Below, piece by piece: positions 1 through 64,000 of a stretch of DNA of 64,000 nt. Positions within the stretch are counted from its first letter, which is position 1; each line of letters starts with the position of its first letter. The DNA comes from an uncultured Bacteroidaceae bacterium (GTDB lineage: Bacteria; Bacteroidota; Bacteroidia; Bacteroidales; Bacteroidaceae): NCBI GenBank assembly GCA_944321635.1, contig CALULY010000001.1, positions 1-64,000 of the forward strand. Direction: 5' to 3'. The position numbers were made by a program, and so were the translations under genes. The notes beneath the pieces were generated by a model. The model was not told the DNA's origin, did not search any database, and was given only the letters and a program-made list of their open reading frames with translations.

Positions 1-62
1 GCTCGAACCCTCGACCTTCGGAACCACAATCCGGCACTCTAACCAACTGAGCTACATCCACC
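1..62 (-). tRNA. tRNA-His (GTG anticodon), partial at window edge
   Basis: Read on the minus strand, the sequence has an acceptor strand (61-55), a D arm with the AGTTGGTTA loop, an anticodon loop TTGTGGT giving GTG (His), a variable loop and the start of the T arm (GGTTCGA). An extra G at 62 would be the G-1 base typical of tRNA-His. The 3' part of the T arm and the acceptor lie beyond position 1. Confidence 0.93.
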
Positions 63-173
63 ATGTATCCCGATGCGTCGGCAAAGGTATGCTTTTCTTT
101 GATTACTGCAAAACAATGAAGTCGATTTTTTAACAAATGTCCTGCAAACGGAATTCGGTTTATGAGGCAAAAT

Positions 174-305
174 CATTGTATGACAACGCTGGAAACATTG
201 TATGGTAATCCCTAAAACATTGTATGCTGTCGGCAGAAACATTCTATGTTTTTGCCGCTTGCATTTGATGTTTTTGGCCGTAACATACTATGCTTTCGTC
301 CCCCG
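174..305. repeat. 22-bp phased array, CATnnnATG family, copy 1 (6 units)
   Basis: Units start with a CATnnnATG 9-mer at 174, 196, 218, 240, 262 and 284, each step exactly 22 bp. The 9-mers are CATTGTATG three times, then CATTCTATG, CATTTGATG and CATACTATG. The other 13 bp vary, but usually hold an A or T run next to the 9-mer. The array fills most of the gap between tRNA-His and the 3' end of the next gene. Nothing else is seen in 63-385. Confidence 0.85.
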
Positions 306-385
306 CGCCGCATGAAGCGGCGGGAACTCACGGTGATGCCACATCCGTCACCGTGCGCCCCGCCCTCAAACCCGGGTGCCGCAGC

Positions 386-2164
386 CTAAATCTGCGACAC
401 CTCTGTCATGTAGTAACGCCCGCCACGCTCGGACAGGTAGAACAGCACAGGCTCTTCGTCGTCCGACAGCCCGGCGGCAATCATATATTCATCGTCAAAC
501 TCCTTGCCCACTCGGAACGACGTCTCGACCTCACCGCTGCGGCGGTCGATGACGCGGTACTCGTAGACGGACTCTTTGACCGTAAGCGTATTACTGTAGG
601 ACACATTGACAAGCACGTGGATCTTGTCGTCCGTCAGCCTCAGGCACATGATGCGGCGGCAAAAGTAGGGGGCATAGTCGCTGCCATACTCGAGTGTGTA
701 GAACTTCGCCGTGTCAATCTCCGGTTTCCGCTCCGGGTCGAGTGCAAATGCGCGGTAGGTGCGCTTGACATCCCAGGGCGTAGCATTGTCGGCCAACAGC
801 AATTCGCCCGTGTGGCTGTCGCTGTAGACCACCTCCCCGTCGTGGCTGTGCACCGTGGGGGTGAAGAAATAGTAGCCCGTCTTTGTCTCCGCCAACGCCT
901 CCGGCAGGTTGCCAAACCGCCTGACACTCTTGCCGGTCCTGGCATCGACAAGCTCCATGCACGGTGTCCCGCGCTCGTAGAACTCGTCCATGAACACGTC
1001 ATGGTCGGGGTCGCCCGTGTAGTCCTCAAACCCATCGACAGGCCAGCTCTGTTTCTTCATCCCAAACAGCATACGTGCGCTGTCCAAAATGTTGAAGTAG
1101 GAGAAGTTGCTCTCCACCTCGTCAACGTCGTCAAAGAAATGATCGTCCAGCAGCACCGGCTCGCGCGGCGACAGGTCCGCCTCGTCACGCACCAGCATCG
1201 CGGGGAAATTCCAAAAAGCATAGCTGCTCTCGCTCTCTTCATATACAAAAGGCAGGTCGTAGACGCAACCCACCCTCCCGTCCGGCAGGAGGCTGATGCC
1301 GAGAGCCATCCAGTAGAGCATCCCGCGTTGCTCGAAAATGCCGCGTGCATCCCGGGGCAATGTAGTGGCGTACATATATTTTTCTTCATCCGTCGGTTCT
1401 ATCGTCCCCCGCCTTGCCATGTCACCGCTTTCGGTCAAGGTGAAACACTGCACGACACCCGAATAGTCGTCGTTGTAGTAAAGGTTGCCCCCGCGCATCG
1501 CGGGTTGATATCTCACCAACCCTATGGCAAACAGGCTGTCGGGCTGCGACAGCTCGTGCCGGTCGTAGGACAAGTCCGCCTCGCCTATGTCGCCCGGCAG
1601 CGGGAAAGTGCCGCCCTGCCACGTGCTGGGGTAGGTGTGGTAGGGACGCACATCGCGCTCGGCGACCAACGCCTTGCAGAACTCCGGGCTTTGTTCCAGT
1701 AAGCCCCCGCTGAAGATGATGCGCCCGGAGCGTTTGTCCACCTTGAGCACGTAGCTGCACAACGGTACGTTGGAGTTGAAGCTCAGGAAGTCGTAGTAGC
1801 TGCCATCGGTGTCATACAGCTGGTAGTCCGATTTGTAGCCCATCCTCTTCCAGTACTTCTCCCCCGCGTCCCTGCCGCAATTGATGGACAGCAGCACCAT
1901 CTCGGCATCCGGGTCGGCGGCCTTGAGGTAGTCATGGAAGAAGTTGAGCGGCATCTCAAGGCGTGGGCCCAAGCCGGGGGTGTACATGGCCACGTACAGC
2001 GTGTCGCCCCTCGACGGCACGTCGGCGAAGTAACGCCGCACGATGCTGTCCGTACCCTCCTTTTGCGCGACGTGCAGGTGCTGGGAGCAATAGTCCTCAA
2101 GGCTCTGGCCAAAGGCCAAGGAGATGATTGATATGAATGAAAACAGTGTGAGCAGTCTTTTCAT
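386..2164 (-). CDS. exported protein of unknown function (592 aa)
   Basis: The start MKRLLTLFSFISIISLAFGQ is a typical Sec signal peptide ending near residue 19, so the protein is probably periplasmic or surface exposed. I do not recognise the family. Residues about 55-100 (LYVAMYTPG, then EMVLLSINCG) alternate hydrophobic strands. The C-terminal half holds repeated strand-turn segments such as YEYRVIDRRSGEVETSF, which could fit a beta-propeller, but no clear repeat could be counted. It lies 68 bp downstream of a small exported protein on the same strand, so the two may be co-transcribed. A long plus-strand frame at 290-1702 overlaps it and is judged a shadow. Confidence 0.85.
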   Translation of the reverse strand: MKRLLTLFSFISIISLAFGQSLEDYCSQHLHVAQKEGTDSIVRRYFADVPSRGDTLYVAMYTPGLGPRLEMPLNFFHDYLKAADPDAEMVLLSINCGRDAGEKYWKRMGYKSDYQLYDTDGSYYDFLSFNSNVPLCSYVLKVDKRSGRIIFSGGLLEQSPEFCKALVAERDVRPYHTYPSTWQGGTFPLPGDIGEADLSYDRHELSQPDSLFAIGLVRYQPAMRGGNLYYNDDYSGVVQCFTLTESGDMARRGTIEPTDEEKYMYATTLPRDARGIFEQRGMLYWMALGISLLPDGRVGCVYDLPFVYEESESSYAFWNFPAMLVRDEADLSPREPVLLDDHFFDDVDEVESNFSYFNILDSARMLFGMKKQSWPVDGFEDYTGDPDHDVFMDEFYERGTPCMELVDARTGKSVRRFGNLPEALAETKTGYYFFTPTVHSHDGEVVYSDSHTGELLLADNATPWDVKRTYRAFALDPERKPEIDTAKFYTLEYGSDYAPYFCRRIMCLRLTDDKIHVLVNVSYSNTLTVKESVYEYRVIDRRSGEVETSFRVGKEFDDEYMIAAGLSDDEEPVLFYLSERGGRYYMTEVSQI

Positions 2165-2232
2165 GGCTCTTGGTCTTTATGTTAACGATGAAAAGGTGTG
2201 GTGTCCACGGACGGACACCACACTCTCAAAGC

Positions 2233-2637
2233 TTAATAAACAGGCGTAGCATAGTTGTCGTTGCGCACCAAATCGGTGGCGTATTGCAGGTTTTTGCTCA
2301 AAGCATCTTCCTCCAGATAGATTTCCAACGGCACGTCTACGGGTACTATGTACTCTTCGTCAGTTGTGCCCAACACTGCGTCGTTTTCGTCAAAGAGGGT
2401 TCTTGTGCATTCGTACTTGACAACCGAGCCCAAATTGGTGACATTGGTGGTTACGATTTTCACTTTAGCACATATTCTCCTTGAAACTCCAGCGCAAGGC
2501 ATTTGCATATCGCCGTTTCTCACTGTACGACCATAATATGTGCCTTCTATGGTTGTGGTTGTTTGCGCTTCGACATCTGTCGAAAAGGCGAATGCCCCAC
2601 CCAGGAACATTGCAGCCACTAAGAGTTTGTTTCTCAT
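2233..2637 (-). CDS. small exported protein of unknown function (134 aa)
   Basis: The chosen start (MRNKLLVAAMFLGGAFAF) gives a signal peptide with probable cleavage after DVEA. An upstream in-frame start at 2694 would lie against the -7 promoter motif at 2692-2699, so it is unlikely. The mature part is about 110 residues, has two cysteines (near CAG and RICAK) and is rich in short beta-like strands. No family was recognised. The small size, the export signal and a larger exported protein next door recall the NVEALA-type small exported proteins of Bacteroidales, but the NVEALA motif itself is absent. Confidence 0.75.
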   Translation of the reverse strand: MRNKLLVAAMFLGGAFAFSTDVEAQTTTTIEGTYYGRTVRNGDMQMPCAGVSRRICAKVKIVTTNVTNLGSVVKYECTRTLFDENDAVLGTTDEEYIVPVDVPLEIYLEEDALSKNLQYATDLVRNDNYATPVY

Positions 2638-2691
2638 AAAAATGAAATTTTGTCTTTTAATTGTTTGCTTTTTGCAGCAGCTGTTGCATCG

Positions 2692-2699
2692 CAAATATA
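2692..2699 (-). promoter_or_regulatory. -7 promoter motif for the 134-aa exported protein
   Basis: TATATTTG on the minus strand matches TAnnTTTG and lies about 55 bases before the chosen start codon. No convincing -33 box was found. Confidence 0.55.
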
Positions 2700-2934
2700 G
2701 GGTGTAGATTTGGGCATGGGGAATAAAAATGACAAAAATTTATATCCAATAAATCATAAAATATATTCTATTTTCTATGCTGATAGAGTGCTAAGTTACA
2801 TTATATTACTTTTAGAATATAAAATCTTACGAAACGAACAACGCATCATTTCATGATTGTCTGATTTGTATCAAAGAGTTTCGTACCAGTTTCCTGTTGT
2901 CGTTGCCAAAATCTCCGCATAATTTCCCCTTTTG

Positions 2935-3044
2935 CATCGTATGCAACCGCCAAAATCATTGTATGTTTTGACCGTTTGCATACGATGTTTTTGGCAAAAG
3001 CATACAATGTTCCGGGCAAAAACATCGTATGCCGTCACGCTTGG
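2935..3044. repeat. 22-bp phased array, CATnnnATG family, copy 2 (5 units)
   Basis: Units start at 2935, 2957, 2979, 3001 and 3023 with CATCGTATG, CATTGTATG, CATACGATG, CATACAATG and CATCGTATG. All four steps are exactly 22 bp. Units 2-4 carry T or A runs between the 9-mers. CATACGATG is the reverse complement of CATCGTATG, so units occur in both orientations. The array ends about 70 bp before the -33 box of the glycogen synthase promoter. The AT-rich stretch 2700-2930 shows no gene. Confidence 0.85.
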
Positions 3045-3111
3045 GCGCGGCGGCAAGTGCCGGGACGGTGCTTGTCGGGATGTGTCTAAATACGTTAAAT
3101 CAAAAAGGGGG

Positions 3112-3144
3112 TTGGCCGTCAATCCGTTTTTTTTCGTACTTTTG
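3112..3144 (+). promoter_or_regulatory. promoter of the glycogen synthase operon
   Basis: The -7 box TACTTTTG (3137-3144) has a -33-like TTGG at 3112-3115 with a 21-bp spacer. The predicted leader is about 25 bases. Confidence 0.65.
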
Positions 3145-3173
3145 CGAAAGTTTCATTATCATAGCTCTATATT

Positions 3174-3986
3174 ATGTCGAAAGCAAGCAAGATACTGTTC
3201 ATCTCACAGGAGATTACCCCCTACTTGCCTCAAAGCGAAATGTCAACCATAGGGCGGGAGCTTCCGCAGAAAATCCAGGAGACGGGCAGGGAAATCCGCA
3301 CCTTCATGCCCAAGTGGGGCAACATCAACGAGCGCAGGAACCAGCTGCACGAGGTCATCCGCCTGTCGGGGATGAACATCATCATCGACGACACCGACCA
3401 CACGCTCGTCATCAAGGTGGCCTCGATACAGGCGGCCAGGATGCAGGTCTACTTCATCGACAATGACGACTATTTCCAGCAGGTCGCCTCGACGGCGGTG
3501 TGCGGTGATGGGTGCGAGGACAACGATGAGCGCACCATCTTTTTCGCACGCGGCGCGCTTGAGACGGTTAAGAAGCTGCGCTGGTGTCCCGACGTGATCC
3601 ACTGCCAAGGCTGGATTTCGTCGCTCGTGCCGCTCTACATAAAGAAGGCGTACAACGACGAGCCGTCGTTCCGCAATTCCAAAATCGTCTACTCGCTGTT
3701 TGACAACCGCTTTGAGGGCAAGTTGCCGGGCAACCTCGCCGAGAAGGCGTTGCTCAGGGGCATCGACATCGCTGACATAGGCATTGACAAGGACAACATA
3801 ACGTATGACGAGCTGGCGAAGCTCGCCATCGACTACTCCGACGGCGTGATTGCCCACGGCAGCAACGTGGGGCAAGGCTTGCTCGACTATGCCTCGGGAC
3901 GCGGCATCCCCGTGGTGCGGCATGACGGGGGCGAGGGGCTGGCCGAGCAGTGCGCTGCCCTCTATGACACAGTCTTTGACAAATAA
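3174..3986 (+). CDS. glycogen/starch synthase, short GT5-type catalytic domain
   Basis: The start MSKASKILFISQEITPYLP matches the N-terminal Rossmann region of GT5 glycogen synthases, which add glucose from a nucleotide sugar to a growing alpha-1,4-glucan. The protein has only 270 residues, so it contains the starch synthase catalytic (N-terminal) half without the second GT-B domain. That short form recurs in Bacteroidetes, so it need not be a truncation. Visible motifs include FISQEITPY and DVIHCQGW. The next gene (DUF4270-like lipoprotein) starts 16 bp downstream and is probably in the same operon, a neighbourhood also known in Bacteroidetes. Confidence 0.85.
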   Translation: MSKASKILFISQEITPYLPQSEMSTIGRELPQKIQETGREIRTFMPKWGNINERRNQLHEVIRLSGMNIIIDDTDHTLVIKVASIQAARMQVYFIDNDDYFQQVASTAVCGDGCEDNDERTIFFARGALETVKKLRWCPDVIHCQGWISSLVPLYIKKAYNDEPSFRNSKIVYSLFDNRFEGKLPGNLAEKALLRGIDIADIGIDKDNITYDELAKLAIDYSDGVIAHGSNVGQGLLDYASGRGIPVVRHDGGEGLAEQCAALYDTVFDK

Positions 3987-4002
3987 AAACAGCATCAGGA
4001 CA

Positions 4003-5463
4003 ATGAGGAAACTCCATGCGGCGTTGGCCGCTGCGGCAGTAGCCGTGTTGTGCGGGTGCGACGACACCACCGAGGAACTGGGTCTCAACCTCGTGGCCGA
4101 CAGCAACGTTGTCGAGTCGACGGGGACGGTGTTTGATGTCGAGTTCGACAACTTCATCGTCGATCCTGATTCCATCTACACCAACAGTACGATGGGCTAT
4201 CTGGGGCGTTACACCGATGACATCTTCGGCGACCTTGAGGCGGGGTTCATGACACAGCTCTACTGCCAGAACGGGCTGGTCTTTGATTTCGACCAGATGG
4301 TCAAGGATTCCGTCGGTGTCGATGAGGCGACGGGCAAGCCGATATACGACTTTGCCGACGTGACGTGCTATGTCAATGTCAACTACGATTCGTTTTTCGG
4401 CGACTCGGTCAATCCCTGCCAGGTTGAGGTCTACCGCCTGGCGCGTGAGCTGACCGGCGAGATGACTTCGTCGCTCGACCCCGAGGAGGAGGGGTTCTAT
4501 GACCCCGAGGAGGATTTCCTGGGCCGCGTGACCTACACCGCCGCCAACACCTATGTGGATGAGGACGAGAGGACGGAGGAGCGCGACCTCATCATCCGCG
4601 TGCCTGACGAACTGGGGCAGTGGGTGCTGAACACCAACCTGCAACATCCCGAGTACTTCACCAACTCGGTGGCCTTCAACCGCGATGTCATCAAGGGGCT
4701 TTACGTCAAGCCCTCGTCGGGCAACGGCACGGTGCTCTATGCCAAGACTACGTCGCTGAACATCAATTTCCTCATGTACGTGGACAGTGCGGGCGTTTAT
4801 CCCATCAAAAGGAAAGAACCCGGGCACACCGACGAGGACTCGACCGCACTCTACAGCGTCGGCTTCAACTCGACGCGCGAGGTATATCAGGTCAACACTT
4901 TCGCCAATGCGCTTAACGACGCGGTGGTGGGCGACACCGAGAACACCTACCTCAAGTCGCCTGCCGGGATATTCACCACCGTCAAGCTCCCGATAGGGGA
5001 AATAGCGGCGGCAGTCACCGACACCATCATCCAGACCAAGCTGACGTTGCAGGCCTACAACCAGGACACGGGCAACGAGATAACGATGGCTAAGCCCGAG
5101 GAGGTGCTGCTCGTGCTAAAGGGCGAGGTTTACAGCTTCTTCCGCGACAACTCGCTGCCTGACGGGCTCACGTCCTACACGGCGGAACTGGACGATGCGA
5201 CCAACACCTACACCTTTGGCAACATCTCGGCACTCGTCGTCAACGCCATAGCCAAGGCAAGGGCTGCCAATGGCGGCATAGTGCCTCCCGATGCGGTGGA
5301 AGAGGTGGTCGTCGTGCCAGTCACCATCAACAAGGAGACTATAAACGACTCCGAGCAGGTGACATCGGTCCGCAACGAACTCGAGCCCGCGTATGCCCGC
5401 CTCGTCAAAGCCGGCAACCGGCTGGAAGTCTCCTACATAACCATCGGGGGCAAGGACAGGTAA
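4003..5463 (+). CDS. DUF4270-like lipoprotein (486 aa)
   Basis: The start MRKLHAALAAAAVAVLCGC carries a lipobox with the acylated cysteine at residue 19, so the protein should be anchored in a membrane. The sequence after it (DDTTEELGLNLV, then YLGRYTDDIFG) and the position just after a glycogen synthase match the DUF4270 family of Bacteroidetes, whose function is unknown. The rest is Asp- and Thr-rich and looks beta-rich. The start at 4003 was preferred over an upstream in-frame start at 3850 because that lies inside the glycogen synthase gene and lacks the signal peptide. Confidence 0.85.
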   Translation: MRKLHAALAAAAVAVLCGCDDTTEELGLNLVADSNVVESTGTVFDVEFDNFIVDPDSIYTNSTMGYLGRYTDDIFGDLEAGFMTQLYCQNGLVFDFDQMVKDSVGVDEATGKPIYDFADVTCYVNVNYDSFFGDSVNPCQVEVYRLARELTGEMTSSLDPEEEGFYDPEEDFLGRVTYTAANTYVDEDERTEERDLIIRVPDELGQWVLNTNLQHPEYFTNSVAFNRDVIKGLYVKPSSGNGTVLYAKTTSLNINFLMYVDSAGVYPIKRKEPGHTDEDSTALYSVGFNSTREVYQVNTFANALNDAVVGDTENTYLKSPAGIFTTVKLPIGEIAAAVTDTIIQTKLTLQAYNQDTGNEITMAKPEEVLLVLKGEVYSFFRDNSLPDGLTSYTAELDDATNTYTFGNISALVVNAIAKARAANGGIVPPDAVEEVVVVPVTINKETINDSEQVTSVRNELEPAYARLVKAGNRLEVSYITIGGKDR

Positions 5464-5475
5464 AACGCATCGGTC

Positions 5476-6663
5476 ATGGGCAGCAAGGCAAAGGTTTCTG
5501 TCAGGAAGGTGATGCTCGCGCTCCTCGTGCTGTTGCTCGCCGTGGTGGCATTCTTTGCCTACCGCGACATCTACGGCAGGGATGACATCGTCATCGCCGA
5601 CAATCTGGACAGCAACATCTTCCCCGCCTTGGTGCTGAGCACGGCGACGACCGACACGACGCTGGTGGTGCCTGTCGATTCGTCGTGGACGGGCAATCCC
5701 AAAGCCCCGTTCAACGTGACGCTCGTTTCGCCCAAGTTGCCATCGACGGTGAGGCTGGTCGTCGGCGAGACGAAGTTCACCTACGAGTCGGTGTCGGAGT
5801 ATAAACTTGCCAATCCCAACACGGCCTACACCATCTATCCCGAAATCAATTGGAAATACGATGAGCTGAAGGCCAACACGCAACCCACCCCCATCAGCTT
5901 CTCCATCACGGTCGAGGGGCTTGGCAAGGAGCGCAGCGAGAAGATTTATACGATGTCGATGCGCACGGTGAATGAATGCATGACCTCCTACATAGACAAA
6001 AAAGGCCGTCGGCATGACACGAGCATCCTCTTTGCCGCCTATGTCAACGAGGACACCCCGCTGATTGACCAAATCCTGCGTGAGGCGTTGGACACGAGGA
6101 TAGTCAACCGTTTCTGGGGATACCAGAGCCGCAACAAGAACGTGGTGCGTGACCAAGTTTATGCAATCTGGCACGTCTTGCAGAAAAGGAACTTCAAGTA
6201 CAGCTCCATCTCCAACTCCAGCCTCTCGTCAAGCAAGGTGGTCGCGCAGAAAGTGCGCACTTTTGAGGACGCTTTCCAGAATTCCCAGATCAATTGTGTG
6301 GATGGGAGTGTGATGCTTGCGTCCCTCCTGCGTGCCATAAACATAGACCCTGTGCTGGTCAAGACCCCTACCCACATGTTCATTGGGTACTACCTTGACC
6401 GCAAGCACACGGAAATCGAATACCTTGAGACTTCAATGATCGGTGATGTCAATCTCGACGATTACTTCACCGAGGCCGCACCCGACTCGACGATTCAAGG
6501 CAAGAGCCAGAAGGAGATCTCAAAGATGTCATTCGAGCGGGCACGGACTTATGCCGCCGATGTCTATGCCAGGCACAAGGAACAACTTGAGGGCGGCGAG
6601 AAAGGTTACAGCATCATCGACCTCTCCTCCATAAGGGAAAAAATCCAGCCCATAGGCCTTTGA
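5476..6663 (+). CDS. membrane-anchored transglutaminase-like protein (395 aa)
   Basis: A basic N-terminus followed by a hydrophobic stretch (about residues 13-28) suggests a signal anchor with the rest outside the cytoplasm. Residues about 255-320 resemble the transglutaminase-like core. Cys274 lies in NCVDGSVMLASLLRA and His300 in PTHMFIGYY, the order seen for the catalytic Cys and His of this papain-like fold. A following DRKHTEIEYLE could supply the third residue. Substrate and reaction are unknown, and members can be proteases, amidases or inactive. The gene follows the DUF4270-like gene by 12 bp, so it is probably the third gene of the operon. Confidence 0.75.
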   Translation: MGSKAKVSVRKVMLALLVLLLAVVAFFAYRDIYGRDDIVIADNLDSNIFPALVLSTATTDTTLVVPVDSSWTGNPKAPFNVTLVSPKLPSTVRLVVGETKFTYESVSEYKLANPNTAYTIYPEINWKYDELKANTQPTPISFSITVEGLGKERSEKIYTMSMRTVNECMTSYIDKKGRRHDTSILFAAYVNEDTPLIDQILREALDTRIVNRFWGYQSRNKNVVRDQVYAIWHVLQKRNFKYSSISNSSLSSSKVVAQKVRTFEDAFQNSQINCVDGSVMLASLLRAINIDPVLVKTPTHMFIGYYLDRKHTEIEYLETSMIGDVNLDDYFTEAAPDSTIQGKSQKEISKMSFERARTYAADVYARHKEQLEGGEKGYSIIDLSSIREKIQPIGL

Positions 6664-6873
6664 CCCCACAAGCCGCGCGTTTTAACATTGAGTTGATAAA
6701 TTAATGTAAAAAACGCCGCTACCCGCCGTTAATCACAGTTAACCCCCTGACTTTTTTCATAAAACAAACAAAAAGAACATTTGCGCCGTTACATCGGACA
6801 GTGCAAAGACACTATTTTAACATCGCCAAAAGCAAAAAACAACAGGATTTTAACATTAAAACGATAAGCAACC

Positions 6874-8373
6874 ATGAAAAAGAATTTTCTAAAGGTACTG
6901 GCCGCCCTCTCAATCGTCGCCGTCGCTGCGGTGGCTGGAGGTGTGACGGCATACAAGGTGAGCAGCAACAAGATCGTTTCAGCCTCGGGCGATGAGTTTG
7001 CCCGCGAATTCGGCACTTCGGGCAACGTCTCGCTCATAGCCGATGACGGCAGCACGGCGGCATCGCCCGTCGATCTCACCTACGCGGCGGAAAAAAGCGT
7101 CCACGCCGTAGTCCACATCAAGTCGGTGGAACACTCCAAGACACAATATGTGCAGGAGATGCCCGACATCTTTGACTTCTTCTTCGGTGACGGGCAAGGC
7201 CGCCAGCGCAGGGTCGAGACCCAGCCCCGCGTCGGAGTAGGTTCGGGGGTGATAATATCTGCCGACGGCTATGTCGTGACCAACAACCATGTCATTGAGA
7301 ACGCCGATGAGATCGATGTCACGCTCAATGACAAGCGCGAATTCAAGGCCCGCCTCGTCGGCACCGACCCCACCACAGACATAGCATTGCTCAAGATCGA
7401 GGTGGACGACGCGCCCTATCTCACACTCAGCAACTCTGACAACCTCAAGGTCGGCGAGTGGGTGTTGGCTGTCGGCAACCCGTTCAACCTCTCATCGACC
7501 GTCACTGCCGGCATAGTCAGTGCCAAGGCCCGCAACCTCAACATCTACGGCGGCAAGCAAGGGAGCATCGAGTCGTTCATCCAGACCGACGCGGCAGTCA
7601 ATCGCGGCAACAGCGGCGGGGCACTCGTCAACACGCGGGGCGAGCTGGTGGGCATCAACGCCGCCATCTATTCACCCACGGGTGTCTACTCGGGCTACGG
7701 CTTCGCCATACCGACAAACCTTGTCAAGGCTGTGGTCGTTGACCTCAAGAAGTTTGGTGCCGTCCAGCGTGCCCAGCTTGGGATCCTCGGCGGGGACAAC
7801 AACGCGGAGCTGGCAAAGGAAAAGGAATTGGGCGTAAACTACGGTGTCTACGTCTCGGAACTCGTTGACGGCGGAGCGGCAAAGCGTGCCGGCATCAAGG
7901 CCAACGATGTCATCATCGGCTTCAACGACAAGAAAATCAACAATATGGCAGAACTCCAGGAGATGATTGCCCTCACCAAGCCCGGCACGGAGGTTGACAT
8001 CAAGGTCAACCGCGACGGAAAGGACAAGACCATCAAGGTCAAACTCCAAAAGAACGAGGAAGTCAGCGGCGTGGGTGACACCAAGACAGCCAATATGCTC
8101 GGAGCCAAGTTTGAGAAGGTGGACAAAGACACCAAGGCACGCCTCGGCATCAGCGGTGGCATCGAAGTCACCAAGCTCTCCAACGGCAAGCTCCGCAGCG
8201 AAGGGGTGCGCGAAGGCTTCATCATCCTCAAGGCCAACGACACAGCCATCAATTCGGAGAAGGATCTCGATGCGGTGATCAAGGCGGCATCGGCGACCGA
8301 CGACAAGGTGCTGTTCATCGTCGGAGTCTATCCCTCGGGCTCTCGTGCCTATTATGCGATAGACTTGCGCTGA
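6874..8373 (+). CDS. HtrA/DegQ-type periplasmic serine protease
   Basis: An N-terminal hydrophobic segment (residues 7-26) targets the protein to the periplasm. The trypsin-like domain has the full triad: His139 in TNNHVIENA, Asp169 in PTTDIALLK and Ser247 in NRGNSGGAL. Two PDZ-like regions follow (about residues 300-385 and 410-495), as in DegP and DegQ of similar length. The family degrades or refolds damaged envelope proteins. A 210-bp gap precedes it, with an imperfect -7 match (AACATTTG) near 6778, so it is probably its own transcription unit. A strong terminator follows. Confidence 0.95.
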   Translation: MKKNFLKVLAALSIVAVAAVAGGVTAYKVSSNKIVSASGDEFAREFGTSGNVSLIADDGSTAASPVDLTYAAEKSVHAVVHIKSVEHSKTQYVQEMPDIFDFFFGDGQGRQRRVETQPRVGVGSGVIISADGYVVTNNHVIENADEIDVTLNDKREFKARLVGTDPTTDIALLKIEVDDAPYLTLSNSDNLKVGEWVLAVGNPFNLSSTVTAGIVSAKARNLNIYGGKQGSIESFIQTDAAVNRGNSGGALVNTRGELVGINAAIYSPTGVYSGYGFAIPTNLVKAVVVDLKKFGAVQRAQLGILGGDNNAELAKEKELGVNYGVYVSELVDGGAAKRAGIKANDVIIGFNDKKINNMAELQEMIALTKPGTEVDIKVNRDGKDKTIKVKLQKNEEVSGVGDTKTANMLGAKFEKVDKDTKARLGISGGIEVTKLSNGKLRSEGVREGFIILKANDTAINSEKDLDAVIKAASATDDKVLFIVGVYPSGSRAYYAIDLR

Positions 8374-8401
8374 CGGCACACCGCCATCGCGTCGTGCACA
8401 C

Positions 8402-8440
8402 ATCCCCTGCCAGGCTTGACAGCCCGGCAGGGGATTTCTT
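8402..8440 (+). terminator. rho-independent terminator after the HtrA gene
   Basis: A 10-bp perfect stem, ATCCCCTGCC (8402-8411) with GGCAGGGGAT (8426-8435), is followed by TTCTTTT. Confidence 0.85.
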
Positions 8441-8650
8441 TTGCCAGGTCATCTTGCTGCCGCGTGGAGTGTCGCGGGAAGCCTCGCCTTGTGTGCGTGC
8501 TGCGCGTTTTCATCTCCACACGACAAGAGTGGTTGACCAGGTGAAAAAACTTGGGACGTGGCCGGGTGGTGTGCCGGGGACAATTGCGGCTGCATAGGAC
8601 GTGTCGTGACGTGATCAATAGCATCTCGACTGCCACGCACGGCCGTCCAG

Positions 8651-8889
8651 CAGGGCAGGTCAAGTGGAAAGCATGGTGTGGCCAGGCATAAACTTCACCG
8701 ACCCGCCGGGAAAAGTTGATTGTCCCCTAACATAAAGTATATTCAGAACTTTGGTTTATATATTCAGAAGTTTTGTTTATATAAACAGAAGTTTTGTTTT
8801 TACTTTATGTCAGGGGATGATGAACTTTATGCTCAGGGCAAGTGGACTTTTCCCGGCAGGCAATCGCTTTTTGCCTCTGTTGCCATCGT
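8651..8889. repeat. composite phased array, family 1 copy A (three 21-bp core units)
   Basis: The core consists of three 21-bp units at 8740-8760, 8761-8781 and 8782-8802, each centred on CAGAACTTTGG or CAGAAGTTTTG. A 16-bp inverted repeat brackets it: CCCCTAACATAAAGTA (8724-8739) and TACTTTATGTCAGGGG (8801-8816), with one mismatch. Outside lie 22-bp units. On the left they end in a CATAAAGT-like motif at 8694, 8716 and 8738. On the right they begin with ACTTTATG-like motifs at 8802, 8824 and 8846. A second pair, GCCGGGAAAAGT and ACTTTTCCCGGC, is a perfect 12-bp inverted repeat. The array lies in the 8374-9031 gap, where no gene is seen. Confidence 0.88.
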
Positions 8890-8998
8890 GGCAGCCTCTT
8901 GGAACAACGTCCCGATGCGGCTGGTGCGTGTGGCGCGGGGGAGGGGTGGTTTAACAACTTTTTACGCCACCGCACCGGCTGGATAGTGGTGCAAACGT

Positions 8999-9006
8999 TA
9001 AATTTG
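8999..9006 (+). promoter_or_regulatory. -7 motif for the acyltransferase/EttA pair
   Basis: TAAATTTG lies 25 bp before the start codon. No good -33 box is visible. Confidence 0.5.
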
Positions 9007-9031
9007 CAAACGTTTCTAAAAGGATTGCGTC

Positions 9032-9790
9032 ATGTTTTTCTACTACATCTATATGTTTTGCATCGCCGTCCCGCTTGGGATCGTGGCGACAATCATCGCG
9101 GCCATGGTGACTATCATAGGCACGTCGGTCGGCAATGCCCACTTCTGGGGCTACCATCCCGGCAAGGTGTGGTCGAGGGTCATCTGCGCCTTGTTCCTCA
9201 TCCGGGTCAAGGTCGTGGGGCGTGAAAAGACGGACAGCAAGCATTCCTATGTGTTTGTCGCCAATCACCAGGGTGCATTTGACATATTCCTGATTTATGG
9301 CTACCTGGGTCGCAACTTCAAGTGGATGATGAAGAAGAGCCTGCGCCGCATCCCCTTTGTCGGCAAGGCTTGCGAGGCGGCTGGGCACATCTTTGTTGAC
9401 AGGACGAGTGCCGGAGGGGTGCGCGGCACTATCACCAAGGCGCATGACACGCTCGTGGATGGCACTTCGCTGGTGGTCTTCCCCGAGGGATCCCGGACGT
9501 TCACGGGGCACATGGGCTACTTCAAGAAAGGGGCATTCCAGCTCGCCGACGAGTTGCGGTTGCCCGTGGTGCCGATGACGATTGACGGGTCGTTTGAGAT
9601 ATTGCCCCGTTTCAAGCGGCTGCCGCGCCCGCACCGCCTGACGCTGACCATCCATGACCCGATTGCTCCCGAGGGGGAGGGGCTGGGCGACATCAAGCGG
9701 ACGATGAAGCTGGCCTACGAAGCAATCGAGGCCGGGCTGCCTGAGGCTTATCGCGGCATGGTGAAGAATGCCGACCAGGAAATCCCTTGA
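9032..9790 (+). CDS. plsC: 1-acylglycerol-3-phosphate acyltransferase (PlsC type)
   Basis: The enzyme transfers an acyl chain to lysophosphatidic acid to make phosphatidic acid at the cytoplasmic membrane. The HX4D catalytic motif is N78-H79-Q-G-A-F-D84 and the substrate-binding motif is FPEGSRT at 150-156. A VPMTIDGS segment near residues 182-189 matches the later conserved block. An N-terminal hydrophobic helix (about residues 8-30) would anchor it. The length of 252 aa is normal for the family. EttA follows 95 bp downstream on the same strand. Other acyltransferases of this superfamily cannot be excluded. Confidence 0.88.
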   Translation: MFFYYIYMFCIAVPLGIVATIIAAMVTIIGTSVGNAHFWGYHPGKVWSRVICALFLIRVKVVGREKTDSKHSYVFVANHQGAFDIFLIYGYLGRNFKWMMKKSLRRIPFVGKACEAAGHIFVDRTSAGGVRGTITKAHDTLVDGTSLVVFPEGSRTFTGHMGYFKKGAFQLADELRLPVVPMTIDGSFEILPRFKRLPRPHRLTLTIHDPIAPEGEGLGDIKRTMKLAYEAIEAGLPEAYRGMVKNADQEIP

Positions 9791-9885
9791 CCGGACCGCA
9801 TGGTGGCAGGCTGCAACAAAGGCAGGCAAATTGCCGCGCCGCCGCGTGGGCTGGCGACGCGTGAACGATAACAACTCAAAGAATT

Positions 9886-11571
9886 ATGGCAGACGACAAG
9901 AAAGTGATTTTTTCGATGGTCGGGGTGAGCAAGTCATTCCAATCGGGCAAGCAGGTGTTGAAGGACATCTACTTGTCATTCTTTTACGGTGCGAAAATCG
10001 GCATCATCGGTCTCAACGGTTCGGGCAAATCGACCTTGCTCAAGATCATTGCAGGGCTTGACAATGCATATCAGGGCGAGGTGGTGTTTTCCCCGGGCTA
10101 TTCTGTCGGCTACCTTCCCCAGGAGCCGCAGCTTGACAAGGACAAGACAGTCAAGGAAGTTGTCATGGAGGGCGTGCAGCCCATCGTTGACCTGTTGGCA
10201 GAGTATGAGGAGATAAACAACAAATTCGGCTTGCCCGAGTACTACGAGGATGCCGACAAGATGCAGTCGCTCTTTGACCGCCAGGCAGTGTTGCAAGACC
10301 AGATCGACGCCACCGATGCATGGAACTTGGACAGCAAGCTGGAGCGTGCCATGGATGCCCTGCGTTGCCCGCCTGAAGACCAGAAGTGCGAACACCTTTC
10401 GGGTGGCGAGCGTCGCCGCGTGGCTTTGTGCCGCCTGCTGTTGCAGCAGCCGGATGTGCTCTTGCTTGACGAGCCTACCAACCACCTTGATGCCGAGTCG
10501 ATAGACTGGCTGGAGCAGCATTTGCAACAATATGCCGGGACGGTCATCTGCATCACCCATGACCGTTACTTCCTCGACCACGTGGCGGGATGGATATTGG
10601 AACTCGACCGTGGCGAGGGCATTCCATGGAAGGGCAACTATTCCTCATGGCTCGAACAGAAGACCAAACGCATGGAACAGGAGGAAAAGACAGCCAGCAA
10701 GAGGCGCAAGACGCTTGAACGTGAATTGGAGTGGGTGCGCATGGCTCCCAAAGCCCGGCAGGCGAAAGGCAAGGCAAGGCTTAACTCCTATGACAAGCTG
10801 CTGAACGAAGATGTGAAGGAAAAGGAGGAAAAGCTCGAAATCTTCATCCCCAACGGCCCGCGTCTTGGCAACAAGGTGATAGAAGCTGTCGGGGTAAGGA
10901 AAGCCTTTGGCGACAAGTTGCTCTTTGACAATCTCAACTTTTCATTGCCCCCAAATGGCATTGTCGGCGTCATTGGTCCAAACGGGGCAGGCAAGACGAC
11001 ACTCTTCAGGCTCATCATGGGGCTTGAGAAGCCTGATGCGGGCACTTTCGAGGTAGGCGAGACGGTCAAACTGGCTTACGTTGACCAGCAGCACAAGGAC
11101 ATAGACCCTGAGAAAACCGTCTACCAAGTCGTCTCAGGCGGCAACGAGCTGATGCGCATGGGGGGACGTGAAATCAATGCCCGCGCTTATTTGTCCCGCT
11201 TCAACTTCACCGGGGCAGACCAGGAGAAGAAGTGCGGGGTGCTGTCCGGCGGTGAGCGCAACCGCCTTCACCTTGCCATGGCATTAAAGGAGGAAGGCAA
11301 TGTGTTGCTCCTCGACGAGCCGACCAATGACATCGATGTCAACACGCTTCGTGCTCTTGAGGAGGGACTTGACGACTTCGCCGGGTGCGCTGTCGTCATC
11401 AGCCATGACCGTTGGTTCCTTGACCGTATCTGCACGCACATCTTGGCATTTGAGGGCGATTCCAATGTGTTCTTCTTCCAAGGCTCTTATTCGGAATATG
11501 AAGAAAACAAGATCAAACGCATGGGACGCGAAGAGCCCAAGAGGATCCGTTACCGCAAGTTGATGGACTGA
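9886..11571 (+). CDS. ettA: energy-dependent translational throttle protein EttA (ABC-F)
   Basis: Two ABC ATPase domains lie in one 561-aa chain with no membrane segment, as in ABC-F proteins that act on the ribosome. The first Walker A is GLNGSGKST (42-50) with signature LSGGERRR near 171. The second Walker A is GPNGAGKTT near 365 with signature LSGGERNR near 451. The linker between the domains is charged and helical (about 255-320), where the tRNA-interaction motif of ABC-F proteins sits. Length and overall sequence fit EttA, which gates entry into the elongation cycle according to the ATP/ADP ratio. Confidence 0.93.
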   Translation: MADDKKVIFSMVGVSKSFQSGKQVLKDIYLSFFYGAKIGIIGLNGSGKSTLLKIIAGLDNAYQGEVVFSPGYSVGYLPQEPQLDKDKTVKEVVMEGVQPIVDLLAEYEEINNKFGLPEYYEDADKMQSLFDRQAVLQDQIDATDAWNLDSKLERAMDALRCPPEDQKCEHLSGGERRRVALCRLLLQQPDVLLLDEPTNHLDAESIDWLEQHLQQYAGTVICITHDRYFLDHVAGWILELDRGEGIPWKGNYSSWLEQKTKRMEQEEKTASKRRKTLERELEWVRMAPKARQAKGKARLNSYDKLLNEDVKEKEEKLEIFIPNGPRLGNKVIEAVGVRKAFGDKLLFDNLNFSLPPNGIVGVIGPNGAGKTTLFRLIMGLEKPDAGTFEVGETVKLAYVDQQHKDIDPEKTVYQVVSGGNELMRMGGREINARAYLSRFNFTGADQEKKCGVLSGGERNRLHLAMALKEEGNVLLLDEPTNDIDVNTLRALEEGLDDFAGCAVVISHDRWFLDRICTHILAFEGDSNVFFFQGSYSEYEENKIKRMGREEPKRIRYRKLMD

Positions 11572-11603
11572 CAGCAAAAGGCGCCTATACCATATATTAT
11601 ATA

Positions 11604-11640
11604 TAGGAGTGCCTGACAAACCAAGGCACTCCTATTGTAA
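11604..11640 (+). terminator. rho-independent terminator after ettA
   Basis: An 11-bp perfect stem, TAGGAGTGCCT (11604-11614) with AGGCACTCCTA (11624-11634), has a 9-base loop. The T run after it is weak. Confidence 0.75.
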
Positions 11641-11704
11641 AAGATACCAGTTGAGACAATGTTTGCTGTGTGGTGGCGTGTGCGCCATATAATGATGTGG
11701 TGTG

Positions 11705-11735
11705 TTTGCTATTTAATGTTTTTTCCATACCTTTG
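11705..11735 (+). promoter_or_regulatory. promoter of the rpsF-rpsR-rplI operon
   Basis: A perfect -33 TTTG (11705-11708) and -7 TACCTTTG (11728-11735) are separated by 19 bp. The predicted leader to rpsF is about 28 bases. Confidence 0.85.
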
Positions 11736-11768
11736 CAGCCGATAACTTTTTAAACAACCAAAATTATT

Positions 11769-12116
11769 ATGAATCAGTACGAAACCGTTTTCATCTTAAC
11801 TCCCGTTTTGTCTGACATCCAGATGAAGGAAGCGGTAGAAAAATTCAAAGGAATCCTGCAGGAAACCGGAGCTAAGATTGTGAATGAGGAGAACTGGGGG
11901 CTGAGGAAATTGGCTTACCCAATCCAAAAGAAGTCAACCGGGTTCTATCAGCTGCTTGAGTTTGAAGCAGACCCGAGCGCGATCATCAAGCTGGAAACTG
12001 CTTACAGACGTGATGAAAGAATCTTGAGGTTCTTGACATTCAGACAAGACAAGTATGCCGCAGAATATGCAGCAAAGCGCAGGAATTTAAAATCAGCTAA
12101 AACGGAGGATAAATAA
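11769..12116 (+). CDS. rpsF: 30S ribosomal protein S6
   Basis: The start [23 protein letters not shown] and the segment [14 protein letters not shown] are hallmarks of S6, which binds the central domain of 16S rRNA together with S18. The 115-aa length is normal. It is the first gene of a three-gene ribosomal operon whose order (S6, S18, L9) is widely conserved. rpsR starts 2 bp after it ends, so the two are likely translationally coupled. Confidence 0.97.
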
Positions 12117-12118
12117 TC

Positions 12119-12391
12119 ATGGCACAGCAAAATCAATCTGAAATCAGGTATCTTACTCCGCCGACGGTGGATGTCAAGAAGAAGAAATATTGCCGTTTTA
12201 AGAAGAGTGGCATCAAATACATCGATTACAAGGATCCTGAATTCTTGAAGAAGTTCCTGAACGAACAGGGCAAGATACTCCCCAGAAGAATCACTGGTAC
12301 TTCGATGAAATACCAACGTCGCGTTGCCCAAGCTGTGAAGCGTGCCCGCCACTTGGCTCTTCTGCCTTATGTAGCTGATATGTTGAAATAA
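12119..12391 (+). CDS. rpsR: 30S ribosomal protein S18
   Basis: The protein has 90 aa and is basic. The characteristic segment is [18 protein letters not shown], followed by [12 protein letters not shown], which contacts 16S rRNA and the S6 partner. The conserved tail runs [18 protein letters not shown]. It sits between rpsF and rplI in the conserved order. Confidence 0.97.
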
Positions 12392-12408
12392 AAAGAGGGA
12401 GGATCAAT

Positions 12409-12855
12409 ATGGAAATCATACTTAAAGAAGACATAGCAAGCTTGGGTTTCAAAAATGACATTGTAAGTGTCAAGCCAGGTTATGGCAGGAATTATCTGAT
12501 ACCTTCAGGCAAGGCGATTTTGGCAACCCCGTCAGCGAAGAAGATGCTTGCGGAAGAGTTGAGGCAAAGAGCGCACAAACTTGAGAAAATCAAGAATGAA
12601 GCTCTTGAACTGGCTAAGAAACTTGAAGGAGTCACTCTCACAATTGCGACTAAAGTTAGCTCGACTGGGACAATCTTCGGCTCTGTGAACAACATCCAGA
12701 TAGCTGAGAAGTTGGCTGAAAAAGGATTTGAAGTTGACCGCAAGGCGATTGTTGTCAAAGACACCGTTAAGGAAGTCGGCAACTATGTGGCCACGGTAAG
12801 GCTGCACAAGGAAGTGTCGGTTGAGATTCCTTTTGAAGTAGTAAGCGAGGAGTAA
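12409..12855 (+). CDS. rplI: 50S ribosomal protein L9
   Basis: The start MEIILKEDIASLGFKNDIVSV is followed by the conserved VKPGYGRNYLIP, the N-terminal rRNA-binding domain of L9. A long charged helix (about residues 45-75) links it to the C-terminal domain, the two-lobed shape of L9. The 148-aa length is normal. It ends the ribosomal operon and a terminator follows within 25 bp. Confidence 0.97.
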   Translation: MEIILKEDIASLGFKNDIVSVKPGYGRNYLIPSGKAILATPSAKKMLAEELRQRAHKLEKIKNEALELAKKLEGVTLTIATKVSSTGTIFGSVNNIQIAEKLAEKGFEVDRKAIVVKDTVKEVGNYVATVRLHKEVSVEIPFEVVSEE

Positions 12856-12876
12856 ATACTTAATTGAATAATGGAT

Positions 12877-12918
12877 AAAGACAAGGCTATTGCCAAGGGT
12901 GATGGTCTTGTCTTTTTT
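12877..12918 (+). terminator. rho-independent terminator after rplI
   Basis: The stem AAAGACAAG (12877-12885) pairs with CTTGTCTTT (12907-12915) and runs into a T-rich end. The loop contains a further short GGC/GCC pair. Confidence 0.8.
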
Positions 12919-12941
12919 AATACTGCTAAAACCAGAATAGG

Positions 12942-13694
12942 ATGTTATTCACTGTCATCACTATCAACCTTAATAATGCCGACGGACTGAGAAGTACGAT
13001 TGAGAGCGTATTGGCGCAGGAACGTTCCCTTTTCGAGTATATAGTCATAGACGGCGCATCGACGGATGGAAGCATCGATGTCGCGAAAAGCTATGGAGAC
13101 AAGATAGATTGTCTGATTTCGGAGCCGGACAATGGGATATACAATGCGATGAATAAGGGCATAGCTTTGGCAAAGGGGGAGTATGTGATATTCATGAATT
13201 CTGGGGATAAGTTTGCATCATCCGATGTGTTACACGAGGTTTCTCAATCTAATATGGATGCTGATGTAATTATAGGTGCAACAAAGCAAAAAAAACGAAT
13301 AGGGTATTTAGTTGAAAAGCCCGCTAGAATTACTGCTTATTCCTTGTTGTATCGTTTTTATGGTCATCAATCTACATTTACAAAAACTGAGGTCTTGAGG
13401 GAACTTGGTGGATATGATGAGGATTTGAAAATAGCAGCAGATGTTTGCTTTTTGCTTAAAGCCTTAATTAAGTATAATAAAACTCCAAAGACAATCGATC
13501 TCTGTGTGTCTGATTACGCGAAAGGAGGGGTGAGCGAAACGAGCTTCAGAGCCGGTAGATTGGAGTTTTATGGATATTTCAAAAAAAATTTCCCTAACAT
13601 CTATCAAGACTACGTCTGGGCCCACAAATGGTTGCGCTTCCTGCCATCAAATGTGCTTAGAGTGATCAAATTACGTTTGGCATCTTTTCTTTGA
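12942..13694 (+). CDS. glycosyltransferase family 2
   Basis: This is a GT-A fold sugar transferase. It opens with FTVITINLNNADGLRSTIESV, then VIDGASTDGS (about 36-45) and DNGIYNAMNKG, the nucleotide-sugar region that recurs in WcaA-like enzymes. FMNSGDKF (about 85-92) replaces the usual DxD-type metal motif. The sugar and acceptor cannot be read from sequence. It is the first gene of the polysaccharide locus, with a 108-bp AT-rich gap and a -7 motif before the next gene. Base composition is clearly more AT-rich than the ribosomal genes upstream, consistent with transfer. Confidence 0.9.
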   Translation: MLFTVITINLNNADGLRSTIESVLAQERSLFEYIVIDGASTDGSIDVAKSYGDKIDCLISEPDNGIYNAMNKGIALAKGEYVIFMNSGDKFASSDVLHEVSQSNMDADVIIGATKQKKRIGYLVEKPARITAYSLLYRFYGHQSTFTKTEVLRELGGYDEDLKIAADVCFLLKALIKYNKTPKTIDLCVSDYAKGGVSETSFRAGRLEFYGYFKKNFPNIYQDYVWAHKWLRFLPSNVLRVIKLRLASFL

Positions 13695-13775
13695 TTGAAA
13701 TTACTAATAATGCAATAAAGGATATAGTATTGGCGTTTAGGAAATAGGGTAATCGATTTACATATCTTAGAACAT

Positions 13776-13783
13776 TAACTTTG
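13776..13783 (+). promoter_or_regulatory. -7 motif ahead of the Wza-like gene
   Basis: TAACTTTG lies 20 bp before the wza-like start. It may drive the export genes separately from the GT2 gene. No -33 match was found. Confidence 0.5.
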
Positions 13784-13802
13784 AAAAGTATAAGGTTTAG
13801 TA

Positions 13803-14615
13803 ATGAGACAAAATAAGTTAATCTTACTTCTGGTTTTGCCAATGTTTCTTTTGTTGGCATCATGCAAATCGTCGAGGAATGTGGTTTCATATTTCCAAGA
13901 CATGACGGTTGACAACAATGTCCTTGAAGGTGTAGAAAGCAATTATGAGGTCAAAATCACGAGCGATGATCTGCTTGCTATCTCGGTTTCGAGCATTGAC
14001 CCGAACGCCATAGCCATATTCAATCTGCCGGCGACAACTTACCTGCAACCTGGAGTTGATGAGATTTATTCTACACCTGTGTTGCAGTCTTATCTGGTGG
14101 ATTCGGAAGGCTACATTGACTTCCCAGTCTTGGGACGTCTCCATGTGGCTGGGCTGACAAGACATGAGTTGGCAGAGTTCTTGAAAGAGAAGATTTCCAA
14201 ATATGCCAAGGAACCATTGGTGACTGTCAACATAATGAACTTTAAGGTCTCAGTGCTAGGCGAAGTGAATAAACCCGGGACGATTACCATAACCAATGAA
14301 AGAATGTCCATACTTGATGCGTTGAGCATGGCAGGCGACCTGACCATAAACGGAATGAGAAACCGTGTGACACTTTATCGTGATGAGAATGGCAAAAAGA
14401 CCTATCATGTCTTTGATCTAACGTCGTCAGATGTATTCAAGTCTCCATATTTTTATTTGAAACAAAATGATGTGATATATGTAGAACCCAACAAAGCGAG
14501 GCGCAGTAATGCAGAATACAGCCAGGCGGCGCAGTTCAACGTTTCTGTTGCTTCCACAGTGATAAGTGTCGTTTCTGTGATATCCTCTTTGTGTATCGCC
14601 CTCTTTGTAAAGTAA
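13803..14615 (+). CDS. Wza-like polysaccharide export lipoprotein
   Basis: A signal peptide with lipobox LLASC (Cys21) anchors it to the outer membrane. Residues about 45-140 form the polysaccharide export domain (ITSDDLLAISVSS, then GYIDFPVLGRLHVAG), followed by an SLBB-type domain (VSVLGEVNKPGTITI). A hydrophobic C-terminal helix (residues about 248-268) could form the outer-membrane pore as in Wza. The family forms the channel for capsule or exopolysaccharide. The Wzc-like gene starts 7 bp after the stop, so the pair is an export unit. Confidence 0.92.
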   Translation: MRQNKLILLLVLPMFLLLASCKSSRNVVSYFQDMTVDNNVLEGVESNYEVKITSDDLLAISVSSIDPNAIAIFNLPATTYLQPGVDEIYSTPVLQSYLVDSEGYIDFPVLGRLHVAGLTRHELAEFLKEKISKYAKEPLVTVNIMNFKVSVLGEVNKPGTITITNERMSILDALSMAGDLTINGMRNRVTLYRDENGKKTYHVFDLTSSDVFKSPYFYLKQNDVIYVEPNKARRSNAEYSQAAQFNVSVASTVISVVSVISSLCIALFVK

Positions 14616-14622
14616 TAAAGCA

Positions 14623-16893
14623 ATGAATTCTTATAAGCAATCCGGATTAGTGTCTTTGTTGACAGATTACATTAAGAACTGGAAACTATTTGCTCTTTCT
14701 CTTGTCCTTTGCATAGGATTAGCTGGCTTGTACCTGATGTTGAAAAACCCAGAGTATAAGGTAAATGCCAATGTTCTGATAAAGGAGGACTCAAAATCCG
14801 GAGGTTTGGCTTCAGCAATGATGAAGTCAGTCCCGTTTGGTGATGTCTTGAGTGTAGGTGGCAGTGTTGTAGATGATGAAATTGAGGTTATTAGTTCATA
14901 TTCGATCTTACGTGGTGTAGTAAAAGACTTAGGACTGAATGCTAACTGCTCAAAAGGCTTTCTGAAAAAGAAGAACTATTACAAGGACTCTCCGTTGACC
15001 GTCACTCCTAAAGTGGCTGGCATGGCGGACACTTTACGCTATGCCATAGAGATGGAGGTCTCTATAGACAAAGAAGGTGTTGTAAATATAGAAGCCTACA
15101 GCATGGATGAACCCGTGGGTGAAGCAAAATCCGTTTTCCCAGTCAACTTGACAACGATTTTCGGTGATTTCATTATTGACAAGACTTCTTATTATGACCC
15201 AGGCAAGACCAAAAAATATAAATTGGTTTATGGCGGTTATGGGAGCGCAACAGAAAGCTTGATGAGCAGAGTAGACATATCGGTCGCCAGCAAGAAGGCA
15301 AATGTCATCAATCTCACAATGGAAGATGAGATACCAGAAAGAGGAAAAGACATACTTAATGCCATAATAAGCCATTACAACGCCTATGGCATCGATGAAA
15401 AAAACCTTGTCTCTGAGCGTACCGCTGTTTTCCTGCAACAACGCATAGACATTATGGAAAAAGACTTGAATGCCATAGAAAAAGCAGTGGAAAAGTATAA
15501 GGAGGATAATCAACTGACTGACATCGAATCAGAAGCCAAAATCATACTTGACCGCAGCAGCGACTTTAAAGAGCGCCTTATCAGTGCTGAGACACAATTC
15601 TCAGTGATATCAATCATCGAAGATTTCCTTAAAGCACCAGAAAACAAATATGCGGTAGTCCCGATGAGCCTTGGCATCGAGGAAGAGTCGGCTGTCGAGT
15701 CATTGCTTGCTTATAATGATCTGTTGATGGAACGTCTAAAGCTGCTCCGATCCACAAAGCCAGGCAACCCGATGATTGAATCAATGAATGAGCAGGTTGA
15801 TGCAACGAGGCAGAGTGTTCTTATGACTATCCAGAGCATCAAACGAGGAATAGAGTATGCCCGCGACGATTTGCGCGACCAGGAAAAGTATTTCATGGAC
15901 CGAATCAAGGGTATGCCAAAACAAGAGAGGGAATACATAGAAATCAAAAGGCAGCAGGAAATTAAACAAGCCCTCTATCTATATTTGCTCCAACAGCAAG
16001 AGGACAATGCGTTGAAGCTTGCGATGGAAAATCCCAAAGCCCAGATAATCGACAATGCTTATGTGAAAACACGCCCTGTCAAGCCGATGAAGATGCTTGT
16101 TGCTGCAGCAGCCTTGTTGTTTGCTGTCATCATGCCAGTGTTCTATCTTTATGCTAAGAAGATGTTAGTGCGCAAATTCCAAAATGCGCAAGAGTTGCGT
16201 TCTGCTACGTCATTGGTATTCTCTGGCAATGTCCATCATTCGGACAAGGATTTCCTTTTTAGCAGTGGTGATGGTGAAGTGGAAGAGGATATTAGGACTT
16301 TCCGTTCCGTCATATACCGAGCTTTGGACAATGATGTTGAACATAAGGCCGTAGTAGTGTCTTCGGTAATGAAAGGTGAAGGCAAGACCTTCGTAGCGCT
16401 GAACCTCGCATTGTCTATGGCTCTGCTTGACAAGAAGATCCTGCTCATAGATGCCAATTTGCGTAACTCTTCTTTGAGTTCCATGCCTTTGTCATCAGAA
16501 ACACAGTTGTCTGATGGCTTGGCCCAAATCGTGCAAGGTAATGTTGATTGGCGTATGGTCGTGAGGCAATCATCATCTGCCTCCAACTTGCATATCATGC
16601 CGGCAGGTGTCGTGCAGTCAAATGCTTCTGAGTTGTTGCTTAATGCCAAATTCCATGCATTGTTGGATGAATTAAAGGCAGCCTATGATTTCATAGTCAT
16701 CGACGCGGCCAATCTATATGACTACTCAGACACGATGCCACTGTTTGCATTGTCTGACATGGCAATCCTTGTCACGAGAGCTAATCACAGTGACAAAGCT
16801 TCGTTGGAGTATGTTGAGACATTGGTGGAGCAACGTGTCATTTCCAATTATGTATATGTGGTGAATGATGTGAAGTCAGAGGCAAAGCACTAA
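14623..16893 (+). CDS. Wzc-like polysaccharide co-polymerase with degenerate BY-kinase domain
   Basis: The N-terminal Wzz domain has two membrane segments (about residues 23-41 and 486-506) around a long periplasmic coiled-coil region. The cytoplasmic BY-kinase-like domain follows. Its Walker A is intact (GEGKT, 585-589), but the A' motif reads LLIDANLR with Asn612 where the family has a second Asp, and Walker B reads FIVIDAAN (Asp694) instead of the usual DxPP. The chain ends in VKSEAKH with no tyrosine cluster. The protein probably controls chain length and export with Wza. Tyrosine kinase activity is doubtful. Confidence 0.9.
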   Translation: MNSYKQSGLVSLLTDYIKNWKLFALSLVLCIGLAGLYLMLKNPEYKVNANVLIKEDSKSGGLASAMMKSVPFGDVLSVGGSVVDDEIEVISSYSILRGVVKDLGLNANCSKGFLKKKNYYKDSPLTVTPKVAGMADTLRYAIEMEVSIDKEGVVNIEAYSMDEPVGEAKSVFPVNLTTIFGDFIIDKTSYYDPGKTKKYKLVYGGYGSATESLMSRVDISVASKKANVINLTMEDEIPERGKDILNAIISHYNAYGIDEKNLVSERTAVFLQQRIDIMEKDLNAIEKAVEKYKEDNQLTDIESEAKIILDRSSDFKERLISAETQFSVISIIEDFLKAPENKYAVVPMSLGIEEESAVESLLAYNDLLMERLKLLRSTKPGNPMIESMNEQVDATRQSVLMTIQSIKRGIEYARDDLRDQEKYFMDRIKGMPKQEREYIEIKRQQEIKQALYLYLLQQQEDNALKLAMENPKAQIIDNAYVKTRPVKPMKMLVAAAALLFAVIMPVFYLYAKKMLVRKFQNAQELRSATSLVFSGNVHHSDKDFLFSSGDGEVEEDIRTFRSVIYRALDNDVEHKAVVVSSVMKGEGKTFVALNLALSMALLDKKILLIDANLRNSSLSSMPLSSETQLSDGLAQIVQGNVDWRMVVRQSSSASNLHIMPAGVVQSNASELLLNAKFHALLDELKAAYDFIVIDAANLYDYSDTMPLFALSDMAILVTRANHSDKASLEYVETLVEQRVISNYVYVVNDVKSEAKH

Positions 16894-16894
16894 G

Positions 16895-18262
16895 ATGTCT
16901 TGTTTCTCGTCGCTATACTCGAAACTGTTTGGCCAATCCGCATCACGGTCTGCCCGCCTTAAACAGAATGTGGCAGTCTCGTTGTTGGTCAAGGTCGGGA
17001 GCATAGTATGCTCTTTGGTCATGGTTCCTGTGGCGATAGATTTTGTCAACGACGTGCAGTATGGCATCTGGTTGACCATAAGTTCTATTGTCGCTTGGAT
17101 GAGTTTTTTCGACATAGGATTCACGAATGGGCTGAGGAACAAACTGGCAGAAGCGTTTGCTTTTAAGGACAATGCGCTGGCAAAAGTTTATGTTAGTACC
17201 ACATACTTTATATTGTCGGTTATATTCTTTTTCTTGGCACTCCTGCTCTTGCTGCTTGTGCAGCTGTTGGACATCTCTTCTTTGCTTAACATATCGGGTT
17301 CCTATGAAACCGAATTGAAGGTCTCGCTCAGCGTTCTCATCGTTTATTTCTGTATAACGTTTGTTTTGAGGATACTAAGCGTAGTCCTTATTGCGGATCA
17401 GCGACCTGCTTATTCTTCGTTCATCGATTTTGTCGGGCAGCTGTTATCTCTGGCGGCGATATTGATTTTCCGCAATTACGTGGATGGTTCGTTGACCATA
17501 CTTTCCTATTGCTTGTGTATTCCGCCTTTGCTCGTGTGGGTGTTCTTCACTTTTTATTGTTACAGTGGCAAGCGTTATCGTTGTTGTTCCCCATCGGTGA
17601 AACATATAAGGATGGAGTATTCTTCGCGCTTGCTGGCCCTCGGCCTTAAGTTTTTTGTCATACAGATTGCAGCCCTCATCCAGTTCCAGACAGCCAACAT
17701 TCTCATTGCCCGCCTTTATTCGATGGGGGAAGTCACGCAGTACAACATTGCCTACAAGTACTTCAATGTGCTCTATATGTTCTTTATGATTCTCCTCCAG
17801 CCGTTTTGGTCAGCCGTCACAGACGCGTATGCCAAAGGCGACTATGATTGGATCAAATCAATGGTGAGGAAGTATCTTAAGGTTGTGGCCTTGATAGCGG
17901 TTGGGGGATTGCTCATGCTTGTCCTTTCCGACTTTGTATACAAGGTTTGGATAGGCGGGGCGGTACAAATCCCGTTCAGCCTTTCCACATGGATGATGGT
18001 CTATTTTGTCACGACCATTTTCGGGGCGGTCTTCGTCTACTTTGTCAATGGCATCGGTGCGTTGAGGATTCAATACTATTCGAGCCTTGTCTCGCCGCTG
18101 TTGTTTTTCGCCTTGGTGATGCTCATGTGCAAGTGGGGCGGCATGGGGATGTATGCTATCTTGATCGCGTCGGTCGTTGCAAACTTCAATGGATTGTTGC
18201 TTGCGCCGATGCAGTACTATAAAATCTTGATAAAGCGAAGGGAAGGGATATGGAGTATGTAG
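16895..18262 (+). CDS. Wzx-type polysaccharide flippase
   Basis: This 455-aa protein is very hydrophobic, with about 12 predicted membrane segments, as in the MOP/PST flippases that move undecaprenyl-linked repeat units across the inner membrane. The early segment SLLVKVGSIVCSLVMVPVAIDFV, followed by YGIWLTISSIVAWMSFFDIG, is characteristic of the family. It starts 1 bp after the Wzc-like gene and overlaps the Wzy-like gene by 13 bp, so the genes are tightly coupled. Confidence 0.9.
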   Translation: MSCFSSLYSKLFGQSASRSARLKQNVAVSLLVKVGSIVCSLVMVPVAIDFVNDVQYGIWLTISSIVAWMSFFDIGFTNGLRNKLAEAFAFKDNALAKVYVSTTYFILSVIFFFLALLLLLLVQLLDISSLLNISGSYETELKVSLSVLIVYFCITFVLRILSVVLIADQRPAYSSFIDFVGQLLSLAAILIFRNYVDGSLTILSYCLCIPPLLVWVFFTFYCYSGKRYRCCSPSVKHIRMEYSSRLLALGLKFFVIQIAALIQFQTANILIARLYSMGEVTQYNIAYKYFNVLYMFFMILLQPFWSAVTDAYAKGDYDWIKSMVRKYLKVVALIAVGGLLMLVLSDFVYKVWIGGAVQIPFSLSTWMMVYFVTTIFGAVFVYFVNGIGALRIQYYSSLVSPLLFFALVMLMCKWGGMGMYAILIASVVANFNGLLLAPMQYYKILIKRREGIWSM

Positions 18263-19488
18263 CGAGAGAGACGGACAAGACATACACTGCTGCCTGGATT
18301 GGGCTGCTTGTTTATGCCTTTATATATGTGGCAGAGTCTGTGCTTTCAGATATTCCTATGAAAAGCCTACTCTATTTGTTGGCAGCCTTGCCGATGTTGG
18401 TGGCTCTGGTCAAAGGGCTTTCTTTTGATTTCTCCAACCGTGGCAAGTTGTCTCTGTTGGTCTATTTCGTCATGATGTTTTGGTTGTCAGTGATGTGCGT
18501 CCGTTCCAAAGCCTCATTGTTTTACCCGACTTTGTATGGGATACTGTCCTATGCTGGTGTGGTAATGCTTATGGTGAAGACCAAACCGATGTTAATCAGT
18601 TTTATATCCGTAGGCTATAAGACGAATTACTCCTTCCTGCTGATATTCATACTTCCGCTTTTAATAGGAGACAATGGTGTGACGCAGATGATCCTTGAAA
18701 CGTTTTCTGTGCCGGCTGCCTTTATATTCCTTACTAATAAGTACCATTCTAACAGGAACATAACAATCTCTTTTGTGGTATTACTCCTTGCCTTCCTTGT
18801 GGCGACGTTGACAGCGAGGCGCAATCTCATGCTGACTTATGCTCTTTATTTGGTCATAGGGTCTGCCTTTATCATCTTGAACGGCAAGTTAAAGAGCGCA
18901 GAGGCCAAAATCATGATGTTCCTCTCCGCAATGCTATTTCTCATGGCGGCGTTTGTCTTTTATATGAGTGAGAGCGGCGGCATGTTTTCCAAGATAACGG
19001 GGCGTGCATCTGAAAACACGAGGGAAATTGTCTTTGCGTCATTTGCTGCCGATATGTTGACATCTGGTAATGATGTGATTGTCGGGCGTGGTATGTCTGG
19101 CATATATTATTGCCCAGATGTGGATGTGGTGGATCGTGAGACTAACGAGAGCATGGATTATCGTTTCCACATTGAGTGCGGCTATCTCTATCTCATACTC
19201 AAAGGCGGTCTCATCTACCTTTTCCTTTACATGGCATTGTTCATCATTGCAATCTGGCAGGGCTTCAAGAGCCGTAATGCCTTGTGCAAGGCTTCAGCGT
19301 GCATAGTGCTTGTGCAATTGATTGACATGGCGCCATTCGGCTTGCATGGCTTTAACACCAAGATGTTCATGATTTGGCTTGCCATTTCCATTTGCCTTGA
19401 CAAGAATTTCCGCAAGATGACGGACGATCAGGTGAGGGACGAGCTGTTCACCATCAAAAACAAATTGTTGCCATGGCAGAAAAAATGA
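18250..19488 (+). CDS. Wzy-like O-antigen/capsule polymerase (membrane protein)
   Basis: This 412-aa protein has about ten membrane segments and a larger extracytoplasmic loop in the second half (about residues 240-310, with GRASENTREIVFASF and GRGMSGIYYCPDV), the layout of O-antigen ligase/polymerase proteins. Wzy proteins are poorly conserved, so the call rests on topology and on its place between a flippase and a glycosyltransferase. It overlaps the flippase gene and the next gene. A role as ligase cannot be excluded. Confidence 0.75.
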   Translation: MEYVARETDKTYTAAWIGLLVYAFIYVAESVLSDIPMKSLLYLLAALPMLVALVKGLSFDFSNRGKLSLLVYFVMMFWLSVMCVRSKASLFYPTLYGILSYAGVVMLMVKTKPMLISFISVGYKTNYSFLLIFILPLLIGDNGVTQMILETFSVPAAFIFLTNKYHSNRNITISFVVLLLAFLVATLTARRNLMLTYALYLVIGSAFIILNGKLKSAEAKIMMFLSAMLFLMAAFVFYMSESGGMFSKITGRASENTREIVFASFAADMLTSGNDVIVGRGMSGIYYCPDVDVVDRETNESMDYRFHIECGYLYLILKGGLIYLFLYMALFIIAIWQGFKSRNALCKASACIVLVQLIDMAPFGLHGFNTKMFMIWLAISICLDKNFRKMTDDQVRDELFTIKNKLLPWQKK

Positions 19489-20726
19489 GGATACTCTGGC
19501 TCTCAAACATTATCCTTCCCGAAGTGTCCGAACAGCTTGGATTGCCCAAGTTGGTGATAGGCTCGTGGCTGACCGCCTACAAGTCAGTGTTGCAATCCGC
19601 TCACGCAGCAGACATGGAACTGCACATAATAGCCCCATACGCAGGAACGTCATTTGCCGAGGTCGATGCCGGCGATGCCCGCCACTACCTCTTCCCTGAG
19701 CATACAGGCAAAAAGGCGTTGGGAGCGTGGCTGAAGTCCGTCAATGACCGAGTGCGTCCCTATGTGGTGCACATCCACGGATCGGAATATCCCCACTCGT
19801 CGCTCTTTGTCGATGTCTGCGGCGGGGCTAATGCCGTCCTTTCCATCCAGGGACTTGTAAGCATATATGCAAGGTACTACTACGCAGGACTTGATTTGCA
19901 AGGGAAATTCACTCTGCGTGACCTATTGAAGCGTGACACCCCTTGTCTCCAACGCCAGGACTTTGAGCGTCGCGGCCGGCTGGAACGCTCGCTCATCTCA
20001 CGTGTCGGCAACGTCATTGGCCGCACAAGCTGGGACTATGCGCACAGCGTCGCGATAAATCCCTCTGTGCGTTATCACACCTGCCAGGAACCGTTGCGCG
20101 AAGGCTTCTACCATGCCGCGTGGGATTTGCACGGATGCCGCCGCCACACCATCTTCGCCTGCCAGCCGTCCTATCCAATCAAGGGATTGCATCAGTTGCT
20201 CGCAGCTTTGCCGTTGGTCAGGCGACGTTACCCGGATGTGCATCTCTACTTGCCCGGAGTCAACCTTGGCGATCGTCCGTGGTGGAAGATGCGTGCCTAC
20301 TGGCGATACATAAACAAGCAAATCAGGCAGCACAACTTGCGTGACTGCGTGACGTTCCTCGGCGGATTGCCCGAGGGGGAGATGCTGAGGCAGTACCTGT
20401 CGGCCAACGTGTTCGTTTGCCCCTCGTCAATAGAGAACAGTTCCAACTCTGTTTGTGAGGCTCAAATCCTCGGGACACCAGTCGTTGCCAGCTATGTCGG
20501 TGGGATGATGGATCTTGTGGAAGACGGCACGAGCGGATTGCTCTACCGCTTTGAGGAGGCAGAGATGCTTGCCGAGAAGATATGCTCCGTCTTTTCCGAT
20601 GACACCCTCGCCCTCAAGCTCTCGCAAGGTGGCAGGGATGTGGCCATGACGCGGCATGACCGTGCCGCGATAGCCGACGCTCTCTGGTCGATATACCAAT
20701 CCGTGCGCGACACATCAAATCGATAA
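19485..20726 (+). CDS. glycosyltransferase family 4 (GT-B fold)
   Basis: The start at 19485 (MRILWLSNIILPE) overlaps the previous stop as ATGA. An alternative start four codons upstream (19473) is possible. The C-terminal half carries the GT4 region: SIENSSNSVCEAQILGTPVVAS, where the donor-binding EX7E is partly replaced. DCVTFLGGLPEGEM is a typical strand before it. It should add a sugar to the repeat unit, but donor and acceptor are unknown. Base composition is distinctly more GC-rich than in the three genes upstream, so it may have a different origin. Confidence 0.85.
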   Translation: MRILWLSNIILPEVSEQLGLPKLVIGSWLTAYKSVLQSAHAADMELHIIAPYAGTSFAEVDAGDARHYLFPEHTGKKALGAWLKSVNDRVRPYVVHIHGSEYPHSSLFVDVCGGANAVLSIQGLVSIYARYYYAGLDLQGKFTLRDLLKRDTPCLQRQDFERRGRLERSLISRVGNVIGRTSWDYAHSVAINPSVRYHTCQEPLREGFYHAAWDLHGCRRHTIFACQPSYPIKGLHQLLAALPLVRRRYPDVHLYLPGVNLGDRPWWKMRAYWRYINKQIRQHNLRDCVTFLGGLPEGEMLRQYLSANVFVCPSSIENSSNSVCEAQILGTPVVASYVGGMMDLVEDGTSGLLYRFEEAEMLAEKICSVFSDDTLALKLSQGGRDVAMTRHDRAAIADALWSIYQSVRDTSNR

Positions 20727-20731
20727 TCACC

Positions 20732-21379
20732 ATGAGACAGCAAGGCGGCATCATTACTAAAGTCAAAGGCGACCCATTGGCCTATCTCTGGCTCAAACCA
20801 TTCCAGATGTGGCAGCGGGCGTACAAGGCCTTTTGTTCCGCATGGACTTACCTCATGGCAAAGGCCAAAGGCGTTGACATCGCTTCGATGCCAGTGTGTG
20901 ACGGGGTGCCTTACATCCTGCGTTCGCCCTATTCGACCATCAAGATAGGCTGCCACTTCCAGGCCAACTCTTCGTTCAAATCCAACAACATTGGCATACT
21001 TTCCCGCTCGCGCATCACGACCAACGACCACGGCGCGTCAATCATCATAGGCGACCACGTGGGCATATCTGCCGCCACTATCTCCGCGTTCCAACGCATT
21101 GTCATCGGTGACTACACGCTCATCGGGGGCAATGTGCTGATAACCGATTCCGACTGGCATCCCCTCGATCCAGCCTCGCGCCGCGTCCCATACGCCGACG
21201 GACGGCGGGCTGATGTCGTTATAGGCTCAAATGTCTTCATAGGCACACGCTCGATCATTCTCAAGGGTGTGACCATTGGTGACAATGCCGTCATTGGTGC
21301 TGGCAGTGTCGTTACGCGTGACATCCCTGCGAACGTCATTGCGGCTGGCAATCCCTGCGTGGTTGTCAAACAACTTTAA
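20732..21379 (+). CDS. left-handed beta-helix (hexapeptide) acyltransferase
   Basis: The C-terminal part holds hexapeptide repeats: GDHVGISAATISAF, GDYTLIGGNVLITD, GSNVFIGTRSIILKG and GDNAVIGAGSVVTRDIP, ending in AGNPCVVVK as in CysE/WbbJ-like O-acetyltransferases. The segment DSDWHPLDP holds the likely catalytic His. It probably acetylates a sugar of the surface polysaccharide. It starts 5 bp after the GT4 gene and is the last gene of the cluster. Confidence 0.88.
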   Translation: MRQQGGIITKVKGDPLAYLWLKPFQMWQRAYKAFCSAWTYLMAKAKGVDIASMPVCDGVPYILRSPYSTIKIGCHFQANSSFKSNNIGILSRSRITTNDHGASIIIGDHVGISAATISAFQRIVIGDYTLIGGNVLITDSDWHPLDPASRRVPYADGRRADVVIGSNVFIGTRSIILKGVTIGDNAVIGAGSVVTRDIPANVIAAGNPCVVVKQL

Positions 21380-21495
21380 CTTTTTGTTCCGTTGCTGGCA
21401 GTTTTGGCTGTCTGGTGGTTGAGTCAAAGCAACACGACCTTATAGGTAAACATATCTATATATATAATTAATATATGCCAATCCCATCACGTTGC

Positions 21496-21526
21496 TTGCA
21501 ATCGGCCAGCCACGTGGTTATATTTA
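21496..21526 (+). promoter_or_regulatory. possible promoter of the GNAT gene
   Basis: TATATTTA (21519-21526, one mismatch to TAnnTTTG) has TTGC at 21496-21499 with a 19-bp spacer. Confidence 0.4.
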
Positions 21527-21546
21527 CCAAGGGAAAAGAACAACGT

Positions 21547-22053
21547 ATGGACTTGACAACAAGCGGCAATGCCGCATTCATCTTACGCCGCGCCACGCTT
21601 GACGATGTGCCTGCGGTGCGCGAACTCTTCCGCACGACGGTACTGACGGTCAACGCCGCTGACTACACTGCCGATGAAGTGGCCGATTGGGCGGCGTGCG
21701 GAGACGATGACGCGCGGTGGATTGAGCTGATAGCTACGTTGCACTTTGTCGTGGCGGCGGATGGCTCAGGCAAAGTTGTTGGCTATGCCTCGCTGCGTGG
21801 CGATGGCTACCTGCATTCACTTTTCACGCACTGCGAATGGCAACGGCGCGGTGTCGCTACTGCCTTGCTACGTGAGGTTGAGCGTCATGCGGAGCAATCG
21901 GGGCTTAGCCTTATCCGCACCGAGGCGAGCATCACAGCCCGTCCGTTCTTTGTGCGGCGTGGTTATGTCGTGGAGGCGGAGCAACAGGCGCGTGCCCGCC
22001 GTCTATGGATGACAAACTTCAGGATGTGGAAACGATTGGGACAAACGTATTAG
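21547..22053 (+). CDS. GNAT family N-acetyltransferase (168 aa)
   Basis: The acetyl-CoA binding region is CEWQRRGVATALLREVERHAE, with the Q/RxxGxG/A-like QRRGVA motif, preceded by YLHSLFTH. The N-terminal FILRRATLDDVPAVRELF is the usual first strand and helix. The C-terminal RPFFVRRGYVVEAEQ is the typical last block. Substrate unknown. The start at 21547 is preferred over 21475 because the longer form would overlap the promoter motif and adds no conserved sequence. The next gene starts 12 bp downstream. Confidence 0.85.
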   Translation: MDLTTSGNAAFILRRATLDDVPAVRELFRTTVLTVNAADYTADEVADWAACGDDDARWIELIATLHFVVAADGSGKVVGYASLRGDGYLHSLFTHCEWQRRGVATALLREVERHAEQSGLSLIRTEASITARPFFVRRGYVVEAEQQARARRLWMTNFRMWKRLGQTY

Positions 22054-22065
22054 GCATTTGATGAT

Positions 22066-23016
22066 ATGAAAACGGAACTGGCATTGATATTCCTTGCATC
22101 GGCATTGGCCGCGTCGGCGTGCGGCAACGTGCAAAGTGGTGAGAATGTCCAGACATTGCCTCCTGACTCGTTGCAAGCAATGGCAAATGACACGTCGTTC
22201 ATCGACCAGTCGGCAGGGATGGAGGTCATCGAGGGACTGAATCGCGCGTACGGTGACAAGCCTGGTGTTGTTGGCGGCTTCATAGGCAATGGGCTATGCC
22301 CGGACTATCTTGAAGGAATGTGGTTTGACGGTGCGACGTTGGTGCTGCAAGTCCGTGGCGACACCTTGCAGGCACGTCGCGAACTTGAGGAAGCGGCCGG
22401 TAGTGGAGCGTTCCGCATCGAGCAACTCGGCTGCGGACGCTTGTCTCAAAAGCAACTGCACGCGCTGGTCGATTCGCTCAATGCACGATGGGACAGCATT
22501 GACCCTGCTGTCAGGGCAAATGTGATGGGGTGGGGCGCAACGGTTGACGGTCTGGAAATCACGCTGCTGCTCAACACGCCCGACAAGCGGCGCGAGTTCC
22601 GCGAGAAAGCGTTGGACTCGCCGGCTCTCACGTTCACCGGGACAGACGGGATGTCTGTTTGCCGCCGTACTGGGGTGAGAGACACGCTCGGGGTCAGAAT
22701 CATTGCAGAAAAGACACTTGTCGCCCGCGATGCCGAGACCGCCGCATTCGTCTTGCGCAATGAGGGAAGCGGCACGGTGGAGTGTGGTGAAAGCTATACT
22801 CTCGCCTATTGGCGCGAGGGGCAATGGCGGGTGTTGCCATCGAGTTCATTCTTCAACGCCATCGCCTATGTCGTGCCTCCTGGCAAAGAGCACCGTTTCG
22901 TTGCCCACTTGCATCCGCTGGTCAACGGGGGAAGGGTAGGAGAATACCGCTTTTTCACCGACATAGAGATCAATGGGCAAAAGGTGACGATGATGGCCGA
23001 ATTCAAGTTGGAGTAG
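22066..23016 (+). CDS. lipoprotein with C-terminal Ig-like domain (316 aa)
   Basis: The signal peptide ends in LAASAC with Cys19 as the likely lipidation site. Residues about 50-180 are unassigned, with a short alpha/beta pattern. The last about 110 residues (LGVRIIAEKTLVARDAETA, then EGQWRVLPS, PPGKEHRF and VGEYRFFTDIE) resemble the bacterial Ig-like domains that occur in many small lipoproteins. Function unknown. It is probably co-transcribed with the GNAT gene and converges with the next gene, which ends 11 bp away. Confidence 0.75.
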   Translation: MKTELALIFLASALAASACGNVQSGENVQTLPPDSLQAMANDTSFIDQSAGMEVIEGLNRAYGDKPGVVGGFIGNGLCPDYLEGMWFDGATLVLQVRGDTLQARRELEEAAGSGAFRIEQLGCGRLSQKQLHALVDSLNARWDSIDPAVRANVMGWGATVDGLEITLLLNTPDKRREFREKALDSPALTFTGTDGMSVCRRTGVRDTLGVRIIAEKTLVARDAETAAFVLRNEGSGTVECGESYTLAYWREGQWRVLPSSSFFNAIAYVVPPGKEHRFVAHLHPLVNGGRVGEYRFFTDIEINGQKVTMMAEFKLE

Positions 23017-23027
23017 GCTTGTGGCGG

Positions 23028-23612
23028 TCATTCTGCCATCATAACGCGGTCATCGACGAGCTTGTACGCCTCGCCTGTCTCGGGACACACTGCTCTGCCG
23101 TCAATGAAGTCCAGCCTGTGCCCCGCGCGGCTAACCCATCCGACTTGCCGGGCCGGGTTGCCTACCCAAAGGGAATAGGGTGGCACATCCTTGGTCACGA
23201 CGGCACCGGCACCGATCATGGAGTATTCGCCGATGTCATTGCCGCAAACTATCGTGGCGTTTGCACCTATGCTCGCCCCGCGTCCTACCTTGGTCGGGCG
23301 GAACTCGTTCTTGCGCTCGATGAAACTGCGGGGATTGATTACGTTGGTGAAGACGCATGACGGCCCGAGAAAGGCATCATCGGCAATTGTCACGCCAGTG
23401 TAGACCGACACGTTGTTTTGTATCTTGACCCCGTTCCCTATGATTACGCCGGGCGATATGACCACGTTCTGCCCGATGTTGCACCTCTCGCCCACCGTCG
23501 CCCCTTGCATGACGTGGGAGAAATGCCAGATGCGCGTGCCACCCCCTATGGTGCAACCCGGGTCGATGACCGCAGTGGGGTGGATGGCTGGGTCAGAGAT
23601 GCGTGGAGGCAT
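23028..23612 (-). CDS. WbpD/WlbB-like sugar N-acetyltransferase (hexapeptide repeat)
   Basis: This is a left-handed beta-helix acetyltransferase of 194 aa: GGGTRIWHFSHVMQGATVG, then RCNIGQNVVISPGVIIG and GNDIGEYSMIGAGAVVTKD. The HFSHV block and the closing WVGNPARQVGWVSRAG match the enzymes that acetylate the 3-amino group of UDP-2-acetamido-3-amino-2,3-dideoxyglucuronate. The aminotransferase gene upstream overlaps it by 20 bp, the same pairing as WbpE-WbpD. The two preceding steps (WbpA- and WbpB-like) are not in this window. Confidence 0.88.
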   Translation of the reverse strand: MPPRISDPAIHPTAVIDPGCTIGGGTRIWHFSHVMQGATVGERCNIGQNVVISPGVIIGNGVKIQNNVSVYTGVTIADDAFLGPSCVFTNVINPRSFIERKNEFRPTKVGRGASIGANATIVCGNDIGEYSMIGAGAVVTKDVPPYSLWVGNPARQVGWVSRAGHRLDFIDGRAVCPETGEAYKLVDDRVMMAE

Positions 23613-24759
23613 ATTCCTTTATCTTTTCAACAACATAGTTTTGCTCCTCGGCAGTCAGTTCCGGGTGCATCGGGATGGAGAGCACCTCGCCGCACAACTG
23701 TTCGGAGACCTCAAGATTGTCGCCATAGCGGGCTATGCCCCTGAATGCCTGTTGCCGCTGCAACGGACGCGGATAGTAGACCATCGACTCCACGCCGTTG
23801 TCGGAAAGGAACTGCCGCAGGCCGTCGCGCTGCCCCCCGGCTACCTTCAGTGTGTATTGGTGGAAGACGTGCGTCGAGTATTTCATGCGCTTCGGCGTGG
23901 TGATGCCCTTCACCCCCCGCAGTCCTTCGTCATAGATGGCGGCTGCGCTCTGGCGGTGGGCGGTGCACTCGTCGAGGTATCGCAGTTTGACCGACAAAAT
24001 GGCCGCCTGCAACGTGTCGAGCCGCGAGTTACAGCCCACGATGTCGTGGTAGTATTTTGTCGATTGCCCGTGCGACGCGATGAGTTTGGCCCTTTGTGCC
24101 TTGGTCTGGTCGTCGGAGATGATGATGCCTCCGTCGCCCATGCAGCCGAGGTTCTTGGTGGGGAAGAACGAGATGCACCCGAATGTACCCATCGTGCCAG
24201 TCTGCCTCACTGTCCCGTCGCTGAATGTGTAGCGTGCCGCAATCGATTGCGCATTGTCCTCGATGACGTGCAAACGGTGCTCGCGTGCAACTTCGAGGAT
24301 GCTTTCCATCGGGCATGACTGCCCGAAGAGGTGCACTGGGATGATTGCCTTGGTAGAGCGGGTGATGGCACGCTGTATGTTGTCTGCCGTGGTGTTGAAC
24401 GAGTCGTAATCGACATCGACCATCACCGGCGTGAGACCGAGCAGCGCGATGACCTCGGCCGAAGCTATGTAGGTGAATGCAGGGACGATCACCTCGTCGC
24501 CGGGGTTCAACCCGAGGGCCATCAAGGCGATTTGCAGGGCATCAGTCCCGTTGCCGACAGGCACGGCATAGCGTGCTCCTGTGTAGGCGGCAAGCGATGC
24601 CGCAAATTGCCCGACTTGCGGACCGTTGATGAACCGGCATGAATCGACCACTCCGGCAATTGCCTCGTCAAGTTCCTTCCTTATGCGCGAGTGTTGCTTC
24701 TTCAGGTCGAGCATCTTGACAGCGATGCCGCCCTGACGTTGCTGGGATGTTTCCATCAT
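23593..24759 (-). CDS. DegT/DnrJ/EryC1/StrS-family sugar aminotransferase (WbpE/WlbC-like)
   Basis: This is a PLP-dependent enzyme that transaminates a keto-sugar nucleotide, probably at C3 given its acetyltransferase partner. It has the opening block QVGQFAASLAAYTGARYAVPVGNGTDAL, the VIPVHLFGQSC strand, and the PLP lysine in FFPTKNLGCMGDGG. The chosen ATG at 24759 lies downstream of the -7 motif at 24821-24828. Another ATG lies one codon further in, and a GTG at 24792 is possible. The product would be a di-N-acetylated uronic acid for surface glycan (inference). Confidence 0.9.
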   Translation of the reverse strand: MMETSQQRQGGIAVKMLDLKKQHSRIRKELDEAIAGVVDSCRFINGPQVGQFAASLAAYTGARYAVPVGNGTDALQIALMALGLNPGDEVIVPAFTYIASAEVIALLGLTPVMVDVDYDSFNTTADNIQRAITRSTKAIIPVHLFGQSCPMESILEVAREHRLHVIEDNAQSIAARYTFSDGTVRQTGTMGTFGCISFFPTKNLGCMGDGGIIISDDQTKAQRAKLIASHGQSTKYYHDIVGCNSRLDTLQAAILSVKLRYLDECTAHRQSAAAIYDEGLRGVKGITTPKRMKYSTHVFHQYTLKVAGGQRDGLRQFLSDNGVESMVYYPRPLQRQQAFRGIARYGDNLEVSEQLCGEVLSIPMHPELTAEEQNYVVEKIKEYASTHL

Positions 24760-24820
24760 TGTCTGATTTAGCTTTCGCCACAGTGCCGGCACACGGCGGT
24801 GCGCGGCGTACGGGCGTGGG

Positions 24821-24828
24821 CAAAGATA
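24821..24828 (-). promoter_or_regulatory. -7 motif for the aminotransferase/acetyltransferase pair
   Basis: TATCTTTG on the minus strand predicts a leader of about 55 bases to the ATG. No -33 match was found. Confidence 0.55.
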
Positions 24829-24986
24829 GTCCTTTTAAAATTAGCGTGACACCTTGCCAAGTCAAACTTATCAACAGTCCTGCTGGCAGGCACCGCCGCA
24901 AGTCCGGCAGGCGTGGCAGCGAGACCGCGCCAAGGTGATGTGGGGCAACGGCGACAAGCGTGGCGGGGTTATGCCAAAGAGGTCTT

Positions 24987-25052
24987 TTGTTAGTGCCAGT
25001 AACAAAGATTGTTAGTCGCACTAACAAAGGTTGTTATTGCTTTTAACAAAGC
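24987..25052. repeat. 22-bp phased palindromic array, TTGTTA family (3 units)
   Basis: Units at 24987-25008, 25009-25030 and 25031-25052 each begin TTGTTA and end AACAAAG plus one base. Unit 2 is a near-perfect palindrome: TTGTTAGT and ACTAACAA around CGC. Unit 1 has one mismatch in the same arms, and unit 3 has TTGTTA and TAACAA. Both steps are exactly 22 bp. The array lies in the 24830-25172 gap between the aminotransferase promoter and the oxidoreductase terminator. No gene is seen there. Confidence 0.88.
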
Positions 25053-25101
25053 ATCTCCCGGCCGTGGTTCTTGGCGGTGGGGCAGGGACATTCCAAGCCG
25101 C

Positions 25102-25144
25102 TATAAAAAAACAGCGGCGCAGGCTGCCATGCCCGCGCCGCTGT
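25102..25144 (-). terminator. terminator of the 2-oxoacid oxidoreductase operon
   Basis: On the minus strand ACAGCGGCGC (25144-25135) pairs with GCGCCGCTGT (25120-25111) and a T7 run follows. Confidence 0.85.
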
Positions 25145-25172
25145 CACGGAATTGTCCTTGCCAAGGTTGTGC

Positions 25173-25718
25173 TTACTTCACCTCTTCGATGATTTCCATC
25201 CCTTTCTTGATGGCTTCTTCATTCATCGGGATGAGTTTGTGGTGGCGTTCCGGCAACGATTTCTTCAGGGCTTTGACCACGCCTTCAAGAGTGACGATTG
25301 GCTCAAGCCGCAAGAGTCCGCCGAGGACTATCATGTTGAACACCTTTGTGTTGTTCATCTCGTTGGCTGCCTCCACCGCGTCGATCTTGTAGACCTTGAT
25401 GTCCTTGCGCGTGGGGGGCTTGATGATGCCATTGCTGTCGTATATGATTATGCCGCCCTCTTTGACTTTCGGCTCGAATTTCTCAAGGGAAGGCTGGTTG
25501 AGGACTATCGCAACGTCGTAGGTGCTCAGGATTGGCGATGAGATCCTCTCGTCGCTGACGATGACTGTGACGTTGGCCGTGCCTCCTCTCTGCTCTGGTC
25601 CGTAGGCGGGCATCCAGGTGACTTCCTTGTTTTCCATGAGCCCTGCGTAGGCGAGGATCTTGCCCATGGACAGCACGCCTTGGCCTCCGAAGCCTGCGAT
25701 TATTATCTCGTGTGTCAT
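25173..25718 (-). CDS. 2-oxoacid:ferredoxin oxidoreductase, gamma subunit
   Basis: The start EIIIAGFGGQGVLSMGKILAYAG is the signature of the gamma subunit, followed by WMPAYGPEQRGGTANVTVIVS. Together with the alpha, beta and delta subunits it oxidatively decarboxylates a 2-oxoacid to an acyl-CoA and reduces ferredoxin. The substrate could be 2-oxoglutarate or branched-chain oxoacids, and sequence alone does not decide. It is the last gene of the operon, 25 bp after the beta subunit, with a terminator after it. Confidence 0.9.
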   Translation of the reverse strand: MTHEIIIAGFGGQGVLSMGKILAYAGLMENKEVTWMPAYGPEQRGGTANVTVIVSDERISSPILSTYDVAIVLNQPSLEKFEPKVKEGGIIIYDSNGIIKPPTRKDIKVYKIDAVEAANEMNNTKVFNMIVLGGLLRLEPIVTLEGVVKALKKSLPERHHKLIPMNEEAIKKGMEIIEEVK

Positions 25719-25743
25719 TTTGTTGCTTTTTAGATGGTTGTCA

Positions 25744-26508
25744 TTACTCTTTGTCTTTCAAGTCTCCGAGCGGATAGAACGGGAACATATTTTCCTCCAT
25801 CCATTTGTTAGCTTTTTCTGGCGACATCTTCCAACCCGAGTTGCAGGTCGAGACTATCTCGACGAGGTTTGAGCCTTTGCCCTGCATGGAGTTCTCAAAT
25901 GCCTTGCGGATGGCCTTCTTTGCTTTGCGGATTGCGCCCGGGGTCTGCACGGACTGGCGTGTGACGTAGGCTGTGCCTTCGAGCTGTGCTGCGATTTCCG
26001 TTATCTTGAGCGGATAGCCTTGGATCTTGGGGTCGCGGCCGTAGGGGCAGGTGGCAGTCTTCATGCCGACGAGTGTCGTGGGTGCCATCTGTCCGCCTGT
26101 CATGCCGTAGATGGCGTTGTTGATGAAGATTATGGTGATGTTTTCACCCCTGTTGAGCGCATGGATTGTCTCGGCGGTCCCGATGGCGGCCAAGTCACCG
26201 TCGCCCTGGTAGGAGAATACCAACCTGTCCGGCCACAGTCTTTTTATGGCTGTCGCCACGGCTGGTGCGCGGCCGTGGGCTGCTTCTTCCCAATCAATGT
26301 CGAGGTAGTTGTAGATGAACACCGCGCAGCCTACGGGGGAAACGCCGACAGACTTGTGTTCCATACCCATTTCTTCTATCACTTCTGCGATGAGCTTGTG
26401 GACTACGCCGTGACTGCATCCCGGGCAGTAGTGCATTGGGTTGTCGTTCATAAGCTTTGGCTTCTTATAAACGAGGTTTTCGGGCTTGATGATATCTGAT
26501 TTGTCCAT
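25744..26508 (-). CDS. 2-oxoacid:ferredoxin oxidoreductase, beta subunit (TPP-binding)
   Basis: This 254-aa subunit has the cluster-binding start HYCPGCSHGVVHKLI and the TPP motif GDGDLAAIG (about 114-122), followed by NINITIIFINNAIYG-like sequence with NNAIYGMTGGQ, the second metal/TPP block. It carries the active-site cofactor of the complex. It lies between the 58-aa membrane protein and the gamma subunit in an operon read on the minus strand. Confidence 0.92.
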   Translation of the reverse strand: MDKSDIIKPENLVYKKPKLMNDNPMHYCPGCSHGVVHKLIAEVIEEMGMEHKSVGVSPVGCAVFIYNYLDIDWEEAAHGRAPAVATAIKRLWPDRLVFSYQGDGDLAAIGTAETIHALNRGENITIIFINNAIYGMTGGQMAPTTLVGMKTATCPYGRDPKIQGYPLKITEIAAQLEGTAYVTRQSVQTPGAIRKAKKAIRKAFENSMQGKGSNLVEIVSTCNSGWKMSPEKANKWMEENMFPFYPLGDLKDKE

Positions 26509-26518
26509 ATTGCCTTGG

Positions 26519-26695
26519 TTATTTTGTTCTGATGGTGAAACGGATTGTGAACTCTATGAATTTGATGGCCATCGTCGCCATGCCCACGTAGGCGAAGAGC
26601 AACCAGTCGTCAACTGCGAAGTAGATGATGACCGTGGCCAGCGTCCCGAGCATGAACAACGCATTCAGCACGTCCCTAATCCTTTTTACATTCAT
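26519..26695 (-). CDS. 58-aa membrane protein inside the oxidoreductase operon
   Basis: This short frame translates as MNVKRIRDVLNALFMLGTLA followed by a hydrophobic stretch, DDW, a second hydrophobic stretch (LLFAYVGMATMAI), and ends in RFTIRTK. It has two predicted membrane helices and positive ends. It fits exactly between the alpha subunit (6 bp away) and the beta subunit (10 bp away), with no other gene possible there, so I consider it real. Role unknown. It might tether the soluble complex to the membrane near complex I (speculation). Confidence 0.75.
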   Translation of the reverse strand: MNVKRIRDVLNALFMLGTLATVIIYFAVDDWLLFAYVGMATMAIKFIEFTIRFTIRTK

Positions 26696-26701
26696 CGTCC
26701 G

Positions 26702-27787
26702 TCAGTGTTTGATGAGTTTTTCCTTGAGTGCGTTGACCACTTCGTCCGGACCTGGGACTATGCCGCCGAGCCTGCCGAAGTGCTCCACGGGGATTGTCCC
26801 GTTGACCGCCAGGCGGATGTCCTCGATCATTTGTCCAGCGTTGAGCTCGACGGAGAGCATCCCTTTGACTTTCTTGGCATATTCCTGTATCGCTTTGGTC
26901 GGGAAGGGCCACAAGGTGATGGGGCGCAACAGGCCGACTTTGATGCCCTCGGCGCGTGCCATCTGTATGGCTTTCTGTCCGATGCGGGCGCATGAGCCGA
27001 ATGCCACGATGAGATATTCGGCGTCGTCGCATTGTATCTCCTCATAGCGCACCTCGTTGTCCTCGATCTCCTTGTACTTGGCTTGCAGGTGGAGATTGCG
27101 GACTTCCATCTTCTGCGGGTCCATCTCAAGCGAAGTGATGATGTTGGGCTTGCGTTCCTCGGCCTTGCCGTTTGCCGCCCACGGGCATTGTGCTATGAGC
27201 TCGGCCTCGGTGCGGCGGGGCTTTTGTTCAGGCAGGACGACTTTTTCCATCATTTGCCCTATCACGCCGTCCGAGAGGATTATGGCGGGGTTGCGGTACT
27301 TGAACGCCAGTTTGAAACCGAGTTCCACAAAGTCGGCCATTTCCTGCACCGATGCAGGGGCGAGTGCTATGAGCCGGTAATCGCCGTGCCCGCCGCCCTT
27401 GGTCGTCTGGAAGTAGTCCGCCTGGCTGGGCTGGATGGTCCCCAGTCCCGGGCCGCCGCGCATTACATTGACGATGAGGCAGGGGAGTTCCGCCCCTGCG
27501 ATGTAGGAGATGCCTTCCTGCTTGAGGCTCACGCCCGGGCTCGACGATGATGTCCAGACCATCTTGCCAGTTGCCGCGCCGCCGTAGACCATGTTGATGG
27601 CCGCCACCTCGCTTTCGGCCTGGAGCACGACCATGCCGGTCGTTTCCCACGGCTTGAGCTCGGCGAGGGTCTCCAGCACCTCGGATTGCGGTGTTATGGG
27701 ATATCCGAAGTAAGCGTCCGCGCCGCAGAGTATTGCGGCGCGCGCTATCGCTTCATTTCCTTTCATTAATAATACTTCTTGAGCCAT
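26702..27787 (-). CDS. 2-oxoacid:ferredoxin oxidoreductase, alpha subunit
   Basis: This 361-aa subunit opens with LMKGNEAIARAAILCGADAYFGYPITPQSE, with the conserved YPITP motif that binds the TPP pyrimidine side. VMRGGPGLGTIQPSQADYF and AFGSCARIGQKAI are further family blocks. It forms the catalytic heterodimer with the beta subunit. VorB- and KorA-type names both fit. The delta ferredoxin subunit gene lies 52 bp upstream. Confidence 0.92.
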   Translation of the reverse strand: MAQEVLLMKGNEAIARAAILCGADAYFGYPITPQSEVLETLAELKPWETTGMVVLQAESEVAAINMVYGGAATGKMVWTSSSSPGVSLKQEGISYIAGAELPCLIVNVMRGGPGLGTIQPSQADYFQTTKGGGHGDYRLIALAPASVQEMADFVELGFKLAFKYRNPAIILSDGVIGQMMEKVVLPEQKPRRTEAELIAQCPWAANGKAEERKPNIITSLEMDPQKMEVRNLHLQAKYKEIEDNEVRYEEIQCDDAEYLIVAFGSCARIGQKAIQMARAEGIKVGLLRPITLWPFPTKAIQEYAKKVKGMLSVELNAGQMIEDIRLAVNGTIPVEHFGRLGGIVPGPDEVVNALKEKLIKH

Positions 27788-27839
27788 AAGTTATATGTTT
27801 TTGACATTTGTTCCACTTCAAGTCCCGATTGCCGGGCAT

Positions 27840-28067
27840 TCATTCCACTCTTGCCCTGTAAACCGTCAGGCAACCGTCGGGGCACACCGTGGCGCACGAG
27901 GTGCATCCGTTGCAGGTGTCTTCCAAGACTTGCTGGGCATAGTTGTACCCCTTGAGGTTGACCTCCTTGGCAAGTGCCAGGACGTGCAGGGGGCAAGCTA
28001 CGACACACAGGTTGCAGCCCTTGCAACGCTCGGTGTCAACGACCACTACTCCTTTTACTTTTCCCAT
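27840..28067 (-). CDS. 2-oxoacid:ferredoxin oxidoreductase, delta subunit (2x[4Fe-4S] ferredoxin)
   Basis: This 75-aa protein has two four-cysteine cluster motifs: C15, C18, C21, C25 and C52, C55, C58, C62, each ending in CP. It passes electrons from the catalytic subunits to ferredoxin. It is the first structural gene of the operon and has its own -7 motif upstream. Confidence 0.92.
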   Translation of the reverse strand: MGKVKGVVVVDTERCKGCNLCVVACPLHVLALAKEVNLKGYNYAQQVLEDTCNGCTSCATVCPDGCLTVYRARVE

Positions 28068-28101
28068 ATTGTTACGCTTTATGTTTTTGAATTGGTATAT
28101 G

Positions 28102-28109
28102 CAAATATA
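28102..28109 (-). promoter_or_regulatory. -7 motif for the oxidoreductase operon
   Basis: TATATTTG on the minus strand, about 35 bases before the delta-subunit start. Confidence 0.55.
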
Positions 28110-28180
28110 TGTTTTGTTCTGAACAAATGTAAGCTGGAGAGCCTTATTTTATGTGAAATCATGCTCCAGTGCTTACACTT

Positions 28181-28462
28181 TTACTGGTTGAACTGGTCTT
28201 TGTAGTAGTAGTTGAGTATCTCGACTATCATTTTCCTTGCCGTGGCGGCGGGGCTCGCGGGGTTGATGTCTATCGCCCGCTGGTAGGCGTTCAGGGCCCG
28301 TTGCCAGTCCTCCCGCTTGCGGTGGGCGTTGCCGAGGGTGTAGTAGATCATTTCGAGCCGCCCCGTGTCTGTCTCCTTGCTCGCCTCAGCCTCGCACATA
28401 GCCACGGCCTCATCGATGCGTCCGTCGGCGATGAGCGACTTGATGGTTTCAATCTGTTGCAT
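28181..28462 (-). CDS. small TPR-repeat protein (93 aa)
   Basis: The protein is helical and contains at least one clear tetratricopeptide unit: LEMIYYTLGNAHRKREDWQRALNAYQRAIDINPAS has the W/L-G-Y-A-F-A-P spacing. An N-terminal helix pair (IKSLIADGRIDEAVAMCEAEA) looks like a further degenerate unit. TPR proteins bind partner proteins, and the partner here is unknown. It lies upstream of the oxidoreductase operon in the same direction with its own -7 motif. Confidence 0.8.
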   Translation of the reverse strand: MQQIETIKSLIADGRIDEAVAMCEAEASKETDTGRLEMIYYTLGNAHRKREDWQRALNAYQRAIDINPASPAATARKMIVEILNYYYKDQFNQ

Positions 28463-28487
28463 GGTGGGTTGTTAATTTAAGTGCATA

Positions 28488-28495
28488 CAAACTTA
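28488..28495 (-). promoter_or_regulatory. -7 motif for the TPR gene
   Basis: TAAGTTTG on the minus strand, about 25 bases before the start codon. Confidence 0.5.
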
Positions 28496-28673
28496 GCGAA
28501 AACTTTCGTGCCGCCATCCCCGTTCCAACGTTTTTTGCCGCCGTGGCGTGTATATATAATATAGGTATAGGCGCACCTTCCCTGCCGCCGCACTGGCGGT
28601 GACTGCGACGGCAGCACCACACAGCGGCCGTGCCTGTTTGCCGCTGTGTGGGTGTATATGCCTTGGGGCAAGC

Positions 28674-28933
28674 AATGTGATGCCGGGCATAAAATCACAT
28701 GAGGTCTGGCATAAAAACCACTTAGGTCGGACATAAAGTTCATTTCCTACTGACACAAAGTAAAAACAAAAGTTCTGAATATATAAACAGAACTTTTGTT
28801 TATATAAACAGAAGTTTTGAATATATAAACAAAACTTCTGAATATACTTTATGTACGGGGGAAACGAAGTTTATGCCAGACCTGATGGGACTTTACGCCC
28901 CGCTTGGCAGGGGTTTGTACCTGACTTCGCATG
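28674..28933. repeat. composite phased array, family 1 copy B (four 21-bp core units)
   Basis: The core has four 21-bp units, 28763-28783, 28784-28804, 28805-28825 and 28826-28846, centred on CAAAAGTTCTG, CAGAACTTTTG, CAGAAGTTTTG and CAAAACTTCTG. The junction of units 2 and 3 is the palindrome TGTTTATATAAACA. To the left, 22-bp units end in CATAAAAT, CATAAAAA, CATAAAGT and CACAAAGT at 28695, 28717, 28739 and 28761. To the right, units begin ACTTTATG, AGTTTATG and ACTTTACG at 28846, 28868 and 28890. The array lies between two divergent genes. No gene is seen in 28500-29060. Confidence 0.88.
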
Positions 28934-29107
28934 GCCAATGCCTTGCTCAATCTGCACCTATGCCCCGTATTCGCGTTTCCCTGGTCTTGCCAGGAGCTGC
29001 CGCGCGTGCTGCTTTGCCGCCAAAATCAAGGTGGGGCGCGGTTTATAGGGAAGAAAGTGTCATCTTTGCACGACCAATCCGTCAAAGACGGGCAAAGGGT
29101 GTGCGAC

Positions 29108-30298
29108 ATGAGGATTATCGTAGTCAACAAATTCTATTACAACCGTGGTGGCGACTGCACTGCCACTTTGGCCACCGAGCGCATATTGAGGGAGCATGGG
29201 CATGACGTTGCTGTATTTGCGATGGATTATCCGGAGAACCTGCCTTCCCCTTGGCAACCCTATTTTGCACCGCAAGCCGATTTCGGCGGCTCGGCGGGGC
29301 AACGGCTGCGTGCGCTGGGGCGGCTGTTCTCGCCATCCGACGTTAGGCGCGCTTTCGTGCGGCTGCTTGATGACTTCCGTCCAGACTTGGTGCATCTCAA
29401 CAACATACATTCCTATCTTTCCCCCGTGGTTGCCGAGGCGGCTCATGCGAAGGGAGTGCGGGTCGTGTGGACCATGCACGACTACAAGGCGGTGTGTCCC
29501 TCCTATCTCTGCCTGCGTGGCGGGCAGGTGTGCACTGAGTGCATGGGCGGGACATTCGGCGTGGTGCGCCACAGGTGCATGAAGGGGAGCCTGTTGCAAA
29601 GTACCTTTGCGTGGCTTGAGTCGCTTTGGTGGAACCGCAAGCGGCTGGCACGCGCGGCGGATCGTCTCATCGCACCGTCGGAATTCGTGAGGCAGATGCT
29701 TCTCAAGGGCGGTTTTGCGGCCGGCCAGGTAGTCACTGTTCAGCATTGTGTCCCGAGGCGGCCTGGCGGGTTGTGCGGTGAGCGAGGCGATTACTATTGT
29801 TATGTCGGGCGGCTGTCCCGTGAGAAGGGGGTGGCGACGCTCATCGCTGCTGCCAAAGACTTGCCCCACAAGTTGCTCGTCATCGGCGACGGCCCGATGC
29901 GTGGTGAGCTGGAGGCTATGGCGGGGGGCTGTGGCAAGATCACATTCTGCGGGCACAAGGACTGGCAGGATTTGTCGCGGTTGGTGGGCAGGGCGCGATT
30001 CCTTGTCATGCCCTCAGAGTGCTTGGAGACTTTTGGTCTTGTCAACATCGAGGCCGAATGCCTTGGCACTCCCGTCTTGGCGGCTGACATCGGTGGCATC
30101 CCCGAGACGTTGGCCAGTGACGGGTGCGGTCTGTTGTTCAAGCCTGGCGATGTTTCCGACCTGAAGGACAAGATCGGACGGATGTATGCTACCGACTTCG
30201 ACCATGCGGCGATAGCGGCAATGGCGAGGGAGGCTTATTCCGAGGAGCGCTATTATTCCGACCTGATGTCGCTCTACCGTGAGCTGACAGGGCGGTGA
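29108..30298 (+). CDS. glycosyltransferase family 4 (396 aa)
   Basis: The start MRIIVVNKFYYNRGGDCTAT begins a GT-B fold with the glycine-rich acceptor loop. The middle holds HDYKAVCPSYLCLRGGQVC, with a cysteine-rich segment (C in VCTECMGG and HRCMKG) that recurs in one GT4 subgroup. The donor site is YYCYVGRLSREKGV, then MPSECLETFGLVNIEAE with the EX7E pair. It probably acts in surface glycan assembly. The longer frame from 28931 is rejected because it runs through the repeat array. A weak -7 match (CATCTTTG) is at 29061. Confidence 0.88.
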   Translation: MRIIVVNKFYYNRGGDCTATLATERILREHGHDVAVFAMDYPENLPSPWQPYFAPQADFGGSAGQRLRALGRLFSPSDVRRAFVRLLDDFRPDLVHLNNIHSYLSPVVAEAAHAKGVRVVWTMHDYKAVCPSYLCLRGGQVCTECMGGTFGVVRHRCMKGSLLQSTFAWLESLWWNRKRLARAADRLIAPSEFVRQMLLKGGFAAGQVVTVQHCVPRRPGGLCGERGDYYCYVGRLSREKGVATLIAAAKDLPHKLLVIGDGPMRGELEAMAGGCGKITFCGHKDWQDLSRLVGRARFLVMPSECLETFGLVNIEAECLGTPVLAADIGGIPETLASDGCGLLFKPGDVSDLKDKIGRMYATDFDHAAIAAMAREAYSEERYYSDLMSLYRELTGR

Positions 30299-30356
30299 GG
30301 GGTGGATGCGATGCAATAAAATGCAGGTTGCAACCGTTGTCAAAGTAGGAAAGTAA

Positions 30357-30364
30357 TATCTTTG
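30357..30364 (+). promoter_or_regulatory. -7 motif for the radical SAM gene
   Basis: TATCTTTG, 22 bp before the start codon. Confidence 0.55.
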
Positions 30365-30386
30365 TAATAAATTACTTTAAGAACTT

Positions 30387-31412
30387 ATGGAGGTAAAGAA
30401 CCCTACGGATATGTGCATCATCGTGACCTACCGTTGTCCGATGAGATGCAAGATGTGCAATATATGGCAGAACCCGACGCAAAAGGACAAAGAGATCACC
30501 CCTGCTGAGATGGAGGTGCTGCCAAACGTCAAGTTCATCAACATCACGGGCGGCGAACCATTCGTCCGCGAGGACTTGGAGGAGATTGTCCGCGTGGCAT
30601 TCAAGAAGTCCCCCCGCGTGGTCATCTCGACTTCTGGATGGTTTGAGGACAGGGTCATCGCGCTGGCAAAGAAGTTCCCGAACATCGGCATACGCATCAG
30701 CATCGAGGGCCTCTCGATGAAGAATGACGAGTTGCGCGGCCGTGAGGGAGGTTTCGACAAAGGCTTGCGCATCTTGCTGCGGTTGAAAAGCATGGGGGTG
30801 AAGGACATAGGATTCGGCATCACCGTGTCAAATCACAACTCGGCCGATATGCTTTCGCTCTACCAACTGGCGAAGACGATGGGGATGGAGTTTGCAACGG
30901 CAGCTTTCCACAATTCATATTATTTCCACAAGGAGGACAATTTCATTACAAATAAGGATGAGGTCTGCTCAAACTTCGAGACTCTGATGCGCTGGCAACT
31001 GGCCGAGGCGCACCCTAAGTCGTGGTTCAGAGCCTATTTCAACATGGGTCTCATCAATTACATCCACGGCAACCGTCGCTTGCTCCCTTGCGAGGCGGGG
31101 CTGCTGAACTTCTTTGTGGATCCTTACGGAGAGGTTTATCCATGCAACGGCATGGAGGAAAAGTTCTGGCTTGAGAGCATGGGCAACATCAGGGAGTGCA
31201 AATCGTTTGATGAAATCTGGCGCAGTGAATGTGCAAACCGAGTGCGGGAGAAGGTCAGGAACTGCCCCAAGAACTGCTGGATGGTGGGCACCGTCTCTCC
31301 AGTGATGAAGAAGCACATCGCAAAACCGTTGAAATGGGTGCTTGCCAACAAACTGCGTGTCATGTCCGGCAAACCAATCTGCATCGAGCTCAACGAGGAA
31401 CAGCTGCCGTGA
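30387..31412 (+). CDS. radical SAM protein with C-terminal SPASM-like cysteines (341 aa)
   Basis: The radical SAM cluster motif CX3CX2C is C17, C21, C24 (YRCPMRCKMCNIW), and FINITGGEPFVRED holds the GGEP SAM-binding motif. The C-terminal part has LPCEAGLLNFFVDPYGEVYPCNG and RNCPKNCW, a cysteine pattern like SPASM or twitch domains that bind additional clusters. SPASM proteins often modify peptides, but related enzymes act on sugars or lipids. Here it sits between two GT4 genes and its stop overlaps the next start (GTGA), so a role in glycan synthesis is plausible (inference). Confidence 0.88.
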   Translation: MEVKNPTDMCIIVTYRCPMRCKMCNIWQNPTQKDKEITPAEMEVLPNVKFINITGGEPFVREDLEEIVRVAFKKSPRVVISTSGWFEDRVIALAKKFPNIGIRISIEGLSMKNDELRGREGGFDKGLRILLRLKSMGVKDIGFGITVSNHNSADMLSLYQLAKTMGMEFATAAFHNSYYFHKEDNFITNKDEVCSNFETLMRWQLAEAHPKSWFRAYFNMGLINYIHGNRRLLPCEAGLLNFFVDPYGEVYPCNGMEEKFWLESMGNIRECKSFDEIWRSECANRVREKVRNCPKNCWMVGTVSPVMKKHIAKPLKWVLANKLRVMSGKPICIELNEEQLP

Positions 31413-32500
31413 GGATTGTAGTCACAGGCTTCAGGGGGATACCTGGCATACAGGGCGGGGTGGAGACGCATTGCGAAGCATTGCTGCCCCGCATAGTGGA
31501 CGACCGCCACGAGGTCATCGTGGTGAGGCGCAAGGGTTTCGTTGCAAAAGGATATGAAACGCTCCTCTACAAAGGGGTCAAGATAAAGGACATCCCCAAC
31601 CTGAAGAGCAAGAGCCTTGAGTCTGTCATCCACACTTTCCGCGCCGTCATCTATGCCAAGAGGGTGCGGGCTGACATCATCCACATCCATGCAATAGGTC
31701 CCGCGCTGATGGTGCCGTTTGCCAAGCTGCTGGGAATGAAAGTGGTCATGACGCACCACGGACCAGACTATGACCGTCAAAAGTGGGGACGGTTCGCCAA
31801 GTTCATACTAAGGCTTGGGGAGAGTTGGGGCATCAGATGGGCGGATGCGGTGATTGTCATCTCCAGCCACATCCAAAACATCGTCAACACCAGATGCCCG
31901 TCGCAACGGCACGTTTACTTGATTCGCAATGGGTTCGCCCTGCCGCCGGTCACAGATGGGGACGGCTACCTGGAACGTCTGGGGTTGCGTGGTGGGAGAT
32001 ACGTCCTTGCGGTCGGCCGCTTCGTTAAAGAAAAAGGGTTTGACTTGTTGATAGACGCTTTTTGCCGGTTGGGTTATGATGATGTGCGCCTTGTCATCGC
32101 CGGGGATGCAGACCATGAGGATGCTTATTCCCAGATGCTGAAACAGAAAGCAAAGGATGCCGGCGTCGTCCTGACAGGGTTTGTGCAGAAAGACAAAATA
32201 GCGGTGTTGTGCCGTTCATGCTCTCTTTTTGTCCTTCCCTCTTTCCATGAGGGGTTGCCAATCTCATTGCTTGAGGCCATGTCGTGCGGTGCTGATGTGC
32301 TGGTGAGCGACATTCCTGCCAATGCCGAGGTGGGATTGCAGCCGTGCCACTACTTCAAGACAGGCGATGTGTCAGACATGGCGGCTAAAATAAAGCAGCA
32401 TCTCGACAATCCGACTCGCCAGTCTTACGACATGAGCCAGTATGATTGGGACAAGATCGCCGCGCAGACCAAGGCTGTCTATGACTCATTGATGGGTTGA
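31409..32500 (+). CDS. glycosyltransferase family 4, GTG start (363 aa)
   Basis: The GTG start overlaps the upstream TGA as GTGA. The first residues RIVVTGFRGIPGIQGGVETHC give the glycine-rich loop of GT-B enzymes. Further blocks are HIHAIGPAL, THHGPDYDRQKWGR and the donor-binding LPSFHEGLPISLLEAMSCG with the EX7E pair (EGLPISLLE). It matches GT4 enzymes of exopolysaccharide loci. It converges with the next gene, with only 2 bp between stops. Confidence 0.9.
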   Translation: MRIVVTGFRGIPGIQGGVETHCEALLPRIVDDRHEVIVVRRKGFVAKGYETLLYKGVKIKDIPNLKSKSLESVIHTFRAVIYAKRVRADIIHIHAIGPALMVPFAKLLGMKVVMTHHGPDYDRQKWGRFAKFILRLGESWGIRWADAVIVISSHIQNIVNTRCPSQRHVYLIRNGFALPPVTDGDGYLERLGLRGGRYVLAVGRFVKEKGFDLLIDAFCRLGYDDVRLVIAGDADHEDAYSQMLKQKAKDAGVVLTGFVQKDKIAVLCRSCSLFVLPSFHEGLPISLLEAMSCGADVLVSDIPANAEVGLQPCHYFKTGDVSDMAAKIKQHLDNPTRQSYDMSQYDWDKIAAQTKAVYDSLMG

Positions 32501-32502
32501 TG

Positions 32503-33357
32503 TCAGACGCTGCCTATGGCGACGTTGCACCATTTGCCGCCGTGCAACTCCATCACTTCTTTTATCCCAGCCTCTTTCAAGTCATGGAGTGCCTCCATCC
32601 TGCCGGCATTGATGAGTGAAGGATAGTGCGAGTCAGAGTTGACGACCACCTTTGCTCCCATATCCTTTAATAGATGGTAGTGCGCTCGCCCTATGAACGT
32701 GACACCCTGCTTGGCGTAAGCCTTGGTGTTGACTTCGATGATGTAGCTTTTGCTGGTGGCGAGTTCCAACAACCGTTCCACCTTGTCCGTGTAAAAGCGG
32801 CTTGAAGTCAGCCCCGGGCGGTAGGATTCCACGTTGAAAGAGATTTTGTCCATGTGCCCCAAGATGTCGAATCCGCCAGTCCCGGCCATTTCCATCTGTG
32901 CCTCGAAGTATTTCCCAACGACATACTCCACGTCACCGCTGAATGAATCATCCACTGCCTTCCTGAATTTCTCCACGTTTAGGTCTATGTCAACGAGGCG
33001 GCCTGCCTGGTTGTGGATGAGATGCACTGAACCTATCTTGTAGTCCAGCGTGAGGTTTTTGAAAATGCCAGCCTGCGGATTGATGTCCTGGTCGATGTGG
33101 TCGATCTCGAGACCGCAATATAATTCCAGCCTCTCCTTGTATTCCTCCCTCAACCTATGCATCTCGTGGATGAACACCGGCAACTCCAATGCGAGCATCG
33201 TCCACCGTGTCGTCCATGGCAACGGTGCGTGCGGGCTGACACCGTAGGAGGTGAAGCCTTGCCGCACCGCCTCGTCGAGGAAATCCCTTATCGGAGCGTG
33301 CCCATCGCAGTAGAGTGAATGCGAATGATAGTTGGTCAGATTGCTTGTCATGGTCAT
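32503..33357 (-). CDS. PHP-family phosphatase, histidinol-phosphatase-like (284 aa)
   Basis: The first metal motif is HSHSLYCDGHA near residue 10, and SPHAPLPW and IDHIDQDINP are further metal-binding blocks of the PHP fold seen in HisJ. The Cys/His/Asp pattern and the length fit histidinol phosphatases, which make histidinol from histidinol phosphate. No other his genes are nearby, so another phosphoester could be the substrate. The start at 33357 overlaps the upstream ABC-F stop as ATGA. Confidence 0.8.
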   Translation of the reverse strand: MTMTSNLTNYHSHSLYCDGHAPIRDFLDEAVRQGFTSYGVSPHAPLPWTTRWTMLALELPVFIHEMHRLREEYKERLELYCGLEIDHIDQDINPQAGIFKNLTLDYKIGSVHLIHNQAGRLVDIDLNVEKFRKAVDDSFSGDVEYVVGKYFEAQMEMAGTGGFDILGHMDKISFNVESYRPGLTSSRFYTDKVERLLELATSKSYIIEVNTKAYAKQGVTFIGRAHYHLLKDMGAKVVVNSDSHYPSLINAGRMEALHDLKEAGIKEVMELHGGKWCNVAIGSV

Positions 33358-35225
33358 TGTTTCTTTTCGCTGAGTTCGAGCCATCGGAGTGTTTTGTAGT
33401 CAATCATCGCTATGACCTCGCCGATGCGCTTGGATTTGCTTGTCAAGTCGTCGATGGATAGTTGCCCTGACGAGAGTTCGGTCTCAAGTTGTTTCTTCTC
33501 TTCTTCAAGTTTGTTTATCTCATCTTCGAGCGAAGCGAATTCCTTTTTCTCGGCGTATGTCATCTTGTTGTCATCCTTGCCGGACGAAGGCCTTGCCCGC
33601 TTTTCGCCTTTCGCGGCGGTCGGTTTGGGGTTGTCGGCCTTGTCTTGTGCGGCTTTCCATTGCCTGTAATCGGAATAATTGCCCGGGAAATCCTTTATCT
33701 CCCCGTTGCCGTTGAAGACAAACAGGTGATTGACGATCTTGTCCATGAAGTACCTGTCGTGCGAGACCACGATGACACAGCCCTTGAAGTTGGCAAGATA
33801 GTCCTCGAGGATTTGCATCGTCATGATGTCGAGGTCGTTTGTCGGCTCGTCGAGGATGAGGAAGTTGGGGGATTTCATCAACACTTGGCACAGGTAGAGC
33901 CGTTTCTTCTCCCCTCCGCTCAGTTTCCTGATGTAGTTGTGCTGCTTCTCCGGGGTGAAAAGGAAGTGTTGCAGGAATTGCGATGCCGTCAGCCTTTTGC
34001 CGTTGCCAAGGTCGATTACTTCGGCTACGTCGCGGATGGCGTCTATCACCTTCATGTCGTCATCAAAGTTTATCCCATCCTGCGAGTAGTAACCAAACTT
34101 CACCGTCTCTCCAACCTCCAGGTGTCCCGAGTCGGGAGGCACGATGCCTTGGAGTATCTTGATGAATGTGGACTTGCCCGTCCCGTTGTCCCCGAGGATG
34201 CCCAGTTTGTCATAGCGGCTGAAGGTGTAGGTGAAATCGTCGAGGATCACCTTGTCCCCGAACCGCTTGGAGAGATGCTCCGCCACGAATATCTTGTTGC
34301 CGATGTAGGATGCCTGCGTCGTCAGCTTCACATGGTCCTCGTGCAGCCGCTGCCTGGCAACTTTCTCCAGCTCGTAGAATGCGTCTTTCCTGTACTTTGC
34401 CTTGTGCCCCCGGGCTTGCGGCATACGGCGCATCCACTCCAGTTCGGTGCGGTAGAGGTTGTTCGCCCGCCGGATTTCGGCATTGAGCTCGTCGATGCGC
34501 TCTTGCCGCTTCTCTATATAATATGAATAGTTGCCCTCGTACTGGTAGATCGACTTGTTGTCAATCTCGTAGATGACCGAGCAAACGCGGTCGAGGAAGT
34601 ACCTGTCATGCGTCACCATCAGCAACGTGATGTTGTTGGTCGAGAGGTATCCCTCAAGCCATTCGGTGGCCTTGATGTCCATGTGGTTTGTCGGCTCGTC
34701 AAGGATGAGCAGGTTGGGACGCAGGATGAGGGTGTTTGCCAGCGCGACCCGCTTGAGCTGCCCTCCGGACAGTTGGCTGACGGGCTGGGCGAAGTCGGTT
34801 ATGCCCATCACTCCCAGGATCTGTTTGACTTGCGTCTCATAGTCCCACGCCTTGAGCGCATCCATGCGGTCCATGAGTCGCACCAGCCCCGGGTTGCCAT
34901 CGGTGGCCAGGCATTGTTCATAGAGCTTGATTGTTTCGACCACCTCGTTTGAATGCCAGAAGCAGGCATCAAGCACCGTCATCTCCCCCGGGTAGGACGG
35001 TGACTGCGGCAGGTAGCCGACGCTCACCCCGTTCATCACCGTGATTTTGCCCGAGTCATGGCCGTCATCACCGGCGAGCACCGACAGCAATGTCGATTTG
35101 CCGCAGCCGTTTGCACCGATGAGGCCGATGCGTTGCCCCTCGGATATGGTGAATGACACTCCGTCCAACAGCACCAGGTCGCCGAATGACTTGCTCAGCT
35201 CCTCGACTTGCAACAATGGTCTCAT
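33354..35225 (-). CDS. ABC-F family ATPase, Uup-like (623 aa)
   Basis: Two ABC domains without membrane segments: Walker A GANGCGKST (37-45) and a second GDNGTGKST near residue 350, with signatures LSGGQLKR and LSGGEKKR. A charged linker joins them. The C-terminal tail (about residues 555-620) is a predicted coiled coil (EKKEFASLEDEINKLEEEKK), the feature of Uup, which has been linked to DNA structures and ribosome function. The frame continues far upstream on the antisense of the next gene. The ATG at 35225 was chosen because the ABC domain begins there (MRPLLQVEELSKSF). Confidence 0.88.
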   Translation of the reverse strand: MRPLLQVEELSKSFGDLVLLDGVSFTISEGQRIGLIGANGCGKSTLLSVLAGDDGHDSGKITVMNGVSVGYLPQSPSYPGEMTVLDACFWHSNEVVETIKLYEQCLATDGNPGLVRLMDRMDALKAWDYETQVKQILGVMGITDFAQPVSQLSGGQLKRVALANTLILRPNLLILDEPTNHMDIKATEWLEGYLSTNNITLLMVTHDRYFLDRVCSVIYEIDNKSIYQYEGNYSYYIEKRQERIDELNAEIRRANNLYRTELEWMRRMPQARGHKAKYRKDAFYELEKVARQRLHEDHVKLTTQASYIGNKIFVAEHLSKRFGDKVILDDFTYTFSRYDKLGILGDNGTGKSTFIKILQGIVPPDSGHLEVGETVKFGYYSQDGINFDDDMKVIDAIRDVAEVIDLGNGKRLTASQFLQHFLFTPEKQHNYIRKLSGGEKKRLYLCQVLMKSPNFLILDEPTNDLDIMTMQILEDYLANFKGCVIVVSHDRYFMDKIVNHLFVFNGNGEIKDFPGNYSDYRQWKAAQDKADNPKPTAAKGEKRARPSSGKDDNKMTYAEKKEFASLEDEINKLEEEKKQLETELSSGQLSIDDLTSKSKRIGEVIAMIDYKTLRWLELSEKKQ

Positions 35226-35253
35226 AGTGTGTGTTCCTGTTTGTAAAGCGTTG

Positions 35254-35261
35254 CAAATGTA
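35254..35261 (-). promoter_or_regulatory. -7 motif for the ABC-F gene
   Basis: TACATTTG on the minus strand, about 30 bases before the ATG, with a weak TTGC at -33 spacing. Confidence 0.5.
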
Positions 35262-35348
35262 CGCATTTGCCCGCCTCGCGGCAATAGCTTGCAATGTTGG
35301 TGGAAATATCACTATCTTCACGCCCTCAACCAAAATAAGAAACAGATT

Positions 35349-36440
35349 ATGACAAACTGCAAGAACCAATTGATTGCCCTTGCCTGCGCCGCAGTGCTGG
35401 CAGGGTGCGGTGGCAAGACGTCCTACACCATCAACGGCAGCGTCGAGGGTGCGGCCGATGGCGACAAGGTCTATATGTTGCAAGTCACTGACGGTCGTCC
35501 CGACACGCTCGCCACGGCGGCTGTCAAGGGCGGTGCTTTCACATTCGAGGGCGAAGCCACAGAGACAGCCCTGCGTTATGTCGCCTATGGCAAAGGCGGC
35601 ACGCGCTACTTCACCGAGGTGTTCCTCCAACCTGGGGAGATAGAGGTCGTCCTCGCCCCCGAGAGCTACGCCAAGGGGACGGCGGACAACGACCTGTTGC
35701 TCGCATTCAACAGCGGCCTGCGTAGTTGGCAGCAGGAGATGTCGGCTTTCTACAACGACCTGGCATCGTGTGACGACGAGCAGACGCGCAAGGAACTTGC
35801 CGCCCGGATGCAGGCAAAGGAGCAGGAGTTCCCCAATGTCGTGGCAGACTTCGTTACCGCCAATGCCGGGACGGCGGCGGGAATGTTCGTCTTCGGTCAG
35901 GGGATGGACGGGGGGATAATGCCATTCGCGCTGCTCGATTCCCTCTATTCGGCCCTGACTGACAGCATCAAGGCGACGGCTCTCGGCAAGGAAGTGTCGG
36001 CGCGCTTTGACCACGTGGCAGCGACCATGCCCGGCCGCCCCGTCAAGGACTTTGAGATGGAGGGGATGGATGGCAAGACCTACCGTTTTGCCGAGATTGT
36101 CAAGGGCGCGGAGTACACCCTTGTCGATTTCTGGGCTTCATGGTGCCCGCCGTGCATGAGGGCGGTGCCAGAGCTCAAGCAGCTGGTCAAGGACTGCAAG
36201 GGCAGGAGCTTCCAGGTGGTAGGCATATCCCTTGACTCCAAGCGTCCCGACTGGGAGGCCGCTGTCAAGGACAAGGGGCTCGACTGGCTGCAACTGTCCG
36301 ACCTGCGCGGCTGGGAGTGCGAGGCGGCGCGCCTCTACAATGTGACGAGCATACCGACCGTCATGCTCGTGGACAGCACTGGAACGATCGTCACCAAGGG
36401 GCATTCGCTCGACGAAGTGCGTGCCGCGATGGGCGAGTGA
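35349..36440 (+). CDS. TlpA-like thiol-disulfide oxidoreductase lipoprotein with DUF4369-like domain
   Basis: A lipobox (VLAGC) anchors it to a membrane. Residues about 25-120 (YTINGSVEGAADGDKVYMLQV) resemble the DUF4369 domain that precedes thioredoxin domains in many Bacteroidetes proteins. The thioredoxin fold follows, with the CXXC active site WASWCPPC (Cys266, Cys269), and VVGISLDSKRPDWEAAV and YNVTSIPTVMLVD with the cis-proline. It should reduce or exchange disulfides of envelope proteins. The start at 35349 places the signal peptide at the N-terminus. Confidence 0.9.
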   Translation: MTNCKNQLIALACAAVLAGCGGKTSYTINGSVEGAADGDKVYMLQVTDGRPDTLATAAVKGGAFTFEGEATETALRYVAYGKGGTRYFTEVFLQPGEIEVVLAPESYAKGTADNDLLLAFNSGLRSWQQEMSAFYNDLASCDDEQTRKELAARMQAKEQEFPNVVADFVTANAGTAAGMFVFGQGMDGGIMPFALLDSLYSALTDSIKATALGKEVSARFDHVAATMPGRPVKDFEMEGMDGKTYRFAEIVKGAEYTLVDFWASWCPPCMRAVPELKQLVKDCKGRSFQVVGISLDSKRPDWEAAVKDKGLDWLQLSDLRGWECEAARLYNVTSIPTVMLVDSTGTIVTKGHSLDEVRAAMGE

Positions 36441-36473
36441 TGGCATCCTGATTTCACTATGCAGCTGGCAACG

Positions 36474-36516
36474 AAGGCCGGTGGGCAGAGCCGATGGCTT
36501 TGTTCACCGGCCTTTG
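36474..36516 (+). terminator. terminator after the TlpA-like gene
   Basis: AAGGCCGGTG (36474-36483) pairs with CACCGGCCTT (36505-36514) around a 21-base loop. The T run is short. Confidence 0.75.
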
Positions 36517-36581
36517 CCTTGTGATGACGCGAGCTGCCGCCGCAAGGCAAGGCTCCAGGGTGGTAGCGCCAAAACTGGAAA

Positions 36582-36885
36582 GCGGTCGTGTCGGGCGTAA
36601 ACCTCGATTAGGCCTGGCCTGGACTTCGTTCCCTCGGTGCATAAAGTTCATTGTCCCCTGACATAAAGTAAAAACAAAAGTTCTGTTTATATATTCAGAA
36701 CTTTTGTTTATATAAACAGAACTTTTGAATATATAAACAAAACTTCTGAATGAACTTTATGCACCGAGGAAACGAACTTTAGGTCAGACCCAATGCAATT
36801 TTTCCCGGCGGGCAAGTTGACTTTGTGTCTGGCCTGGAGTGGATTTAAGTCAGGCATCGCTGGTCTTGCCCCTCATTGCAGTCAT
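36582..36885. repeat. composite phased array, family 1 copy C (four 21-bp core units, 18-bp perfect arms)
   Basis: Core units at 36671-36691, 36692-36712, 36713-36733 and 36734-36754 are centred on CAAAAGTTCTG, CAGAACTTTTG, CAGAACTTTTG and CAAAACTTCTG. The middle junction is GTTTATATAAAC, flanked by GTTTATATATTC and its reverse complement. Outer arms CCTCGGTGCATAAAGTTC (36632-36649) and GAACTTTATGCACCGAGG (36752-36769) are perfect 18-bp inverted repeats. 22-bp units continue on both sides: left ends at 36603, 36625, 36647 and 36669, right starts at 36754, 36776, 36798, 36820, 36842 and 36864. No gene is seen in 36520-37160. Confidence 0.9.
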
Positions 36886-37007
36886 CTGAAATCGGCGTGT
36901 GGCTGTGGTGGCGCATGATGTGCCTTCCATCCGCGTGCCATGCGCCAGCCGGTCATTGACTGGTTGCGGGGCGGGGAGTGCCATACGCCCGTGTTGGGAT
37001 GCGGTGC

Positions 37008-37024
37008 CCTATATAATATATAGG
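37008..37024. repeat. AT palindrome CCTATATAATATATAGG
   Basis: The 17-base sequence is a perfect palindrome apart from its central base. Related TATATAATATA sequences occur at 11590-11607 and 28551-28569, all in gaps. Confidence 0.6.
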
Positions 37025-37155
37025 TGTACGCTTGCAGCAGCGTGTTGCGGTGCTTGCGCCCTCCCTTAGGATGGATGCCGCTTTGTCCTGTCGCATGGCT
37101 TGGGCGGGCTGCTACTTTTTGTTAATAAGGTTTCATGGTAGTGAAATTTAATTCA

Positions 37156-37163
37156 TATCTTTG
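37156..37163 (+). promoter_or_regulatory. -7 motif of the nuo operon
   Basis: TATCTTTG, with a weak TTTC 21 bp upstream. It implies a leader of about 300 bases before nuoA. Confidence 0.6.
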
Positions 37164-37387
37164 CCGGCACATTACAAGACACGGATGGAGTTTTGGGGTG
37201 AAATAGTCGTCGCGTTGGTGCAGATTTTGTCCGCGCTGCCTCGTGCAGTCGTGCGGCATTGTCCCGCCGCCCGCCTGGTTGCCATCCGTGCCGCATTGGA
37301 AGTGCCAGATCCTAAGAGTTCCCGGGCCGCAAGCCGTCGCAGGCGTCTTGCGTGTCCGGGATTGCTTTTGACAGATAATCGGTTTGA

Positions 37388-37448
37388 CGTCACCACATCG
37401 TGCGCCGGGGGCGAGCCTTGGCGCGTGGCGTGGTGACGCTGGCGAGTG
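37388..37448 (+). other. strong hairpin in the nuo leader
   Basis: CGTCACCAC (37388-37396) pairs perfectly with GTGGTGACG (37440-37448), and inside it GCGCC pairs with GGCGC. It ends 24 bases before the nuoA start and lacks a T run, so it is not a simple terminator. The rest of the leader (37164-37387) shows only a doubtful 83-codon frame from 37185. Confidence 0.6.
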
Positions 37449-37472
37449 AATCGTATTAATAATATTAGTAAT

Positions 37473-37823
37473 ATGTACTTTGTTTATCTAGTTGTTGTCA
37501 TTCTGACAGCCATCGTTTTGGTTGCGGCAGCGATGATGATAGCCAAATTGATTGCGCCGAGGTCGTTCAACCCTCAGAAGGCTGAGTCTTACGAGTGCGG
37601 CATCCCGACGCGAGGCAGCTCGTGGGTGCAATTCAAGGTGGGCTATTATCTGTACGCCATCCTCTTCTTGATGTTTGACATCGAGACGGTCTTCCTCTTC
37701 CCCTGGGGCGTGGTGGCCGGCGAGGTAGGGACGTATGCGTTGCTTAGCGCGATGTTCTTTTTGATTGTTTTGGTATTAGGCCTTGCGTATGCATGGAAGA
37801 AAGGAGCTTTGGAATGGAAGTAA
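37473..37823 (+). CDS. nuoA: NADH-quinone oxidoreductase subunit A
   Basis: This 116-aa membrane protein has three helices. The conserved block between the first two, [32 protein letters not shown], is the NuoA signature with the Cys-containing loop. It sits at the interface of membrane and peripheral arms of complex I. The ATG at 37473 is preferred to a GTG nine codons upstream. It is the first gene of an operon of ten nuo genes. Confidence 0.95.
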
Positions 37824-38407
37824 GCAAGCACACCAAGATTCGTTCCATGAAGTATGAAGACTTCAAGAACAACGACTATCTGGAGAGGATGGTCAAGGAA
37901 CTCAACATGGACGGGGCGGGTGTCGTCGTCGGCACTGTTGACGACCTCATCAACTGGGGCAGGAGCAACTCGCTGTGGTCGCTGACATTCGGCACGAGCT
38001 GCTGCGCCATCGAGTTCATGGCTCTCGGCGCGGCGCGCTACGACATGGCCCGTTTCGGTTTCGAGGTGACGCGCAACTCCCCGCGCCAGGCCGACATGAT
38101 CATGGTGCTCGGGACAATCACCTACAAGATGGCGCCCGTGTTGAAGCGTCTCTACGACCAGATGGCCGAGCCCAAGTATGTCATCGCCGTGGGCGGCTGC
38201 ACCATCAGCGGTGGGCCGTTTGTCAAGTCCTACCACGTGGTCAACGGCATTGACAAGATTGTGCCTGTCGATGTCTTCATCCCGGGTTGCCCCCCGCGTC
38301 CGGAGGCTTTCTACTACGGCATGATGCAGCTGCAACGCAAAATCAAGGTGGAGAAATTCCTCGGCGGAGTTAACAGGAAGGAAAAAGAACCCGAAGAATC
38401 AAAGTGA
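37814..38407 (+). CDS. nuoB: NADH-quinone oxidoreductase subunit B
   Basis: It carries the ligands of iron-sulfur cluster N2: adjacent cysteines in GTSCCAIEF, one in VGGCTISGG and one in [11 protein letters not shown]2 passes electrons to quinone. The start at 37814 overlaps nuoA by 10 bp and has a GGAG sequence 8 bases upstream, unusual for this genome and useful for the start choice. Length is 197 aa. Confidence 0.95.
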
Positions 38408-38415
38408 CGTAGATT

Positions 38416-40035
38416 ATGGAATTAATTGACAAGATACTGAAAATCGCTCCCAATGCCACCGTGCTCGATTACGGCCAGAGGATTGTGGAGCTTGCGCCGA
38501 AGGATTTCCGCGCCGTCGCCGAGGCATTGCGCTCTGACAAGGTTGCCCCGATGGACTATCTGCGCGACATCGTCGGCATGGACTGGGGCGAGACGCTCGG
38601 GGCACTCTACTACCTGGAGTCGTCCAAGGACTATTCGCAAGTGACGCTCAAGACGGCTACGGCCGACCGTGAGAACCCGCTTCTCCCGACGGTCTGCGAC
38701 TTGTGGAAGACGGCTGAGATAAAGGAGCGCGAGGTCTATGACTTCTATGGGATACGTTTCTTGAACCATCCTGACATGAGGAGGCTTTTCCTCCGCGAGG
38801 ATTGGGTCGGCTATCCGTTGCGCAAGGACTATGATATGAATTCCAACCCCTTGGATTTGGAGAGCGATGTCAATGCCGACACGACAGAGGAGGTGTTCCT
38901 CAATCCTGACGGGACGGTGGCGGAGAAGGAAAACACTGTCTTCGGCAAGGATGAGTTTGTCGTCAACATCGGCCCCCAACACCCGTCAACGCACGGTGTG
39001 CTGAGGATGCGCACTTCACTCGACGGTGAGATGGTGCGCAAGGTTGACCCTGTGCTCGGCTACATACACCGTGGAGTCGAGAAGATGAGCGAGAGCCTCA
39101 CTTATCCGCAGACGTTGGCGATGACCGACCGTCTGGACTACTTGAGTGCGCACCAGAGCCGCCATGCCCTGTGTATGTGCATCGAGAAGGCTGCGGGCAT
39201 CGAGATAACTGAGCGCGCCAACTACATCCGCACAATCATGGATGAGTTGCAGCGTATCGACAGCCACCTCCTGTTCTATTCATGTCTTGTGATGGATATG
39301 GGTGGCCTGACACCGTTCTTCTACGGTTTCAGGGAGCGTGAGATGATACTTGACATCTTCGAGGAGACGACTGGCGGTCGTTTGATTCAGAACTATAATG
39401 TGATTGGCGGCGTGCAGGCTGACATACATCCCACTTTCCAGCAGAAAGTCAAGGAGTTCATCAAGCATTTGCGTGCGGTCATCAAGGACTACCATGACAT
39501 CTTCACAGGCAATGTCATCGCCACTACCCGTCTCAAGGGCGTAGGTGTGCTGACCCGTGACCAAGTGGTTTCACTCGGCGCGACTGGTGGCACTGGCCGT
39601 GCCTCGGGCTGGGCGAACGATGTGCGCAAGCATCATCCGTATGCATTGTATGACAAGGTCGATTTCAAGGAAGTGCTCTACAACGAGGGCGACTGCTTTG
39701 CCCGTTACATGGTGAGGATGGACGAAATCATGGAGTCCTGCCACATCATCGAGCAGTTGATAGACAACATCCCGGAAGGCGACTACAAGGTCAAGACCAA
39801 GCCAATCATCAAGTTGCCTGAGGGTGTCTACTCGGCTTCTGTTGAGGCAAGCCGTGGCGAGTTCTGTGTGTTCATCGAGAGCCATGGTGACAAGTCGCCT
39901 TACAGGCTGCACTACCGTTCCACCGGATTGCCGTTGGTGCACACCATGGACACCGCGTGCCGAGGACAGAAGTTTGCAGACTTGATAGCCATAGGTGCTA
40001 CACTTGACTTCGTGTTGCCTGATGTCGATAGGTAA
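38416..40035 (+). CDS. nuoCD: NADH-quinone oxidoreductase subunits C and D, fused
   Basis: The N-terminal about 150 residues match NuoC (REVYDFYGIRFLNHPDMRRLF and LREDWVGYPLRKDY). NuoD follows from about residue 180: VNIGPQHPSTHGVLRM, YIHRGVEKMSE and the quinone-site DRLDYLSAHQSRHAL. The fusion is known from several groups, including Bacteroidetes. The D part shapes the quinone cavity with NuoB. It ends in TLDFVLPDVDR as in other NuoD proteins. Confidence 0.95.
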   Translation: MELIDKILKIAPNATVLDYGQRIVELAPKDFRAVAEALRSDKVAPMDYLRDIVGMDWGETLGALYYLESSKDYSQVTLKTATADRENPLLPTVCDLWKTAEIKEREVYDFYGIRFLNHPDMRRLFLREDWVGYPLRKDYDMNSNPLDLESDVNADTTEEVFLNPDGTVAEKENTVFGKDEFVVNIGPQHPSTHGVLRMRTSLDGEMVRKVDPVLGYIHRGVEKMSESLTYPQTLAMTDRLDYLSAHQSRHALCMCIEKAAGIEITERANYIRTIMDELQRIDSHLLFYSCLVMDMGGLTPFFYGFREREMILDIFEETTGGRLIQNYNVIGGVQADIHPTFQQKVKEFIKHLRAVIKDYHDIFTGNVIATTRLKGVGVLTRDQVVSLGATGGTGRASGWANDVRKHHPYALYDKVDFKEVLYNEGDCFARYMVRMDEIMESCHIIEQLIDNIPEGDYKVKTKPIIKLPEGVYSASVEASRGEFCVFIESHGDKSPYRLHYRSTGLPLVHTMDTACRGQKFADLIAIGATLDFVLPDVDR

Positions 40036-40056
40036 AATCAGAAATACTAAAACATT

Positions 40057-41157
40057 ATGAATCAGTCATTCTTAGATTATTATAACATTGCGCCGTTGCT
40101 GGCGACCATCCACGAGGCCATGTGCAGCGTGATGCCTGAATGGTTGGCAATGACGCTCGAAGGGATAGTGGTCGGCGTGATAATAATAGTAATGTACGCC
40201 CTGCTCGCCATTGTCCTCATATATATGGAAAGGAAGGTATGTGCGGCTTTCCAATGCCGTATAGGCCCCAACCGTGTCGGTGGCAAGGGCGGTCTTTTGC
40301 AAGTCTTCGCCGACGTGTTGAAGATACTCACCAAGGAAATCATCAAGTTGAAGAAGGCCGACAGGCTGTTGTACAATCTTGCTCCTTACCTTGTGATATT
40401 GGCATCAATAATCACATTCTCTTGCCTGCCTTGGCACAACGGAGCTCAGATATTGCACATGAACATCGGCATATTCTTCGTGCTGGCGGCATCGTCGATA
40501 GGCATACTCGGCATCCTGCTTGCAGGTTGGAGCAGTAACAGCAAGTACACCCTCATCGGTGCGGTGCGAAGCGGCGCGATGATTATCAGTTATGAGTTGT
40601 CAATCGGAATAACCGTCCTGACAATGGTGGTCATGAGCGGCACGATGGACATCCATGGCATCGTCATGAGCCAGGAGAACGGTTGGAACATTTTCAAAGG
40701 GCACATCCCTGCGATTGCCGCTTTCATCGTCTATCTGATTGCCGGCAATGCTGAGGCGAACCGTGGACCCTTTGACTTGGCCGAAGCCGAGCAGGAGCTG
40801 ACTGCGGGCTACCACACGGAGTATTCCGGTATGCACTTCGGTTTCTTCTATTTGGCAGAGTACCTCAATCTTTTCATAACGTCGGGAATTGCCACGACCC
40901 TCTTCCTCGGTGGATGGATGCCATTCCACATTGCAGGGCTTGACGGTTTCAACGCTGTCATGGATTATATCCCAGGCATTGTGTGGTTCTTGGGCAAGAC
41001 GTTCTTCGTTGTCTTCCTGCTGATGTGGATAAGGTGGACTTTCCCCCGTCTGAGGATAGACCAGGTGCTGACGCTCGAATGGAAGTATCTCATGCCTCTG
41101 TCACTCGTCATCTTGGTCGTAATGACAGTGTGCAAAATATATGGGTTGGTTTTTTAA
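40057..41157 (+). CDS. nuoH: NADH-quinone oxidoreductase subunit H
   Basis: This 366-aa membrane subunit has about eight helices. The block [29 protein letters not shown] is the conserved quinone-channel loop, and [24 protein letters not shown] is the second charged loop. It connects the quinone site to the pumping subunits. Confidence 0.96.
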
Positions 41158-41170
41158 TTGAAAGAAGGTT

Positions 41171-41641
41171 ATGAATAGTTTCAGTAGATATATGAAGGGG
41201 TTTTTCTCGGGCCTGAAGAGCTTGCTGATAGGTATGCGCACTTCTATGAAAGTGTTCCTGCAGCCCAAGGTCACAGAACAGTACCCGGAGAACCGTCACA
41301 CGACCCTGCACATCCCTGAACGCCATCGTGCAAAATTGGTAATGATCCATGATGCCGAGAACCATCATCATTGCATCGCCTGTGGCTTGTGCCAGATGGC
41401 TTGTCCAAACGGCACTATCAAGGTCATCTCGGAAATGCGTGAGGATGAAGAAGGGAAGAAGAAAAAAGTATTGGTTAAATATGAGTACAACCTCGGTTCA
41501 TGCATTTTCTGCCAACTGTGCGTGAACGCTTGTCCTCACGGCGCAATAGAGTTCACCAATGACTTTGAGAACGCCGTTTATGAGAAAGACAAGCTGCTTT
41601 TGACTCTCAATCACGAAGGTTCATCACTCGCTAAAAAGTAA
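41171..41641 (+). CDS. nuoI: NADH-quinone oxidoreductase subunit I (2x[4Fe-4S])
   Basis: The cysteines C68, C71, C74, C78 and C111, C114, C117, C121 bind clusters N6a and N6b, which relay electrons towards N2. In an enzyme without NuoEFG this subunit is the likely entry point for electrons from ferredoxin (inference from related complexes). Length is 156 aa. It has an N-terminal amphipathic helix. Confidence 0.95.
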   Translation: MNSFSRYMKGFFSGLKSLLIGMRTSMKVFLQPKVTEQYPENRHTTLHIPERHRAKLVMIHDAENHHHCIACGLCQMACPNGTIKVISEMREDEEGKKKKVLVKYEYNLGSCIFCQLCVNACPHGAIEFTNDFENAVYEKDKLLLTLNHEGSSLAKK

Positions 41642-41647
41642 TAGGAT

Positions 41648-42160
41648 ATGGAAGTAAATCTTCAAGAAATCGTCTTTTATGTCGTTGCGATAGTGGTTGC
41701 TGTCTGCTCGGCCTTGGCAGTCTCGACTGGCAGGATCCTTCGTGCGGCGACTTACTTGCTTTTTGTGCTGTTTGGCACTGCTGCAATATATATAATACTT
41801 GGATACACTTTCCTTGGGGCAGTGCAGCTGATGGTTTACGCGGGAGGTATTGTTGTGCTATATGTGTTCTCGATACTCCTGACACGCTCTGACAAGGACA
41901 TGAAGTACAAGATAAGCAAACCCAAACTCGTGTCGGTCTTGTTGACGACATTGGTGGGAGCAGCTTTGATTCTGTTCTTGGTCTTCACTAATGGTTTTGT
42001 GTTGAACTCGATTCCTCAAGCAGGTGAACTTGGAGTCAAAGAGATTGGTATGGCTCTCATCGGCGGTGACAAATATGAATATGTCTTGCCGTTTGAGTTG
42101 CTCAGTGTCCTGCTCCTCGCCTGCATGATCGGTGGTGTCTTAATCGCAAGGAAACGTTAA
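41648..42160 (+). CDS. nuoJ: NADH-quinone oxidoreductase subunit J
   Basis: This 170-aa protein has five hydrophobic helices. The block LGYTFLGAVQLMVYAGGIVVLYVFSILLT is the NuoJ signature, including the pi-bulge helix TM3. It begins 6 bp after nuoI. Confidence 0.94.
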   Translation: MEVNLQEIVFYVVAIVVAVCSALAVSTGRILRAATYLLFVLFGTAAIYIILGYTFLGAVQLMVYAGGIVVLYVFSILLTRSDKDMKYKISKPKLVSVLLTTLVGAALILFLVFTNGFVLNSIPQAGELGVKEIGMALIGGDKYEYVLPFELLSVLLLACMIGGVLIARKR

Positions 42161-42177
42161 AAAGAGGAGGATAAATT

Positions 42178-42495
42178 ATGGATTTGGAAATACACGTGGT
42201 GCATTATCTGGTGGTGAGCACAATCATGCTCATCTGTGGCATCTTCGGCTTTTTCACACGCAAGAATATGCTGGCAACACTCATCTCTGTCGAGCTGGTG
42301 TTGAATGCTACCAACATAAACTTTGCAGTCTTCAACCGTTACCTTTTCCCAGGACAACTGGAAGGACACTTCTTTGCACTGTTTGGGATAGCTATCGCGG
42401 CTGCTGAGACGGCTGTTGCCATAGCCATCATAATCAACGTTTACAGGAACATCAAGAAGATCATGACAGATGATGTCACTGATTTGAATGGATAA
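42178..42495 (+). CDS. nuoK: NADH-quinone oxidoreductase subunit K
   Basis: This 105-aa protein has three helices. NMLATLISVELVLNATNINF holds the conserved Glu in the second helix, and FGIAIAAAETAVAIAI the second Glu, both on the proton path. A short AGGAGG-like sequence precedes the start. Confidence 0.95.
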   Translation: MDLEIHVVHYLVVSTIMLICGIFGFFTRKNMLATLISVELVLNATNINFAVFNRYLFPGQLEGHFFALFGIAIAAAETAVAIAIIINVYRNIKKIMTDDVTDLNG

Positions 42496-42516
42496 ACAAT
42501 TTGAAAGCTACGATTT

Positions 42517-44409
42517 ATGGAATATACAATATTAATACTCTTGCTCCCGCTATTGAGCTTCCTTGTCCTCGGATTGGCAGGGATGCGCATGAAGCATAAG
42601 TTGGCTGGGGGCATTGGTACGTTCTCATTGGCTGTGGTGGCTTTGCTAAGCTATCTCACGGCTTACAATTACTTTAGCCTTGACAGGACGGCGGAGGGTG
42701 TTTACCCGACGTTGCAACCTTGGAACTTCGAGTGGTTGCCATTCACGGAGTCATTGCACATAGACATGGGCATTTTGCTTGACCCCATCTCGGTGATGAT
42801 GCTTGTGGTCATCTCGACGGTCAGTCTCATGGTGCACATTTACTCTTTCGGCTACATGAAAGGGGAAAGGGGCTTCCAACGTTACTATGCATTCCTCAGC
42901 CTGTTCAGCTTCTCGATGTTGGGGCTGGTGTTGGCGACTAACATTTTCCAGATGTATGTGTTCTGGGAGCTTGTTGGTGTCTCGTCTTATTTGCTCATAG
43001 GTTTCTATTACACAAAACCGGAGGCGATAGCCGCATCCAAGAAAGCGTTCATCGTTACCCGCTTTGCCGACTTGGGTTTCTTGATAGGTATCCTTCTCTA
43101 CGGGTATTACATGGGCACATTCACGTTCACCCCAGAAGAGACCAATCTCATGGGTGCAGGAATGATTCTCCCATGGGCATTGGGGCTGATGTTCATTGGC
43201 GGTGCTGGTAAGAGTGCGATGTTCCCGTTGCACATCTGGCTTCCAGACGCCATGGAAGGCCCGACCCCGGTGTCTGCGTTGATACACGCTGCAACGATGG
43301 TCGTTGCAGGTGTCTATCTGGTAGCAAGGATGTTCCCGTTGTTCATAGCCTATGCGCCCGAGACATTGCACATCGTGGCATACGTCGGAGCATTTACCGC
43401 CTTTTATGCTGCGGCCGTCGCTTGTGTGCAGTCGGACATAAAACGTGTCCTCGCCTTTTCCACTATCTCGCAGATAGGTTTCATGATGGTCGCGTTGGGC
43501 GTTTGTACCTCTGCTGACCCTCACCATGGTGGTTTGGGATATATGTCAAGTATGTTCCACCTGTTCACTCATGCAATGTTCAAGGCCTTGTTGTTCCTTG
43601 GCGCAGGTTGCATAATCCATGCGGTTCACAGCAACGAGATGTCTGCTATGGGAGGATTGCGCAAGTATATGCCAATAACCCACATCACATTCTTGATAGC
43701 TTGCCTTGCGATTGCTGGTATTCCACCGTTCTCTGGCTTCTTCTCAAAGGATGAGATCTTGACAGCTTGCTTCCAGTTCAGCCCCGTGATGGGTTGGGTG
43801 ATGACGGTGATAGCTGGCATGACGGCTTTCTATATGTTCCGTCTCTATTATGGCATCTTCTGGGGAAAGGAGAACAAAGAGCTTCATGCTGCTCACACTC
43901 CGCATGAAAGCCCTCTGTCGATGACATTCCCATTGATGGTGCTGGCCGCGATAACCGTTGTTGGCGGTTTCATCCCGTTTGGTGAGTTTGTTTCATCTGA
44001 TGGGCAATCCTATCCCATACATTTGGATAAGACAGTAGCTATCACGAGTGTCATCGTAGCGGTGGTTGCCATCGCGCTTGCGACTTTCATGTATGCAAAA
44101 GAGAAGCAACCTGTCGCAGACACCCTTCAACACACATTCCCGAAACTGTGGCGTGCTGCTTACAAGCGTTTTTACTTGGATGAGATATGGTTGTTCATCA
44201 CCAAGAAAATCATTTTCAGATGCATATCGACTCCTGTGGCTTGGTTTGACCGTCACGTAGTTGACCAATTCCTCAACTTCATGGCATGGTCTACGAATGC
44301 GGCGGGCGAGGAACTTCAGCCTGTTCAGAGTGGTAAGATCCAGAGCTATGTCATGTGGTTCTTTGGAGGTGTAGTAGTATTAACTATCTTGTTATTAATA
44401 TTGTTATGA
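42517..44409 (+). CDS. nuoL: NADH-quinone oxidoreductase subunit L
   Basis: This 630-aa antiporter-like pumping subunit has FWELVGVSSYLLIGFYYTKPEA with the key Glu, GGAGKSAMFPLHIWLPDAMEGPTPVSALIHAATMV with the key Lys, and a long C-terminal region that would form the lateral helix. Its stop overlaps the nuoM start as ATGA. Confidence 0.96.
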   Translation: MEYTILILLLPLLSFLVLGLAGMRMKHKLAGGIGTFSLAVVALLSYLTAYNYFSLDRTAEGVYPTLQPWNFEWLPFTESLHIDMGILLDPISVMMLVVISTVSLMVHIYSFGYMKGERGFQRYYAFLSLFSFSMLGLVLATNIFQMYVFWELVGVSSYLLIGFYYTKPEAIAASKKAFIVTRFADLGFLIGILLYGYYMGTFTFTPEETNLMGAGMILPWALGLMFIGGAGKSAMFPLHIWLPDAMEGPTPVSALIHAATMVVAGVYLVARMFPLFIAYAPETLHIVAYVGAFTAFYAAAVACVQSDIKRVLAFSTISQIGFMMVALGVCTSADPHHGGLGYMSSMFHLFTHAMFKALLFLGAGCIIHAVHSNEMSAMGGLRKYMPITHITFLIACLAIAGIPPFSGFFSKDEILTACFQFSPVMGWVMTVIAGMTAFYMFRLYYGIFWGKENKELHAAHTPHESPLSMTFPLMVLAAITVVGGFIPFGEFVSSDGQSYPIHLDKTVAITSVIVAVVAIALATFMYAKEKQPVADTLQHTFPKLWRAAYKRFYLDEIWLFITKKIIFRCISTPVAWFDRHVVDQFLNFMAWSTNAAGEELQPVQSGKIQSYVMWFFGGVVVLTILLLILL

Positions 44410-45887
44410 ATATATTGTCATTATTCGTGTTGATTCCCCTTTTGATGCTGCTCGGGCTTTGGATTGCCCGCAGCCTGAATCAGGTCAAGGGGGTGATGGT
44501 CGCAGGGTCATCGGCGTTGTTGGTGATGGCGGTCTATCTGACCATATCATATATTTCATTGAGAAGCGGAGGGGCGGAAGGCGAAATGCTTTTTGTCGCG
44601 GAAGTTCCCTGGTTTGAGCCCCTCAACATCAAGTATTCAGTCGGTGTGGACGGCATATCCGTGGCGATGCTCCTGCTTAGCGCGATCATAGTCTTTACCG
44701 GGACATTCGCTTCATGGAAATTGAAGCCGTTGACAAAAGAATACTTCATGTGGTTCACACTCTTGAGCACTGGTGTATTCGGCTTCTTCATCTCGACCGA
44801 TTTGTTCACGATGTTCATGTTCTATGAGGTCGCTTTGATACCGATGTACTTGCTCATTGGTGTGTGGGGAAGCGGCAAGAAAGAGTATTCCGCAATGAAG
44901 CTCACCCTCATGCTCATGGGTGGATCGGCATTCTTGCTCATCGGCATCCTCGGCATATACTACGGCTCTGGAGCAACAACGATGAATGTCGTCGAATTGG
45001 CCCAGCAGCACATCCCTGAGTGGATGCAGAACATCTTCTTCCCGCTCGTGTTCATCGGTTTCGGAGTGCTTGGCGCTTTGTTCCCGTTCCACACTTGGTC
45101 TCCCGACGGTCATGCTTCCGCGCCGACGGCAGTCTCTATGCTCCATGCAGGAGTGTTGATGAAGCTGGGAGGTTACGGCTGCTTCCGTGTGGCGATGTAC
45201 CTCATGCCGGAAGGCTTGTCGATGTGGGGTGACTTCTTCCTCGTGTTGACGACGATTTCAGTGGTCTATGGCGCATTCAGTGCTATCGTTCAGACAGACT
45301 TGAAGTATATCAACGCATATTCATCAGTGAGCCACTGCGGTCTCGTGCTGTTCGCCCTCTTGATGATGACCAAGGTCAGCTCGACCGGTGCCATCCTCCA
45401 GATGCTCAGCCACGGTCTGATGACGGCATTGTTCTTCGCCTTGATTGGTATGATCTATGGAAGGACGCACACTCGTGACATCCGTCAGTTGAACGGGTTG
45501 ATGCGCATCATGCCGTTCCTTTCCGTGGGTTATGTCATTGCCGGTCTCGCAAACCTCGGCTTGCCGGGCCTGAGCGGTTTCATTGCCGAGATGACCATCT
45601 TCACCGGTTCATTCCAGAATCCGGACACCTTCCACCGTGTCTGCACGATTGTGGCAGCGACCAGCATAGTCATAACGGCTGTCTACATCCTCAGGGTTGT
45701 CGGCAAGATCCTTTACGGCACTTGCACCAACAAGGAGCATCTCAAACTGACAGATGCCACTTGGGACGAGCGTCTTGCGGTGATCTGCCTGATATTTGCC
45801 GTCGCCGGTCTCGGCCTCGCCCCGTTCTGGGTGAGCGACATGATCAGTGGCAGCGTCGAACCGATTATTTCACATTTAATACATTGA
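44406..45887 (+). CDS. nuoM: NADH-quinone oxidoreductase subunit M
   Basis: This 493-aa antiporter-like subunit has [20 protein letters not shown] with the conserved Glu, [35 protein letters not shown] and AYSSVSHCG. The start at 44406 gives the ATGA overlap with nuoL. A longer frame from 44355 adds residues unlike NuoM. Confidence 0.96.
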
Positions 45888-45894
45888 TTGCGTC

Positions 45895-47346
45895 ATGAAT
45901 TTTGCAGCAATAATCTCAATGCAGCAGGAAGTAACTCTTGCGCTAATCATATTGTTAATGTTGGTTGCCGACCTCTTCGTCAAAGAGTCGAATTCCAAGA
46001 TACTCCGCGTCCTTGCCTACGTCCTCTTGGTCGTGCAGATCGCTGTCAACATTGTCCCGGCCGAGACTTCGGCATTCGAGGGGATGTACCACAGCACCCA
46101 GATGGCATCGGTGGTAAAGACCATCCTCTCTCTCGGCACATTGCTTGTCTTCATGCAGGCTGACAAATGGCTGGGGCGTGAGGACACCAGCTTCAAGACA
46201 GGTGAATTCTACATCTTGACGCTCAGCACCCTGCTCGGGATGTTCTTCATGGTCAGTGCCGGGCACTTCCTCCTGTTCTACATCGGTCTCGAATTGGCGT
46301 CCATCCCCATGGCTTGCCTCGTCGCATTCGACAAGTTCCGCCACCACAGCGCGGAGGCAGGTGTCAAGTACATCTTGAACGCAATGTTCTCATCGGGCAT
46401 AATGCTCTACGGCATATCCATGGTCTATGGCACGTGCGGCACGCTCTACTTCGCCGATGCTGCGGCCGCCCTGACCGGCACGCCGTTGCAAGTGCTTGCG
46501 ATGGTCTTCTTCTTCGCCGGTCTCGGATTCAAGATAAGCCTCGTGCCGTTCCACATGTGGACTCCTGACACCTACCAAGGAGCGCCGACGACCGTCACGG
46601 CCTATCTGTCCGTAATATCCAAAGGTGCTGCGGCTTTCGCCTTGATGAGTATCTTGATGAAAGTGTTTGGCATCATGGTCGAGGACTGGACGCTCCTGCT
46701 CGGCATCGTCATCGTGTTGACGATCACTGTCGGCAACCTCTTCGCTATCCTGCAAAAGGACTTGAAGCGGTTCATGGCTTACAGCAGCATATCCCAAGCG
46801 GGTTACATCATGCTGGCCGTCATGGCTGACTCGGGGCAAGGTGTCGCGTCGCTCGTCTACTATGTCGTCATTTACATCGTGGCCAACCTCGCCGTGTTTG
46901 GCGTCATCAGCTCCATCGAGCAGCACAGCGGCGGCAAGGTCGAGAGGGACGACTACAACGGGCTGTACAAGACCAACCCGCGCCTGACTTTCGTGATGAC
47001 GCTGGCGTTGTTCTCGCTGGCAGGCATACCGCCATTCGCGGGCTTCTTCAGCAAGTTCTTTGTCTTCGCTTCGGCGTTCCACACCGGATTTGCGCTCGAA
47101 CAGACGGGCTATTGGGTAGTGGTCTTCATTGCGTTGGTCAACACCATCATCTCGCTCTACTACTACCTGCTGATTGTAAAGGCGATGTACATCACGCCCA
47201 ACGACAACCCCATCCCGACCTTCAAGAGCGGCGTGATGGAGCGTGCCGGCTTGTCGATATGCCTGGCAGGCGTGGTCTTCATCGGCTTGCTCAGTTGCGT
47301 GTACCAATACCTCACGGACACGGCGTTGCTGTCGTGGGTCTCGTAG
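45895..47346 (+). CDS. nuoN: NADH-quinone oxidoreductase subunit N
   Basis: This 483-aa antiporter-like subunit has [48 protein letters not shown] and [15 protein letters not shown], the standard NuoN blocks. It is the last gene of the operon and a strong terminator follows. No nuoE, nuoF or nuoG lies in or next to the operon. Confidence 0.96.
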
Positions 47347-47361
47347 GTGTAATTCCTAATC

Positions 47362-47403
47362 CTCCGTCCACCTTGCTTAACGGCTTGGTGGACGGAGTTT
47401 TTT
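47362..47403 (+). terminator. terminator of the nuo operon
   Basis: CTCCGTCCACC (47362-47372) pairs perfectly with GGTGGACGGAG (47387-47397), followed by T6. Confidence 0.93.
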
Positions 47404-47502
47404 ATGGGCGGTCCGCTCGCGATCTGCCCGTAAGGTGGAGAGATGCAAAATGTCGCTTCTCCACATGAGGTGGTGAATCGCCGATGGCCGTGCACGATGT
47501 GC

Positions 47503-47526
47503 AGAGACGTGATTAATCGCGTCTCT
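47503..47526. repeat. 24-bp near-perfect palindrome with AGAGACG arms
   Basis: AGAGACG (47503-47509) and CGTCTCT (47520-47526) surround a GATTAATC-type centre. One mismatch pair only. It lies in the nuoN-nadC gap and does not belong to the 22-bp array nearby. Similar GAGACGCGATTAATCGCGTCTC palindromes are known to me as dispersed repeats in other bacteria. Confidence 0.65.
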
Positions 47527-47665
47527 ACGTCGGCAAGGGATAGTCGGAGGGTTTGCATGGGACGTTTAGGAGGTGCAAAACTTCGCGCCCGTGCAGCTGT
47601 GCTGTGCATTCAGTCGGGCAGGGTGGTGGATGCTTGGCGGAATCGATGGCGATAGGTGTAAAACT

Positions 47666-47945
47666 CCACAGCGTCAGACGGAAAGTTCCATAGGGTCTGG
47701 CCTAAACTTCATTTCCCTCGTACATAAAGTATATTCAAAAGTTTTGTTTATATATTCAGAACTTTTGTTTATATAAACAGAACTTTTGTTTATTCATTCA
47801 AAAGTTTTGTTTTTACTTTATGTGCGGGGAAATGAACTTTATGCACCGGGCAGAGGGATTTTAGGTCTGACCTGATGGCACTTTTCCCTGCTGGCGGTCG
47901 GGCTTCATGTCCTGCATCACCGGGTTTCCATCCCGGCATTGCGTC
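47666..47945. repeat. composite phased array, family 1 copy D (four 21-bp core units)
   Basis: Core units at 47732-47752, 47753-47773, 47774-47794 and 47795-47815 are centred on CAAAAGTTTTG, CAGAACTTTTG, CAGAACTTTTG and CAAAAGTTTTG, so the core is symmetric about 47773. Arms: CATTTCCCTCGTACATAAAG on the left and CTTTATGTGCGGGGAAATG on the right. Left 22-bp units end at 47708 and 47730, the one before at 47686. Right units begin ACTTTATG at 47815, ACTTTATG at 47836, then 47858, 47880, 47902 and 47924. The array lies between convergent nuoN and nadC. No gene is seen in 47410-48050. Confidence 0.9.
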
Positions 47946-48054
47946 TCATGCCCTCTTTGCGTGGTGGCGTGGCGGTGTGCCACATCGTGCCATGGATGGG
48001 GGGATGGACGTGGAGCAAGGCGGCCGCCGGGCGGTTTGGCACTTCATGCACACG

Positions 48055-48102
48055 TGGAAAAACTAAGCCGCACGGCTGACATCGTGTGTCGCCGTGCGGC
48101 TT
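48055..48102 (-). terminator. terminator of nadC
   Basis: On the minus strand AAGCCGCACGGC (48102-48091) pairs with GCCGTGCGGCTT (48076-48065), followed by AGTTTTT. Confidence 0.88.
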
Positions 48103-48158
48103 GCCTGCGGCAGGCGGTTGGTGGCCGCGCCGAGCGGTCTTTGCCTGCCTTGGATTGG

Positions 48159-48998
48159 TCAGCAGGCTTTGAAGCTCATGTCGAGGACTTTGACCGAGTG
48201 GGTCAGTGCGCCGACCGATATGAAATCGACACCGCACTCAGCGTAGTCCCTGATGGTGTCAAATGTGATGCCTCCCGACGACTCGGTCTCGCAGCGTCCG
48301 CCGACCATCTCGACGGCCTGCCTTGTGAGCTCGGGCGTGAAGTTGTCAAACATGATGCGGTCCACGCCACCATGGTCGAGGACTTGCCGGAGTTCGTCGA
48401 GGTTGCGGACTTCTATCTCAATCTTGAGCTGCTTGCCTTTGGCGCGGCAGTAGTCCCTTGCGCGGTCGATGGCGTTGGTTATGCCGCCGGCAAAGTCGAT
48501 GTGGTTGTCCTTGAGCAGTATCATGTCAAAGAGACCGATGCGGTGGTTGACGCCTCCGCCTATCTTTACGGCCTCTTTCTCCAGCATACGCATCCCCGGG
48601 GTCGTCTTGCGGGTGTCGAGGACCCGGGTGTTTGTGCCCGCGAGGCGGTTGACATAGCGGCGTGTCATCGTGGCTATGCCGCTCATGCGCTGCATGACGT
48701 TGAGCATGAGACGCTCGGTCTGGAGCAGCGACTGGATGCGTCCCTCGACGAGCATTGCTATGTCGCCGGGTTTTACCTCCGCGCCGTCGCCTATGTAGAC
48801 GGTGACTTTGAGTTCCGGGTCGAAACGGTGGAAGATTTCCTTTGCCACTTCCACGCCGGCAAGCACGCCTTCTTGCTTGATGAGCAGGTGCGATTTGCCC
48901 ATGGCGTCCGCCGGTATGCATGAGAGGGTGGTGTGGTCGCCGTCGCCTATGTCTTCGGCAAAGGCGAGGTCGATGAGTCTGTCAATGAGTTCGTCCAT
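48159..48998 (-). CDS. nadC: nicotinate-nucleotide pyrophosphorylase (carboxylating)
   Basis: It converts quinolinate and PRPP to nicotinate mononucleotide in NAD synthesis. Conserved blocks: EDIGDGDHTT near the start, NVMQRMSGIAT, RVLDTRKTTPGMRMLEKEAVKIGGGVNHR and LLKDNHI, then EIEVRNLDEL and ESSGGIT. The 279-aa length is normal. It is the last gene of a minus-strand set with the epimerase (10 bp upstream) and a GNAT gene. Confidence 0.96.
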   Translation of the reverse strand: MDELIDRLIDLAFAEDIGDGDHTTLSCIPADAMGKSHLLIKQEGVLAGVEVAKEIFHRFDPELKVTVYIGDGAEVKPGDIAMLVEGRIQSLLQTERLMLNVMQRMSGIATMTRRYVNRLAGTNTRVLDTRKTTPGMRMLEKEAVKIGGGVNHRIGLFDMILLKDNHIDFAGGITNAIDRARDYCRAKGKQLKIEIEVRNLDELRQVLDHGGVDRIMFDNFTPELTRQAVEMVGGRCETESSGGITFDTIRDYAECGVDFISVGALTHSVKVLDMSFKAC

Positions 48999-49008
48999 AA
49001 GTTTATGT

Positions 49009-50052
49009 TTAATTGGTGAATGTCTCTGTTTGTCCCCCTGCCGGCTGCACGCCTATGCCCGGGGCATCTGGCAGGGTTATCCGCCCGCCAGCGACTGCCA
49101 CCCCGGTGAACGGGTCGTTGCTGATGAGGAGGTTGCCGTCGAGGTCCGCGAAGTCAACGGCTGGTGAGAGCTGTGCCGCTGCCGAGATGGCGCACGATGT
49201 CTCGGTCATGCAACCGAGCATGACGCGCATCCCGAGGGCGCGGGCTGTGGCAATCATGCTCCATGCCTCGCGCATCCCGGTGCATTTCATCAGCTTGATG
49301 TTGATGCCGTCAAATGCACCTTGCAGCCTCGGGATGTCCGTGGCGCGTTGAACGGATTCGTCGGCTATGATGGGGATGGGCGATGCTTCGGACAGCCGCG
49401 CCGTCATGTCGAGGTCTGCGCGTGGGAATGGTTGCTCGATGAGCAGCGTGCCTTGCCCGGCAAGCCAGTGCGCCATGTCTATTGCCTCGGACGGGTCGCG
49501 CCATCCCTGGTTGGCATCGACGGTGATGGGGATGGATGTCTCCTGCCTTAGGGTCTCGATGATCTGGCGGTCGTGGTCGGTGCCGAGTTTGACTTTGAGG
49601 ATTTTGTATTTCGTGGCGGCCGCCCGCACCTTTTGGCGGGTCTCTGTTTCAGGACCTATGCCGATGGTGTAGGAGGTGATGGGTGCTTTTGCCTTGTCAA
49701 GTCCCAGGAGCTTGTGGCAGGGCTGCCCGATGATTTTCCCTGCCAAGTCGTGCAGGGCTATGTCTATGGCGGCCTTCGCGGCGCAATGCCCTTGGTCGAT
49801 GGCGGCGACGTAGCTTAGTATGTCTTCCGTCATCAGCGGGTCTTTGAATTGGGACAGATCCACTTGTGAGAGAAACCGCGCCGCGCTGTCGGCGGTCTCA
49901 CCGAGATATTGCGGCAATGACGCTTCGCCGTAGCCGGTGAATCCGTCGTGGTCGAGCCTGACGATGATGCACGGAGTGGTGTCCCTTGAGTAGGTCGAGA
50001 TGGTGAATGTCTCGCGCAGCTTCAGAGTGTAGGGGTGGAAGCTCAGTCGCAT
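49009..50052 (-). CDS. enolase-superfamily dipeptide epimerase (L-Ala-D/L-Glu type)
   Basis: It belongs to the muconate lactonizing subgroup. The catalytic lysine pair is in ILKVKLGTDHD, metal ligands in VDANQGW, IEQPFP and IADESVQ, and a further lysine in INIKLMKC. The start KLRETFTISTYSR is typical of the Ala-Glu epimerases that recycle murein peptides. It starts 4 bp after the GNAT gene. Specificity for another dipeptide is possible. Confidence 0.88.
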   Translation of the reverse strand: MRLSFHPYTLKLRETFTISTYSRDTTPCIIVRLDHDGFTGYGEASLPQYLGETADSAARFLSQVDLSQFKDPLMTEDILSYVAAIDQGHCAAKAAIDIALHDLAGKIIGQPCHKLLGLDKAKAPITSYTIGIGPETETRQKVRAAATKYKILKVKLGTDHDRQIIETLRQETSIPITVDANQGWRDPSEAIDMAHWLAGQGTLLIEQPFPRADLDMTARLSEASPIPIIADESVQRATDIPRLQGAFDGINIKLMKCTGMREAWSMIATARALGMRVMLGCMTETSCAISAAAQLSPAVDFADLDGNLLISNDPFTGVAVAGGRITLPDAPGIGVQPAGGQTETFTN

Positions 50053-50056
50053 TCTT

Positions 50057-50590
50057 TCAGCGGTTGTTGTGGTAGATTTCGGTTTTGATGGTACTTATTG
50101 CTTCCTGCACTTGATGGCTGTCCATCTTGCCGTGCGCCATGATCCATAGAGGCAGCTGGTCGCCGCCCGCTTTGTAGGCTGGTTGGATGTAATCCGTCTC
50201 GACTACATCGAAACCGTTGCGGCGGTAGAAGTCGATGCGCCGCCCGGCCATCCCGTCGTCGGCGGGTTCGGCTTCGAGGACAAGCGGTTTGCTGTACAAG
50301 GTGGGCAGGTGTTGGAGCAGCCGTCGTCCTATGCCCCTGTTCCTCATGTCGGGGAATACGGCAAGGTGCTCCATATATATAAAGGTATGCAAGTCCCAGT
50401 AGACGAACAGTCCTGCCATCGCCCCGTCGTCATCAATGATTGCGCAAAAGTGCATCCTCCCCTCATTGCCGAGCAGTCGGGCGAGGCTCTGCCTGTCACG
50501 TCTCTCCGCTGGTGGGAATGACAATTCGTATAAGTCCATGAGCCGCCTGAACGTTTCCGAGGCCGGGTCTGTTATCCTTGATAGCTGCAT
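50057..50590 (-). CDS. GNAT family N-acetyltransferase (177 aa)
   Basis: YMEHLAVFPDMRNRGIGRRLL contains the acetyl-CoA motif R-N-R-G-I-G, preceded by a FVYWDLHTFI strand. KPLVLEAEP and RRIDFYRRNGFDVVETDY are the following blocks. Substrate unknown. The ATG at 50590 was chosen because the longer frame would begin inside the -7 motif. Confidence 0.85.
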   Translation of the reverse strand: MQLSRITDPASETFRRLMDLYELSFPPAERRDRQSLARLLGNEGRMHFCAIIDDDGAMAGLFVYWDLHTFIYMEHLAVFPDMRNRGIGRRLLQHLPTLYSKPLVLEAEPADDGMAGRRIDFYRRNGFDVVETDYIQPAYKAGGDQLPLWIMAHGKMDSHQVQEAISTIKTEIYHNNR

Positions 50591-50626
50591 GATTGTAAAT
50601 TTTAAAATGTAGTCGCAAGCGGGCGA

Positions 50627-50634
50627 CAAATATA
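50627..50634 (-). promoter_or_regulatory. -7 motif for the GNAT-epimerase-nadC operon
   Basis: TATATTTG on the minus strand, about 37 bases before the GNAT start. Confidence 0.55.
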
Positions 50635-50666
50635 GTTATTTGCGCTTGAAATAATAAGATTGTAAT

Positions 50667-50674
50667 TAACTTTG
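50667..50674 (+). promoter_or_regulatory. -7 motif immediately before the HU/SPOR gene
   Basis: TAACTTTG ends 5 bp before the ATG at 50680, so transcription should start at or next to the start codon. Confidence 0.6.
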
Positions 50675-50679
50675 CAAGC

Positions 50680-51669
50680 ATGGATAAGATTTGTTCCTAC
50701 GTGAGCAGTTTGCTCAGAGACTACGGCTATGCGGTCGTTCCTGGCGTTGGCGGGTTCGTCGCCAATGAATGTCCGCCACGGCTTGACCAGACCACTGGCA
50801 AGGTCTCAAAACCTGTCGTTGAGGTGACATTCAACAAGGATATGGTTGTCGATGATGGACTTCTGATGCAGAAATATGTGACCGAAGCACATCTGTCGTA
50901 CGCCGCTGCCAAAAAAGTGGTGGAGCGGGATTCCGTCCGCCTGATGGAACGCCTTGATGCAGGTGAGCAAATAGTGATTGACAACGTTGGCACGCTGTCC
51001 AAGAACCTGCGCGGCGAGAGGCGATTCACATCCTCGGGTGCCACGTCAAGCCTTGCTGTCTGGGGATTGGGTGAAGCTCATGCCCCTCTGCTTGCCGACC
51101 TGAAGAGGCAGGTTGCCGCCGAGGAGCGTGCTGCCCGCCGTCGTGAAGCTGTCACCACACGGAGAAGCACGTTGTGGAGCTATGTCCAATATGCAGCAGC
51201 TTGCATTGCTGCCGTCATCGTCTACCTGTCTTTTTCCGAGCCGATTGACAACTACGGATTGAATCGGTACGACAACTATGCCTCCATTGTCCCTGCCAAT
51301 ATCCTGATGGCAGTTACCGAACAGCCTGTGGCAGTCGAGGTGATAGCAGAGCCAACAGCACCTGTGGCGGCTACCGCTAAACCTGATGTCGTGGAAAGCA
51401 ATGAGGAAAAGACACAGCGTGCGGCCATTTCGCCGTCATCGACAGGACGCTACTGCATCATCGTAGCAAGCCTTGTGCGGGGAACGGATGCCTCGTCAAC
51501 GGTAGAGGCGTTTGTCAAGCAAGGTTTCACAGGTACATTTGCCATAGAGGGCACTGAGAGGACGCGCATCAGTGTCGCGGCTTTTGACACAATGGACGAG
51601 GCTGTCGCCGCATTGCGTGAGATCACTGCCACGACTTCGTGCAAGGATGCTTGGATTTTAAAAAGATGA
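50680..51669 (+). CDS. HU-CCDC81-type domain protein with membrane helix and SPOR domain
   Basis: The N-terminal about 115 residues (VSSLLRDYGYAVVPGVGGFVAN and LDAGEQIVIDNVGTLSKN) match the bacterial HU-CCDC81 domains of Bacteroidetes, an HU-like fold. A membrane helix follows near residues 168-185. The C-terminal about 75 residues (RYCIIVASLVRGTDASSTVEAFVKQGF) resemble a SPOR domain, which binds denuded peptidoglycan at division sites. The layout suggests an inner-membrane protein with a cytoplasmic HU-like part and periplasmic SPOR, so it could link septum and nucleoid (inference). Confidence 0.85.
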   Translation: MDKICSYVSSLLRDYGYAVVPGVGGFVANECPPRLDQTTGKVSKPVVEVTFNKDMVVDDGLLMQKYVTEAHLSYAAAKKVVERDSVRLMERLDAGEQIVIDNVGTLSKNLRGERRFTSSGATSSLAVWGLGEAHAPLLADLKRQVAAEERAARRREAVTTRRSTLWSYVQYAAACIAAVIVYLSFSEPIDNYGLNRYDNYASIVPANILMAVTEQPVAVEVIAEPTAPVAATAKPDVVESNEEKTQRAAISPSSTGRYCIIVASLVRGTDASSTVEAFVKQGFTGTFAIEGTERTRISVAAFDTMDEAVAALREITATTSCKDAWILKR

Positions 51670-51672
51670 CGC

Positions 51673-52200
51673 ATGAAGAAGATCAAATGTCCCAAGTGCA
51701 ACAATTACATCACTTTTGACGCATCAAACTATGCTGACGGGCAAGTCCTCGTGTTTGACTGCCCGGACTGTCACAAGCAATTCAAGATAAGGATAGGCAA
51801 AGACCGCCTCCGCGACAAGGATCGTGCTGTTGACCTCCAGGAGCAAAAGGAGGAGGCAGAGTACGGTTACATCATCGTGGTCGAGAATGTATTCTCCTAC
51901 AAGCAGATATTCCCCCTGCACCTTGGTGACAATCTCATCGGACGTGCCAACCTCGGCACGGAAGTTGACATACCCATCGAGACATCTGATCCCAGCATGG
52001 ACCGCCGTCATTGCTACATCAACGTCAGCAAGGACAAACGCGGCGAATTGGTGTATATGCTCCGCGACAACGGAAGTGTGGTCGGAACGTTCCTGATGAA
52101 CGACATACTTGGTCCTAAGGACAGGATTCGCCTGTCCGACGGTGATGTGATAACGCTCGGGGCCACATCCATCATCCTGCGTTCACAGCCTGACGAGTGA
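51673..52200 (+). CDS. FHA-domain protein with N-terminal zinc ribbon (175 aa)
   Basis: The N-terminus has two CXXC pairs (C6, C9, C30, C33: KCPKCNN and DCPDCHKQF), a zinc-ribbon layout. The FHA domain spans about residues 85-170, with DNLIGRANLGTEVDIPI, the conserved DPSMDRRHCYI and DNGSVVGTFLMND. FHA domains bind phosphothreonine peptides. It starts 3 bp after the HU/SPOR gene, so both are probably co-translated. A bidirectional terminator follows. Confidence 0.88.
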   Translation: MKKIKCPKCNNYITFDASNYADGQVLVFDCPDCHKQFKIRIGKDRLRDKDRAVDLQEQKEEAEYGYIIVVENVFSYKQIFPLHLGDNLIGRANLGTEVDIPIETSDPSMDRRHCYINVSKDKRGELVYMLRDNGSVVGTFLMNDILGPKDRIRLSDGDVITLGATSIILRSQPDE

Positions 52201-52216
52201 AACGTCTTAAGACAAA

Positions 52217-52255
52217 ACGCGGGGCGTGCATCATTGTTGATGTCACGCCCCGCGT
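52217..52255. terminator. bidirectional terminator between the FHA and res genes
   Basis: ACGCGGGGCGTG (52217-52228) pairs perfectly with CACGCCCCGCGT (52244-52255). A weak T run lies on each side (TTGTTG, and TTTTGTC on the minus strand). Confidence 0.85.
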
Positions 52256-52271
52256 TGTTGCAGAGGCGGTC

Positions 52272-55157
52272 TTAGAACAATTGCCCGCTGGCACTGCTCT
52301 CTGTGACCTTGTGCAATTCGCACATCTCGGTGAAGTCCGCGCCGTTGCGCCTTAAGGCATAGAAGTCGTTTTCTCCCAGTAACACATATTCCCATGTCCT
52401 GTCGCCGCGCTGAGCAGGTGGCAGCTGGTTGATTTTCCTGCACCATTCGGTTATTGCCAACTGTTTCTGCCTGACATTTTTGTTGTGTTTTTGTTCCTGG
52501 GCTTTGGTTTCCACTATGTATATGTGTGTGGCGGTGGAGACCATGAAGTCGGGATGGTATGTCGAGAGCATCCCGTCCTGACGTATGTAGCAGATTGATG
52601 CGAAGCTGTGTTGGTATTCGTTTATCTTGATGAACCGCTCCACTTCGGCTTGGTTGTCAAGATATTCCATGAACGCCTTCTCCAATCCTCCACTGTTGGA
52701 TGGGTAGCCGGTGCGTTCGTAGATTGTCTTCTCCAGGACAAGCGAATAGTGTTCCCTCACTTTCATCGTCGGGACGGAGGAAAAGTAGATTTTCTCGACG
52801 ATTGCATCGGTGACGCTAACATCCTCTTGCAGGCGATGGATGGCCGTGGACATCTCTTTGACGATGTGCTGTGTGGCTACCCCCTCGTTGTGCAGCAGGA
52901 TTTTCCAATTATAATTCTCAAAAGGGTTGAATGGGCGGGAGAACAGTCTCGTCCTTATGTAGGTGTCTACTGCACGGATTATCTCCGACTGGTTGATTTG
53001 CAGTGTCGGCAATCTCAGTGTCTTGTTGCGTCCCACCTTGTCGTGGCGTGTCGTCACTATGCGCAGCACTTTCTGCAAATACTCGTTGTAGCTTTGGGCG
53101 TTGCACAAATCGGCGTTCACTTCGTATTTTCCGAATGTGGTGCCGACCGATATCTCGTGTGAGATGAAGGCTTCCCCCGGTTTTGCCAGCAAGCTGTGCA
53201 ACTGTTCGTATGGGTAGTCGGTGAAAGGGGCTAATCGGTCGATGTCTATGGTCGTGAGATTCAGTTCTTCCTCATGTTCCTTGACAATGAAAGGCCAGAA
53301 CAGGTCATAGTCTGCATAGTTCTCTTTCAGCCCAACGCTCATCAAGTCGCCGACGACATTTGACGCTGAAGGCAAATCGTCCTCATCAGTGCCAGCCAGC
53401 CCGCCGGCCAACAGGTCTTTGTAAAAGTCGAGGAATGCAGGATGCTCGATGATCGACAGCATATCAAGGTAGGATTTCGGCGATTTCTTCTCTTTGAGCA
53501 CCCTTCGTCTGTTCTCGCGCTTCTCTTCTTGGTACTCCGGTTCGCGCCACATCAGTCGGAGGCCGCGCCCTATGGTCTGTTCCAGCAGTATGTCAGATTG
53601 AGTGGAGCGCAGCGGGACAATCACGCAGATGTTGTTGACGTCAAAGCCCTCGCGCAGCATCAGTACCGAGACTATTACTTTCGGTGACTTGTACCGATCG
53701 ACGTTGAACAGCCTTTCCTTGATTTGCAACCAGTCTTTCTCCTTGACATCCCCTTTGGCATTGCTGTCGATGCGCAGTATGTCATCTTCCGCCAATCCCT
53801 CTTCCTGGAGGAATGATGCGACAAAGGGGGTGACATTGGTGTCCTCACAGACGACCATCATCTTGGGGTACTTCTTTTCGTCTATCTTGGTGAAGCCCTC
53901 TTCAAGGATTCTCAGTTTGCGCAGCCCGGCACGGAGCATGAGACGTTGCCCGTCGCTGAGACCTATCACTCTCCTGCCGTCTCGCACGGCTTTGTAGTCG
54001 AGGTTGCCAAGGTCCGTGAGTTCCTGCCTGCGGTCTACCAGCAAAGTCTTGACCAGTCCCATTCTCATCGCTGTTTCCAAATCGAAATCCGTGATGATGT
54101 GCGGGAAGTAGTGCCTCTTCTGCTTCTTGCCCGTCCCCACTTTGTCGTAGGGTGTTGCGGAGAAGTCTATTTGGAAGAAGCCCGACACCTTGCCTTGCGC
54201 TATCCTATTCAGCCCCTTTTGCCACTCGACTTCCTCTATTTCGCCTTGCACCTTGTTTTCGTGGATGTGGTGTGCCTCATCGTTGATGACCATCAGGTCT
54301 GGCAGGCCGGCCAGGAAGTCCAGTTCGCTGCCCCGCAGGTATCTCTTATCCAGAGTGTCCAGTGCGTTGCCGCCGCTTGTACCCGGGCGTATCGGCAGGA
54401 TGTCATCCACTATGCCCGATGCCGGGTCGGTGTCTACTGTCTCTTCCGCCGCCTCCTCGTCGGAGAGGAACAGATGCCAGTTGGTCAATGCTATCACGCC
54501 GTCACCCGTGACTTTGCGCCCTATGCCGTCCTCTTTGGTCACTACGTTGTTTTGGATGAATGAGAACACCTCGTCCCTGTAAGCTGGCGGGACAAACAGT
54601 TCCTTGTTCAGGCACAGGTCATTGGTGTCTATGTCACGTTCCTTGCCGTCCTCCTTCATCCGCCCGCAGTAGGCATCCTTGAGGCGGTCGTAGACGATGA
54701 GCCCCGGGGCGACTATCAGGAAGTTTTGCGTGAAACGTCCGCTCCGTTCCTCCTCGTGCCGCGCGTTCAGCATCTGCCACAGCAGCAGGGCGTGCATGAC
54801 CCAAGTTTTGCCTGTGCCCGTTGCCATCTTGACGGCATACTTGGGCATCTGGTATTTCTCTTTGCCCAGCTCCGACAAATTACACTCCGCCAGCAGGTCG
54901 CTGTCAACCTTTTCATATATGTCCCGCACGCTGGTCACGCCCAGCACTTCGTGCAGGTAGATGATGTTCAGGATGCTTTGCCGCTGTCCGACGTGGAAGT
55001 TCCTGCCGCGCTCGTCGGTGTAGGGTTCCATGAACCAGTATTTGAGCAACTCGCGTGTCACCGTTGTGACCCTTTCGAGCATCTCTCCGCTTTCAAATGC
55101 TTGTTGCACTTGCTCCGTCAGCCGTTTGGCCAACTCCAGGGATATGTCGCTTGCCAT
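52272..55157 (-). CDS. type III restriction enzyme, Res subunit
   Basis: This 961-aa subunit is a superfamily 2 translocase with nuclease. Walker A is MATGTGKT (111-118) and DEAH starts at D293 (NDEAHHIHENK). Helicase motif VI-like GRGLRLMWREPEYQ lies near residue 530. The C-terminal nuclease is PD-(D/E)XK: D870 in YHPDFMV, with E883 and K885 in YIVETKAQ. It cuts DNA with the Mod subunit, whose gene ends 15 bp upstream. Length and order (mod then res) are standard. Confidence 0.93.
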   Translation of the reverse strand: MASDISLELAKRLTEQVQQAFESGEMLERVTTVTRELLKYWFMEPYTDERGRNFHVGQRQSILNIIYLHEVLGVTSVRDIYEKVDSDLLAECNLSELGKEKYQMPKYAVKMATGTGKTWVMHALLLWQMLNARHEEERSGRFTQNFLIVAPGLIVYDRLKDAYCGRMKEDGKERDIDTNDLCLNKELFVPPAYRDEVFSFIQNNVVTKEDGIGRKVTGDGVIALTNWHLFLSDEEAAEETVDTDPASGIVDDILPIRPGTSGGNALDTLDKRYLRGSELDFLAGLPDLMVINDEAHHIHENKVQGEIEEVEWQKGLNRIAQGKVSGFFQIDFSATPYDKVGTGKKQKRHYFPHIITDFDLETAMRMGLVKTLLVDRRQELTDLGNLDYKAVRDGRRVIGLSDGQRLMLRAGLRKLRILEEGFTKIDEKKYPKMMVVCEDTNVTPFVASFLQEEGLAEDDILRIDSNAKGDVKEKDWLQIKERLFNVDRYKSPKVIVSVLMLREGFDVNNICVIVPLRSTQSDILLEQTIGRGLRLMWREPEYQEEKRENRRRVLKEKKSPKSYLDMLSIIEHPAFLDFYKDLLAGGLAGTDEDDLPSASNVVGDLMSVGLKENYADYDLFWPFIVKEHEEELNLTTIDIDRLAPFTDYPYEQLHSLLAKPGEAFISHEISVGTTFGKYEVNADLCNAQSYNEYLQKVLRIVTTRHDKVGRNKTLRLPTLQINQSEIIRAVDTYIRTRLFSRPFNPFENYNWKILLHNEGVATQHIVKEMSTAIHRLQEDVSVTDAIVEKIYFSSVPTMKVREHYSLVLEKTIYERTGYPSNSGGLEKAFMEYLDNQAEVERFIKINEYQHSFASICYIRQDGMLSTYHPDFMVSTATHIYIVETKAQEQKHNKNVRQKQLAITEWCRKINQLPPAQRGDRTWEYVLLGENDFYALRRNGADFTEMCELHKVTESSASGQLF

Positions 55158-55171
55158 GTTTGCTTGTTTAT

Positions 55172-57043
55172 TTAGGATTCAACAGTTTCCATCGCGATGC
55201 TCTCAAAGCCGAAGACATCGACCGCCTTGATGCAGACTGTCCGCCGCGTCTTGCGTTTGACGATCAGCCGGGCCTCGTAGACGCAGTGCAGAGGGTCGTT
55301 GTCGTTGGCCGTGTTCTCCCGGTAGTCCTGCCATCGGCTGCGGAATGTCTCGCCGTCATAGTCGGGGTCCACGCTCCAGTACTCGATCAATGCCAGCGGG
55401 TCACGCTCCATGACCTCTTGCAGCTTCGCTTTGTCTTTGTCGTCCAGCGGGATGTTGTCGGGCGAAAGCAGCACGTAGTTGTCAAGACGGATGCACAGCT
55501 CGTCGTCATCGTCGTGCGGTCTGATGGTGACAGGCTCTATCGTGAGATACTGCAACGAACTGAACCGCACCGACCCCTCGCGCACCAGCTTGCCGTACCC
55601 TTTCTTTGACAGTTTGTCAAGCAAGTCTGGCGGGATGACAAGCACCTCGACCTCCCCTTGGCATTGGCGCAGGGCGGCGGAGATGTCAAATGCGAAGTTC
55701 CATGCCAGCACGACGACGCGCCGCCATCCCCCGCCGAGCAGGTTGTCCCGCGCTTCCCTGGCGCGGCGGACGGTTGCCGCGCCTGTCAGCTTGTTGGGGC
55801 TGTCAACGTAGACAAGGGTGCGGTCGGCCTTGACATAGCCCCAGTTGCGGTCGTTCAACTGCTCTGGCGTGAACGGGATTGCGCCGTAGAGCTGCATTAC
55901 TATTTGGCTCAGGTCGCCGATGCGGCGGTAGAGTTTGTTGCTGCCGAACACCTCCTTCTGGTAGTCCCCGATGCATTGGTAAAGGAACGGCTTCACGCCC
56001 TGGTCGATGAACCGTTTGCGCATGACGAGAGTGGCAGGCTTGCCGATGTCGGTCGTTATCCATCGCCGCCCCAGACGCTCTGCCACGGCTGCCGTAGTGC
56101 CGCTGCCGCCGAACAGGTCGCAGACGAGGTCGCCCTCGTTGGATGAGGCTTTGATGATGCGTTCAAGGAGGGCTTCGGGCTTTTGGGTGGCGTATCCCAC
56201 CAGTTCTGAACGGTATCTATCTCCTGAGTAAATATCAATCCACCAATCTTCGCATTTTTTACCTTTCTCTAATAGATCATTAACCTTGCTTACATCGCTC
56301 CCAATATTCTTAAATACTTGCCCTGTATTATGTAACCCGCTCTTATGACAAATGTATTGTATATTAAAAGTCTTTGAACCGCTTCTTGAGTAGAATAAGA
56401 TTATATCATGTTTTCTACTAAATGCGTTGATGATAGCCGTAGGCCCAGAATAGCACCACACAATTTCATTCACAAAATTCTCCTTCCCGAACACCTCATC
56501 CATGAAAACCTTGACGTAATGTCCCACGTGCCAATCAATGTGCACATAGATGCTTCCTCGCTCAGACAGCAGTTCGCGCATCAGCACCAACCGGGGATAG
56601 AGCATCTTCAGGTAGGAGACAGTGCCGTCCCTCCAAGTGTCAGAGTAGGCAAATTGCTCGATGACGGTCGGACGCTGTTCCAGATCCGCACCCGGCAAAC
56701 TGACTTTGGTGCGATAGTCCGCCTTGCTGTCAAACGGCGGGTCTATATAAATCAAGTCCACCTTGCCCCTCAGCGACGGCAGCCCCGTCGCCTCGTCTCC
56801 AGACAACATGGCCTGCATGGCGAGCAGGTTGTCGCCGTAGATGAGACGGTTGATCCATCTGTCGCCTACCGTCAGGCTGTTCCGTCCGCGCCACAGGCCT
56901 GCGCTGTCCCGTGATGGCAACACCAGCTCGTTGGTTTGCAGCCCGATGCGCGCACCGTTGTTTGCACGCTCCAGGAGTTGCTGAGCCTCCCGCCTGCCCT
57001 CGGCTGCGATGCGGGGCAGTTCTTCAAGTAATGACTTTGGCAT
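55172..57043 (-). CDS. type III adenine-specific DNA methyltransferase, Mod subunit
   Basis: This 623-aa beta-class methyltransferase has the catalytic motif [13 protein letters not shown] (DPPF at 101-104) ahead of the SAM motif [18 protein letters not shown] (about 306-322). The central part (about residues 195-281) would hold the target recognition domain, and there the DNA (56200-56460) is strikingly more AT-rich than the rest of the gene. It methylates one strand of an asymmetric site and gives Res its specificity. The leader upstream is structured. Confidence 0.93.
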
Positions 57044-57075
57044 ACGCTCAATGTTTTATGCGCTGCCATCGTCTT

Positions 57076-57216
57076 GTTTCCTACGAACACAGAGCGCGGG
57101 CGAATCTTGCCTTTATTCTGCGGTCGTAGGAAACCGATGTAAACAGACAAAACGCCCGCGCTATACGCGAGCATTCACTTATCTGTCCCGGTTTACATAT
57201 CATGAAATTTCCTACG
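57076..57216 (-). ncRNA. structured leader with competing inverted repeats upstream of mod-res
   Basis: GTTTCCTACGA (57076-57086) and TCGTAGGAAAC (57124-57134) are perfect inverted repeats. The same central CGTAGGAAA (57125-57133) can instead pair with TTTCCTACG (57208-57216), reinforced by ATGTAAAC (57137-57144) with GTTTACAT (57191-57198). GCGCGGGCG (57094-57102) pairs with CGCCCGCGC (57153-57161), which alternatively joins a local CGCG hairpin. The mutually exclusive pairings look like a switch or an excision site. Its role is unknown to me. Confidence 0.5.
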
Positions 57217-57301
57217 TTTCAGAATAACAAGAACAAACAGCAAACGCTATTAATAACCCATAAAATGGCAACCGCCGCCTCTGCGGCCCTGTTTCCGGGT
57301 G

Positions 57302-57309
57302 TAAAGATA
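57302..57309 (-). promoter_or_regulatory. possible -7 motif of the mod-res operon
   Basis: TATCTTTA on the minus strand (one mismatch) would give a leader of about 250 bases that includes the structured element. Confidence 0.35.
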
Positions 57310-57331
57310 GGCAAATAAAGTGCGGCCAGGC

Positions 57332-57689
57332 TTATTTCCGAGAGTTAAATAATAGATAGGTCAAATGACCGCTACATGTGGGATAAGCGAAAGCACCCGT
57401 CCATCCCCGTCCGCTGTGCATCATCGATGATGGCGCACAGTGATTGCCCGCCGCACCGGATGCCGGGTGCCGGGAGGGCGGTGGAGTTGGGCGGGGTGCA
57501 TTATGACGCTTTGTGTTGCAAAGTGTGAAATTTGAGGAAAAAATCGCGATTGTCGCTCGGAAACCCTGTTTTTTTATGACTTTCCGACGCACAATCCAGC
57601 TTTACTTGGTGTTTTTTACATCAATTAGTGTCAAATGGTGCGCTCTGCCACTCCAGTTCCTGAGTGCCTGACGCCTGGTGTCACATCTG
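57332..57689. other. intergenic stretch without a supported gene
   Basis: The only frame of any size (57332-57592, minus) has no conserved pattern. A hairpin with CTGTGC and GCACAG arms lies near 57413-57440. No 21- or 22-bp array was seen. Confidence 0.5.
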
Positions 57690-57731
57690 CCTAAAAACGT
57701 TGCAGCCCCGGCCATGATAGGTCGGGGCTGC
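57690..57731 (-). terminator. terminator of guaA
   Basis: On the minus strand GCAGCCCCG (57731-57723) pairs with CGGGGCTGC (57710-57702), followed by AACGTTTTT. Confidence 0.85.
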
Positions 57732-57756
57732 CGTTGCGTAATTAGTTGCGGGGATG

Positions 57757-59280
57757 TCATTCCCACTCGATTGTCGAAGGCGGCTTTGACGAGATGTCGT
57801 AGGTCACACGGTTGACCCCTTTCACCTTATTTATTATGTCGTTTGACACCTTGGCGAGGAAGTCGTAGGGCAGCCTTGCCCAGTCGGCAGTCATGGCATC
57901 GGTCGAAGTCACCGCACGCAATGCCACGGCGCGCTCGTAGGTGCGCTCGTCACCCATGACCCCGACGCTCTGCACGGGCAGCAGGATGACGCCGGCTTGC
58001 CACACCTTGTCATACAGTCCCCAGTCGCGCAGCCCCTGGATGAAGATGTCGTCGGCATCTTGCAGCACGCGCACTTTGTCGGGGGTGATGTCCCCGAGTA
58101 TCCTCACCGCAAGTCCCGGTCCCGGGAATGGGTGGCGCGTGATGAGATGTTCGGGCATACCCAGTTCGCGTCCCACGCGGCGCACCTCGTCTTTGAACAA
58201 CAGGCGCAGAGGTTCGCACAGCTTCAGGTTCATCCGCTCCGGCAAACCGCCGACATTGTGGTGGCTCTTGATGACTGTGCCGGTTATCGACAGCGACTCG
58301 ATGCAGTCAGGGTAGATTGTCCCTTGTGCCAGCCACTTGACATCCTTGATCTTGTGTGCCTCGGCATCAAACACGTCGATGAAACCCTTGCCGATGATTT
58401 TTCTTTTCTTCTCGGGCTCGGTCACGCCGGCCAGTTCGCTGAAGAACTTTTGGCTCGCGTCCACGCCGATGACATTCAGTCCGAGGCATTCGTAGTCGTG
58501 CAGCACGTTCTGGAACTCGTTCTTGCGCAGCATCCCATGGTCAACGAAGATGCACGTGAGGTTCTTGCCTATGGCACGGTTCAACAGCACTGCCGCGACG
58601 GACGAATCGACGCCGCCCGACAGGCCAAGCACCACCTTGTCATCGCCGAGCTGGCTCCTGAGGCTTGCCACCGTTGTCTCGATGAACGATGCAGGCGACC
58701 AGTCCTGTTTGCAGCCGCATATCCCGACGGCGAAGTTCTTGAGCAACCGTGTGCCATCGACGGTGTGGTAGACCTCAGGGTGGAACTGCACGCCCCACAC
58801 ATTAGCCCCTTTGACCTCGTAGGCGGCTATCTCCACGCTCTCTGTCGAGGCGATGCGCTCAAATGTGCCAGGTATCTCCGTGATGGTGTCGCCGTGGCTC
58901 ATCCAGATCTGTGAGCCCTCGTCGATGCCGTCAAACAACGCGTTGCCTGCCTTGATGCGGGCCAGGTGTGCGCGGCCGTATTCGCGTGAGCCGGCAGGTT
59001 CGACCTTGCCTCCACCAGAGTAGGCTATGTACTGCGCGCCGTAGCATATCCCAAGGACGGGATATTTGCCCACAATCCGCGAGAGGTCAACCTTGAAGGC
59101 CTTTTCGTCGTAGACCGAGAACGGGCTGCCCGACAACACCACCCCCTTGATGCCCTCGTCCCCCTCGGGGAACTTGTTGTAGGGGTAGATTTCGCAGTAA
59201 ATGTCCAGCTCGCGGATCCTGCGCCCGATGAGCTGCGTGGTCTGTGACCCGAAGTCAAGTATGATAATCTTTTCTTGCAT
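57757..59280 (-). CDS. guaA: GMP synthase (glutamine-hydrolysing)
   Basis: It converts XMP to GMP. The N-terminal class I amidotransferase domain has the nucleophile Cys79 in [11 protein letters not shown] and the His in [11 protein letters not shown]. The ATP pyrophosphatase domain follows with [17 protein letters not shown]. The C-terminal dimerisation part ends in [17 protein letters not shown], the conserved XMP-binding tail. The ATG at 59280 ([13 protein letters not shown]) was chosen. The longer frame lacks similarity and crosses the -7 motif. Length is 507 aa. Confidence 0.96.
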
Positions 59281-59325
59281 ATATGAAGAACTAAGTTTTT
59301 GTGTCCTGTCGTCAGACTGAGAGTG

Positions 59326-59333
59326 CAAAGATA
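59326..59333 (-). promoter_or_regulatory. -7 motif of guaA
   Basis: TATCTTTG on the minus strand, about 45 bases before the ATG. Confidence 0.6.
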
Positions 59334-59464
59334 GTCCAAAGATTTCAATAAACCCCGCCATCCGCCTCACAAGCTGACCCGTGGCAGCCATCCCGCACAT
59401 GGCTGATTGTCGAGGCATGGCATCGCCGCGAGGCAGTGCGGGAAGTTGCCGGCTCACGGTGGAA

Positions 59465-59548
59465 AGTTTGTTTTTAACCTGAATCTATGTATTTTTAGGT
59501 TACGTCTATATGTTTTTAGTTTGCAATTATATATTTTTAGTCTAAAAA
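59465..59548. repeat. 21-bp phased T-tract array (4 units)
   Basis: TTTTTA recurs at 59471, 59492, 59513 and 59534, exactly 21 bp apart. Between the tracts the sequence varies (ACCTGAATC, GGTTACGTC, GTTTGCAAT, GTCTAAAAA). A T/A run every two helical turns should bend DNA. The array lies between the divergent guaA and rpsA promoters. Confidence 0.8.
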
Positions 59549-59703
59549 TAAACTTTTCTTCCACCCATGGCAACTCGTTGCCGGATGTTTGTGGCGGCAC
59601 ACGGGATGCCGCTTTGCCGCCATCAGTCGCCACAGGTGGCCGGCGCGGGTCTTCCCGTCTTGAGAAAAAAACATATAAACGGTTGTGGCAATAGATTTTG
59701 TGC

Positions 59704-59711
59704 TATCTTTG
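59704..59711 (+). promoter_or_regulatory. -7 motif of rpsA
   Basis: TATCTTTG, giving a leader of about 60 bases. No clear -33 box. Confidence 0.6.
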
Positions 59712-59776
59712 CGCCCGGATTTCATCTACACATAATGTCTAACTCATTAACAACAAACTAAACTTACATTAATCAG

Positions 59777-61564
59777 ATGGAAAATTTAAAAGATGTCAAA
59801 CCAGTCGAGAATTTCGATTGGGATGCTTATGAAAAAGGTGATGTGTTGTCAACCGAGGACCGCAAGGCTGCCGAGAAGACTTACGACAACACATTGAACA
59901 ATGTCAGCGACCATGAGGTCATCGACGGCACGGTCATCGCGATGAACAAGCGCGAAGTTGTCGTCAACATCGGTTACAAGTCCGACGGCATCATCCCGTT
60001 GAACGAGTTCCGTTACAACCCCGATTTGAAAGTCGGCGACACCGTTGAAGTGTACATCGAGAACCAAGAGGACAAAAAGGGACAATTGGTGCTCTCTCAC
60101 AAAAAGGCACGCGCATCACGCTCTTGGGAACGTGTCAACCAGGCTCTTGAAAATTCTGAAATCATCAAAGGTTACATCAAGTGCCGCACCAAGGGCGGCA
60201 TGATTGTCGATGTGTTTGGCATCGAGGCATTCTTGCCTGGCTCGCAAATCGACGTCAAACCTATCCGCGACTATGATGTGTTCGTGGGCAAGACAATGGA
60301 ATTCAAGGTTGTCAAGATCAACCAGGAATACCGCAACGTCGTCGTTTCACACAAGGCACTCATCGAGGCAGAGCTTGAGCAACAAAAGCAAGAGATCATC
60401 TCCAAGCTTGAGAAAGGCCAAGTGCTCGAAGGCACGGTCAAGAACATCACTTCCTACGGCGTGTTCATCGACCTTGGCGGCGTGGATGGTCTTATCCACA
60501 TCACCGATTTGTCCTGGGGACGTGTCAACGACCCGCACGAAGTCGTCGAGCTTGATCAGAAGCTCAACGTCGTCATCCTCGACTTTGATGAGGAAAAGAA
60601 GCGTATTGCTCTCGGCTTGAAGCAATTGACCCCGCACCCGTGGGACGCTCTCGATCCCAATTTGAAGGTGGGCGACAAGGTGACTGGCAAGGTGGTAGTC
60701 ATGGCGGACTACGGCGCATTCGTCGAGATAGCACCGGGTGTCGAGGGACTCATCCACGTGTCCGAGATGTCTTGGTCGCAGCACTTGCGCTCAGCTCAGG
60801 ACTTCATGAAGGTAGGGGACACTGTCGAAGCAGTCATCCTCACACTCGACCGCGAAGAGCGTAAGATGTCTCTCGGAATAAAGCAATTGAAGGAAGACCC
60901 ATGGGCAACCATCGAGCAGAAGTACCCCGTCGGTTCCAAGCATACTGCAAGGGTGCGCAACTTCACCAACTTCGGTGTGTTCGTTGAGATCGAGGAGGGT
61001 GTCGATGGCTTGATCCACATCTCTGACCTGTCATGGACTAAGAAAGTGAAACATCCCTCTGAATTCACTCAGATCGGGGCGGACATCGATGTCGTTGTCC
61101 TTGAGATTGACAAGGAGAACCGCCGCCTGAGCCTCGGCCACAAGCAGCTTGAGGAGAATCCTTGGGACGTGTTTGAGACTGTCTTCACTGTCGGTTCTGT
61201 GCATGAGGGCACTATCGTCGAGATGCTTGACAAGGGTGCTGTCGTGGCATTGCCTTACGGTGTCGAAGGTTTCGCAACACCCAAGCACTTGGTAAAGGAA
61301 GATGGCACGCAGGCTAAGGTTGACGAGAAGTTGCCGTTCAAGGTGATCGAGTTCAACAAGGATGCCAAGAGGATCATCCTCTCGCACAGCCGTATCTTTG
61401 AGGACGCAGCTAAAGCCGAGGAAAGAGCAGAGAAGAAGGCTCGCCGTGCTGCCAAGAAAGAGGAGCAGCCGATGATCCAAAACCAGGCTGCATCGACCAC
61501 TCTGGGTGACATCGACGTGCTTGCTGCCCTCAAGGAGCAGATGGACGCTGAGAACAAAAAGTAA
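59777..61564 (+). CDS. rpsA: 30S ribosomal protein S1
   Basis: This 595-aa protein has six S1 RNA-binding repeats, starting near residues 50, 135, 222, 305, 390 and 475: VVVNIGYKSDGIIPL, GMIVDVFGIEAFLPG, YGVFIDLGGVDGLIHITDLSW, YGAFVEIAPGVEGLIHVSEMSW, FGVFVEIEEGVDGLIHISDLSW and GAVVALPYGVEGFAT. The acidic N-terminus is typical. S1 helps bind mRNA to the ribosome, which matters where Shine-Dalgarno sequences are rare. The C-terminus is basic and Ala-rich. Confidence 0.96.
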   Translation: MENLKDVKPVENFDWDAYEKGDVLSTEDRKAAEKTYDNTLNNVSDHEVIDGTVIAMNKREVVVNIGYKSDGIIPLNEFRYNPDLKVGDTVEVYIENQEDKKGQLVLSHKKARASRSWERVNQALENSEIIKGYIKCRTKGGMIVDVFGIEAFLPGSQIDVKPIRDYDVFVGKTMEFKVVKINQEYRNVVVSHKALIEAELEQQKQEIISKLEKGQVLEGTVKNITSYGVFIDLGGVDGLIHITDLSWGRVNDPHEVVELDQKLNVVILDFDEEKKRIALGLKQLTPHPWDALDPNLKVGDKVTGKVVVMADYGAFVEIAPGVEGLIHVSEMSWSQHLRSAQDFMKVGDTVEAVILTLDREERKMSLGIKQLKEDPWATIEQKYPVGSKHTARVRNFTNFGVFVEIEEGVDGLIHISDLSWTKKVKHPSEFTQIGADIDVVVLEIDKENRRLSLGHKQLEENPWDVFETVFTVGSVHEGTIVEMLDKGAVVALPYGVEGFATPKHLVKEDGTQAKVDEKLPFKVIEFNKDAKRIILSHSRIFEDAAKAEERAEKKARRAAKKEEQPMIQNQAASTTLGDIDVLAALKEQMDAENKK

Positions 61565-61630
61565 CTTCATAATTGAATTTTTGATTGTGCCGATGTGGGG
61601 GGAAGTCATTCTCCCCACATCTTTTTATGT

Positions 61631-61638
61631 TAACTTTG
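61631..61638 (+). promoter_or_regulatory. -7 motif immediately before the RNase Z gene
   Basis: TAACTTTG ends 5 bp before the ATG at 61644, the same spacing as at 50667-50674. Confidence 0.6.
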
Positions 61639-61643
61639 GGGCA

Positions 61644-62558
61644 ATGGAACCTATCGTGCTCAACATACTCGGATGCGGGTCGGCATTGCCTACCTCCCAG
61701 CACCTGCCATCGTGCCAGGTGCTCTCGGCGGGCAACAAACTCTACATGATCGACTGTGGCGAGGGAACGCAGTTGCAGTACCGCCGCTCAGAACTGTCGT
61801 TCACCAAGCTGCGGGCAATCTTCATCTCGCACATCCATGGAGACCATTGTTTCGGCTTGCCGGGACTGTTGTCTACGTTTGCCCTGCTCGGGCGCAAGGC
61901 GGCATTGGGTGTCTATGTGCCTGACTATGCCTGCCGGATGATGGAGGGGGTGGTCAAGTCGTTGTGCGGGGAGATGCCTTTTGAGGTGACGTTCATCCCT
62001 TTCAATCCCAAGGTGCCGGCAATCATCTATGACGATGCGACGTTGACGGTGGCGACAATCCCGCTCAAGCACAGGTTGCCGTGTGCCGGTTTCCTCTTCA
62101 AGGAACATGAGGGGCTGCTGCATCTCAACCGCTGGGCGTGCGACAAGCATGGCGTGCCGATGGCCTGGTATGGTCGGTTGAAAAGCGGCAGTGACTATGT
62201 GGCCGATGACGGCACGGTCATTCCCAATGCACTGTTGACTACGCCGCGTGACCCGGTGCGCAGTTATGCCTATTGCTCTGACACAGTCTACCGGCCGCAG
62301 TTGGTGGAACTGGTGGCTGGGATTGATTTGCTCTACCACGAGGCGACTTTTGCCGAGGCTGATGCGGCGCGGGCACGGGAGACATTCCACTCCACGGCTC
62401 GGCAGGCGGCGCAAATCGCCAAGGATGCAGGGGTGGGGCGGCTGTTGCTCGGGCACTACTCGGCACGCTACAAGGACCTCCAGCCGCTGTTGGACGAGGC
62501 AAGGGAGGTGTTCGATGAAACATACTTGTCACAGGAGGGCATGAAATTGAGCCTTTGA
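61644..62558 (+). CDS. rnz: ribonuclease Z
   Basis: This metallo-beta-lactamase-fold endonuclease trims tRNA 3' ends. The zinc motif HXHXDH is H63, H65, D67, H68 (SHIHGDHCFG), and LYHEATFAEADA and LLLGHYSARY hold further ligands. The N-terminal LGCGSALPTSQHLPS is a hallmark of RNase Z. Length is 304 aa. The start at 61644 removes an N-terminal extension that overlaps rpsA. Confidence 0.95.
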   Translation: MEPIVLNILGCGSALPTSQHLPSCQVLSAGNKLYMIDCGEGTQLQYRRSELSFTKLRAIFISHIHGDHCFGLPGLLSTFALLGRKAALGVYVPDYACRMMEGVVKSLCGEMPFEVTFIPFNPKVPAIIYDDATLTVATIPLKHRLPCAGFLFKEHEGLLHLNRWACDKHGVPMAWYGRLKSGSDYVADDGTVIPNALLTTPRDPVRSYAYCSDTVYRPQLVELVAGIDLLYHEATFAEADAARARETFHSTARQAAQIAKDAGVGRLLLGHYSARYKDLQPLLDEAREVFDETYLSQEGMKLSL

Positions 62559-62579
62559 CCGCTTTTGACGCCACGTTCC

Positions 62580-62611
62580 TTTGCTTGTTACTGCAATCCT
62601 GCTTACTTTTG
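62580..62611 (+). promoter_or_regulatory. promoter of the secreted protein gene
   Basis: -33 TTTG (62580-62583) and -7 TACTTTTG (62604-62611) with a 20-bp spacer. Leader about 32 bases. Confidence 0.8.
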
Positions 62612-62649
62612 CCACATCAAACATTGTTTAATATTAAAGGCATTAGCTT

Positions 62650-63435
62650 ATGAAAAAGATTTTTACTTCTGTTTTGTTCTTGACTTTCGCGGCTTCTGTG
62701 ATGGCTCAAGAGAATTTGGTTCAGAACTCAACTTTCGAAGAGTGGAATGACGAGAATGGACGTCCTGAGAACTGGTTGCTCTATGACGGAACCGCTACTC
62801 GCATTGAGGGTACTTCTGCTGGCACTTACGGGACATCGTGGAGTCAAACTGGCAAAGGTAACTCAGCTCTCCTCCAGTATGTTAATGGCTTGACGGAGAA
62901 TACTAAGTACACAGTGTCGTACGATTACAAAGTCACAAACGTCAATTCTGATAATTCTTTCCGCCACTGGTTACGCTGGCAAAATGCCGATAGGAAATAT
63001 CTTAGCACAGACTCTTATCTTGATGATGACTATGAGGATATGCAGTTTGGAGGGGATAATAGTGTGTATATGGAAAATTCTACGGAGTGGAAGCATGTAT
63101 CGATGGAAATTACTACACCAGAAACTGCAGTGTCTCTGTATTTAGCTTTCCGTTGCTACGGTGGCAGCACGGTTGCTATCGCCAACCCAATGATGGTCGA
63201 AGGTTCTGGCAGCGGACTGTCCGACGCGCAGGCTGAGAAGACTGGCATCTATTCAGCAAACGGCAACGTCTATGTGCTCTCCAATGGCGTGGGCACGGTC
63301 GAGGTCTACAACCTCCTCGGTCAGTTGGTTCGCACGGAGCAAGTCGTTGACGGCTGCAATGAGCTCAGCGGTCTCAATGCCGGCCAGGTGTATGTCGTCC
63401 GCTATGGTGACAAGGCGCAGAAGGTTGTCCTCTGA
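62650..63435 (+). CDS. secreted protein with carbohydrate-binding-like domain and type IX-like C-terminal sorting domain
   Basis: A signal peptide (MKKIFTSVLFLTFAASVMAQ) is followed by a beta-sandwich-like domain (NLVQNSTFEEWNDENGRPENW, then YTVSYDYKVTN and WKHVSMEITTP) of the kind found in carbohydrate-binding modules. The last about 65 residues (YSANGNVYVLSNGVGTVEVYNLLGQLV, then LNAGQVYVVRYGDKAQKVVL) match type A sorting domains of the type IX secretion system. So it is probably exported through the outer membrane. It has no catalytic motif that I can see. Confidence 0.8.
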   Translation: MKKIFTSVLFLTFAASVMAQENLVQNSTFEEWNDENGRPENWLLYDGTATRIEGTSAGTYGTSWSQTGKGNSALLQYVNGLTENTKYTVSYDYKVTNVNSDNSFRHWLRWQNADRKYLSTDSYLDDDYEDMQFGGDNSVYMENSTEWKHVSMEITTPETAVSLYLAFRCYGGSTVAIANPMMVEGSGSGLSDAQAEKTGIYSANGNVYVLSNGVGTVEVYNLLGQLVRTEQVVDGCNELSGLNAGQVYVVRYGDKAQKVVL

Positions 63436-63456
63436 TCCAAGACATTCAAGTTTGAC

Positions 63457-63487
63457 AAAAGGCATCCCCCGGCGGGATGCCTTTTTG
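63457..63487 (+). terminator. terminator after the secreted protein gene
   Basis: AAAAGGCATCCC (63457-63468) pairs with GGGATGCCTTTT (63474-63485), followed by TGTTT. Confidence 0.9.
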
Positions 63488-63498
63488 TTTGCATCCGT

Positions 63499-63529
63499 TT
63501 TGACGTTGGCGGCAGGCGCACTATCTTTG
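63499..63529 (+). promoter_or_regulatory. promoter of the last gene
   Basis: -33 TTTG (63499-63502) and -7 TATCTTTG (63522-63529) with a 19-bp spacer. Confidence 0.8.
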
Positions 63530-63589
63530 CAACACCCCGGGATTAAACCTTGGGTTGCAATCGAAGTCTAACATTAAAATGTAAAGACT

Positions 63590-64000
63590 ATGGCCAAAGA
63601 AGATTACTTGTTGAGCAAGTGCGGGCGGGAAAACCCGTTCAAAGTCCCCGAAGGATATTTTGACCAATTCGCCGACGAACTGATGAAGAGGTTGCCGGAG
63701 AGGATCTTCGAGGAAGAAACCCCACGCAAAGTCACCCTCTGGGACAAGGTCAAGCCAGTGGTATACCTCGCCGCAATGTTCGCCGGCATCGCCGCGATGT
63801 TCGCAATCGGCGAAGACTTCATGCGGTCGGACGACGAGACCAAAGCCGGGACAGGGCTGGTAGCGACAGGTGGCACGGCCGCGACGGTTGAAGAGACGGC
63901 GGAGGATGACCTTGCCTTTGACTACTGCAACTACGTGATGAACGAAAGTGAAATGGATGACTACTCCATGTATCTCTATATGGAGGAGATTGTCGAATAA
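63590..64000 (+). CDS. small single-pass membrane protein (136 aa)
   Basis: The N-terminal about 45 residues are charged (LLSKCGRENPFKVPEGYFDQF, with a VPEGYF motif common at the start of small Bacteroidetes membrane proteins). One membrane helix lies near residues 54-74. The C-terminal part is acidic with many Tyr and Met. Such proteins are often encoded next to an ECF sigma factor and may act as anti-sigma-like partners, but no sigma gene is visible before the window ends. The stop codon is the last three bases of the window. Confidence 0.7.
   Translation: MAKEDYLLSKCGRENPFKVPEGYFDQFADELMKRLPERIFEEETPRKVTLWDKVKPVVYLAAMFAGIAAMFAIGEDFMRSDDETKAGTGLVATGGTAATVEETAEDDLAFDYCNYVMNESEMDDYSMYLYMEEIVE

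Follow-up and report, generated by a model that had tools for sequence, protein, structure and literature searches.

What kind of element is built from short units that repeat at two helical turns and converge on a common centre, and why would a chromosome carry it? The question is raised by an intergenic composite palindrome, henceforth referred to as copy C, at positions 36582–36885 of a 64,000-nucleotide stretch of DNA from an uncultured Bacteroidaceae bacterium (the window; contig CALULY010000001.1, positions 1 to 64,000). Copy C lies between a gene encoding a thioredoxin-like/DUF4369 protein (stop at 36440) and nuoA/nuoB, which begin at 37446 (Pfam). Each of its core units opens with the near-palindromic 11-mer CARAASTTYTG and closes with 10 bp of AT-rich spacer, while the arm units on both sides consist of an 11-bp GC-rich word and a AAAGTTCATT-like spacer. 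Coordinates of copy C and of the other arrays in the window are provided in Table 1.

Table 1 Copy C and the further arrays located in the window. F1 to F4 denote the array families described in the text.
Feature	Position	Strand	Description
F2 array	164–301	.	22-bp units of AAACATTGTATG plus a variable half
F2 array	2930–3035	.	22-bp units whose orientation changes within the array
F1 element	8677–8851	.	Window copy with a short core
F3 array	24970–25066	.	Three 22-bp dyads, TTGTTAGTNNNACTAACAA
F1 element	28700–28903	.	Window copy
Copy C left arm	36588–36674	+	Four inward-pointing 22-bp units; words at 36588–36598, 36610–36620, 36632–36642 and 36654–36664, each followed by the spacer
18-bp inverted repeat, left copy	36632–36649	+	Left word 2 and the start of its spacer
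Copy C core	36675–36758	.	Four 21-bp units in exact 21-bp steps, starting at 36675, 36696, 36717 and 36738
18-bp inverted repeat, right copy	36752–36769	-	Right word 1 and spacer
Copy C right arm	36759–36846	-	About four inward-pointing 22-bp units; first word at 36759–36769
F1 element	47686–47878	.	Window copy
F4 array	59469–59551	.	21-bp AT-rich units, TTTTTAGSYTAAAA with an ATATAT-type spacer

The first-pass annotation of this DNA had described four 21-bp core units flanked by 22-bp units pointing inward, and this design was confirmed both by the exact steps of the core and by autocorrelation. Against 2000 dinucleotide shuffles, copy C gave 116 matches at lag 21 (71.1 ± 7.2 expected, z = 6.2, P < 0.0005) and 107 at lag 22 (70.9 ± 7.1 expected, z = 5.1, P < 0.0005), with no signal at lags 10, 11 and 20. 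When the copy-bearing intergenic regions were pooled, z reached ~ 40 at both lags. The 18-bp inverted repeat is exact, one arm being the reverse complement of the other (CCTCGGTGCATAAAGTTC), and it pairs left word 2 with right word 1. In a search with the covariance models of Rfam 15, the one match was to a truncated tRNA at the edge of the window (positions 1–61). Neither terminator-like sites (a GC-rich stem followed by a T run) nor sigma-70-type promoter-like sites were found at or around copy C, the latter in a scan that does not cover Bacteroidetes promoters.

Copy C proved to be one member of a family, family 1 (F1), that recurs throughout the source genome (G000), of whose 2.32-Mb draft 1.957 Mb (84%) was read. 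Of 137 F1 candidates 40 were scored, and the family comprises 101 loci in the sequence read, none of which falls inside a gene according to our own codon-model gene caller; family calls are likewise our own. The core is almost identical from copy to copy, and exactly four core units are present in 81 of the 100 copies that could be parsed. The arms are symmetric, with conservation dropping from ~ 25 bits in the units beside the core to almost background levels once unit 5–6 is reached on both sides, and they average about four units each. Arm words are drawn from a small vocabulary (CCCCCGTACAT, CCTCCTGACAT, GGGTCTGACAT, AGGTCWGRCMT, GCCCGGTGCAT, ACTCGCCGGGA and CCTCCTAATGA) and are self-complementary above letter shuffles, most clearly words 2 and 3. 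Within an element, the words of the left arm are uncorrelated with those of the right, as judged across the 100 copies (same class in 11 versus 16.8 expected). Therefore, the loss of one unit from the right arm, proposed earlier for copy C, and pairing between the arms are not general features of the family, and the 18-bp inverted repeat represents reuse of a single word. F1 elements occupy convergent, divergent and tandem gaps in 25, 26 and 46 cases, respectively.

Phased arrays are not restricted to F1. Among the 691 intergenic regions of the source genome that lack F1, 94 loci showed strong local periodicity at lag 22 and 31 did so at lag 21, compared with at most three at any other lag from 15 to 39. 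Most of these loci belong to three further families, and in the stretches read the counts were 101 for F1, 68 for F2, 45 for F3 and 36 for F4. F2 arrays consist of 22-bp units of AAACATTGTATG plus a variable half and switch orientation internally; F3 arrays consist of 22-bp dyads of the form TTGTAAGTGCGACTTACAAAG, usually three in number. Neither has any sequence in common with F1. F4 arrays consist of 21-bp AT-rich dyads whose flanks resemble the F1 outer units (AAAGT/ACTTT). Gene context differed between families: F3 was found in 14 convergent and 4 divergent gaps and F4 in 1 convergent and 19 divergent gaps, relative to a background of 74 convergent, 143 divergent and 288 tandem gaps of at least 150 bp. 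Because the preferences of F3 and F4 are opposite, the four families may not all share one role. A different intergenic repeat of short period (lag 18 or 27, GGGCTAATTGGNCCAATT-like 9-bp steps) was also observed at three sites of the same genome (C5:109.2 kb, C11:17.3 kb and C16:4.4 kb).

The arrays are spread roughly evenly along the chromosome. Arrays within 1 kb of each other were merged into single sites, and the null was random placement in intergenic regions no shorter than 150 bp. The resulting 254 sites are separated by a median gap of 6.0 kb, with a histogram peak at 5–6 kb and a coefficient of variation (CV) of 0.60, versus 0.81 ± 0.05 for random placement. Gaps shorter than 2 kb numbered 1 (24 expected) and those shorter than 4 kb numbered 30 (76 expected). 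The exclusion acts within and between families: no F1–F1 pair lies closer than 4.4 kb, where 13–18 would be expected, and within the same distance F1–F2, F1–F3 and F1–F4 pairs were observed 7, 4 and 5 times versus 26.8, 19.9 and 15.2 expected. F2–F2 and F2–F3 pairs show no short-range depletion, and in six cases arrays of different families are no more than 400 bp apart. When convergent, divergent and tandem gaps were analysed separately, array occupancy was 0–4% with another array within 2 kb and 59–76% with one at 4–6 kb. Since this pattern holds inside each gene-orientation class, operon borders do not account for the spacing. Along contigs the families follow one another in random order, and their contig densities are only weakly anticorrelated. 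Zoning of families along the chromosome was considered and rejected (113 adjacent same-class pairs versus 115–117 expected).

Related genomes were examined for similar arrays, and these were found beginning with the sister species (G003), in which the F1 core and architecture are the same. Both refuting outcomes named in the first-pass annotation, no excess at lags 21/22 over shuffled sequence and no similar arrays in relatives, were thus checked and did not occur. Most orthologous loci in the sister species carry the element, with its words mostly exchanged for a different set (TCTCGGYGAGT, ACTCGCCGAGA); two loci retain almost identical arms. Family type was kept at 14 of 17 alignable F1 sites, 5 of 7 F2 sites, 4 of 5 F3 sites and 3 of 3 F4 sites. 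In the sister species an F2 array was also noted about 1.6 kb away in a neighbouring intergenic region (G000 C2:109.4 kb; L122 9277), as if the site had been replaced nearby. The match between the first left and first right words is high in this species (z = 6.7), a value confounded by a mix of sub-families. A further genome, G001, retains the outer units around a different core word, CGCAASTTGCG.

A DNA query with F1 reached only the same genus and one weak match elsewhere in the order. The lag-21 dyad pattern pointed to other genera, in which arrays were confirmed by direct scans. Genome G121 (g14), from another genus of Bacteroidaceae, carries several kinds of 21–23-bp composite palindromes (for example AATCGGAGTCCCCGACATCGG; sites L208–L214), with 40 scored places versus 0–2 in its congeners. 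Genome G006 (g3) carries 21-bp CAAAGCCCGCCGCCTTTTTTT arrays (sites L215–L221) of a type that is common to G115 and absent from G035 and G081. Yet another family, in about a dozen copies, was found in G009 (L222) and is absent from two congeners; as this genome is a single contig, the array class is not an assembly artefact. The words of the arrays in other genera are entirely different from those of F1 and are species-specific or nearly so. The eight gaps in G121 range from 6.9 to 15.5 kb, giving a spacing of ~ 11 kb and a CV of 0.25, where uniform placement would give 0.79 (P = 0.0007), a small sample judged against this simpler null. A viral origin of the element was rejected, the F1 core having no match in viral contigs.

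A step of 21 or 22 bp corresponds to about two helical turns, and the earlier suggestion that every unit presents the same DNA face gained support from the recurrence of these steps in ~ 250 arrays of several families and from the phase dependence of predicted F1 curvature. Curvature was calculated as the ratio of end-to-end to contour length with the Bolshoy wedge model. Predicted ratios were 0.557 for F1 (0.839 shuffled), 0.521 for the sister-species elements (0.832 shuffled), 0.676 for those of G001 (0.875 shuffled, n = 6) and 0.705 for F4 (0.931 shuffled). In silico insertion of 2–8 random bases per 22 bp abolished the predicted curvature of F1 (0.84–0.88), while insertion of 10–11 bases largely restored it (0.62–0.66). 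F2, F3 and the G121 arrays are predicted to have little or no curvature. Consequently, curvature as modelled here is not class-wide; the properties common to the class are phasing, dyads and spacing.

The statement in the first-pass annotation that no described element has this layout holds within the literature searched, in which only BrickBuilt and general REP papers dealt with arrays of even spacing or helical phase in Bacteroidales. BIMEs and BrickBuilt are the nearest relatives in design and differ in defining features. BIME/REP elements of enterobacteria, Pseudomonas and Stenotrophomonas (PMC2817692, PMC3733652) resemble the present arrays in being intergenic, species-specific mosaics of imperfect palindromes in alternating orientation with more than 100 copies, and they too have been proposed to act in chromosome organisation. 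In contrast to these, F1 has a strict 21/22-bp step, one symmetric centre and inward-pointing arms, and several unrelated families with mutual spacing exclusion occupy one genome. The RAYT transposase (PF01797) gave no match in the source genome (94% complete) or in four congeners, in a search that was positive for 22 of 41 genomes, and RAYT-driven REP was therefore rejected. The REP tags are not enriched within F1 elements relative to shuffles, CGTC occurring 95 times versus 89.6; GTAG is strongly depleted (27 versus 122.6). The element is thus BIME-like in outline and lacks two tested REP/BIME features, the RAYT transposase and the GTAG/CGTC tag.

BrickBuilt, a MITE of Porphyromonas gingivalis, consists of direct repeats set between a leader and a tail that differ from each other, and it carries IS5-type terminal repeats (PMC4596501). 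It belongs to the same order, Bacteroidales, and is likewise an intergenic minisatellite, whose 23-bp unit spans about two helical turns and is more variable in one half; about 19 copies are present. Unlike BrickBuilt, the arrays described here are palindromic about a centre at which the 21/22-bp units invert, and their ends decay without terminal repeats. The best matches to the IS5-type terminal repeat (GAGACCTTTGCA) within 300 bp of the 101 F1 copies were no better than those in shuffles. Gyrase offers a further comparison. BIME-2 binds gyrase (PMC2817692), and the E. coli gyrase motif, which spans 130 bp and has a GC period of 10.75 bp, is an earlier example of a long, symmetric site recognised via phased bending (PMC6379681). 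For BIME-1 the corresponding protein is IHF. As with strong gyrase sites, the arrays are long, symmetric, degenerate and chromosome-wide, with helically phased GC/AT alternation and predicted bending signals; they differ in their 21–22-bp period and in forming sequence families.

Three other readings were weighed. It is unlikely, in our estimate, that the arrays are non-autonomous mobile or gene-converting repeats of the BIME or MITE kind, spread by a putative transposase or recombinase. Under this explanation close pairs would be lost by recombination or barred by insertion immunity, with even spacing and word mosaics as by-products. It would account for about 100 copies in species-specific sequence sets, for cores almost identical between copies, and for words replaced at orthologous sites as if overwritten. 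It also gains from synteny: of 15 breaks between the sister species and the source genome (two of which are edges of the compared pieces), 11 fall at sister-species elements, for example at L112 9367–9503 and 3672–3804, and 9 have both source-genome ends beside F1 sites. These breaks may reflect rearrangement or recombination between elements, or they may be misjoins, since both drafts often break at such repeats, and the argument is not made to depend on them. The PF01797 result also weighs against mobility, as does the anatomy of the element: conservation peaks at the centre and decays towards the ends, and MITE-type terminal inverted repeats are absent. Around F1 ends, which could be placed only approximately, shared 8-mers were not in excess (6 versus 7.2 expected), and a search for clean empty sites with target duplications found none. 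Finally, exclusion operates between non-homologous families, which neither homologous recombination nor family-specific immunity predicts.

A role at the RNA level, in which long hairpins insulate transcription units, stop read-through in both directions or stabilise mRNA ends, appears quite improbable. Predicted RNA folding is much stronger than in shuffles (copy C, z = -11; means of -9.6 for F1, -5.1 for F3 and -4.5 for F4), as expected for palindromes, and the preference of F3 for gene 3′ sides agrees with such a role. However, F2 folds weakly (z = -1.8), F4 favours divergent regions, and copy C has no terminator-like site around it. Because arm words are unmatched left to right, arm pairing is not maintained in the source genome, which weakens the earlier proposal that transcripts fold into a long hairpin, and an arm–arm hairpin constraint was rejected there. 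A terminator role was likewise rejected, as neighbouring genes own terminators about as often as others (terminator-like hairpins at 52–62% of array-adjacent 3′ ends versus 49% of those without arrays). Passive minisatellite-like sequence arising from replication slippage, without function, would be compatible with a purely intergenic location, variable sequence and cores of more or fewer than four units in about one copy in five. The spacing and lag results already speak against this reading, which is very improbable: only lags 21 and 22 occur, phase is kept even though orientation flips at the centre, four core units predominate, and both site and family are conserved between species.

The best explanation, to which we assign a probability of roughly 0.4, is that a protein binds cooperatively to the arrays, or wraps their DNA, and that the nucleoprotein sites so formed punctuate the chromosome. 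Judged from sequence, F1–F4 arrays look like punctuation about every 6 kb, in what would be an undescribed mode of chromosome organisation. Phasing, copy number, intergenic location, symmetric outward decay and spacing exclusion across most family pairs are features of the sequence, as are conserved position and family type between species, word turnover and the predicted curvature of F1 and F4. As a class, the arrays are non-directional, symmetric, phased at two turns, intergenic, roughly evenly spaced, position-conserved and sequence-labile. It is tentatively proposed that the several families on one chromosome behave as interchangeable punctuation sites ~ 6 kb apart.

Mechanistically, near-palindromic dyads two helical turns apart make up the composite palindrome, on whose central units a dimeric protein, cooperative or DNA-wrapping (a nucleoid-associated protein, or else gyrase or another topoisomerase), may nucleate before spreading outward from the core along one DNA face. 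The resulting non-directional nucleoprotein structure could serve as a loop anchor or supercoil boundary, and spacing would be kept by selection if two nearby sites were redundant or harmful. The outward decay of the arms fits nucleation at the core, and the fast turnover of words argues that the protein either recognises geometry or co-evolves with the words. Speaking against punctuation are the lack of F2–F2 depletion at short range, the six close pairs of different families, curvature that is not class-wide, the opposite gene contexts of F3 and F4 and the special kind of reader that such word turnover would demand. The broader proposal, that across the family each species has several unrelated, rapidly replaced kinds of two-turn-phased palindrome that share one set of roughly evenly spaced sites, and that a protein reading their geometry instead of a fixed sequence delimits topological or loop domains of ~ 6–11 kb there, is rather doubtful.

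Bacterial chromosomes have long been inferred to contain topological domains of ~ 10 kb, and we know of no general sequence determinant for them. Even the mobile-repeat explanation would leave the exclusion between non-homologous families to be explained. If punctuation is the true reading, sites that are even across unrelated families, fixed in place and divergent in sequence would provide a handle on domain determinants in a major gut lineage.
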